The notes beneath the pieces are model-generated. The model was given only the letters and a program-made list of their open reading frames with translations. It ran no database searches and was not told the DNA's origin. This document shows, piece after piece, positions 1 to 37,492 of a stretch of 37,492 nt of DNA. The translations under genes and the position numbers were made by a program. This DNA is from a virus. The stretch spans positions 1-37,492 of IMG/VR virus record IMGVR_UViG_3300025809_000051; one strand, 5' to 3'. Positions within the stretch are counted from its first letter, which is position 1. Every line of letters begins with the position of its first letter.

Positions 1-516
1 TTTGTAAATAGATTAGCTAGAGTAGTAGAAATACCTAAAGCTTTTAATACTGGTATTGATGTTGGTGATATAATTGTTATACACCAAAACGTGTTTAGAG
101 TATTCTATGACATGAGAGGAGAAAAAAAGAAAAGTAGATCTTGGTTCAAAGATGATTTATATTTTTGTGCTATAGATCAAATCTATTTATATAATAAAGG
201 TGACAAGTGGAAGTCTTTTGGAGACAGATGCTTTATTTCACCTATAAAAGATACAGAGTCTTTAACGTTAGATAAAGAAAAAAGCCTTGTTGGTATATTA
301 AAATATGACAATAGCTCCTTAAACGCGCTAGGAATCAACTCAGGAGACTTAGTTGGTTATACGCCGAATGGAGAATGGGAGTTTTTAGTTGACGGTAAAA
401 GATTATACTGTATGAAATCTAATGATATCGTAATTAAATATGAACACCAAGGAAACGAAGTTGAATATAATCCAAGCTGGGCAGAGAGCAGTGGAGGAGT
501 TAATCAAAGTAGCTAA
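1..516 (+). CDS. Conserved phage protein, 5' end outside window; possibly GroES-like
   Basis: The reading frame is open from the first base of the window, so this is a C-terminal fragment of about 171 residues. A GTG at 91 is only an internal codon, because coding-like sequence (VGDIIVIHQNVFRVFYD) runs through it. The early part, with 'GDIIVIHQNVFR' followed by a charged loop and 'DLYFCAIDQIYLY', recalls the beta-barrel of co-chaperonin GroES/gp31-like proteins, but I see no decisive motif and hold that as a weak guess. The C-terminal half (GDLVGYTPNGEWEFLVDGKR) looks like a second small beta domain. Its last 77 bases overlap the next gene in another frame, which suggests the two are translated from one message. 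Coding is well supported; function is not. Confidence 0.75.
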   Translation, partial: FVNRLARVVEIPKAFNTGIDVGDIIVIHQNVFRVFYDMRGEKKKSRSWFKDDLYFCAIDQIYLYNKGDKWKSFGDRCFISPIKDTESLTLDKEKSLVGILKYDNSSLNALGINSGDLVGYTPNGEWEFLVDGKRLYCMKSNDIVIKYEHQGNEVEYNPSWAESSGGVNQSS

Positions 517-715
517 AGAAGCTATTGTTGATTCAGATGACGATATATCAGCAGATAGATTAAAAAACGCTGCAGCTACAAAAAAGCTAGCTATATTTGA
601 TGCGTTTGAAATACTAAATAGAATAGAAGCTGAAGAGAATATGTTAAATGAAAAACCAGTGGAGGTTAAAGAAGAGAAATCTTTTAGAGGCTTTGCAGAA
701 GGGAGATCTAAATAA
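440..715 (+). CDS. Putative terminase small subunit
   Basis: A 91-residue, highly charged, helix-rich protein lies directly before the large terminase and overlaps its ATG by one base (TAATG). Position, size and the helical core (QAGQRAVEELIKVAKEAI, then ADRLKNAAATKKLAIFDAF) fit the small terminase subunit, which recognises the packaging site and feeds DNA to the large subunit. No helix-turn-helix can be assigned with certainty. The start at 440 lies inside the preceding gene, giving a 77-base overlap. I keep it because residues encoded within the overlap continue the same helix without a break. The function rests mainly on position; it could also be a terminase accessory factor. Confidence 0.6.
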   Translation: MNTKETKLNIIQAGQRAVEELIKVAKEAIVDSDDDISADRLKNAAATKKLAIFDAFEILNRIEAEENMLNEKPVEVKEEKSFRGFAEGRSK

Positions 716-2925
716 TGTACGAGCAGACTTTATATAAAGTATTGAAAGACCACATAAAGCCTAAGGTTTTAAAGAGAACTAACAGGTATAAAAAGTGGGA
801 GTACGGTTACAACCAGGAACACGATATGGTTGTTATAAGTAAAACCGGAGAGATAGGTGATATTTATGAAATACAAGATTTAAAAATAGCTTTGCCAAAA
901 GCTGAAAATGTACATACATTTGAAGAGGACAGGTGGAAGCACACTGAATACCCAAAGGAGCTTAGTAGAATCAAATCAGTATTTGATTGGGAAGAATACC
1001 CTTTGGACTTTAAAGAAAAATGGTATGATTACATTGATGAAGAATTTAATAGAAGAGAACAAGGCTTTTGGTTCTATAATAAGGGTTTGGCTACTTACAT
1101 TACTGGTACTAACTATATGTACTTGCAGTGGAGCAAAATTGACGTTGGGCAGCCAGACTTTAGGGAATCAAATAGACTATTCTACATATTCTGGGAAGCT
1201 TGTAAAGCCGATCCGCGCTGCTACGGCATGTGCTACCTTAAAAATAGACGGTCAGGTTTTTCATTTATGGCAAGTGGGGAAACGGTTAACCAAGCAACAA
1301 TATCTACAGATTCACGCTTTGGTATACTCTCGAAATCTGGACCCGATGCAAAGAAGATGTTTACTGACAAAGTTGTCCCAATATCAGTTAACTATCCCTT
1401 CTTCTTCAAACCAATACAAGACGGTATGGACAGGCCGAAGACAGAACTCGCGTACAGAGTACCAGCATCAAAGTTCACAAGGCGTAAACTCGATTCAAAC
1501 GAGAAGCTACAGGAAATTACCGGCCTCGACACAACGATCGATTGGAAGAACACAGGGGACAACTCATATGACGGTGAGAAATTAAAACTACTAGTACACG
1601 ATGAAAGTGGAAAATGGGAGAGACCAACAAATATATTAAACAACTGGAGAGTAACAAGAACCTGTCTAAGACTTGGATCTAGAATTATAGGTAAGTGTAT
1701 GATGGGATCAACATCTAATGCTTTAGACAAAGGAGGCGATAACTTTAAAAAACTTTACAATGATTCAGACGTTACACAAAGAAACGCCAATGGACAGACT
1801 CGCTCAGGATTATATTCTTTGTTCATACCTATGGAATGGAACTACGAAGGCTACATTGATTCTTATGGCTTTCCTGTATTCAATACACCAAAAAAAGAAG
1901 TAGTAGGTCCTTTTGGAGATGCTATAACACAAGGAGTAATAGAATATTGGAACAATGAAGTTGAAGGTCTTAAAAGCGATCAAGACGGTTTAAATGAATT
2001 TTATAGACAATTTCCGCGTACAACTAAACACGCATTTAGAGACGAGTCTAAAGAATCTTTATTTAACCTAACAAAAATATACGAGCAAATAGATTTCAAT
2101 GAAGATCTTAAAAACTCAATATCAGTTACTCAAGGAAGCTTTCAATGGGAGAACGGGGTTAAAGATACAAAGGTTATGTTTGTGCCAAATAAAAATGGTA
2201 GATTCAGAGTTTCCTGGATTCCACCTTTAAATCTCCAAAATCGTGTGATAATAAAGGGTGGACTTAAATATCCAGGTAATGAGCACTGCGGAGCTTTTGG
2301 CTGTGATAGCTACGATATATCAGGTACAGTTGATAAAAGAGGATCAAATGGATCTTTACACGGTTTAACTAAGTTTAGCATGGAGGATGTGCCTCCGAAT
2401 CATTTTTTTTTAGAATATATAGCTAGACCACAAACCGCTGAAATATTTTTTGAAGATGTTTTAATGGCTTTGGTTTTTTATGGTATGCCAATACTTGCAG
2501 AGAATAATAAGCCTAGATTATTATATCATTTAAAAAGAAGAGGCTATAGAAAGTTCTCTATAAATAGACCAGATAAAAAATATAATAAATTATCAGTAAC
2601 AGAAAGAGAGCTTGGTGGAATACCAAATTCAAGTGAAGATATAAAACAAGCACACGCCGCTGCAATTGAATCTTATATAGAGGATTTTGTAGGTTTAAAA
2701 ACTACAGGCTACGGTGATATGTACTTTCAAAGAACATTAGAAGACTGGGCAAAGTTCAATATAAACAACAGAACAAAGCATGATGCTTCTATTAGTTCTG
2801 GTTTAGCATTAATGGCTTGTAATAAAAATAGATACGCTCCGTCTGCTCCAGTTAGAAGAGAAGCTGTAGATTTAGGAATTAAAAAATACGACAACAAAGG
2901 TGTCACATCAAAAATAATAAGTTAA
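715..2925 (+). CDS. terL: Terminase large subunit (packaging ATPase-nuclease)
   Basis: At 736 residues this is the motor that pumps DNA into the prohead and cuts the concatemer. The N-terminal ATPase has a deviant Walker A at K176-NRRSGFS-183: the lysine is at the start of the loop and phenylalanine sits where the usual GK lysine would be, as in lambda gpA (KSARVGYS). Walker B with the catalytic acid is LLVHDESGKW (D296, E297), and the coupling motif is near MMGSTSNA. The C-terminal RNase H-like nuclease begins around 'FGCDSYD', with D531 and D534 as candidate metal ligands. The gene overlaps the small subunit by one base and abuts the portal gene (stop codon then ATG). Bases about 1190-1570 use clearly different codons (ctc, tcg, acg, ccg, ggc) from the rest of the gene. 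The call is firm. Confidence 0.93.
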   Translation: MYEQTLYKVLKDHIKPKVLKRTNRYKKWEYGYNQEHDMVVISKTGEIGDIYEIQDLKIALPKAENVHTFEEDRWKHTEYPKELSRIKSVFDWEEYPLDFKEKWYDYIDEEFNRREQGFWFYNKGLATYITGTNYMYLQWSKIDVGQPDFRESNRLFYIFWEACKADPRCYGMCYLKNRRSGFSFMASGETVNQATISTDSRFGILSKSGPDAKKMFTDKVVPISVNYPFFFKPIQDGMDRPKTELAYRVPASKFTRRKLDSNEKLQEITGLDTTIDWKNTGDNSYDGEKLKLLVHDESGKWERPTNILNNWRVTRTCLRLGSRIIGKCMMGSTSNALDKGGDNFKKLYNDSDVTQRNANGQTRSGLYSLFIPMEWNYEGYIDSYGFPVFNTPKKEVVGPFGDAITQGVIEYWNNEVEGLKSDQDGLNEFYRQFPRTTKHAFRDESKESLFNLTKIYEQIDFNEDLKNSISVTQGSFQWENGVKDTKVMFVPNKNGRFRVSWIPPLNLQNRVIIKGGLKYPGNEHCGAFGCDSYDISGTVDKRGSNGSLHGLTKFSMEDVPPNHFFLEYIARPQTAEIFFEDVLMALVFYGMPILAENNKPRLLYHLKRRGYRKFSINRPDKKYNKLSVTERELGGIPNSSEDIKQAHAAAIESYIEDFVGLKTTGYGDMYFQRTLEDWAKFNINNRTKHDASISSGLALMACNKNRYAPSAPVRREAVDLGIKKYDNKGVTSKIIS

Positions 2926-5313
2926 ATGGGTATATACACTAACACCAATAGCGCTTTTCCAAGCCAAGTAGTAAGCGACGCTGAAAAAGCTAGCTGGGAA
3001 TACGGAACTCAAGTTGCTCAAGCAATAGAGTATGAGTGGTTTGACCAAGGGCGATCTGGAGGTAATAGATATCTAACTAATTGGAATAATTTCCATTCGT
3101 TAAGACTTTACGCTAGAGGTGAACAGCCTGTACAAAAATATAAAGATGAATTATCTATTAACGGTGATTTGTCTTATCTTAATTTAGACTGGAAACCAGT
3201 ACCTATTTTATCTAAGTTCGTAGACATAGTAGTTAACGGTATATCACAAAAGTCTTACGACATAAAAGCTTACTCTCAAGATCCTAGCTCAGTTAAAAGA
3301 AGAACTGAATATGCAAGCAAGCTTCAAGAAGATATGGTTGCTAAAGAATATTTAGATAGTTTAAAGCAAACATTAGGTATTGACTTACATCAATCACCAA
3401 GTGGAGTTGTAGTTCCAGAATCTAAAGAAGAGCTTGAACTACATATGCAGCTTAGTTACAAGCAGTCAATTGAAATAGCAGAAGAAGAAGCTATATCAAC
3501 TGTATTTGCTCAAAATAAATACGATCTTGTAAGACGTAGGTTAAATATGGATCTTACAACTATTGGTATTGCTGCTGGTAAAACTAACTTTAATACAGCT
3601 GAAGGAATTACTGTTGATTACGTTGATCCTGCTTATATGGTTTACTCATATACAGAAGATCCAAACTTTGAGGATATATATTATGTAGGCGAAGTAAAGT
3701 CTATAACAATACCAGAGCTTAAAAAAGAGTTTCCTGGTATATCAGAAGAAGAATTAAAGAAAATACAAGAAACACCTGGAAATAGACAATATATAACAGG
3801 TTGGGGTAATTACGATGAAAACACCGTACAAGTCATGTACTTTGAATACAAGACTTACCATAATCAAGTATTTAAAATAAAGCAAACAGATTCAGGTTTA
3901 TTAAAAGCTTTAGAAAAGCCAGATACATTTGATCCGCCTGAAAATGACAACTTTGAAAGAGTGTCTAGATCAATAGAGGTTTTATACACTGGCGCAAAAG
4001 TTTTAGGAACTAACACTATATTAGACTGGGGCTTAGCAGAGAACATGTCTAGACCAATGGCAGACACAACTAAGGTTGAAATGAATTACACGATATGTGC
4101 TCCTAGAATGTATAAGGGACGCATAGAGTCTGTTGTAAGTAAATGTATTGGGTTTGCAGATATGATTCAGCTAACACATCTTAAATTGCAACAGGTAATG
4201 TCTAGAATGGTACCAGATGGTGTCTACTTAGATATGGACGGTTTAGCTGAGGTTGATCTTGGAAATGGTACTAATTATAATCCTGCAGAGGCTTTGAATA
4301 TGTATTTCCAAACAGGTTCTATTGTAGGTAGATCAATGACGCAAGACGGTGATATGAATCCAGGTAAAGTACCTATTCAAGAACTTAATAGCTCAAGCGG
4401 CCTTGGTAAAATACAAGCGCTTATACAAACGTATCAATATTATTTACAAATGATACGCGATGTGACCGGATTAAACGAAGCTAGAGATGGAAGCTCACAA
4501 GATAAAAACTCTTTAGTAGGTCTTCAAAAAATGGCTGCTAACGCGTCTAACGTTGCAACTAGACATATTAAGCAAGCTAGTTTATATCTTACATTAAAGC
4601 TAGCGGAAAACGTGTCTCTTAAAATAGCAGATGCTTTATATTTCCCATTAACAGCTGAGTCGCTTAAAAATTCTATATCAACTTTTAACGTTGAAACATT
4701 ACAACAGGTTGTTGATTTAAACTTATATGACTTTGGTATATTCTTAGAATTAGAGCCAGATGATGAAGAGCAAGCTAAGTTAGAAGAGAATATACAGGTT
4801 GCATTGGGTCAAGGAGGTATAGACCTTGAAGACGCTATAGATTTAAGACAAATTAAAAATCTTAAACTAGCCAACCAAATGCTTAAGGTTAAGCGTAAGC
4901 AAAAAGCTATTCAAGATCAAGCTAACCAACAGGCTAACATTCAAGCTCAAGCCGCTGCTCAAGCAGAGACTGCAGAAAAAACAGCGATGGCTGAAGTTCA
5001 AAAGCAAGAAGCTATATCAGGTTCTAAAGTTCAGTACGAACAAGCTAGAACTCAAATGGAAATAAACAAAATGCAAATAGCAGCTGATTTAGAAAAAATT
5101 AAAATGCAGCAAAAGTTTGAATACGATATGCAACTAAAGCAAATTGAAGTTCAAGCTATGCAGCAAAAAGAATCAGCTATAGAAGATAGAAAAGATAAAC
5201 GTAGCAAAATGGAAGCTACACAACAAAGTGAAATGATAAGCCAAAGACAAAACGATAGCTTACCTAAAGACTTTGAAAACGAACCCGATATGGGTATGCA
5301 AGCTTTCATGTAG
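2926..5313 (+). CDS. Portal protein
   Basis: A 795-residue protein starts on the base after the terminase stop codon, the normal place for the portal, which forms the dodecameric ring for DNA entry and exit and binds the terminase. The body is mixed alpha/beta with a long central region. From about residue 640 onward it becomes almost entirely Gln/Ala/Lys/Glu-rich helix (for example QANQQANIQAQAAAQAETAE, then IQMQQ- and QKES-type runs), predicting a long coiled coil at the barrel or crown end. The size is at the large end for portals. The identification is by order, length and this architecture, not by a catalytic motif. The leader is A/T only (aataataagttaaATG), without a Shine-Dalgarno. Confidence 0.85.
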   Translation: MGIYTNTNSAFPSQVVSDAEKASWEYGTQVAQAIEYEWFDQGRSGGNRYLTNWNNFHSLRLYARGEQPVQKYKDELSINGDLSYLNLDWKPVPILSKFVDIVVNGISQKSYDIKAYSQDPSSVKRRTEYASKLQEDMVAKEYLDSLKQTLGIDLHQSPSGVVVPESKEELELHMQLSYKQSIEIAEEEAISTVFAQNKYDLVRRRLNMDLTTIGIAAGKTNFNTAEGITVDYVDPAYMVYSYTEDPNFEDIYYVGEVKSITIPELKKEFPGISEEELKKIQETPGNRQYITGWGNYDENTVQVMYFEYKTYHNQVFKIKQTDSGLLKALEKPDTFDPPENDNFERVSRSIEVLYTGAKVLGTNTILDWGLAENMSRPMADTTKVEMNYTICAPRMYKGRIESVVSKCIGFADMIQLTHLKLQQVMSRMVPDGVYLDMDGLAEVDLGNGTNYNPAEALNMYFQTGSIVGRSMTQDGDMNPGKVPIQELNSSSGLGKIQALIQTYQYYLQMIRDVTGLNEARDGSSQDKNSLVGLQKMAANASNVATRHIKQASLYLTLKLAENVSLKIADALYFPLTAESLKNSISTFNVETLQQVVDLNLYDFGIFLELEPDDEEQAKLEENIQVALGQGGIDLEDAIDLRQIKNLKLANQMLKVKRKQKAIQDQANQQANIQAQAAAQAETAEKTAMAEVQKQEAISGSKVQYEQARTQMEINKMQIAADLEKIKMQQKFEYDMQLKQIEVQAMQQKESAIEDRKDKRSKMEATQQSEMISQRQNDSLPKDFENEPDMGMQAFM

Positions 5314-5324
5314 AAAGTAAACAA

Positions 5325-5344
5325 TTATTTAATTATATTATATT
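5325..5344 (+). promoter_or_regulatory. Repeated A/T leader motif, copy 1 (before scaffold gene)
   Basis: The 20 bases directly before the ATG at 5345 match the 20 bases directly before the ATG at 8113 at 18 positions (core tatttaattatatYatatt). Neither copy contains a Shine-Dalgarno. Because copy 2 lies beyond a transcription terminator, a late promoter or a leader controlling translation is plausible. This is inference; low complexity may explain part of the match. Confidence 0.4.
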
Positions 5345-6526
5345 ATGTCAGAAGTAAAAACAAATGAACCTGTTAAGCAGGAAGGTGAGTTTAAAATTAA
5401 AAAGAAAACTCCAAAAAAATTAACAACACCAAGCAGTGAACCTGTTAAAGTTAACATCAAAGAACCTTTAGTAGAGGTTCCAGCAGAGGTTACCAAGGTG
5501 GTAATACCAAAAGAAGATGCCATTCAAATCGGAGAAACAAAGGAAGTTCTTGTGGAAGAACCATCCGGAGATAGCACTCAGGTGGGAGAACAAGTACAAG
5601 AGCCCGTCAAAGATGCTGAAGAGTTTACACCAATCAAAGAAGTTGAAGTAGCTAAAGTAGAAGCTGAAGTTAAAGAAGCTCTAAGAGATGAAAAAGTTTT
5701 AGGTAAACAATTACCTGAAAACATTGAAAAACTAGTTAGCTTTATGGAAGAAACTGGTGGAACAATTGAAGATTACACAAGGCTTAATGCCGATTACTCT
5801 AATGTAGATGAAAAAACATTGTTAAAAGAGTATTACAAAAAAAATAAACCTTATTTAGATAATTCAGATGTTGAACTTCTTTTAGAAGATTTTGACTATG
5901 ACGAAGACCTAGAAGAGGAAAGAGATATACGTAAGAAAAAACTTGCGTTTAAAGAAGAAGTTGCAAAAGCAAAAGGTTTTTTAGAGGAAACGAAAAACAA
6001 ATATTACGATGAAATCAAGTTGAGATCAAACGTAAATCCTGATTCTCAAAAAGCAATTGACTTTTTCAACCGATATAACAAGCAGCAAGAAGTAGCTGAG
6101 CAACAACATTCACAGTTTCAAGAAAGTACTAAACAACTTTTCAACGATGATTTCGAAGGTTTCGATATTAAAGTCGGTGACAAGAGCTATAAGTACAACA
6201 TTCAAAACCGTGAAAAAGTTGCAGAAAACCAATCAAATATTAACAACCTTGTCGGGAAGTTCCTAGACTCTGATGGTAATGTTAGTGACACGAAAGGTTA
6301 TCACAAAGCTATGTACGCAGCTGACAACGTAGATAAAATTGCCTCTCATTTTTATGAGCAAGGAAAAGCTGACGCCGTTAAAGACGTTATGAGCAAATCA
6401 AAAAACCTAAGTGACACCAAAGCTAGGTCTCAACAAGGTGATGTGTTTGTAAACGGGTTTAAAGTTAAAGCTATTTCAGGTAGTGATTCTTCGAAATTAA
6501 AAATAAAAACAAGAAAATTTAACTAA
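5345..6526 (+). CDS. Scaffold-like acidic head-assembly protein
   Basis: A 393-residue protein between portal and major capsid protein, the standard place for a scaffolding protein that shapes the prohead and is later lost. It is strongly acidic and helical. The first ~120 residues are low-complexity Glu/Val/Pro/Lys, followed by a Glu-Asp rich helical middle (for example LLLEDFDYDEDLEEERDIRK) and long Lys/Glu/Gln helices around 190-270. The C-terminus turns basic (SKLKIKTRKFN), as expected for a scaffold tail that docks onto capsid subunits. No protease active site is visible. The role is inferred from position and composition. A repeated A/T leader motif lies immediately upstream. Confidence 0.7.
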   Translation: MSEVKTNEPVKQEGEFKIKKKTPKKLTTPSSEPVKVNIKEPLVEVPAEVTKVVIPKEDAIQIGETKEVLVEEPSGDSTQVGEQVQEPVKDAEEFTPIKEVEVAKVEAEVKEALRDEKVLGKQLPENIEKLVSFMEETGGTIEDYTRLNADYSNVDEKTLLKEYYKKNKPYLDNSDVELLLEDFDYDEDLEEERDIRKKKLAFKEEVAKAKGFLEETKNKYYDEIKLRSNVNPDSQKAIDFFNRYNKQQEVAEQQHSQFQESTKQLFNDDFEGFDIKVGDKSYKYNIQNREKVAENQSNINNLVGKFLDSDGNVSDTKGYHKAMYAADNVDKIASHFYEQGKADAVKDVMSKSKNLSDTKARSQQGDVFVNGFKVKAISGSDSSKLKIKTRKFN

Positions 6527-6541
6527 AAAAAACAAACAATT

Positions 6542-7990
6542 ATGAGTTTAACTCCTCAATTTGGGTCTATTGTCCCATCTCAAGTACAAGCTTTGTTGCC
6601 ATCTAACTACTTACAGTTTAACAATGGCGCAAATGACTTCGCACAACAGTACTTACCTGAAATCTACGAACAAGAAGTAGAGCGTTACGGAAACAGAACT
6701 TTATCTGGATTCTTACGTATGGTAGGAGCTGAAATGCCAATGACTTCTGATCAAGTAATTTGGTCTGAACAAAATAGATTACACATCTCTTACGCAGGCG
6801 TTGGTTCTGGAGCAGATGGTGGTGGACCAGGTGCTACTGACAACGTTTTAACTGTTGGAGGTGCTGACACTAATGTAATTTCTATTTCTGATACAATCGT
6901 TGTATTAGATCCTGCTACTGGATTAGAAGATAAAGGATATATTACTGGATCAACTACAGGTGTAGGTGGAAATGTAACTTACCAATCTTATACAAACGTT
7001 GGACTTATTGCTCAAGGATTCACTAATACAGGTCTTAAGATCTTTGTATATGGTTCTGATTACGCAAAAGGTTCTAACTTAGCTGGTGTAGCTGCAGGAG
7101 CTGGTGCTCAAGCCGCTAACACAAGAGTAAGTGTTGATCCTTCTTTCACACAATATTCTAACTCTCCAATCATTATCCGTAACCAATATACAGTATCTGG
7201 TTCTGATATGGCACAAATCGGATGGGTTGAAGTTGCAACTGAAGACGGAACATCTGGTTACCTATGGTATTTAAAAGCTGAATCTGAAACTCGTTTACGT
7301 TTTGAAGATTACTTAGAAATGTCAATGGTAGAAGGTGAATACAACCAAGTTGGTGCGACTGCTGGAACAAACCCTGGAACACAAGGTTTATTCTCTGCTA
7401 TCCAAACTCGTGGTAACGTAGAAGTAGGATTTACTGCTGCTGCTGGACTTGATGAATTTGATGCTATCCTTAAGAATTTAGATACTCAAGGAGCTATTGA
7501 AGAAAACATGTTATTCTTACAAAGACAAACATCTTTAGATTTTGATGATATGCTAGCTGCAATCTCTGGTGGAACTGCCGGTGGTACTGCTTTTGGTTTA
7601 TTTGAAAACTCAGAAGAAATGGCTTTGAATTTAGGATTTAGCGGTTTCCGTAGAGGATCTTACGATTTCTATAAGACTGACTGGAAATACTTAAATGACG
7701 CTTCTACTCGTGGAGGTATTGTAGGTATCAATTCCGTTGAAGGTGTATTAGTACCTGCTGGAACTTCTACAGTTTACGATCAAATCTTAGGAACTAACAT
7801 TCGTCGACCATTCTTACACGTGCGATACAGAGCTTCACAAGCTGATGATCGTCGTATGAAGTCTTGGTTAACTGGTTCTGCTGGTGGCGCTTATACTTCA
7901 ACTCTTGATGCTATGGAAGTAAACTTCCTATCTGAAAGATGTTTAGTAACTCAAGCTGCTAACAACTTTGTACTTTTCAAAGGAATCTAA
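6542..7990 (+). CDS. Major capsid protein (HK97-type, inferred)
   Basis: A 482-residue protein following the scaffold gene. The first ~60 residues hold the YLPEIYEQEVERYGNRTLSGF segment, then come long Gly/Thr/Ala-rich beta sections and a final segment ending NNFVLFKGI. This pattern and place fit the HK97-fold capsid subunit of marine tailed phages. Codon choice differs from the flanking genes: many CGT arginines, TTC, TAC and AAC codons, where neighbours mostly use AGA, TTT, TAT and AAT. Such bias is usual for the most highly expressed virion gene. It is followed at once by the strongest terminator in the window, which would separate capsid from connector/tail transcription. Confidence 0.85.
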   Translation: MSLTPQFGSIVPSQVQALLPSNYLQFNNGANDFAQQYLPEIYEQEVERYGNRTLSGFLRMVGAEMPMTSDQVIWSEQNRLHISYAGVGSGADGGGPGATDNVLTVGGADTNVISISDTIVVLDPATGLEDKGYITGSTTGVGGNVTYQSYTNVGLIAQGFTNTGLKIFVYGSDYAKGSNLAGVAAGAGAQAANTRVSVDPSFTQYSNSPIIIRNQYTVSGSDMAQIGWVEVATEDGTSGYLWYLKAESETRLRFEDYLEMSMVEGEYNQVGATAGTNPGTQGLFSAIQTRGNVEVGFTAAAGLDEFDAILKNLDTQGAIEENMLFLQRQTSLDFDDMLAAISGGTAGGTAFGLFENSEEMALNLGFSGFRRGSYDFYKTDWKYLNDASTRGGIVGINSVEGVLVPAGTSTVYDQILGTNIRRPFLHVRYRASQADDRRMKSWLTGSAGGAYTSTLDAMEVNFLSERCLVTQAANNFVLFKGI

Positions 7991-8012
7991 TTGATTCAAC
8001 ATTAATAATAAT

Positions 8013-8037
8013 CCCTGCCTTCGGGTGGGGGTTTTTT
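8013..8037 (+). terminator. Rho-independent terminator after capsid gene
   Basis: A seven-base-pair stem (ccctgcc / ggtgggg, with two G-T pairs) is closed by a TTCG tetraloop and followed by g then six T's, 23 bases after the capsid stop codon. Confidence 0.9.
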
Positions 8038-8040
8038 ATA

Positions 8041-8082
8041 TGACAATAGCCTATTACTATTTATATACTATGGCTAATGTCA
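8041..8082. promoter_or_regulatory. Intergenic inverted repeat
   Basis: Arms of 11 bases, tgacaatagcc (8041-8051) and ggctaatgtca (8072-8082), are complementary at 10 of 11 positions around a 20-base A/T spacer. It lies between the capsid terminator and the next gene with no T-run after it, so it is not a second terminator. It may be an operator or an RNA structure in the leader of the next gene; this is unproven. Confidence 0.45.
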
Positions 8083-8092
8083 CAATTTTAAA

Positions 8093-8112
8093 CTATTTAA
8101 TTATATCATATT
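8093..8112 (+). promoter_or_regulatory. Repeated A/T leader motif, copy 2
   Basis: It matches 5325-5344 at 18 of 20 positions and, like that copy, ends exactly at the ATG. As it lies downstream of a terminator and a dyad, it is the best candidate in the window for a late promoter or a shared translation leader. Confidence 0.4.
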
Positions 8113-8931
8113 ATGGCTAAAAAAGCTACAGCAGAAACAATTGAGGTTGCACCTCAAGAGGTAGCAGTTAAAACTGCACCAATCAAACCCACAAAACCAA
8201 CGTGGGAAATTAAAGATAGAGTTTACTATTTAAAAGGTAATAAAAATCCTTTAACTCTAACTATACCTAGTAAACATACAAGAAAACATTCGTTACTTTA
8301 TTTTGATGAAGAATCTGGAAAACAGAGGGAAATAAGATATGCAACGAATCAAGATTCTCCACTTGTAGATGAACAAAAAGGAGAATGTACCATGGGTCAT
8401 ATTAGATTTTCTAATGGAGATTTAAAAGTACCAAAAGCACAGCAAAACTTGCAAAAACTATTATCTTTGTATCACCCATTAAAAGGTAGAATATACGAAG
8501 AGTTTAGCGCAACAGAGGTAGCTGAAGACGAACTAGATGTTTTAGATCTTCAAATTGATGCTTTAAATGCTGCTAGACACATGGACATAGATCAAGCTGA
8601 GGCTATCTTACGTGTTGAAAAAGGATCTCAAGTAAATACTATGAGTTCTAAAGAACTTAAAAGAGATTTGTTGTTATTCGCTCGAAACAATCCTTCATTG
8701 TTTATTAACTTAGCTAATGACGAAAACGTTATGCTACGTAATTTTGCAATTAGAGCATCTGAAGCAGGTATAATTAACTTATCTCAAGATCAAAGAACAT
8801 TTACATGGGGATCAAATGGTAGAAAACTAATGAACGTTCCGTTTGACGAAAACCCTTACTCTGCATTTGCGGCTTTCTTAAAGACTGACGAAGGTGTAGA
8901 AATCTATAAGTCTATAGATAAAAAACTATAA
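8113..8931 (+). CDS. Conserved head/virion protein of unknown function
   Basis: A 272-residue protein between the major capsid protein and the connector genes. Residues 1-35 are a Lys/Ala/Pro-rich arm. Residues about 36-110 look like a small beta domain (VYYLKGNKNPLTLTIPSKHT), and the rest is helical with the acidic stretch EVAEDELDVLDLQIDALNAA. The middle (DIDQAEAILRVEKGSQVNTM, then ELKRDLLLFARNNPSLFINL) suggests packed helices. No enzyme motif is present. Position argues for a head-decoration or head-completion protein. It forms its own transcription segment, between the capsid terminator and a second hairpin at 8957. I do not recognise a named family. Confidence 0.75.
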   Translation: MAKKATAETIEVAPQEVAVKTAPIKPTKPTWEIKDRVYYLKGNKNPLTLTIPSKHTRKHSLLYFDEESGKQREIRYATNQDSPLVDEQKGECTMGHIRFSNGDLKVPKAQQNLQKLLSLYHPLKGRIYEEFSATEVAEDELDVLDLQIDALNAARHMDIDQAEAILRVEKGSQVNTMSSKELKRDLLLFARNNPSLFINLANDENVMLRNFAIRASEAGIINLSQDQRTFTWGSNGRKLMNVPFDENPYSAFAAFLKTDEGVEIYKSIDKKL

Positions 8932-8956
8932 AAACAAGTAATACTATATTGTAGTA

Positions 8957-8986
8957 GCTAGGCCACTTTAAACGTGGCTTAGTTTC
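8957..8986 (+). terminator. Probable terminator
   Basis: A nine-base-pair stem, ctaggccac / gtggcttag with one G-T pair and a 7-base loop, lies 26 bases after the 272-residue gene. The T-run is short (tttctat), so it may be a weak or partly read-through terminator. Confidence 0.6.
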
Positions 8987-9008
8987 TATAATTAATAAAA
9001 AATAAAAA

Positions 9009-9788
9009 ATGGCGGTAAGTGTAAACACGGTATATCAAACAGTCTTGTATATAATAAACAAAGAGCAGAGAGGTTACGTAACACCTGCCGAGTTTAATAG
9101 TATAGCTGAGCAGGTTCAAGACGAAATATTTCAGTCTTATTTTCCTGACGGTAACCAGCAAAATAGAAAAAACCAAACAAATGCTCAGAATGATACTGAA
9201 TTTTTTGATATGTTTAAGGATATATCTTACAAATTATATCCTTTTGAAAAAGAAGCTTCATTTACTTACAACACACCTAATGATGGCTGGGTTTATTCTG
9301 GAGCTGGAGAACTTTACAAGATAGGTGAAATATCTACAAATTACAGTGACGTAAACCCTAACGTATCTTCAATAGCACAGTTGGGTAGTAAAAAAGATTA
9401 TTCTAAAATAATAAGATCAAAACTAACCGCACCGACTAATAAGCATCCGCTGTGTTTAACAACTTCTACTAACACGCCGATATTTCCTAAAACAACGAAT
9501 CAACTAATATTAAAGATAAATCCAAAGCCAAGCACTGTTACTGTAAACTCTATATTCAAGCCAACCTCACCAAGTTGGGGTTTTACTATTGGAGCTTTAG
9601 GTCAATATCTATTTAGTCCATCTGGCATTTCAGGTTCTTCAACCGTAGACTTTGAGTTAGATATTTCTGAGAAAAACAATATAATCATAAATATATTAAA
9701 GTACTGTGGTGTAATAGTGAACGACCCTAGTATAATACAAATAGCAGAGCAAGAATCTCAAAAAACTGAAATAAACGAAAAATCATAA
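9009..9788 (+). CDS. Head-tail connector/structural protein
   Basis: A 259-residue protein. The N-terminal helix region (VNTVYQTVLYIINKEQRGYVTPAEFNSIAEQVQDEIFQSYF) is of a type I recognise as recurring in marine phages directly after the head genes. The remainder is beta-rich and Thr/Ser/Asn-rich. With the next two genes it is in the place of adaptor proteins that seal the portal and seat the tail. No catalytic motif is seen. The leader is A-rich (aataaaaaataaaaaATG). Its stop lies 3 bases before the next ATG, so the two are almost certainly co-translated. Head-tail connection is inferred from position. Confidence 0.7.
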   Translation: MAVSVNTVYQTVLYIINKEQRGYVTPAEFNSIAEQVQDEIFQSYFPDGNQQNRKNQTNAQNDTEFFDMFKDISYKLYPFEKEASFTYNTPNDGWVYSGAGELYKIGEISTNYSDVNPNVSSIAQLGSKKDYSKIIRSKLTAPTNKHPLCLTTSTNTPIFPKTTNQLILKINPKPSTVTVNSIFKPTSPSWGFTIGALGQYLFSPSGISGSSTVDFELDISEKNNIIINILKYCGVIVNDPSIIQIAEQESQKTEINEKS

Positions 9789-9791
9789 TAA

Positions 9792-11027
9792 ATGAGTTTA
9801 ATAACTGAAACAAACCAACAATATTATCAAGGAGCTCAAGGTTTTAGAGGTGACGGTGTTGAACTATCTTTTAAAACTACATTTGATACAGATTTAATCT
9901 TAGGTAGTTTTGATCCTAACAATATAAACTATTCTTTAAACAACTTCAAGCTATACACGAGTACTTCTGGATTGCCGGGTTCTTACGTTGAATATATTAC
10001 AGATTTCTCTGTAGTAGACAATTCTATAACTTTTGAAGCTGGCTCAGAACCAGCTAATGGTTTATACATAGTAGTTCAACTAAAGAAGCTAGATGGTGGA
10101 CTTTACGGTGCCACGGAGGCAGAGAAGGCATATGGAGAAGTAGTTGAAAACAATTACGGTGGATATTCATATATAACATTAGATGATGCTATAGATAACT
10201 TTATGGTTGGTTATGTTGGAGATGGAAAACTTATACAAACAGCTAAAAAATCTGATGTATTGTTTTTTGCTAAAAGAGGTTTACAAGAATTTAGCTATGA
10301 CACTTTGAAAAGTGTTAAATCAGCAGAGTTAACTATACCTATTAGTTTAACGCTGCCTTTGCCTCAAGACTATGTTAGCTACGTTAAAGTATCTTGGATA
10401 GATCAACTGGGTGTAAAGCATGTTATATATCCTGCTAACAACTTAACTACAAGTCCTTACTACACGCAGATACAAGACGAAAAAGGAGTTCCAACTCAAG
10501 ACAACTTTGGGTCAGATATCGAAGGTACATCGATAACTCAAGAAAGATGGCACGAAGGCAATGCTCAAGATTTTTTGTTAGACAACGCAGGTTTATCTGG
10601 TATAAATGATTTCGCTTTTAACTGGAACCAAAACGGTGAGTGGATTGGTTATAGAAACTATGGTGAGCTATATGGACTAGACCCTCAATACTCACAAATG
10701 AATGGTTGGTTTAATTTAAACGAACGTGAAGGCAAAATGTCTTTTTCTAGTCATTTAGTAAACCGTTTAATAGTACTAGAATACGTTTCCGATGGATTAG
10801 CATATGATTCAGATACTAAGATCCCTAAGATGGCAGAAGAGGCTTTATACGTGCATATACTGCATGCTATAATATCAACACGTGCTAATCAACCAGAATA
10901 TTTAGTTCAAAGATTGAAAAAAGAAAGATCTGCTAAGTTGAGAAACACAAAAATAAGATTATCTAATATAAAGCTTGAAGAAATAACTCAAGTAATGAGA
11001 GGTAAATCTAAATGGATAAAACACTAA
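9792..11027 (+). CDS. Tail adaptor-like protein (gp11-type role)
   Basis: A 411-residue protein. The first ~110 residues are a beta domain. A helical segment follows, containing DDAIDNFMVGYVGDGKLI and KKSDVLFFAKRGLQEFSYD, the kind of helix pair used by T7 gp11-like tail-tube A proteins to bind the portal. The C-terminus is a long basic helix (VQRLKKERSAKLRNTKIRL). It precedes the giant nozzle-type protein, matching the adaptor-then-nozzle order of podoviruses. Sequence alone does not prove homology to gp11; the assignment combines gene order and predicted architecture. Confidence 0.65.
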   Translation: MSLITETNQQYYQGAQGFRGDGVELSFKTTFDTDLILGSFDPNNINYSLNNFKLYTSTSGLPGSYVEYITDFSVVDNSITFEAGSEPANGLYIVVQLKKLDGGLYGATEAEKAYGEVVENNYGGYSYITLDDAIDNFMVGYVGDGKLIQTAKKSDVLFFAKRGLQEFSYDTLKSVKSAELTIPISLTLPLPQDYVSYVKVSWIDQLGVKHVIYPANNLTTSPYYTQIQDEKGVPTQDNFGSDIEGTSITQERWHEGNAQDFLLDNAGLSGINDFAFNWNQNGEWIGYRNYGELYGLDPQYSQMNGWFNLNEREGKMSFSSHLVNRLIVLEYVSDGLAYDSDTKIPKMAEEALYVHILHAIISTRANQPEYLVQRLKKERSAKLRNTKIRLSNIKLEEITQVMRGKSKWIKH

Positions 11028-11033
11028 AATTAA

Positions 11034-14000
11034 ATGGCTAAAGCTTCAAATACTTTTTTAAAGTCCAAGATGAATAAAGACTTGGATGCTCGTATTATTG
11101 CAAACAACGAATACAGAAATGCAATAAATGTACAGGTTAATAAATCAGAAGGTGATAATGTAGGTTCTTTAGAGAATGTACTAGGTAACACTAAAGTTGC
11201 TGATGTAGGTGAAGCAACTGGCGCTTCTAACTTAAATTGTATAGGCAAAGTTGTTGACGACTCAAGTGGTGTTGCTTACTTATTCTACACTAACCATAAT
11301 GGAAATTTAAACAACTACAATCCTTTAGCTAAAAACTTTATAATATCTTTTGACTCTAAAACAGACTCAATAACAACTTTAGTTGAAGGTGCTTTTTTAA
11401 ACTTTTCAACTAAACATCCTATATATGGTATAAATGTTTTAGAAAACTTATTGTTTTGGACTGACAACAGAAATCAGCCAAGAAAAATAAACATACAAAA
11501 AGCTAGTACAGCACTTGGTTACTATACCACAGAAGATCAAATATCTGTAGCTAAATACAATCCTCATAAAGCAATAGAACTATTTTCAGAAAGTGAATTG
11601 TCATCTGGAGATTACGAGTCAACAATGAAAGATGTATCTAGCTTTTATTTACCAAATGGTGGAAAAGGAATTATAAAAAACGACGTAACAGCCGGTGACA
11701 CACAGGTAGACTTAAGTACGCTTGAAGGCGATATAGTCGTGCCTGGTCCATATGGAGCAACCGGCGCTAGCGTGTCTTACACTACAAGTACAAATCCTCC
11801 TTCTATAGTTGAAGTTGCTGGTGTTACAGTTAGTAGCTTTACTTACAATGACTCTACTAGCGCTTGGGAAGTTACAGTCACAGGTGGTACTTTGCCTGAT
11901 CTAGATGATATAACTCAAAGCATAGTTTTCAACGCTAACCCTTATTATAATAAAGACTACGCTGGTGATCCAACTTATTTGGAAGACAAGTTTGCTAGAT
12001 TTGGATATAGATTTAAGTTTGACGACGATGAATACTCTTTATTTTCTACATTTACTCAGTCTACTTTTATACCAAAGCAAGACGGTTATTTTATGTATGT
12101 TAAAAAAGACGAAGCAGATAACGTACAAGATGTAAATGATCAAGACGCAGCTTATAGAAGTTCTATAGTTTCTTTTATGGAAAACAAAGTAGATAACATA
12201 GAACTTAGAATACCACTTCCTTTTGAAAACTACGAGCTTCAAGATAAATTAAAAGTTAAGTTTTTAGAAATACTATATAAAGAGTCAGATGGTGCTTCTG
12301 TAAAAGTAGTAGACTCTGTAGATATCAACACTATATTCAATGCAGCTGCAGTGTGTCAAGCTTCTGCCGCAACAACAACAATAACTCTAACTGTTGACAA
12401 CGTTCAAGGTGGTATAAACATCGGCGATAGAGTAACAGGGTTTGGCATACTAGGTACATCGTTTGTAACTATAGATAACTATGAGCCTGACAATCCAGAA
12501 GAAAATCCTAGTACTTCAGGTACTATAACTTTAAGCTCAGCTCAAACAATAGCTGAAGACACTGTTTTAACAATAGGTGAAACAGATTATTATACCTATA
12601 ATTACAAGTCTAAAAAACCTATCAAAACTCTACCAGAAAAAGATTTAATAAGAGTATATGACAAAATACCAGTGCGAGCTTTTGCACAAGAAGTATCTGG
12701 TAATAGAGTTATATATGGTAATTTTCAAGATAAACATTCAGCTCCAGATCATTTAAATTATAACGTAGCTGTTACGGAGAAAACTGAATTCACACTTAAT
12801 GAAGTTACAGTAGACGCAGACGCTATACCTTCGGGGTCTACGACAATAACATTCACAAACTACAATCCTAAAGGCGGCTCAACTATACAAGTGGGTTACG
12901 TAGTTATTTGCCCAGGTATACCAGAAGGAACGTTGGTAACAAGTGTAACTACCGGCGGTGGAAACACCGGAACTATAACTCTAGATACAGCTACAACAGC
13001 TAATATTAATTTAGGGCAAGTTATAATAATAGAACCAGGTGGAGACGTTCAAAACACTAGTAGTGTTATAGAATATCCAAACCATAGTTTGAAAACGAAT
13101 AGAAATTATCAAGTAGGAGTTATTCTTTCTGATAGATACGGTAGACAATCTGGAGTTATATTGTCTGACAACAAAGATCTAATAACTATAAATGGTAATA
13201 AATTTATAGGATCCACAGTTTACTCTCCATATATAGACTCTAGTGTTCAGCCAGACGAATGGCGAGGTAATTCTATAAAAATGTTGTTTAATGAAACTAT
13301 AGCAACAGCAGGAACTCCAGGTGTTTATAATGGAGATCAAACATCTAGCGATTATAATCCTCTTGGTTGGTATACATTTAAGGTTGTTGTTAAACAAACT
13401 GAGCAAGAATATTATAATGTGTATTTGCCAGGTATTATGGCAGCGTATCCTAATAATACTACTTTAGAAGTTGGTAAAACATCTCACATAGCTTTAATAA
13501 GTGATAATATAAATAAAGTACCTAGAGACTTGTCTGAGGTTGGTCCAGATCAAAATCAATTTAGAAGTTCTATAAAGCTATATGGAAGAGTTGAAAATTC
13601 TAACGTAGAGGTTTCAGAAACGCTAGGTAACATAGGTGATAGCAATTTACAGTACTACCCAGGTAGAACTTTTGATTTTGCGTCAACTGTAGCTACAAAC
13701 ACAGATCTATTTGATTACAATCCTCAAGATCCTCCAGCTCCAAATTATTTTCCTCAATTTTACTCTGTAGAATCTAATCCATATATAGCAAGAATAAATA
13801 CAGCTAAAAGAATAGGGCAAGTTGCTGATGTTAACTTTACCTCGGTTAGCGCTATTATAGCTGTTACAGAAACAACAGACACATTAAAGCTAACTTCTGT
13901 TTCTGGGGTTACAGCTGATATAGAAATCGGTGATAAGGTTGTTGGACCAGGCTTTCCAGATGACTTAGTTGTTTCAGGTTCTGGTTTTAGCAGTGGAAAC

Positions 14001-16253
14001 ACAGTTAGAGCAGGCGCTGTTATAGCTGGAACTGGTTTTACCGGAACATTATTTGAGTTATCATCTCAAGGCGCAGGTACAGATCCTATAGTACCAGGTT
14101 TAATAGTTGAAACAACAACAGGTGTTCCTGAAGGAACTGTTGTTTTAAATGTTTCAGGCACAATACCTAATCTTGAAATAGAAGTTAATAATGTGGTTCA
14201 AGTAACAGGTGGTCAACTTCTAGATTTTAACGAAGCAGATAGTTTAGTTGTTTCTACAGTTTTGCCAGTTACTCTTGGAGACTCAATAAATGTATATAGC
14301 GCTGAAACGCCAGGTATACAATACTTAGCTGTTTATGAAACAGAACCAGTTAAAAGCTTACTAGATATATTTTGGGAAACATCAACAACTGGATTTATAC
14401 AAGACATAAACGATGTTATAATAAATGAAAATGATGGAGGCAGCGGCGCTGCAGGTCTTTCAAACTGGAATGATAATCCTTTCAACGAAAGTTTAAGATC
14501 TGGTGAAAACTGTTTACAAGCACCTATTTATTTAGTTGATAACTTCGGAGCAGCTATACCATCTGGAGATATTGACGTACCTTTAGCTTTAGATAGTGTT
14601 ATTGACGATAATGGAATAAATGTTCAAACAGAATATGTTTTTGATCCATATCCATTTCCTGGGCCAACCGTGCAACAACCTGTTTTTTCTTTTGAAGAAA
14701 CAACACCTGGTAGTTATGAGTATATGCTTAAAACAGCCAATGGTTTTGCTTCATTTATATATTACGGAATTGACGAAGGTGCTAGAAACTTTACGCTAAC
14801 TTTTTCAGCTACAGTTAATGATTTACCTATAACAATAACTCAAGATTTAAGCTTAGGCAATACACAGCCACATATTCCAACATCATCAGGGAATAGTTCA
14901 ACTGTACAGGTTTTAAACGACCAAACCTCTGTAACAGATATAAAAGTATATACAGGTAGTGAAGATATAGGTGCGGGTTGGGACGTTACAACATTAAATA
15001 CTTCTTATCCTTTACCAGCTGGACTACAAACCACTGGAACTGCTTTTACACCACCAGGAGATCCACTAACACCTTTTGGAGTTATAAATGCTGTTTCTAG
15101 TAGTAACACTTTTGTAGTTTATAACTGGGCAGCTTTAATTATAGATGTAGATAATATACTATATAGATCTACTTCAAATACTTTTGGAAGTGTTCCTTCT
15201 GGAACATATATCGTTTCTAAACAAGCAGACACGCCTGTTGCTGGTCAAACAACTGTAACTGTTAATAACAACATAACAGTACCGGCGTTTACGAGCAATT
15301 CTTCTGCTACATTACAAACTGGAACACCAGGTCAACTAGAAGTTTCTGCGGCTGTAACAGTTGGAGAAGGTCAAATACTAAATACAACTAATTCATCAGA
15401 ACTTTGGGACGATTGTCCTTTAGCACCTTTTTATCCTGGCGGAACAAACGTTAGGTACGTAGGTGAACTACAAGCTGTCAACGGAGCAGGTTGGAGATCA
15501 ACAGATATACTTGGCAACACTCAAAAATATAAAGATTTAACTTTCACTAAAATAAGTGAAGTTAGAGGAGCTGGAACACCTGGGGAAGAAACATTGTTTC
15601 CAGGTTATTTTGCTTTAGAAAACCCAGGCGCTGCTTCATTCAATTCAGCGGCAAAAATAGACTTAGTTAACACTGGTTATCAAGATGCAAATATGCCTTC
15701 AGATGTTTACACTATAACATATGAGGTATCTGATCCAGGAGATACAGTACAATGTCAAGCTATAGTAAACACAGGTTTAGTTATATGTGATTTACAAGAG
15801 TGGACTTTAGAGGGTTATTATAGAGACTGTTCAGGAAATATACCTACAGGAGTTTCCTATGAAGGAAGATTTATATTTGTTAGAGTTTGTGATCCAAACG
15901 GTGGCTTAATAGGTGGTACAAATGTTAATGGTTGGTATGCTTGGTTAAGCGGAAATCAAGGTGGTGAATTTTCAAGCTGGCAAAATTTAGTATCTAGTAA
16001 TGGTAGTAGTAATATTATAATAAATCCAACAGGAGGTACTGGAGGCGCAAACATGGCTACAGAAGGTTGGACAGCTAAATTTGTAGACATAGCTACTTTA
16101 AAAAATGTTATTGCTACAAATCAAACAATAATTGGAGGTTGTTTGGTGTATGGAGGAAGTTCTTACGCTTATACTTGGACATTAACTGCTGGAACAGGAA
16201 CAAATACGCCTTTAGTTCCTTCCACATCTAACTATCTATTTTCTATAGTGTAG
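11034..16253 (+). CDS. Large tail nozzle/adhesin-like protein
   Basis: A 1739-residue, beta-rich protein. The start (KSKMNKDLDARIIANNEYRN, then SEGDNVGSLENVLGN) and 'LENLLFWTDNRNQPRKINI' near residue 140 match the opening of tail proteins I recognise from marine phages, probably a beta-propeller nozzle that extends the tail channel. Inserted Thr/Gly/Val-rich modules at about residues 446-517, 590-669, 938-1082 and 1376-1452 share an 'IxxGDxVxGxGIPxGTxV...TITL' pattern. The C-terminal ~200 residues are Gly/Trp/Tyr-rich and adhesin-like, with several cysteines. Host binding is likely for these outer modules, but this is inference. Only 36 bases separate it from a second tail protein. Confidence 0.75.
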   Translation: MAKASNTFLKSKMNKDLDARIIANNEYRNAINVQVNKSEGDNVGSLENVLGNTKVADVGEATGASNLNCIGKVVDDSSGVAYLFYTNHNGNLNNYNPLAKNFIISFDSKTDSITTLVEGAFLNFSTKHPIYGINVLENLLFWTDNRNQPRKINIQKASTALGYYTTEDQISVAKYNPHKAIELFSESELSSGDYESTMKDVSSFYLPNGGKGIIKNDVTAGDTQVDLSTLEGDIVVPGPYGATGASVSYTTSTNPPSIVEVAGVTVSSFTYNDSTSAWEVTVTGGTLPDLDDITQSIVFNANPYYNKDYAGDPTYLEDKFARFGYRFKFDDDEYSLFSTFTQSTFIPKQDGYFMYVKKDEADNVQDVNDQDAAYRSSIVSFMENKVDNIELRIPLPFENYELQDKLKVKFLEILYKESDGASVKVVDSVDINTIFNAAAVCQASAATTTITLTVDNVQGGINIGDRVTGFGILGTSFVTIDNYEPDNPEENPSTSGTITLSSAQTIAEDTVLTIGETDYYTYNYKSKKPIKTLPEKDLIRVYDKIPVRAFAQEVSGNRVIYGNFQDKHSAPDHLNYNVAVTEKTEFTLNEVTVDADAIPSGSTTITFTNYNPKGGSTIQVGYVVICPGIPEGTLVTSVTTGGGNTGTITLDTATTANINLGQVIIIEPGGDVQNTSSVIEYPNHSLKTNRNYQVGVILSDRYGRQSGVILSDNKDLITINGNKFIGSTVYSPYIDSSVQPDEWRGNSIKMLFNETIATAGTPGVYNGDQTSSDYNPLGWYTFKVVVKQTEQEYYNVYLPGIMAAYPNNTTLEVGKTSHIALISDNINKVPRDLSEVGPDQNQFRSSIKLYGRVENSNVEVSETLGNIGDSNLQYYPGRTFDFASTVATNTDLFDYNPQDPPAPNYFPQFYSVESNPYIARINTAKRIGQVADVNFTSVSAIIAVTETTDTLKLTSVSGVTADIEIGDKVVGPGFPDDLVVSGSGFSSGNTVRAGAVIAGTGFTGTLFELSSQGAGTDPIVPGLIVETTTGVPEGTVVLNVSGTIPNLEIEVNNVVQVTGGQLLDFNEADSLVVSTVLPVTLGDSINVYSAETPGIQYLAVYETEPVKSLLDIFWETSTTGFIQDINDVIINENDGGSGAAGLSNWNDNPFNESLRSGENCLQAPIYLVDNFGAAIPSGDIDVPLALDSVIDDNGINVQTEYVFDPYPFPGPTVQQPVFSFEETTPGSYEYMLKTANGFASFIYYGIDEGARNFTLTFSATVNDLPITITQDLSLGNTQPHIPTSSGNSSTVQVLNDQTSVTDIKVYTGSEDIGAGWDVTTLNTSYPLPAGLQTTGTAFTPPGDPLTPFGVINAVSSSNTFVVYNWAALIIDVDNILYRSTSNTFGSVPSGTYIVSKQADTPVAGQTTVTVNNNITVPAFTSNSSATLQTGTPGQLEVSAAVTVGEGQILNTTNSSELWDDCPLAPFYPGGTNVRYVGELQAVNGAGWRSTDILGNTQKYKDLTFTKISEVRGAGTPGEETLFPGYFALENPGAASFNSAAKIDLVNTGYQDANMPSDVYTITYEVSDPGDTVQCQAIVNTGLVICDLQEWTLEGYYRDCSGNIPTGVSYEGRFIFVRVCDPNGGLIGGTNVNGWYAWLSGNQGGEFSSWQNLVSSNGSSNIIINPTGGTGGANMATEGWTAKFVDIATLKNVIATNQTIIGGCLVYGGSSYAYTWTLTAGTGTNTPLVPSTSNYLFSIV

Positions 16254-16289
16254 TTGTAATTTAAAATTAAAATAAGTGATAATTAAAAT

Positions 16290-18143
16290 ATGGGAGCAGT
16301 AGTAGAAGTAAAATACTTTAACACTTTTATTCTTAAAAAGACGAATAATCAAGATGAACCAATATGGAATGGGTCTTTTGGTATACCCGAAGATATAGGT
16401 GGTTACGAAAGAGTTTCTTCTTCTGACGACAAAAACTGGGCTATAGAAGAGTCTAGAATACGAGGCGGTTATAACAATACAACAGTCGATTTTGGAGTTA
16501 AAGCTTATATAGTAGAAGAAAAAAATAAAGCTTCTTTTAGATCTAGCTCTTTAATATACTCTGGTATATTTAATTCTAGAACTGGTATTAATCAAACAAA
16601 CGTGTTTTCTGTTGGTGAAGACATAACTAAAACAGCAGATCCAGCTAATGCTTCAATACAGAGGTTATATGCTGAAGACGCAAACTTAGTTATATTTCAA
16701 GAAAATAAAGTATCTAGAGCTTTAATAGATAAAGACGCTATATATAATGCTGAAGGCGGAGGGTCTGTAACATCTACTAATCTTGTTATAGGTCAAATAG
16801 TTCCTTACGCAGGTGAGTATGGTATAAGTAAAAATCCTGAAAGTTTTGCTGTATATGGTTACGCTAAATATTTTTCAGACACAAACAATAACTGTGTACT
16901 AAGGTTATCTAACAGTGGCATAGACGAAATATCGTCTTATGGAATGAAAGATTACTTTAGAGACGAAGTAAATAGAGTAAATACTAATTCAAGCGTTGGT
17001 TTGATAATTGGCGGTTATGACATGCATAATAGTCAATATGTTGTATCTACGCAAGTAGCTAACACAGGTATTAAGTTAGATTATAACACATTGTCTTTTG
17101 ACGAAAACGCTAAAGGTTGGGTTAGTTTCTTTACTTTTAGACCTAGTCAAATATTTAGTATAAATAATAAATTTTACACTACAAACTCAGATGGAGTGTG
17201 GAAGCATTATTCTAACAGTAATAGAGGTAATTTTTATGGCGTAGACAACAAGAGTAAAGTTACTGTTTCTTTTAACGCCGCACCATCTAACTCTAAAACA
17301 TTTAGTACGGTTTCTTATGAAGGCGCTAATGGGTGGATGGTTGACTCTATTGTTTCTGATGAAACAGGAGCTGACACGCAGCCGGTTATAGACTGGAGAT
17401 CTCATTTTGATAGTACTAGTGGTATTTATAGTTATTATGAAGGTGAATTTGTTGAAGCTGCTTCATCTGCGTCTGTTAAACAAACAGTTGCTGGTACATC
17501 AGTATTAATAAGCGCTAGCGTTAATCCTGTTTTAAACTCTAGTGTTTCTGGAACTGGAGTTGTAGCTAACACTACGGTTTCTTCTTATACACTAGTTGAA
17601 GCTCAAGCAATAGATCAATCTGTTAACAACATTGTAACAATCACGTCAACAAGTAGCATTATACCAGCTGGGACTTTTGTTTCTGGAAACAATATACCAT
17701 CAGGAACTTCTGTGGTTTCATTTAATAATTCAACAGGTGAACTAGTACTTAATACGGATGTACAAATAAATGCTGGTGATTTTATAGGTTTCAATAACTT
17801 AGGGATTTTAACAGTCAACAATAGTTGTAGTTTTACTGAAAATACAACCTTAAACTTCGTTAGTGTAACTAGTAGATCTAACTACCAAAGCGTTTTTGGT
17901 ACAGGCAACCCTCAGTTTCCAGTTCATCACGCTGGTTTTGAAAGAAAAGAAAACAAGTACGTAGCAAACTTAATTAACAATAGTTCTGCTAATGACAGCG
18001 AAGTCATTTGGGGTAATTCAATGAGTGGAATAAAAGGTTTTTATGCCTTAGCAACTTTCTCAACAGATTCAACTACGGATCCTGGAGGTGAAAAACAGTT
18101 GTTTCAAGTTTCAACTAATTACAATATAAACAATGGATATTAA
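16290..18143 (+). CDS. Second tail protein, partner of the nozzle protein
   Basis: A 617-residue beta-rich protein. The segment ESRIRGGYNNTTVDFGVKAY near residue 55 is a conserved stretch of tail proteins that follow the 'MNKDLDARI' protein in marine phages. Repeats such as RLYAEDANLVIFQENKVSRAL and KYFSDTNNNCVLRLSNSGID look like propeller blades, as in podovirus nozzle (tail tubular B) proteins. Residues about 390-515 carry the same beta-module pattern seen in the preceding gene (NIPSGTSVVSFNNSTGELVL). The end of the protein mentions no catalytic site. I infer that the two proteins together form the tail tip; which one is the true nozzle is open. Confidence 0.72.
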   Translation: MGAVVEVKYFNTFILKKTNNQDEPIWNGSFGIPEDIGGYERVSSSDDKNWAIEESRIRGGYNNTTVDFGVKAYIVEEKNKASFRSSSLIYSGIFNSRTGINQTNVFSVGEDITKTADPANASIQRLYAEDANLVIFQENKVSRALIDKDAIYNAEGGGSVTSTNLVIGQIVPYAGEYGISKNPESFAVYGYAKYFSDTNNNCVLRLSNSGIDEISSYGMKDYFRDEVNRVNTNSSVGLIIGGYDMHNSQYVVSTQVANTGIKLDYNTLSFDENAKGWVSFFTFRPSQIFSINNKFYTTNSDGVWKHYSNSNRGNFYGVDNKSKVTVSFNAAPSNSKTFSTVSYEGANGWMVDSIVSDETGADTQPVIDWRSHFDSTSGIYSYYEGEFVEAASSASVKQTVAGTSVLISASVNPVLNSSVSGTGVVANTTVSSYTLVEAQAIDQSVNNIVTITSTSSIIPAGTFVSGNNIPSGTSVVSFNNSTGELVLNTDVQINAGDFIGFNNLGILTVNNSCSFTENTTLNFVSVTSRSNYQSVFGTGNPQFPVHHAGFERKENKYVANLINNSSANDSEVIWGNSMSGIKGFYALATFSTDSTTDPGGEKQLFQVSTNYNINNGY

Positions 18144-18161
18144 TAATAAAAATATAAAGAT

Positions 18162-18824
18162 ATGCCAATAGGAGCAGGAGCAGTTATAGGTCTTGGAGCC
18201 TCTATATTAGGTGGCGTTTTTGGAGCTTCGTCTGCCAAGAAAGCAGCGCAAGCAGCAGCTAGAGAGAAGAGACGCTTACAGAACAAGCTAAACAATTTAG
18301 AGAAAAATAGACAAGAAGTTGTAAACCCTTACGAAGATTACACTAGTCTTAGCGGAATGATAACTAATCCTTTCGCCAACCTAGGTGTCGCAACTGGAGC
18401 TGCTGAGATTAAAATTGAAGAAGCTGATATCTCACTAGCTAATACATTAGATACAATGAGAGCTACAGGAGCTGGCGCTGGTGGAGCTACGGCTTTAGCT
18501 CAAGCGGCTTTAAGATCTAAAAAAGGCGTAGCAGCTAGTATAGAGCAACAAGAAAAAGCTAATGAAGACAAAGCAGCTGCTGGAGAGCAAAGAGCTCAAC
18601 AACAAAAGATAGCTGAAGAACAAAGAATGCAGCAAGCTGGCGCTATGGGTAAACAATTTGTTTTTGGTGAAACAGAAAAAAGACAAGTTAAAGAAATGGA
18701 TAGGACTTATGCAGAATTAATGGGTACTGAACAAGATAGAGCTCAAGCTAAAGCAGATCAAACAGGTGCTATAACAGGCGCACTTGGGTCTATAGCTTCA
18801 ATTGGTGGTGGAATGTTAGGATAA
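18162..18824 (+). CDS. Internal virion / ejection-type protein
   Basis: A 220-residue protein. Residues 1-28 are a Gly/Ala hydrophobic segment (GAGAVIGLGASILGGVFGAS), followed by an Ala/Lys/Arg/Gln-rich helical body and a C-terminal Gly/Ala hydrophobic end (GAITGALGSIASIGGGMLG). Hydrophobic glycine-rich ends around a coiled coil are typical of small podovirus internal proteins (T7 gp14-like) that leave the virion and insert in the cell envelope at infection. It sits directly before the very large internal protein, which supports the idea. There is no sequence proof of gp14 homology. Confidence 0.65.
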   Translation: MPIGAGAVIGLGASILGGVFGASSAKKAAQAAAREKRRLQNKLNNLEKNRQEVVNPYEDYTSLSGMITNPFANLGVATGAAEIKIEEADISLANTLDTMRATGAGAGGATALAQAALRSKKGVAASIEQQEKANEDKAAAGEQRAQQQKIAEEQRMQQAGAMGKQFVFGETEKRQVKEMDRTYAELMGTEQDRAQAKADQTGAITGALGSIASIGGGMLG

Positions 18825-18837
18825 TTAAAAAAACAAA

Positions 18838-19932
18838 ATGGAAAAAAACTTAAATCAAAACCTTTTTTTACAGCAGTTTAATGAAAGTGATGCTATAGCT
18901 TACAATGAAGGTTTTACATCTAGCACTAGTGATTATAATTTTCAGCTACTAGAAAATGCGTATAGAAATACTGGTAGAATTTATGCTAAGTTAAAATTAG
19001 CTGTAGACTCTAATAACTGTCAAGATGAAACTTGCGCTTACGAGTTGTCTGAAATTAAGCACCTACAAGAATCTCCACAATTGTCTTTAGATTTTTTATC
19101 TTCTCTTTTAGCAGAGTTAAGTGTTACAGATGATCCAAACTTTGATCCTAACAATAATTTTAAATACACAGCTGCTAACAGTGTTATGACTGCTAAACCT
19201 GGTTTTTCTAAGTCAGATGGTTATAACGTTTATTTAGATTTGCTACCAGGTGGTGCTCAACAAATAGTCTTTATTGGCCCTGCTTTTGAAGAGCCGTTAG
19301 TTATTAACAACACGGCTTTAAATTCTTTAATTGAATCTAACACTTCGCTTGTAGCGCCTACTCCAGACATTAATAAAGATATGTTAAGATTGCTTACCGA
19401 GGTTGGTGTATTTTCTCCTGATATGGTTGGTGAAAACGGAGAGCTAACAGCTGGAGCTAAAATAACTGAAGAATATGTGATTATGAATCCTGATGGTTCT
19501 TTTGATTACGAGATCATAGACATTGGAAATGGAAAAGGTAGAAATACACTTAAATACGATTTAGATAAAATCGAAAAGAAAGTAACTCCGTTTATAAACG
19601 CTGAGGTTGCTGGTTTAATGAGCTCTGAGCAAGACGCGGTTGCAGCTTGGAACGTTTATATATCTAAAGGTACAAGTGTTGAAGAGGACGATCAGATGGT
19701 GCAAAACGCTAATGCTGGCGATAGTTCTTGGAGCTACACAGAAGACTTGCCACTTATGCAAGATAAAAAAGTTTTATTTGAAAAGAAATATAAAGAATAC
19801 TTTATGAATAATTATCTGAAACAATTTACTACGAACCAGTTTCCTACGGTTCAGGCAGACGCTGCGGTGTTTGATTTAGCTGAAGCTAAAAAAGCTAAAG
19901 CTCAAAAGTTTATTGACGATAATAACCTATAA
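18838..19932 (+). CDS. Unknown protein between internal virion genes
   Basis: A 364-residue acidic protein. Residues about 1-100 are helical (LQQFNESDAIAYNEGFTSST, then ENAYRNTGRIYAKLKLAVDS), residues 100-170 look beta (GYNVYLDLLPGGAQQIVFIG), and the last ~50 are helical and Lys/Ala-rich (FDLAEAKKAKAQKFIDDNNL). Two cysteines (NNCQDETCAYE) might pair or bind metal. I do not recognise a family. Flanking genes make a virion-associated role likely. It has an A-rich leader (aattaaaaaaacaaaATG) and ends 10 bases before the giant gene. Confidence 0.65.
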   Translation: MEKNLNQNLFLQQFNESDAIAYNEGFTSSTSDYNFQLLENAYRNTGRIYAKLKLAVDSNNCQDETCAYELSEIKHLQESPQLSLDFLSSLLAELSVTDDPNFDPNNNFKYTAANSVMTAKPGFSKSDGYNVYLDLLPGGAQQIVFIGPAFEEPLVINNTALNSLIESNTSLVAPTPDINKDMLRLLTEVGVFSPDMVGENGELTAGAKITEEYVIMNPDGSFDYEIIDIGNGKGRNTLKYDLDKIEKKVTPFINAEVAGLMSSEQDAVAAWNVYISKGTSVEEDDQMVQNANAGDSSWSYTEDLPLMQDKKVLFEKKYKEYFMNNYLKQFTTNQFPTVQADAAVFDLAEAKKAKAQKFIDDNNL

Positions 19933-19942
19933 ATTTAATTAA

Positions 19943-22900
19943 ATGCTGTTAATAGAAAAAGTACAGGAATTACAAGCAATTCAACCTTCTCTTGATCCCA
20001 AAGAAATGAAAAGAAGGATTGCAGAATGGAAGAAGCAAACTAGTTATAAAGCGCCAGAAGCAATAGAGATTGAAGAGGTAAAGATAGAAGACTCCCCGGA
20101 AAAAAAGGATCCAAACGAGGAGTCGCAAAACAACACAGGGTCCGATCTTTCAGATTCTGGAAATGGAAAATCAGTATCAAAGAAATATAATTTTTTAGAT
20201 TTATTAAAACCAAAAGATAATTTTAATTTCGGGTTTAGTCAGCCAAAATTTGATAAAGATTTTTTTAATAGAAAATATAAAAGTCTTACAGGTTATAACA
20301 TAGATGATCTAGAACCTGATGAAGTTTTTAAAGGAGAAGGTGGTTACGAATATAAATATAAACTAGGAAAATCCAAAGATGGAAAAGCTCCTATGAATTT
20401 TTATGTAAAAAAACCTGGTGAAGAAGGATTTATTGATTTAACAACTAAGTACAATAAAATATTAAAAGAAGATCCTGAATTTAAGATAGAAAAAAATATA
20501 GAATTTGCTAATTCATATGCTTCTATTTTATCTGAAATGGGTTATTTACCTGAAGATGTTAAAAAAGATGTTATAGCTCAGCAAGAAAAAATTAAGAAAA
20601 AAAATGCTGAAATTAAAGCTTTTAACGAAAAACAAGACACTAGTAGATTATACAACGAGAGAGGATTAGAAAATTACAACAATAGAACAAGTCTAAACCA
20701 GGCTCCTAATTTTTATAGAATAGAAGAAGGTGAAACAACTGTTCCTGAGTTTTTTAACATGCCAGTGCCTACGCCTGAATCATACGAATACTATATTAAA
20801 ACATCTGAGATGGCTGGTTTTATGTACGGGATTGATGGTGCTACTTCAAAAGATAAAGCTTTAGCGCTTATAGAATATGAAGATTTAGATTTAGAATTTC
20901 CTTTTTTATATTTTAAAGATAGCCAAAAACATAATAGTCAGCTAAAAGGTTATGATAAAAACCTACTAATAAATAAATTTGGAGGAGTTAAAGGACTTGA
21001 GCAAATAGGTGTTAATTCAGATGATTTTTTAGGTTTTATGCTTTATAAAGGATTTGCTGGAGACATAGTTGAGGCTGAACAAAGTGGTAAATTTAAAGAT
21101 GAGCCTCTTATGTTTCAAAGACAGATGCAAGATTATGTAAATTTCTACATGCAGGAAATGGATCATAGATACAATACTAAGCAAAAAATGCTAGATGTTA
21201 TATATGATAAAGATGGCAAGTACGAAGAATACAATATAACATCTAGTACTCCAAGAGCTATGTCTTTAAAGCTTCCTGAATATGGAAAAAGTGAAGCTAA
21301 AACTATTTTTGATTACGGCGCTTATGAAGCTTATGCTTCTGTTTTATTTCCAGATGCTTTCGCAAAAGACAAGGAATATTTAGCTGAAAAAATAAAATTT
21401 AATAATACTTTAGACAATAGGGGTGATGCTTCTTCTAAGTTATATGCCACGGCAGAAGGTTTAAAAAATATACCTGTAGCTTTTTATGAAGAAGCGTGGG
21501 GCTTAAAAAATTGGGTTTCTGATGTTGTTGGTGCAGATGATATTGCTGATAGAGGAAGAGGTAGACTAGCTGAAATAAACAGAAGAAGAGCTTCTTATCA
21601 AACTTATACTAATTTTTACGGCCCTACTTTAGAAATAGAAGGTAAAACTTATGCTATAGACAGAGACGATAAAAATGAAATCCTATGGAATGTAGATGAA
21701 GGTTACTCAGTAGTTGGTGATGCTTCTTATATACAAAAACTAACTGAAAGAGTAAAAAAAGAAGGTAAGTTTAAAAATCATAAAACTTTTAGAGGATATA
21801 CTACTCAAGGAGGAACAGTCTTTGGTAGCTTATTGCTTCAAGTAGTTGGTACAAAAGGATTTGGTACAGCTTCAAAAGGGTTAAGATTAACAACTGGAGC
21901 AGCGCTTAATGGCTTTGGGCTAAACGTTGCTAAGTATAAAAGATATAAAGATCTAGCAACTGCGATAGGTGGATCACCTGCCTCCAAGCTTAAGCTACCT
22001 ATAAAAACTTCTACAATAGACAATATAATGTTTCAAGGCATGTATGGAGCATATACAGGTCACGAAACTATATTGTCAGAATCATTAGGCGCTGGCTTAA
22101 ACCAAGAAGAGGCACAAGAGCTTGCTAACACAGGGTCTTTAGCTTACGGCGCTTGGTATGCAGCCACTGGACCTATTAACAATAAAGGAGGTTGGTTTGA
22201 TGATATTATAGGTAAAAGAACTCTTCAGAACACAGTAAAAAGAGCCATAGGTAAATATAAGTCTGAAGGCTACAATGGTTTTATGAATTCTTTTCAAAAA
22301 TCATTGTTAAAACTAAGTTCAAAAGCTTCTAAGTTTGTAGAACAAGGTTTTGGAGAAACTGTTCAAGAAAATACACAGCAGTCTGGAGAGGCTTTAATAA
22401 ATAGATATTTAAATTATAAATTTGATGTAGATTTTTTAGATGATACTTACACGAAAGCCGAAGTAGAGACTACTTCTGGATTATCTTTTGTTACAGCAGG
22501 AATAATGAGTGGTATTAAAATACCTAACTTTAAAGGTAATTCTAAAAACAATTTATTAGATTATCAATATATAGGAGAAAATGCCACTGAAGCTGAGAAA
22601 ATAGCTTTAAAATTAGTAGAAAACGGTTTAGCTACGCAGCAAGATGTTACAGATATGTTAGAAAATGCTAAAGCTGTAACAAATCAAACACCTAGAATAC
22701 CTAAATGGTTAGATGATAATCTTACTTTTGATGTAGCTAAGTTAATGCAAGAAAGACAAAATCTAGAAAACTCTAAAAAAAACATAGACAAATCTTTTCA
22801 TCAAAATATAGATGATAGAATTGAAAATATAAACTTAGAGATTGACGGTTATGTAAGACCCGCTGCTGATGAGCAAAGAGCTAAGCTGCAAACTGGTGTA

Positions 22901-25900
22901 GAGAATTTTCTTAATAAAATTAGAAAAGCAAAAGGCAAGGTTGATATGGTAGAATTTGATACTACAGCCGAGGCTAATGCTTATAGACAAGAGTTATTAG
23001 AACAAGGTGGCAACGTAATGCAGTCTGATAACTATGGTGATATGGTTATTACGGGAGAAGGTAATAAAATTCTTATAGTAGATAATCAAATAAACACTGA
23101 AGACAACGTAGTTACAACAGGTGTTCACGAAGGTGGTCACTTTGTTCTTTCAGAAACAGTTGATCAAGATCCTGACGCTGCTAAAAAACTAGGTAATGCT
23201 TTAGTGGACGAAATGTTTGAAAACGAAAATGTTACTATAAAAAACAATAACATAAATAGAAGACTAGCTGGATATGCTTCGCAAGGTGTTACTACTCCTG
23301 TTATGATGGAGGAAATAATGATGATGGTTAGCGAAGGTTTAATAAATGGTGACATAGAGTTTAATGAAACATCTAAAACTAAAATAGGTGATTTAATAAG
23401 AAGAACTCTTCAAGATGTTTTTGGTATTAAGATAAAGTTTAAGGATGGTGAATCTGTATTAAACTTTTTAAGAGATTATAATAGAACTATAGAAACTCAA
23501 AGAGGTGGAAAAGCCATAGCTAGAGTAGCCACTGAAGGAGCTAAAGTAGATATAGCGGATCCTGGTATTGAAGCCGCTAGAAAAGTAGGTAGAGTAACAC
23601 AAGAAGTTGACCCAGAAACAGGTGAAATAGTTGAAACTGAAATAGTGCCTAAACCAGAAGTTGAAGCTAAACAAAGTCAAAGAATAGATGAAACTGAAGA
23701 AACTCCTGAACAAGCTATAGAGAACAAAGAGCTAATGAATAAGATTGTTGAGGGAGATATTAGTGCCGCAGGCACACTTGTTCAAAAAAACGCTGGCTTA
23801 ATACTACCATTGTTAAATTTTAATCCAGATATAACCACACAGAGTGGAGTAACATCAGAAGACGTGTTGCAGGCTGTAACAGACATGATGACACCTGGTA
23901 TTGTTGATATAGTTTTCACTAAAGAAAAAACAGGTGAGCAAAGAAATAAATCACTAGCAGAAGAATACGCTAAAGAAAAAGGTGAAGTCAGTACTTTTTT
24001 AGGAAGACTGCGTTTTAGAAAAAAAGAAATATACACAGCTGCAGGACTTGATCCTAATAAATTTAATCTAGTTGCTATTGATTCTTCCACTAAACAAATA
24101 GTAGACGAAGGATCAGACCCTAAGCCTAAACCAGAAAAAGAAGTAGCTACTACTCAAGTAGATCCAAGAGAGTTTGGACCTGTTACCGAAGGCAATAAAC
24201 TTAAAGACGTAGAGGGTATAGTTAAAGTAACTGACAAAGAAAGGTTAACATTTAAAAAATTAGCTTCTAAATACTTTGATAAAGTATCACAAGCACTATT
24301 TGGCATGCCTGGTAAAAAAGTAAAAGGCAATGTTAGTTTAAAGTACGCTGATGTTAAAGGTCAACCTAGTTCTTCTGAGGCTAGCAAGCTTCAAAATGTT
24401 TTTAAAAATGTTGAAGACGTTAGAAACTTTATAAAGGCTATGCCTCCTTACAATGTTGCTACGAGTCAAACAGTAATAGATAGACAGGGTAAAAAAGTAG
24501 ATGTTTCTAAAGATGTTAGAGGTAGATCTATAGCTATAAATCCTACAATATTAAAAAAGTTTTATCAACCAGTTACTAGAGCTATAGAGGGTATATCAGA
24601 CAGAAGTGGTAGAAGTTTAGGTAGTACAAGTCAAACTCAAGTGTATGAATTAAAACCAGAATATAGACGCAGAATAACAAAAGAAACTATAGAAGGTTTA
24701 CAAAAAAGTCTTGGCATTACTAAAGGAGAATTAAGCGTACCCATAAAAGGACCAGCTAGAACAGAGTTTGGTTCTCTACTTACTGGACTTTCTAAGATGT
24801 ATGTAGATAATCTTATAAACACTGTAGGTAGGTCTAAGCTTACTACGGATCAAGCTAAAGCAGATACTGGGGCTGGTAAGAGTAAAGCTATGGCTAGTAA
24901 GCGAACACAGGAGCTAAACTGGAAAGAAACAGACGAAGCTATAGTGGCTTCTTTTAAAATAGGTGATAGAACTTATAAAACAACTCTAGAAGAAACCGCT
25001 TTTATGGAATTTGACGAAGGTCAAACCTACCAGGACATAGAGGATATAGCTAAAGATTTAGATATACTTGAAGACGCAGAAGGAGACCCGATAGAAAGTT
25101 CTGAGAATTTTTACCATCTAGAATTTGGAGATACTGAGCTTGGAAAAGGTATAACAGGTAAAGGTAACGCTTTTGAAGTGTTCACAACTACCATGAACGG
25201 TGTTGTAGATTACTTAAAAGCTAATCCAAGAATAGAGGGAGTTGTTTTTACAGCTAAAGAACCTAGTAGAATTAGGTTATATAAAACCCTAAGCCAAGTG
25301 TTAGCTGGTAAACTTAATGGCAGCTCTGGTTTTAAAAACGACACATTTATTGTGTCAACTAAACCTGAAAAGATTAGCAAGCCAAGATCTATGGCCAGTA
25401 AGCGTATAACCGAGGAGCAAAAAAGTAAAGGTATAAAAGATCAAATCCATCAAGATTCTGGTAAAAGTTTAGTATCTAAAACCTTAAGTTTATTAACAAG
25501 AAAAGATGGTGTAGCCGCGGGGTTTGGAAACGCCACGTTAACTTTTATAGCAACTCCTTTTAATCTATCATCTGGTGGTAATTCCGCAAGACGCAACTAC
25601 TTAGCTATAACAGACGCTAGTTTAACCAGAGATAAAGATCGGGTTAAAACTGAAAAAGCTTTAAAAGAAGGTATGGTTTTTGACTTGAGTAAAGTTAGAA
25701 GTAAAATAACTAATTTAGGTTTATCTAATTCAGGACCTCAATTTACCACTGATCAGTTGAAAGAAATGAGTCTAGTCGCTAAAGGCGGTAGTAGATCTTC
25801 TATAGCTAGAAATAAAGAGAAATTTGAAGCTTTAATTAACGGTAAAAATTCACTTTACGACGGTTTTTATAAAGCTTACGATGCAAATCCTGAGGCTAAT

Positions 25901-28900
25901 TTACCTGGATTAAAACAAATAATATATCCAGCAGATCAATCTTCAAACGCTACATTAGGTAGAAAAATGGCTACAGCAGCTAATGATTCTAATAAAGGAG
26001 ATAAAGTACCATACTTAGAGCATTGGTTTCCATATGGACAATGGGCTTTAACTACTATTTCTACTTTTGATATGCCTCAAGCCTCTAGAGATGCCTGGAA
26101 AAAATGGGCTAATGAACATTATTATCAAGAGAATATAAGTTCACAAACTCAAACAGCGGTAGACAAAACATACACGGTAAAATTAGAAGATGGTACAGAA
26201 GTTTCTTGGAAGTCTAAAGATCAAAACCATCCGCTTCTTGAAGAGCAATTGAGCAAGTTTAGAGAAACAGGAGATGTTAAGTACTTAAATGAAGCTAGTA
26301 GACTTTCAGATATAAGAAAATACCCTGGAGTACACACTGAGGTTAATCCATTTGTCCACGGTAGATATAATGTCACTGACGCAGCTAAGTATGGAATAAA
26401 AGTTTCTCCAAGCTTGCAATCTAATTTAGAGGTGCAACACGAAGCTAGTGCTATTATACATGAGGTTATAGTTGGTAATATAACAGAGATTGAAGCTCAA
26501 GAAAGAATAGAAGCTTTTATTTCTATAGCTCCTGGAAAGTCAATGGCTTCAAAACGTGACAGCGATTTAATTCCTGACGCTATAAAATATGACAGACCTA
26601 TAACTGTGCAAACAGCTATAAACGCTTTAGAAAAAACTGATAAAGCCTTAGCAAACGGTAGAAAACTAGATCAACCTGTTAAGAAAATTAGAGTGTTTGA
26701 TTTTGATGATACATTGGCTAGAACTAAAAGCAATGTGTTATACACAATGCCTGATGGAACTACTGGAGCTATTGACGCTGCTACATTTGCTAAAGAAGCA
26801 GGTAACATGGAAGCTGAAGGAGCTCAATGGGATTTCTCTGAGTTTAGTAAAGTAATGCAAGGAAGTAAAGGACCACTATTAGATGTAGCTAAGATTATAG
26901 CAGACAAACGTGGAACTAAAGATGTGTTTGTTTTGACGGCAAGACCTGCAGATGCAGCTGGACCAATTAAAGAATTCTTAGCTAGTATGGGATTAGATAT
27001 TCCACTTGCTAATATCACTGGTTTAGGTGATGGAACTCCACAGGCTAAAGCTGGTTGGATTATGGGTAAAGCAGCTGAAGGTTATAACGACTTTTATTTT
27101 GCAGACGATCACACAGGAAATGTTAAAGCAGTTAAGGATGTACTTAGTCAAATAGATGTTAAGTCTAAAGTTCAATTAGCAAAAGCTAGTAAAAGACAAA
27201 CCTTTGATACTGTCGTAAATGATATGATCGAGGATTCATCTGGTATTGAAGCTTACAAAAAATACTCTGCAGCTAGAGCTAAAACAGTTGGTGCTAGCAA
27301 AGGCAAGTATGCTTTTCTTATTCCACCATCTGCTGAAGACTTTACAGGTTTACTATATAAGATGATAGGTAAAGGTAAAAAAGGAGATGCTCAAATGGCT
27401 TTCTTAAAAACCAATTTACTTGATCCTTATAATAGGGCTGAGTCCGCTGTTACACAAGCTAAGATATCTGCTGCAAATGATTTTGTAGCTTTAAAAACAA
27501 AACTAAAAACATTACCTAAAACCTTAAGTAAAGAAACTGGTATTGGTAAATTCACTTATTCTCACGCAGTGCGTGTCGCTGCTTGGACTAGACAAGGTAT
27601 GACTATACCTGGTCTTTCTAAAAGAGATGTTAAAGAGCTAAATGATTTTGTAAACAAAGACGCTAAGTTAACAGTTTTCACCGACGAGCTTATTAAAATA
27701 CAAAAAGGTAAAGAATATCCAAAACCTGGTAAAGACTGGTTAGGTGGTAATATCACTACAGATATTATTGGTGGTATTAACAAAGTTAATAGAGCTGAAT
27801 ACCAGCAAGAGTGGAGAGAGAACATCGACATTATATTCTCTGAAGATAATATGAACAAGATGGAAGCTGCGTACGGAACTAGATGGCGTGAAGCTATGGA
27901 AGATTCTATACGTAGAATGAAATCTGGTAGCAATAGACCAATCGGAGGTAACAGAGTGACAGAAGGATTACTTAACTGGTTAAACAACTCTGTTGGTGCT
28001 GTAATGTTCTTAAATACAAGATCTGCGTTACTACAAACTATATCTGCGGTAAACTTCATAAACTTAGGTGATAATAATATAATAAAGGCAGGAAGAGCGT
28101 TTGCAAACCAAAAACAATTTTGGGGTGATTTTATGACGCTTATGAATTCTGATTACTTAGTAGAACGTAGAAACGGTCTTAAGATCAATGTAAGTGAATC
28201 TGAAATTGCTGATGCTGTAAGAGAATCTAAGAACAAACCTAAAGCAGCTATTGCTTTCTTACTTAGCAAAGGTTTTGTTATGACTAGATTCGCTGATAGC
28301 TTCGCTATTGCGTCTGGTGGTTCTACTTTCTATAGAAATAGATTAGAAGCTTTAAAGAAACAAGGTTTAAGCGATGCTGATGCTGAGACGCAAGCTTTTG
28401 AAGATTTTAAAGCTATAGCAGAAGAAAACCAACAGTCTAGTTCGCCTAGTAAAATTAGCCAACAACAAGCCTCTGCTGCTGGTCGTGTAATACTTGCTTG
28501 GGCAAACACTCCAATGCAGTATGCTCGTATACAAAAACGTGCTGCACAAGATCTTATAAATAAACGAGGCGACTGGAAAAGCAATGTATCTAAAATAGTT
28601 TACTATGGTGCTATTCAGAATTTAATATTTAACTCACTGCAACAAGCAGTATTTGCTTTAGGATTTGGAGATGATGAAGAAGAAACCGACGAAGCAAAAG
28701 CTAAGAAAAGAAATGACAAAGCTTACGAGGTTGTCAATGGAATGATCGATTCTCAACTTAAAGGTTTAGGTATATTTGGAGCAGCAAGTGTTGCTATTAA
28801 AAATGCGTTAATAACTCTTTATGAAGAGCATGGTAAGAAAAGTCCTAAATACGAAAATGCAATAGATGATTTACTAAGCTTTTCACCACCTCTTGGGTCT

Positions 28901-29362
28901 AAAATTAGCAAGATAAAAGGTGGATTGAGAAGTTTTAGCTGGAATATGAAGGATATGAAAGAGAAAGGCTTTAGCTTAGATAACCCAGCTTATATGGCGG
29001 GTGCTCAAGTTGTAACTGGTTTTACCAATATTCCACTTGATAGAGTTATGAAGAAAATAAACAACTTAAGAGGTTTAGTAAACGAAAGATCTTCACTTTG
29101 GCAAAAAGTAGCTTTAGGTCTTGGATGGGCAACTTGGGAATTAGGTCTTGGATATTACGGTGGTTGGGATAAAAAAGAACCTTTAACACCTAAGCAAGAA
29201 TTGCAACTTAAGGTTGATAAAATGAAGAAAGACACTAACAAACCTGATCAAGTTAAAACATTACTAGATTTTGGATTAACTAAAAAGCAAATTAGAGAGC
29301 TTAAAAACGAAAATAATAGAGTTAAAAAAATATTAGAACTGCAAAAAAAAGATAAGAAATAA
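19943..29362 (+). CDS. Giant polyvalent-type virion protein (zincin + HAD + phage C-module)
   Basis: A 3139-residue multidomain protein of the polyvalent type carried into cells by phages and conjugative elements. Seen in order: a charged low-complexity N-terminus; hydrophobic Gly-rich region ~616-860; a zincin-like site HEGGH at 1062-1066 with a candidate third ligand E1123/E1124; a helical segment ~1271-1373 weakly recalling sigma region 2 (KGEVSTFLGRLRFRKKEIY); a domain ~1715-1810 with FTAKEPSRIRLYKTL; and a HAD hydrolase ~2248-2410 (D2253-FDDT, T2332, K2369, D2388/D2389). The C-terminal phage module (~2590-3100) includes MFLNTRSALLQTISAVNFIN and LLSFSPPLGSKISKIKGG. ASKR motifs at 1651, 1817, 2201 and 2415 fall at domain edges. 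A role in ejection and early takeover is inferred. No RNA polymerase DxDGD motif is present. Confidence 0.85.
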   Translation: MLLIEKVQELQAIQPSLDPKEMKRRIAEWKKQTSYKAPEAIEIEEVKIEDSPEKKDPNEESQNNTGSDLSDSGNGKSVSKKYNFLDLLKPKDNFNFGFSQPKFDKDFFNRKYKSLTGYNIDDLEPDEVFKGEGGYEYKYKLGKSKDGKAPMNFYVKKPGEEGFIDLTTKYNKILKEDPEFKIEKNIEFANSYASILSEMGYLPEDVKKDVIAQQEKIKKKNAEIKAFNEKQDTSRLYNERGLENYNNRTSLNQAPNFYRIEEGETTVPEFFNMPVPTPESYEYYIKTSEMAGFMYGIDGATSKDKALALIEYEDLDLEFPFLYFKDSQKHNSQLKGYDKNLLINKFGGVKGLEQIGVNSDDFLGFMLYKGFAGDIVEAEQSGKFKDEPLMFQRQMQDYVNFYMQEMDHRYNTKQKMLDVIYDKDGKYEEYNITSSTPRAMSLKLPEYGKSEAKTIFDYGAYEAYASVLFPDAFAKDKEYLAEKIKFNNTLDNRGDASSKLYATAEGLKNIPVAFYEEAWGLKNWVSDVVGADDIADRGRGRLAEINRRRASYQTYTNFYGPTLEIEGKTYAIDRDDKNEILWNVDEGYSVVGDASYIQKLTERVKKEGKFKNHKTFRGYTTQGGTVFGSLLLQVVGTKGFGTASKGLRLTTGAALNGFGLNVAKYKRYKDLATAIGGSPASKLKLPIKTSTIDNIMFQGMYGAYTGHETILSESLGAGLNQEEAQELANTGSLAYGAWYAATGPINNKGGWFDDIIGKRTLQNTVKRAIGKYKSEGYNGFMNSFQKSLLKLSSKASKFVEQGFGETVQENTQQSGEALINRYLNYKFDVDFLDDTYTKAEVETTSGLSFVTAGIMSGIKIPNFKGNSKNNLLDYQYIGENATEAEKIALKLVENGLATQQDVTDMLENAKAVTNQTPRIPKWLDDNLTFDVAKLMQERQNLENSKKNIDKSFHQNIDDRIENINLEIDGYVRPAADEQRAKLQTGVENFLNKIRKAKGKVDMVEFDTTAEANAYRQELLEQGGNVMQSDNYGDMVITGEGNKILIVDNQINTEDNVVTTGVHEGGHFVLSETVDQDPDAAKKLGNALVDEMFENENVTIKNNNINRRLAGYASQGVTTPVMMEEIMMMVSEGLINGDIEFNETSKTKIGDLIRRTLQDVFGIKIKFKDGESVLNFLRDYNRTIETQRGGKAIARVATEGAKVDIADPGIEAARKVGRVTQEVDPETGEIVETEIVPKPEVEAKQSQRIDETEETPEQAIENKELMNKIVEGDISAAGTLVQKNAGLILPLLNFNPDITTQSGVTSEDVLQAVTDMMTPGIVDIVFTKEKTGEQRNKSLAEEYAKEKGEVSTFLGRLRFRKKEIYTAAGLDPNKFNLVAIDSSTKQIVDEGSDPKPKPEKEVATTQVDPREFGPVTEGNKLKDVEGIVKVTDKERLTFKKLASKYFDKVSQALFGMPGKKVKGNVSLKYADVKGQPSSSEASKLQNVFKNVEDVRNFIKAMPPYNVATSQTVIDRQGKKVDVSKDVRGRSIAINPTILKKFYQPVTRAIEGISDRSGRSLGSTSQTQVYELKPEYRRRITKETIEGLQKSLGITKGELSVPIKGPARTEFGSLLTGLSKMYVDNLINTVGRSKLTTDQAKADTGAGKSKAMASKRTQELNWKETDEAIVASFKIGDRTYKTTLEETAFMEFDEGQTYQDIEDIAKDLDILEDAEGDPIESSENFYHLEFGDTELGKGITGKGNAFEVFTTTMNGVVDYLKANPRIEGVVFTAKEPSRIRLYKTLSQVLAGKLNGSSGFKNDTFIVSTKPEKISKPRSMASKRITEEQKSKGIKDQIHQDSGKSLVSKTLSLLTRKDGVAAGFGNATLTFIATPFNLSSGGNSARRNYLAITDASLTRDKDRVKTEKALKEGMVFDLSKVRSKITNLGLSNSGPQFTTDQLKEMSLVAKGGSRSSIARNKEKFEALINGKNSLYDGFYKAYDANPEANLPGLKQIIYPADQSSNATLGRKMATAANDSNKGDKVPYLEHWFPYGQWALTTISTFDMPQASRDAWKKWANEHYYQENISSQTQTAVDKTYTVKLEDGTEVSWKSKDQNHPLLEEQLSKFRETGDVKYLNEASRLSDIRKYPGVHTEVNPFVHGRYNVTDAAKYGIKVSPSLQSNLEVQHEASAIIHEVIVGNITEIEAQERIEAFISIAPGKSMASKRDSDLIPDAIKYDRPITVQTAINALEKTDKALANGRKLDQPVKKIRVFDFDDTLARTKSNVLYTMPDGTTGAIDAATFAKEAGNMEAEGAQWDFSEFSKVMQGSKGPLLDVAKIIADKRGTKDVFVLTARPADAAGPIKEFLASMGLDIPLANITGLGDGTPQAKAGWIMGKAAEGYNDFYFADDHTGNVKAVKDVLSQIDVKSKVQLAKASKRQTFDTVVNDMIEDSSGIEAYKKYSAARAKTVGASKGKYAFLIPPSAEDFTGLLYKMIGKGKKGDAQMAFLKTNLLDPYNRAESAVTQAKISAANDFVALKTKLKTLPKTLSKETGIGKFTYSHAVRVAAWTRQGMTIPGLSKRDVKELNDFVNKDAKLTVFTDELIKIQKGKEYPKPGKDWLGGNITTDIIGGINKVNRAEYQQEWRENIDIIFSEDNMNKMEAAYGTRWREAMEDSIRRMKSGSNRPIGGNRVTEGLLNWLNNSVGAVMFLNTRSALLQTISAVNFINLGDNNIIKAGRAFANQKQFWGDFMTLMNSDYLVERRNGLKINVSESEIADAVRESKNKPKAAIAFLLSKGFVMTRFADSFAIASGGSTFYRNRLEALKKQGLSDADAETQAFEDFKAIAEENQQSSSPSKISQQQASAAGRVILAWANTPMQYARIQKRAAQDLINKRGDWKSNVSKIVYYGAIQNLIFNSLQQAVFALGFGDDEEETDEAKAKKRNDKAYEVVNGMIDSQLKGLGIFGAASVAIKNALITLYEEHGKKSPKYENAIDDLLSFSPPLGSKISKIKGGLRSFSWNMKDMKEKGFSLDNPAYMAGAQVVTGFTNIPLDRVMKKINNLRGLVNERSSLWQKVALGLGWATWELGLGYYGGWDKKEPLTPKQELQLKVDKMKKDTNKPDQVKTLLDFGLTKKQIRELKNENNRVKKILELQKKDKK
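24881..27196 (+). repeat. Four dispersed (M/K)ASKR boundary motifs
   Basis: The giant protein contains KSKAMASKR (M1650), PRSMASKR (M1818 by direct count, 1817 from nucleotide 25391), GKSMASKR (M2201) and LAKASKR (A2415). In the DNA, the ATG codons lie at 24890, 25391 and 26543, and the fourth copy's GCT at 27185. The synonymous codons differ between copies (gctagtaag, gccagtaag, gcttcaaaa, gctagtaaa), so this is conservation at the protein level, not a recent DNA duplication. The copies bracket the PSRIRLY domain and the HAD domain. Confidence 0.7.
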
Positions 29363-29670
29363 TGGCAAAAATAAACCCTAAAACAGCTAAAGCTATGTAT
29401 AAAGCTACTAGCGAAGCTAATAAAGAAAAAATAGCTCAAGAACGCTACGGTGAGTTTGGCTTTGATACTTTAACATATGATCAGCAGCAAGAAGTTTATA
29501 AAAACCATCCTAAGCTACTTAAAAGTGAAAAAGATAAAGGATCTGATTTTGAAGGCCCTTTAAGTATGTTAAAACCTACTTCTCCTTTTAGCAAAAGCCG
29601 TTGTTGGAAAGGTTACAAACCTGTTCCAGGAAAAAAAGCTTATAGTAAAGGTAGTTGTGAAAAAATTTAA
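29362..29670 (+). CDS. Small basic protein with C-terminal CWKGY...GSC motif
   Basis: A 102-residue Lys-rich protein whose ATG overlaps the giant gene's stop by one base. The first half is helical (KTAKAMYKATSEANKEKIAQ). The end, SPFSKSRCWKGYKPVPGKK followed by a second Cys (KGSCEKI), is a compact Cys/Gly/Lys motif I recognise as recurring in small marine-phage proteins, of unknown function. The embedded 'SPF' echoes the MSSPFQ tag of downstream genes. Coding is well supported by the tight junction on both sides (the next start lies 2 bases after its stop). Confidence 0.65.
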   Translation: MAKINPKTAKAMYKATSEANKEKIAQERYGEFGFDTLTYDQQQEVYKNHPKLLKSEKDKGSDFEGPLSMLKPTSPFSKSRCWKGYKPVPGKKAYSKGSCEKI

Positions 29671-29671
29671 A

Positions 29672-29827
29672 ATGAGTATATCAGATATTAAAATATACGC
29701 AATGAATGCTGGAGCATTAGGCGTAACAACATTTACACAAATAGAAGACGGTTTGAAAATATTTCTATTACTAGTGACTATAGGTTATACTATATCTAAG
29801 TGGATCGAATTAAAAAAAGATAAATAA
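29672..29827 (+). CDS. Holin-like one-span membrane protein
   Basis: A 51-residue protein with the sequence pattern MSISDIKIYAMNAGALGV..., FTQIEDGLKIFLLLVTIGYT, then a basic tail ISKWIELKKDK. One membrane span lies at about residues 29-45 with a positively charged C-terminus. Size, topology and its place ahead of a muramyl amidase fit a small holin, which would time release of the endolysin. It fills exactly the gap between two genes: it starts 2 bases after one stop and its TAA shares an A with the next ATG (TAATG). It could alternatively be a membrane anchor unrelated to lysis. Confidence 0.65.
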   Translation: MSISDIKIYAMNAGALGVTTFTQIEDGLKIFLLLVTIGYTISKWIELKKDK

Positions 29828-30117
29828 TGGCGTATAAACAATCACCACTTTTCATAAAAGAAGAAGCTTATGAAAAATCAAATAAAAAAATGCGATCAGA
29901 GTATAAATCTGAAACAGGTAAGTCACTAGGTAAAAGATTAACTTCTGGAACTAATAAACGCCGAGTTTCGTTTGCATGTAGATTCGCAGGTATGGCTGGA
30001 GCAATGAAAGACGCTAAAGGTGAACCAACTAAAAAAGCTATGGCTTTAAAAAAATGGGGTTTTGGTAGCGTAGAAGCTGCTAGAAACTTTTGTCAAAAAA
30101 ATAAATCAAAAAAATAA
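29827..30117 (+). CDS. Conserved small phage protein with RRVSFACRFAGM motif
   Basis: A 96-residue, strongly basic protein. The C-terminal two thirds (KRRVSFACRFAGMAGAMKD, then KKAMALKKWGFGSVEAARNF) is a conserved block I recognise from phage proteins of unknown function. Two cysteines (C near 51 and near 90) and many lysines could indicate nucleic-acid contact, but nothing proves it. It is co-translated with the holin-like gene (one-base overlap). Its last codons lie in a short tandem A-rich repeat, so the exact C-terminus may vary among relatives. Confidence 0.65.
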   Translation: MAYKQSPLFIKEEAYEKSNKKMRSEYKSETGKSLGKRLTSGTNKRRVSFACRFAGMAGAMKDAKGEPTKKAMALKKWGFGSVEAARNFCQKNKSKK

Positions 30118-30129
30118 ATCAAAAAAATT
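30094..30129 (+). repeat. Tandem 13-base A-rich repeat
   Basis: The unit caaaaaaataaat occurs at 30094-30106 and 30107-30119, with a partial third copy to 30129. It spans the stop codon of one gene and the leader of the next, and both units carry a TAA. Slippage could lengthen or shorten the protein's C-terminus or shift leader spacing. Confidence 0.75.
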
Positions 30130-30576
30130 ATGAGTTCACCATTTCAAAAAAAATTCTGTGGTAAAACACCTGGTCCTATCAAAAAGTTAGGAGATTTAAA
30201 CAAAGACGGTGTAATGTCTAGTTACGAGCAAACAAGGCAAGACGCTATTGAAGCTAATTCACCAAACAATTATGGATCTCCATTAGAGCAAGAAAAATCA
30301 CCTGGTAATGTAGGTTATTACAACCCCGAGTTTGAAGCTCATCCTTCTGAAAAGCTTCCTACACGACAAGAAAATCAAGCTGAACTAGACGCTGCTAAAT
30401 TTGGATTGAGTCAAGCTAAACAAATTAGAAAAACTAGATTAACGCCTACGACAGCTAAACAAGCTTATGATCTTTCAAAACCTTATTTTGATGCAGAAGC
30501 TAAAACAAGAGAACAAAAAAGAAAAGATTACAAAACAATTTTAAAAGCTGGAGCAACTATATTTAAAAATATGTAA
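30130..30576 (+). CDS. MSSPFQ-tagged small protein with EF-hand-like loop
   Basis: A 148-residue hydrophilic protein beginning MSSPFQKKFCGKTP, the N-terminal tag shared with genes at 31140 and 31468. Residues 22-33 (DLNKDGVMSSYE) fit the 12-residue EF-hand or dockerin calcium loop at every key position: D1, N3, D5, G6, hydrophobic 8, S9, E12. The middle contains further SP dipeptides (NSPNNYGSPLEQEKSPGN) and is probably disordered; the C-terminal 40 residues are a basic helix. It stops 4 bases before the amidase start. Function is unknown; calcium binding is an inference from one loop. Confidence 0.65.
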   Translation: MSSPFQKKFCGKTPGPIKKLGDLNKDGVMSSYEQTRQDAIEANSPNNYGSPLEQEKSPGNVGYYNPEFEAHPSEKLPTRQENQAELDAAKFGLSQAKQIRKTRLTPTTAKQAYDLSKPYFDAEAKTREQKRKDYKTILKAGATIFKNM

Positions 30577-30580
30577 TTAA

Positions 30581-31006
30581 ATGCGTAAAATTGACAAGAT
30601 CATAGTTCATTGTACAGCTACGCCTGAAGGTAGACATACTACCGTAGAAGACGTTAGACGATGGCATTTAGACAGAGGTTGGTCTGATATCGGATATCAT
30701 TTTTTAATCTATCTAGATGGCTCTCTGCATACAGGAAGACCTGTTGAAAAGACAGGAGCTCATTGCAAGGGTCATAATAAAGGATCTATTGGAATAGCTT
30801 ATGTTGGAGGGATTGATAAGGTTAATTTTAAACCTAAAGATACTAGAACTGAAGAGCAGAAAGAAGCTTTAGTATATATACTAGAGTATTTGAAGATACA
30901 ACACGCCCACGCTACGATACACGGTCACAATGATTTTGCTAATAAAGCTTGTCCTAGTTTTAACGCAACAAAAGAATACGATAACATAACTAACATGTGG
31001 AAATAA
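30581..31006 (+). CDS. N-acetylmuramoyl-L-alanine amidase (endolysin)
   Basis: A 141-residue Amidase_2/PGRP-fold enzyme that cuts the amide bond between MurNAc and L-Ala of peptidoglycan, releasing progeny. All T7 lysozyme active-site positions have counterparts with the right spacing: zinc ligands H10 (IIVHCTAT), H116 (IHGHNDF) and C124 (NKACPSF), plus Y39 (IGYHF) and K122. The length is close to that of T7 lysozyme (151). There is no signal peptide, so it needs a holin; a candidate lies ~750 bases upstream. T7 lysozyme also inhibits phage RNA polymerase, but nothing here shows that. The gene shares one base with the next start. Confidence 0.93.
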   Translation: MRKIDKIIVHCTATPEGRHTTVEDVRRWHLDRGWSDIGYHFLIYLDGSLHTGRPVEKTGAHCKGHNKGSIGIAYVGGIDKVNFKPKDTRTEEQKEALVYILEYLKIQHAHATIHGHNDFANKACPSFNATKEYDNITNMWK

Positions 31007-31134
31007 TGAAGAAAATAATAGATTTTTTAAAAGGTGAATGGAACTCTTTAATGTACTTTTTAATGTTTAAAAAAGAAAAAACAAAAATAAAAACTAAAAA
31101 CTGTGGTACAATAGTACCAAAAACTAAAAAATAA
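31006..31134 (+). CDS. Tiny basic protein after endolysin
   Basis: A 42-residue protein starting at the TAATG junction with the amidase stop. Residues 1-22 (KKIIDFLKGEWNSLMYFLMF) are amphipathic to hydrophobic and could touch a membrane; the rest is Lys-rich with one Cys (KTKNCGTIVPKTKK). Its position next to holin and amidase allows a lysis-accessory or spanin-like part, but it is too short for a normal spanin and has no lipobox. The reading frame exactly fills the space before the next gene, which is the main evidence that it is real. Confidence 0.5.
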   Translation: MKKIIDFLKGEWNSLMYFLMFKKEKTKIKTKNCGTIVPKTKK

Positions 31135-31139
31135 AAAAA

Positions 31140-31442
31140 ATGAGTTCACCATTTCAACAACAATTCTCAGCAAAGTCACCAATCAATCAAGAATATCCAA
31201 AGCTACCAAAACGCGGAAGAGTTCCTTCTAGATATTTTTATAATTCCGAAGACTATAACCCAACAAATCAAACCATTAGTGATATAATGGTTGAAGATAA
31301 TGATTGGCAAGATAAACCAGTAAATGATCCAAAAAATATTCTTAACAGAGAGCCGACTAGAAAAGAGTATAATAAAGGTTATAGAGTTAAAAGAGAGAAA
31401 GATGGGTCAGTAACTCTTAGAGGTAGAAGAGGTAATAAATAA
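31140..31442 (+). CDS. MSSPFQ-tagged small protein
   Basis: A 100-residue, hydrophilic, Asn/Pro/Lys/Arg-rich protein. The N-terminus MSSPFQQQFSAKSP is nearly identical to that of the gene at 31468 (MSSPFQQRFSAKSP) and close to that at 30130. After the tag the three proteins have no visible similarity. The body (PKRGRVPSRYFYNSEDYN, then EYNKGYRVKREKDGSVTLRG) has no hydrophobic core of any length apart from a possible C-terminal beta hairpin. It is probably a disordered tail or linker protein. Unknown function; coding is supported by the conserved tag and A-rich leader (aaaaaaATG). Confidence 0.6.
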   Translation: MSSPFQQQFSAKSPINQEYPKLPKRGRVPSRYFYNSEDYNPTNQTISDIMVEDNDWQDKPVNDPKNILNREPTRKEYNKGYRVKREKDGSVTLRGRRGNK

Positions 31443-31467
31443 TAAATAAGAAACAAAAATAAATAAT

Positions 31468-31833
31468 ATGAGTTCACCATTCCAACAAAGGTTTAGCGCC
31501 AAGTCGCCGTTATGCCAAAGAAAAAAAATGACACAATCTGTAGAACCAGCTAACAAAAAGAAAGAAGAGACTATATATTTGGCGCCGCCCCCAGAAACTA
31601 CGGGAGGAAAAGGTTTAAGAAAAATGAGTGAAGCGGAGTTAATGATGCGAGACATATCATATCAAAACGACAGCTTGCGAAAACTTCCAAAGAACGACTT
31701 AAATTATTTGCCTACGTTTAACACAAACACAGACGAAGGTTCCGATGCTCAAGAAGTTTACTACTCCAACAAAAAAAATTTAAAGAGACTTAAAGAACTT
31801 GCTCGCCCAATTAGAGAACAATATGGGTTTTGA
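31468..31833 (+). CDS. MSSPFQ-tagged small protein with internal KKMTQS start-like site
   Basis: A 121-residue charged protein with the MSSPFQQRFSAKSP tag. At codon 21 comes KKMTQSVEP, encoded by aaaaaaaatgacacaatct (31521-31539), a sequence repeated in the next gene. The internal ATG behind eight A's resembles the start signals used throughout this genome, so a second, untagged product from 31528 is possible. The remainder (GGKGLRKMSEAELMMRDISY) is helical and the end basic (NLKRLKELARPIREQYGF). No family is recognised. Confidence 0.6.
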   Translation: MSSPFQQRFSAKSPLCQRKKMTQSVEPANKKKEETIYLAPPPETTGGKGLRKMSEAELMMRDISYQNDSLRKLPKNDLNYLPTFNTNTDEGSDAQEVYYSNKKNLKRLKELARPIREQYGF

Positions 31834-31876
31834 GCTAAAACAGATAAGGAACAAAAATAAATAAAAAAACAAAATT

Positions 31877-32185
31877 ATGAAACCATTTACATCAAAACAT
31901 TGTGCGCAGTATTTAAGCAAAACTTCACCGATTGAAAAATCAGATCCAACAAAAAAAATGACACAATCTTTAGAGTCAGTTGAAAAAAGAGATCCAAATA
32001 AATTTACTAGAAACTATAATGCAGCCACAGGTATAACACATGAGATGATGCTTGTTGGAAACCAATCTGTAACCCCTGGTTATGATTTTAAAAAAGCAGA
32101 TCAATATAAAGCTAACGCAATAAAAAAATATGGATCTTTAGAAGCTTCTAGAGAATTCTATAATAAAAGGAACAAAATAAAATAG
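31877..32185 (+). CDS. Small protein related to the SPF-tag group
   Basis: A 102-residue basic protein, last gene of the + strand block. It starts MKPFTSKHCAQYLSKTSPIE, a looser version of the neighbours' tag (PF near the start, then xSP), followed by KKMTQSLESVEK from the 19-base repeat shared with the preceding gene. The second half (YDFKKADQYKANAIKKYGSLEASREFY) is helical and resembles the 'GSVEAARNF' end of the protein at 29827. Unknown function; it ends 34 bases before a strong hairpin terminator. Confidence 0.6.
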   Translation: MKPFTSKHCAQYLSKTSPIEKSDPTKKMTQSLESVEKRDPNKFTRNYNAATGITHEMMLVGNQSVTPGYDFKKADQYKANAIKKYGSLEASREFYNKRNKIK

Positions 32186-32219
32186 GCGTACCATACCTAA
32201 AAGTTCCTGTAACCAGAAA

Positions 32220-32246
32220 GGGCCCTCATTACGAGAGCCCTTTTTT
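32220..32246. terminator. Terminator between convergent blocks
   Basis: An eight-position stem, gggccctc / gagagccc, with one C-A mismatch and a 5-base loop is followed by six T's on the + strand. On the - strand the same hairpin is followed by tttct, so it may also stop nrdA transcription, with lower strength. It lies between the last + gene and the 3' end of nrdA. Confidence 0.85.
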
Positions 32247-32283
32247 GATTTACATACATACACTATGTATAGCATAATAGTGA

Positions 32284-34005
32284 TTAACCATCACAAGCTA
32301 AACAATCTTCGTTCATTGCTTGTTGTGCTATATCTCCTCGTAGCACTGACTCTGTTCTCGTATAATACAAAGTCTTAACTCCTTTTTTCCAAGCTTCATG
32401 GTGTACTTTATTAAGCCATTTAGGCGTTGCTTCACTAGGAAAAGCTAAATTCAAACTAACTGACTGATCTATATACTGCTGTCTCAGTCCAGCTTGATTA
32501 ACTAACTCTAATTGATTAATCTCCTTAAACGTCTTAAATACTTCTTTCGCAGGGATTTCGTGTGGCCCAACAGTAACCTCATCAAGCTCAGGCAGATCTT
32601 GAACACTACCACCATCCGCGAGAATTTTATTCCACGTATCATTATTATTTATTTTAAGTTTTCTTAATAATTTAAGTAATGTAGGATTTTTTCTTATAAA
32701 AGTACCTTTAGCCGACTGTTCTGTAAATACATTAGCAGCCCAAGGTTCTATACCTGCACTTACGTTTCCAGAGAGCTTACTGTTAGAGACAGTAGGAGCA
32801 ACGGCGCGCAAATGAGTGTTGCGATAACCAGTACCAACACACCACAAAGGCTCACCATAAGTTTCAGCAAGCGCCATGGAAGCTCTTTCGCTTTCAATTT
32901 TAATTTGCGAAAATATCCTCCTAGTTTCAAACTGAGATAATAAACCTTCGAAAGGAATACCCTTCTCTTGTAAGTAAGTGTGCCAGCCGAGGACTCCCAG
33001 TCCCAATGCTCTCCCTTTCTGTGCAGATCGTATAGAATTCTCGAATCCGCGTAATCCTTTCGCTCTTTGAATAAATTCTTCCATAACACCGTCAAGAAAC
33101 CATATGGCGTCGTAAATAAGGTTAGTGTTCTTCCATTCTTCATATTTTGCTAGATTTAATGATGATAAACAACATACAAAGCTGTGGTTTTCATCTGTGT
33201 GTAATGTAATTTCTGAACATATGTTTGTCATATGTACTTTTAACCCGTTTTCCTTATATGCTTTTGGATTTGCTTTGTTAACATTCCCTTTAAACATAAT
33301 ATACGGTTCTCCAGTTGCTTTTCGTTTTCTAAGTAATTTACTCCATCTAGTTCTAGCATCCGCATCTCCTTGTTCAAGGCGTCGCATAAACTTATCACCC
33401 ACAATTGCACACTGATGTAAATTAAGCGATTGTCTGTTGACATCTCCTTTAGGTTCTCTAATCTCAAGCCATTCTTCGAAATCATCGTGTTCAATATTGA
33501 TGTTAACCGATGCTGCTCCTCTTCTGACTGATCCTTGATTAGTAGCAAGAATTGTGCTATCATAGATTTTGCAAAAAGGTACGACTCCGTCTGATGTTCC
33601 ATTACCTGTAATTTTAGCGCCAGCGGGTCTAATTTGATTAACTCCGATACCAACTCCACCGCCGTGCTTAGCGAGTAGCATCATCTCTAAATTTTTCTGT
33701 CCTATGTCTTGTATACTATCAGCAACATCGATACCAAAGCAGCTAATAGGCAAACCACGATCAGTGCCGGTATTAGATAATACTGGACTCGCAAGGCAAA
33801 GCCATCCGTTCCAAATATACTCGAAGAAAGTTTCTGCCATTTCCGGCTTATATAATCTACGAGCAACTGTTTTACTGACGCGCATGTATGCTTCTCTAGG
33901 TGACTCTCCGTCAAATAAATATCCCCCGGATATTGTCTTCTTGTATACGTCCGTATCACCCCACGTAGGGTAATCTTCTCCTTTTTTCCAATTTTCATTC
34001 CACAT
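32284..34005 (-). CDS. nrdA: Ribonucleotide reductase large subunit, class I
   Basis: A 573-residue catalytic subunit that reduces ribonucleoside diphosphates to dNDPs using a radical delivered by NrdB. Active-site residues are all visible: C89 in PISCFG (E. coli C225), N261-x-C263-x-E265 in TNICSEI (N437, C439, E441), C279 in CLSSLNL (C462), the radical-transfer pair Y547-Y548 in LYYTRTES, and the C-terminal shuttle CLAC (C568, C571). It is ~190 residues shorter than E. coli NrdA: the N-terminal ATP-cone is missing, so feedback shut-off by dATP through that cone should not occur. The start is fixed by the upstream stop abutting its ATG. It is the last gene of the - strand operon. Confidence 0.95.
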   Translation of the reverse strand: MWNENWKKGEDYPTWGDTDVYKKTISGGYLFDGESPREAYMRVSKTVARRLYKPEMAETFFEYIWNGWLCLASPVLSNTGTDRGLPISCFGIDVADSIQDIGQKNLEMMLLAKHGGGVGIGVNQIRPAGAKITGNGTSDGVVPFCKIYDSTILATNQGSVRRGAASVNINIEHDDFEEWLEIREPKGDVNRQSLNLHQCAIVGDKFMRRLEQGDADARTRWSKLLRKRKATGEPYIMFKGNVNKANPKAYKENGLKVHMTNICSEITLHTDENHSFVCCLSSLNLAKYEEWKNTNLIYDAIWFLDGVMEEFIQRAKGLRGFENSIRSAQKGRALGLGVLGWHTYLQEKGIPFEGLLSQFETRRIFSQIKIESERASMALAETYGEPLWCVGTGYRNTHLRAVAPTVSNSKLSGNVSAGIEPWAANVFTEQSAKGTFIRKNPTLLKLLRKLKINNNDTWNKILADGGSVQDLPELDEVTVGPHEIPAKEVFKTFKEINQLELVNQAGLRQQYIDQSVSLNLAFPSEATPKWLNKVHHEAWKKGVKTLYYTRTESVLRGDIAQQAMNEDCLACDG

Positions 34006-34284
34006 TTATGATAAATATAATATTGTGTAGGCTATTGCTACGTTTAAATTAACTGCTACTAAGTTCCATTGTTTTGCTACAAATACTTGAGGTATTGATA
34101 TAACACCTGCTATAATATATGTAACGATTCCAGTTTGATCCGGTAATAAATGGGGAGACATCATCATAAATGCCGTCCCCATATATCCTAATCTACTCGA
34201 TAATCTTTCCACTGGCGTCAGCTTCTTCTGCCTTACCAGATTCTTCAACCATTTTCTTCTTAAGGTCTTCGATCGCCTGTTCAT
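34006..34284 (-). CDS. Small two-span membrane protein
   Basis: Up to 92 residues. Two hydrophobic spans are evident, about 50-63 (TGIVTYIIAGVISIPQVF) and 73-91 (NLVAVNLNVAIAYTILYL), linked by 'PQVFVAKQWN'. Proline-glutamine in a helix break recalls PQ-loop transport proteins, but two spans are too few for a full carrier. The longest frame overlaps the preceding gene by 92 bases; the basic N-terminus before residue 31 may be read-through, and ATG at 34182 (MGTAFMMM) or a non-ATG start near the overlap are alternatives. It abuts nrdA. I recognise similar proteins near nrd genes of marine phages without known function. Confidence 0.6.
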   Translation of the reverse strand: MNRRSKTLRRKWLKNLVRQKKLTPVERLSSRLGYMGTAFMMMSPHLLPDQTGIVTYIIAGVISIPQVFVAKQWNLVAVNLNVAIAYTILYLS

Positions 34285-34432
34285 AGTCGTCCATTTGTTT
34301 AATTGTTTCTAATGTTCCTACAGCTAGATCTTTTAGATAAGCTGTTTCATCTAATAGTTGTTGTACTACACCAATTAATGCTTGTACTTTTTTTTCTAAT
34401 AGATCTGTTCTACTTTGTTTACTACTTTTCAT
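34193..34432 (-). CDS. Small coiled-coil protein
   Basis: A 79-residue helical protein with heptad-like spacing through LLEKKVQALIGVVQQLLDETAYLK and a Lys/Glu-rich end. It lies 38 bases after the nrdB stop and its end overlaps the membrane-protein frame. Similar short coiled coils ('LRDLA-GTLETIK' type) recur in marine phage nrd operons; their function is not known to me. It may be an oligomerisation or reductase-associated factor, a guess based on place only. Confidence 0.6.
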   Translation of the reverse strand: MKSSKQSRTDLLEKKVQALIGVVQQLLDETAYLKDLAVGTLETIKQMDDYEQAIEDLKKKMVEESGKAEEADASGKIIE

Positions 34433-34470
34433 ATAAGTCTTTGTATATTTCTTCTTCTGTTATTAATATT

Positions 34471-35439
34471 TTACCAGATGTCTTCGAAGTCTTCGCCTTC
34501 GCCAGCTTTTGAGTAATCAGTTGGCCTAGTTGCGAAAAAATCAGTATGAGTGACCCCGCCGGTAAGATGATAGAACCAATCAAGATTAGCTGCTGCTTTA
34601 GTGTCATACGCAAAATACGATCCCAAGTCAACATAGCCAAGTTCCACAAGTTTTTCATTTGTTCTCTTTTTTATAAAATGTTTCAAATCATTTGCTGATA
34701 TACCTTCGATATCACCCATCTCAAACATTTTGTCAATATATTTAGTTTCTAATTTAATCATTGTTTCCGCAGCTTTTATTATATCTTCTCGACATAAGTT
34801 TAGCAATTGGTTGTTTTCACTGCACATATCGCGGAATAGTTTACAACCCATTTTACTATGTAATGATTCATCTCTTACAGACCATTTCATTTGCTGTCCA
34901 ATGCCTTTAAGCAAATTGCGTAACTGAAAAGAATACAGCACTGCAAAAGCAGAATACAAACTAACTCCTTCAGCGAACGCAGAGAATACAGCAAGTGATT
35001 TAGCAATGCCGATTGGATTATCACCATCGTAAGCAACAAGATTATCAAAACGCTCAGCCGTAGCAGGCTCATGTAAAAATGCTTCATAGTCTTCAAGTTT
35101 TAATGTTTCATTTAAATAACTGTAAGCAACAGCGTGTATTGTTTCTTGTGACCCAAACATCATAGCCATTTGCTGTATCTCGTGTTTAGGAAACCAACCA
35201 ACTACTTTCTGCGTCCAATAATCTGATACCGCGCATTCCGTCTGTGCAAAGCCGAGTAAAATGTTACCGACCAGGTTTTTTTCTTTATCATCTAATTTTT
35301 CGTTCCAATCTTTAATATCGCTCTGCATTGAAATTTCAGTGTGTAACCAAAATGCTTGAGCTTGTTTTAACCAACCTTCTGTGTAGTAGTCAGGGTACTC
35401 AAAAGGTTTGTATGCTATTCTTTCGTCAAATAATCCCAT
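34471..35439 (-). CDS. nrdB: Ribonucleotide reductase small subunit, class I
   Basis: A 322-residue ferritin-like radical-generating subunit, partner of NrdA. Metal ligands by position: E68 (in QTECAVSDYW, where E. coli R2 has D84), E99 and H102 (QETIHAVAY), E157 (FAEGVSLY), E191 and H194 (RDESLHS). The tyrosyl-radical site Y106 is present, at the same +7 spacing from E99 as E. coli Y122. Glu in place of the first Asp is shared with some class I subtypes that use other metals, but these usually lack the Tyr, so a standard radical is the simpler reading. The C-terminus (EDFEDIW) is the acidic tail that docks to NrdA. It overlaps the upstream small gene by one base. Confidence 0.95.
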   Translation of the reverse strand: MGLFDERIAYKPFEYPDYYTEGWLKQAQAFWLHTEISMQSDIKDWNEKLDDKEKNLVGNILLGFAQTECAVSDYWTQKVVGWFPKHEIQQMAMMFGSQETIHAVAYSYLNETLKLEDYEAFLHEPATAERFDNLVAYDGDNPIGIAKSLAVFSAFAEGVSLYSAFAVLYSFQLRNLLKGIGQQMKWSVRDESLHSKMGCKLFRDMCSENNQLLNLCREDIIKAAETMIKLETKYIDKMFEMGDIEGISANDLKHFIKKRTNEKLVELGYVDLGSYFAYDTKAAANLDWFYHLTGGVTHTDFFATRPTDYSKAGEGEDFEDIW

Positions 35440-35606
35440 TATATATTTATTATGTGTTGTACAGTTTTTAATTCGGTCTTCCAGGAATCAATATAAGCCA
35501 TTATATCGATCTTTTTAGTAGACTTTGATACTTTATCCATATCATCTAAAACAGACCGTATAAACAGGTCTATCGTATGAAATTGTGTTTCTACGTCTTG
35601 ATCCAT
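35439..35606 (-). CDS. Tiny helical protein upstream of nrdB
   Basis: A 55-residue protein (MDQDVETQFHTIDLFIRSVL..., DIMAYIDSWKTELKTVQHII). It looks fully helical, with no enzyme motif. Its stop shares the A of the nrdB ATG (TAATG), and its own ATG shares an A with the upstream stop. This perfect chaining is strong evidence that it is translated. Function unknown. Confidence 0.65.
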   Translation of the reverse strand: MDQDVETQFHTIDLFIRSVLDDMDKVSKSTKKIDIMAYIDSWKTELKTVQHIINI

Positions 35607-35761
35607 TATTTATAAATGGTTAACGCAATGTCTATAAAAGGTATATACAACACGTGGGTTGTTTGTTCTGCTTCGGGATATGTTCTAGCTCCTATAACTA
35701 TTCCAGGATAAAATCCTAATTCAATTGACCACAGTGCTTTGTTTTCGTTTTCTTTACTCAT
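35606..35761 (-). CDS. Conserved tiny marine-phage protein (WSIELGFYPG)
   Basis: A 51-residue protein: a short polar N-terminus (SKENENK), then ALWSIELGFYPGIVIGARTY and HVLYIPFIDIALTIYK. I recognise this pattern as a frequent small protein in marine phages; its function is unknown. The core is beta-like and hydrophobic but not long enough for a clear membrane span. It is linked to the next gene by TAATG and lies 1 base after the previous stop. Confidence 0.7.
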   Translation of the reverse strand: MSKENENKALWSIELGFYPGIVIGARTYPEAEQTTHVLYIPFIDIALTIYK

Positions 35762-35762
35762 A

Positions 35763-35918
35763 TTATATGTTTTTGCTTAATATTAATGGAGATTCATTAT
35801 TTTTTCTTTTTATTAAATAAAAGCTTTGATTTTCTGTTATAATCAACGGCTCGTCTTTAAAAATTTTAGGATATTTATCTCTTACGTATTTTTCAATTCT
35901 CGCTACATCTAATTCCAT
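35763..35918 (-). CDS. Tiny hypothetical protein
   Basis: A 51-residue protein with a helical, charged first half (ELDVARIEKYVRDKYPKIF) and a beta-like second half (PLIITENQSFYLIKRK). Its start overlaps the upstream gene by 26 bases and its stop ends 1 base before the next ATG. The gene chain on both sides supports translation. No family is recognised. Confidence 0.6.
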   Translation of the reverse strand: MELDVARIEKYVRDKYPKIFKDEPLIITENQSFYLIKRKNNESPLILSKNI

Positions 35919-36069
35919 ATTGTTCTTGTAATTCTATTAATTCATTATATTTAACTTTACCTCGTATTTCCCAACTCCATTTGACAAACTTATCAATTTG
36001 GCGCTCAGCATACTTTTGTCTAGCTATCCTTTTTGCTTCGAAAGGATTATGCTTACTGTCTCGTCGCAT
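35893..36069 (-). CDS. Tiny basic protein overlapping nuclease gene
   Basis: A 58-residue protein, strongly basic and helical in its first half (RRDSKHNPFEAKRIARQKYA), then KFVKWSWEIRGKVKYNELIE. The pattern looks like a small nucleic-acid-binding or partner protein, but no domain can be named. It overlaps the end of the nuclease gene by 46 bases and the next gene's start by 26. Proximity to a PD-(D/E)XK nuclease may mean the two work together; this is inference. Confidence 0.6.
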   Translation of the reverse strand: MRRDSKHNPFEAKRIARQKYAERQIDKFVKWSWEIRGKVKYNELIELQEQYGIRCSEN

Positions 36070-36485
36070 TCTTTTTGATTTTGTGGTTTGTATAATGTTA
36101 CATTTGGAAATTGCCTAACAATTAATTGCTTGAATAACTTCCAGCGCATAGGAAAACTTTCGTTTGCACGACCTTTAGTTTCTATTATAAAATCATCGCC
36201 AATAAAATCAGGAGTATATTTAATAGGAAGTATTCTTTTACAACCTCTATTTTTATATTCACCTTTACCATTAGCTTGTCTTTCATAGACTTCGTTTTCA
36301 AAATGAAAACCATTAAGTAAAACAAAAGTTTCTCCTTCATATTTAGATTTTATTTTAGCTTTTTTTAAAGCCATATACATATAACGTTCTAGCCCTGAGG
36401 CGAAGTTGATGCCATCATATGACACCTTCTTCGACTGCACCGGACCTTTTTTTCTACTTCGTTTTTTATAGGGTAGTCTCTTCAT
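36024..36485 (-). CDS. PD-(D/E)XK nuclease (endonuclease I / DUF1064-like)
   Basis: A 153-residue nuclease. The motif order fits the family: E33 in ASGLERYMY, D93 in KYTPDFIG, and E102-T-K104 in IIETKGR, the E...PD...ExK metal site. The N-terminus is very basic (KKRSRKKGPVQSKK), useful for DNA contact. The length matches T7 endonuclease I (149), which cuts branched DNA so that concatemers can be packaged and host DNA degraded. Whether it cleaves junctions or another structure cannot be told from sequence. It overlaps the upstream gene by 20 bases. Confidence 0.8.
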   Translation of the reverse strand: MKRLPYKKRSRKKGPVQSKKVSYDGINFASGLERYMYMALKKAKIKSKYEGETFVLLNGFHFENEVYERQANGKGEYKNRGCKRILPIKYTPDFIGDDFIIETKGRANESFPMRWKLFKQLIVRQFPNVTLYKPQNQKECDETVSIILSKQKG

Positions 36486-36822
36486 TTACTTCAATGTCTT
36501 TAACTATATCATTTAAAACAGTATCTAAAGCGTGATCTTCATCATAATGCAAACCATCGTTACCGTTTTGACCAATGATATTATTTCTATTAATCATAGC
36601 CTGTTCAATCTCATCTGACAAGCATCGTTTAGCAGCTTCAATGTATAGCAAAGCATCCATAAGCTCTTCTTGAACATCGATTAAAAATCTATTAAGATCT
36701 TTTTCCTCACCGACTATTTCTTGCATCATTGTAGCTCCGTACTTTTCCTGACCAATGATACTACGCTGATCCATTTTCTTGAGTACTGCTAGTACTATTT
36801 CATCTTTAGTGTCTATCTTCAT
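36466..36822 (-). CDS. All-alpha NTP pyrophosphohydrolase-like protein
   Basis: A 118-residue helical, acidic protein. The core SIIGQEKYGATMM, then FLIDVQEELMDALLYIEAAK with E52, E53 and D56, resembles the ExxD helices of MazG/dUTPase-type all-alpha pyrophosphohydrolases that hydrolyse (d)NTPs to NMP. Its location directly after a MazG-domain gene in an nrd operon supports a role in dNTP pool cleaning. Only the first helical pair is convincing; the Asp/Glu-rich C-terminus (DEDHALDTVLNDIVKDIEVNE) is unlike known members. It may be a MazG-like partner without activity. It is chained to mazG by TAATG. Confidence 0.65.
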   Translation of the reverse strand: MKIDTKDEIVLAVLKKMDQRSIIGQEKYGATMMQEIVGEEKDLNRFLIDVQEELMDALLYIEAAKRCLSDEIEQAMINRNNIIGQNGNDGLHYDEDHALDTVLNDIVKDIEVNEETTL

Positions 36823-37490
36823 TACAATGTTTGTTTTACAAATGTTCCATTTTCCATTTTACCCTTACGGTTAGCTATTTCTTGATATGCTGATTCAATA
36901 CAACTTTCAATTTGCATACCTTCAAGCACAGCTAAGTTCGTAAGAACTACAACCATATCGCCAATAGCATCTTTTATTTCATACTTATCGTTCTTAAGCA
37001 ACGCTTCAGCTAGTTCACCAGCTTCTTCCATAAGCTTAACATATTGTGTATGTGAATTACCTTTATCATAAATACCACGCTCTTGAGCCCAGTCTCTAAT
37101 TAAAGGAAAATAATTAGTTAAATTAACCTGTTTTGGTGGATTATGATCTTGATTAAAAAAGGCTTCATAAAAAGCCTTGTTGTAAATATAGCTTCGATTA
37201 TCGTTAAACATCGAGGTTCTAGCGTTAGCTAATATCCAAGGTATATGCTCTCTTTCTAGCTTAAAATTATATTCTGGTGTTTTCCACTCCATGCCTAAGT
37301 TGTCTATAAGATTACCTTTTAGTTTATTAATTGGCACTGGAAATGTACTTGTTTGTTCTGTTGGGTTTACTTTCATATTTAATTTGAATAGATTTTTATA
37401 TAATGTTCTGTCTCTTTTGTAGCCATAAGACTTTTGAAGTTCTATTTCACGGTCTGATATATAATCTATATCGTCTGACTGTTCAAGAAC
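36822..37490 (-). CDS. mazG: MazG-domain protein, N-terminus outside window
   Basis: The C-terminal part is a MazG nucleotide pyrophosphohydrolase: E117, E118 and E121 (KLMEEAGELAEALL) and E133/D136/D140 (EIKDAIGDMVVVL), counted from the ATG at 37376, bind the metal that splits (d)NTPs or (p)ppGpp-like alarmones. The 116 residues before it are unrelated and may be a fused partner domain. The frame stays open upstream of that ATG to the window edge (ELQKSYGYKRDRTLYKN...), while the two other frames meet stops early. So either the protein is longer than 184 residues or the ATG is the start with A/T-rich leader. First gene of the - strand operon seen here. Confidence 0.8.
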   Translation of the reverse strand, partial: VLEQSDDIDYISDREIELQKSYGYKRDRTLYKNLFKLNMKVNPTEQTSTFPVPINKLKGNLIDNLGMEWKTPEYNFKLEREHIPWILANARTSMFNDNRSYIYNKAFYEAFFNQDHNPPKQVNLTNYFPLIRDWAQERGIYDKGNSHTQYVKLMEEAGELAEALLKNDKYEIKDAIGDMVVVLTNLAVLEGMQIESCIESAYQEIANRKGKMENGTFVKQTL

Positions 37491-37492
37491 TT

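Follow-up and report, generated by a model that had tools for sequence, protein, structure and literature searches.

The locus described here raises the question of what a bacterial virus does with a protein of 3139 residues, and of how so long a chain is organised. The window, by which we mean the whole stretch of DNA analysed, is a record of 37,492 bases from a marine bacterial virus, and its longest open reading frame is the gene of this giant protein (19943..29362; all features are on the plus strand unless stated otherwise). As an earlier note on this DNA had claimed, the 3139 codons form one real and intact frame, with an ATG start and no internal stop. The window encodes terminase, portal and head proteins, a muzzle, the giant, and then lysis genes. 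Terminase and portal have their closest match, at 64% and 50% identity respectively, in a Manatee Spring podovirus, followed by Flavobacterium elemo phages and the Cellulophaga phages phi38:1 and phi18:3, and TerL and portal are syntenic with the Manatee Spring and Flavobacterium/Cellulophaga podoviruses. The third gene before the giant (16290..18143) encodes a product whose C-terminal domain is that of crAss muzzle proteins (PF25729). It is followed by the gene of a 220-aa protein resembling T7 gp14 (18162..18824; a weak match with E 0.0012, below the cut-off) and, between this gene and the giant, by that of a 364-aa protein at the T7 gp15 position (18838..19932). Muzzle homologues were found in 78, gp14-like proteins in 77, and the 364-aa protein in 57 of the loci examined; in most loci, this last gene is kept ahead of the giant. 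The order of muzzle, gp14-like protein, third gene and giant corresponds to the gene order of the ejection proteins in T7 (gp14-15-16), crAss phages and Schitoviridae. Downstream, a 102-aa gene (29362-29670) overlaps the stop codon of the giant and has homologues in only five loci; the tail of its product, SPFSKSRCWKGYKPVPGKKAYSKGSCEKI, is distinctive, with two Cys, and itself includes FSKS. The opposite strand (32284-35439 and 36822-37376) carries the large and small subunits of a class I ribonucleotide reductase and a MazG-like pyrophosphohydrolase. Known defence families gave no match.

Relatives of the giant are numerous. At least 582 stretches in an IMG/VR scan encode relatives of its last 987 residues, 80 of which were kept for analysis, and most intact relatives are single open reading frames of 2,350-3,350 aa. 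An assembly chimera is ruled out by the 582 relatives and the many intact single-ORF homologues. Domains were counted by iterated HMM searches in a set of 94 proteins, consisting of 80 IMG/VR and window proteins, three giants of cultured phages and 11 proteins from MAG contigs. A C-terminal helical module was present in 91, a HAD phosphatase domain in 89, a zincin in 80, the C-terminal part of what we call the E-H/R domain in 39, and a helical domain at residues 1264-1386 in 24 of these proteins, with the remaining segments in 5-10 proteins each; the set was recruited by the HAD/C-terminal region, and the near-universality of that region is thus partly by construction. The same region is about 50-84% identical to the window, as compared with 10-38% elsewhere in the protein, and the N-terminal parts are mosaic among relatives, the zincin excepted. 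A scan of bacterial genomes gave matches only on MAG contigs with mixed taxonomic labels, which are probably mostly binned phage.

The N-terminal 960 or so residues (19943..22822) are poorly conserved. No family was identified for the segment 616-860 that the earlier note had singled out; HMM searches found relatives of the Gly-rich stretch with ETVQENTQ at residues of about 600-880 in just 8 of the 94 proteins. The zincin-like metallopeptidase domain follows at residues 1003-1200 (22949..23542), with HEGGH at residues 1062-1066 (23126-23140) and the partner glutamates EE at 1123-1124, all conserved in the alignments. HExxH is kept in 78 of the 80 zincin-bearing proteins, the exceptions being L054 and L055. 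An AlphaFold model predicts a helix, three strands, the HExxH helix and a Glu-bearing helix, which is the element order given for the metallopeptidases of polyvalent proteins (PMC5512222), and HEXXH with a downstream Glu in the following helix, in a succession of a helix, three strands and two helices, is what characterises zincin-like metallopeptidases. A Foldseek comparison of the model with the PDB returned no zincin. The zincin-like site proposed before is thus upheld by its conserved residues and predicted topology, and not by a structural match to the PDB.

The next segment, the helical domain of residues 1264-1386 (23732..24100), had been likened to sigma region 2. If it were a genuine sigma-70 region 2, it could redirect the host RNA polymerase at entry, and its predicted helical character and a conserved TYL...R..EI do look like region 2 by eye; however, none of 20 members gave a sigma match in Pfam (E up to 5), and none was found among PDB sequences (E up to 10). 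We consider a sigma function very improbable: the domain family with its 24 relatives is real, but the label finds no support. Residues 1440-1640 (24260..24862) form a function-unassigned domain that occurs in 8 proteins. The subsequent "PSRIRLY" domain (residues 1655-1810; 24905..25372) is real, and its AlphaFold model has a beta-alpha-beta-alpha-beta topology. Its best Foldseek neighbours in the PDB are GNATs, including AtaT, KacT and AAC(6'), at probabilities of 0.6-0.9 and weak E-values of 0.1-1, and a profile spanning zincin to GNAT gave no PDB sequence match. Topology and neighbours point to a GNAT-like fold and thereby to a predicted acetyltransferase. In the relative L108, a GNAT-like domain (residues 1306-1429) lies between HAD and C-terminal module, with KFSK before it. 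The E-H/R domain of the window protein (residues 1835-2190; 25445..26512) has an invariant Glu-His and a distant invariant Arg; family searches gave no consistent match, and it is possibly an unrecognised enzyme.

The HAD domain (residues 2226-2410; 26618..27172) is no stray addition to these proteins: only two of their parts are nearly constant, and it is one of them. It carries the DxDx[T], T/S, K and DD motifs and the Rossmann-like fold of the superfamily, and its seven catalytic residues (D2253, D2255, T2257, T2332, K2369, D2388 and D2389) are invariant in 46 of 46 aligned members; DxD[DG]T is kept in 85 of the 89 proteins with the domain. Pfam assigns the region to DUF2608/HAD, and the identification as a HAD hydrolase is confirmed by these family matches, the catalytic motifs and the predicted fold. 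What it acts on can be judged from its neighbours. The most frequent and strongest match is PHROG 415, "polynucleotide kinase", which was obtained for 31 of 41 members, and the best PDB fold neighbours are class C acid phosphatases (Foldseek probability 0.90, weak by its E of 0.21), one of which is listed with bound 5'-AMP; a PDB sequence match was not obtained with the HAD profile. These matches tip the balance slightly towards nucleotides or nucleic acid, and the enzyme would then most likely remove phosphate from nucleotides or nucleic-acid ends. A phosphatase of proteins, sugars or other compounds is a serious, somewhat less probable alternative, to which LHPP among the fold neighbours and the weak matches of six members to a phosphoheptose isomerase PHROG would conform, whereas the PHROG 415 matches and the 5'-AMP-bound neighbour would not. 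The substrates of both the HAD and the GNAT-like domain are guesses from fold neighbours. Distant members have lost the HAD: L113 retains only a remnant, with a GNAT-like domain ahead of it, and L114 and L117 have no HAD match. Insertions after HAD motif I of about 200 residues occur in L029, L035, L038, L048 and L102, and a shorter HAD insertion of about 46 residues is seen in L020, L021, L022, L034 and L065.

The second nearly constant part is the all-helical C-terminal module (residues 2420-3080; 27200..29182), which had also been recognised from the single sequence and which the alignments of relatives and fold matches bear out. The two AlphaFold models had mean pLDDT values of only 67.7 and 66.3. 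Compared with predicted viral proteins, the C-terminal model first retrieved close environmental homologues (E to 5e-58), and then, at 10-14% identity, large-polyvalent, ART-PolyVal, MuF-C and N-acetyltransferase-annotated proteins; E-values were 1e-7 to 5e-4 for the large polyvalent, ART-PolyVal and MuF-C proteins, and 4.5e-3 for a T7-type internal virion protein D. The PDB structure search with the helical module and the search of its profile against PDB sequences were both empty. We think that the module probably serves as a packaging or ejection anchor. In L009, L013, L016 and L018, the last 50 or so residues of the giant are duplicated at the C-terminus.

These observations suggest what kind of protein the giant is. 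It combines several unrelated enzyme domains (zincin, GNAT-like, HAD) in one chain and is mosaic among relatives, as is typical of polyvalent proteins, a class that is defined by architecture and does not require a named polyvalent domain; Pfam polyvalent models gave no match to the giant at E<1. Presence in virions and injection are probable. No phage carrying the HAD/C-terminal module turned up in the collection of cultured phages. Virion presence is argued from position, because the cultured giants in the same slot have no detectable sequence relation: in neighbouring families these measure 1,691-3,859 aa, and homology to the window giant was not found for those of phi38:1, phi18:3, elemo and Manatee phages, tblastn included. 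The sole counterpart detected by mass spectrometry, phi18:3 gp123, is annotated from virion MS/MS in this slot and is among those unrelated in sequence. The earlier proposal of an injected polyvalent protein thus gains from architecture, C-terminal fold and position after the muzzle, and gains nothing by sequence from gp123. An internal virion protein of purely structural function, which would form a core or ejection channel and use its enzyme-like domains for assembly instead of sending them into the host as effectors, would likewise occupy the slot of T7 gp16 and match internal virion protein D. However, the catalytic residues of HAD and zincin are kept while neighbouring modules are swapped, which is the pattern of an effector, and the fold matches are mainly to polyvalent proteins; we therefore regard a purely structural role as improbable. 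We prefer to see the giant, with a probability of roughly 0.6, as a polyvalent protein that the virion ejects, encoded by a podovirus with relatives among Bacteroidota phages.

In the window protein, a short motif is found four times, each time at a domain seam: MASKR at residues 1650-1654 (24890..24904), 1817-1821 (25391..25405) and 2201-2205 (26543..26557), and KASKR at residues 2414-2418 (27182..27196). The corresponding seams of relatives carry the same motif or KFSK, KFSL, KASKK, KYSK or KQSK, the fourth site being nearly universal, with KFSK, KYSK or KQSK in relatives, and a short and degenerate consensus is [KRM][AFYQ]S[KR]. KFS[KR] or ASK[KR] occurred 127 times versus 27 expected from shuffled proteins, a count that includes one homologous site. 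The motif precedes the start of the HAD in 28 of 90 cases (random 3.5) and that of the C-terminal module in 65 of 91 (random 3.7), and it follows the E-H/R domain in 22 of 39, whereas no enrichment was seen between the zincin, 1264-1386 and 1440-1640 segments. Directly after the motif, which sits 1-3 residues ahead of it, comes the GNAT-like domain in the window, L020, L021, L113 and L108, in differing architectural places. Compared with random expectation, 3.6 times as many ends of pairwise homology blocks lie no more than 15 aa from a motif, and the sharpest breakpoints of swaps, those of L026, L065 and L021 versus the window, are at motifs. L026 matches the window protein at 93% identity as far as residue 1654 and again, at 62%, from residue 2198 onwards, and both limits lie exactly at motifs. 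An origin of the motif from a repeated DNA sequence is ruled out, since codons differ between sites, both among the four window motifs and among relatives, where 18 MASKR copies have 14 codings. C-terminal of the zincin, there are 1.49 motifs per 1000 aa, as compared with 0.32 N-terminal of it (4.6-fold), and the flavour of the motif agrees modestly within a protein (32 of 51 versus 23 expected, p 0.008, uncorrected for phylogeny). Our data show that the motif is a protein-level signal at exchangeable seams.

What the signal is used for is less certain. Processing of polyvalent proteins by zincins has already been proposed (Iyer et al. 2017, PMC5512222), and the seam motif is a candidate processing site, although we would put cutting there at somewhat below even odds. 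Cleavage by the zincin of the giant itself is a rather doubtful refinement, and a cut in cis cannot be general, because L069, a full-length relative with no HExxH anywhere, has several good seam motifs, and the zincins of L054 and L055 have no HExxH. In view of L069, the protease could also act in trans or come from the host, or the chain may not be cut. If the motif is not cut, the protein would be one working chain, and the motif could be a short linear element or a linker across which modules can be exchanged, or it could bind portal, chaperone or DNA during threading. We take this reading seriously, at somewhat less than even odds too, as the motif is short and degenerate and present in L069, as the zincin-bearing N4 vRNAP is packaged and delivered uncut (PMC5512222), and as ejection is thought to require partly unfolded chains (PMC10172136). 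It sits less well with conservation at the protein and not the DNA level, with the concentration of motifs C-terminal of the zincin, and with the precise spot just before the GNAT-like domain. A bolder and rather unlikely extension is that the family represents true phage polyproteins with their own cleavage-site code, in which [KRM][AFYQ]S[KR] marks both the release of injected effectors by an early-acting protease and the recombination seams, comparable to polyproteins of eukaryotic viruses.

According to the preferred explanation of an ejected and processed polyvalent protein, the head would hold the giant, which would leave it as a threaded chain before the DNA and refold in the cell, by analogy with T7, N4/DEV and crAss001 (PMC10925440, PMC10172136). 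The C-terminal module would package, anchor or thread the protein through portal and tail, and the N-terminal part would enter the cell first. The segments between would be enzymes for the first minutes of infection, namely the zincin, the GNAT-like acetyltransferase, which would act on protein or aminoacyl-tRNA, the E-H/R domain and the near-obligatory HAD, and this cargo would be swapped by recombination at seams bearing the basic/serine motif. A protease, with the built-in zincin as first candidate, would cut at the motifs during assembly or after delivery, so that individual enzymes could be released; about five pieces would result, which are residues 1-1650, the GNAT, the E-H/R domain, the HAD and the C-terminal module.

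Zincin processing has been proposed since 2017, and in the open-licence literature examined we found neither a cleavage site nor any description of a motif at which such proteins are cut between domains. A motif that flanks modules, together with hundreds of environmental relatives, now turns this idea into a concrete and testable prediction. The motif is also a practical rule for splitting such giants into domains that annotation tools miss, and the near-constant HAD points to a common early-infection need in these marine phages. The kind of protein and the processing idea are known, whereas the near-constant HAD partner and the seam motif were not found in PMC5512222, an absence in open-licence literature that is weak evidence. 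In its text, "phosphatase" and "haloacid" do not occur, and "HAD" has three word-start matches, of which those displayed are the verb; the HAD fusion, suspected before to be an undescribed combination, is thus not mentioned in the founding paper on polyvalent proteins.

Among known systems, the giants of elemo and of the Manatee Spring phage MW202828 occupy the same slot, are of similar size and contain HExxH, but homology to HAD, C-terminal module and motif is undetectable. T7 gp16, or internal virion protein D, shares the position after a gp14-like and a middle gene and the weak C-terminal fold match; in contrast, the window giant has no lytic transglycosylase match, is more than twice as large and carries enzyme cargo. 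In crAss001, the cargo proteins gp45-gp50 have a comparable order after the muzzle (muzzle-cargo1-cargo2-RNAP proteins), and giant cargo passes through the tail (PMC10172136), but the crAss giants are RNA polymerase-associated, and a sequence link was not found. The ejection proteins of Schitoviridae include an RNA polymerase of about 3,400 aa (PMC10925440), and these virion polymerases of N4/DEV (gp50/gp71, about 3,400-3,500 aa) resemble our protein in size, as the largest gene of the ejection operon, in the zincin (HELVH at 2228 in N4) and in the C-terminal part, which is required for packaging and which we count as a likeness. The difference is their T7-type RNA polymerase, a domain that had no match in the window giant; N4 vRNAP also has one KFSRK and no motif array, and no array is present in DarA, DarB and DdrB of phage P1. 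While the near-constant HAD and the repeated seam motif of the window family were not found in the description of polyvalent proteins (PMC5512222), the latter share with it the very large multi-enzyme chain, the place in the virion gene block, the zincin, the GNAT-like domain and the mosaic composition.
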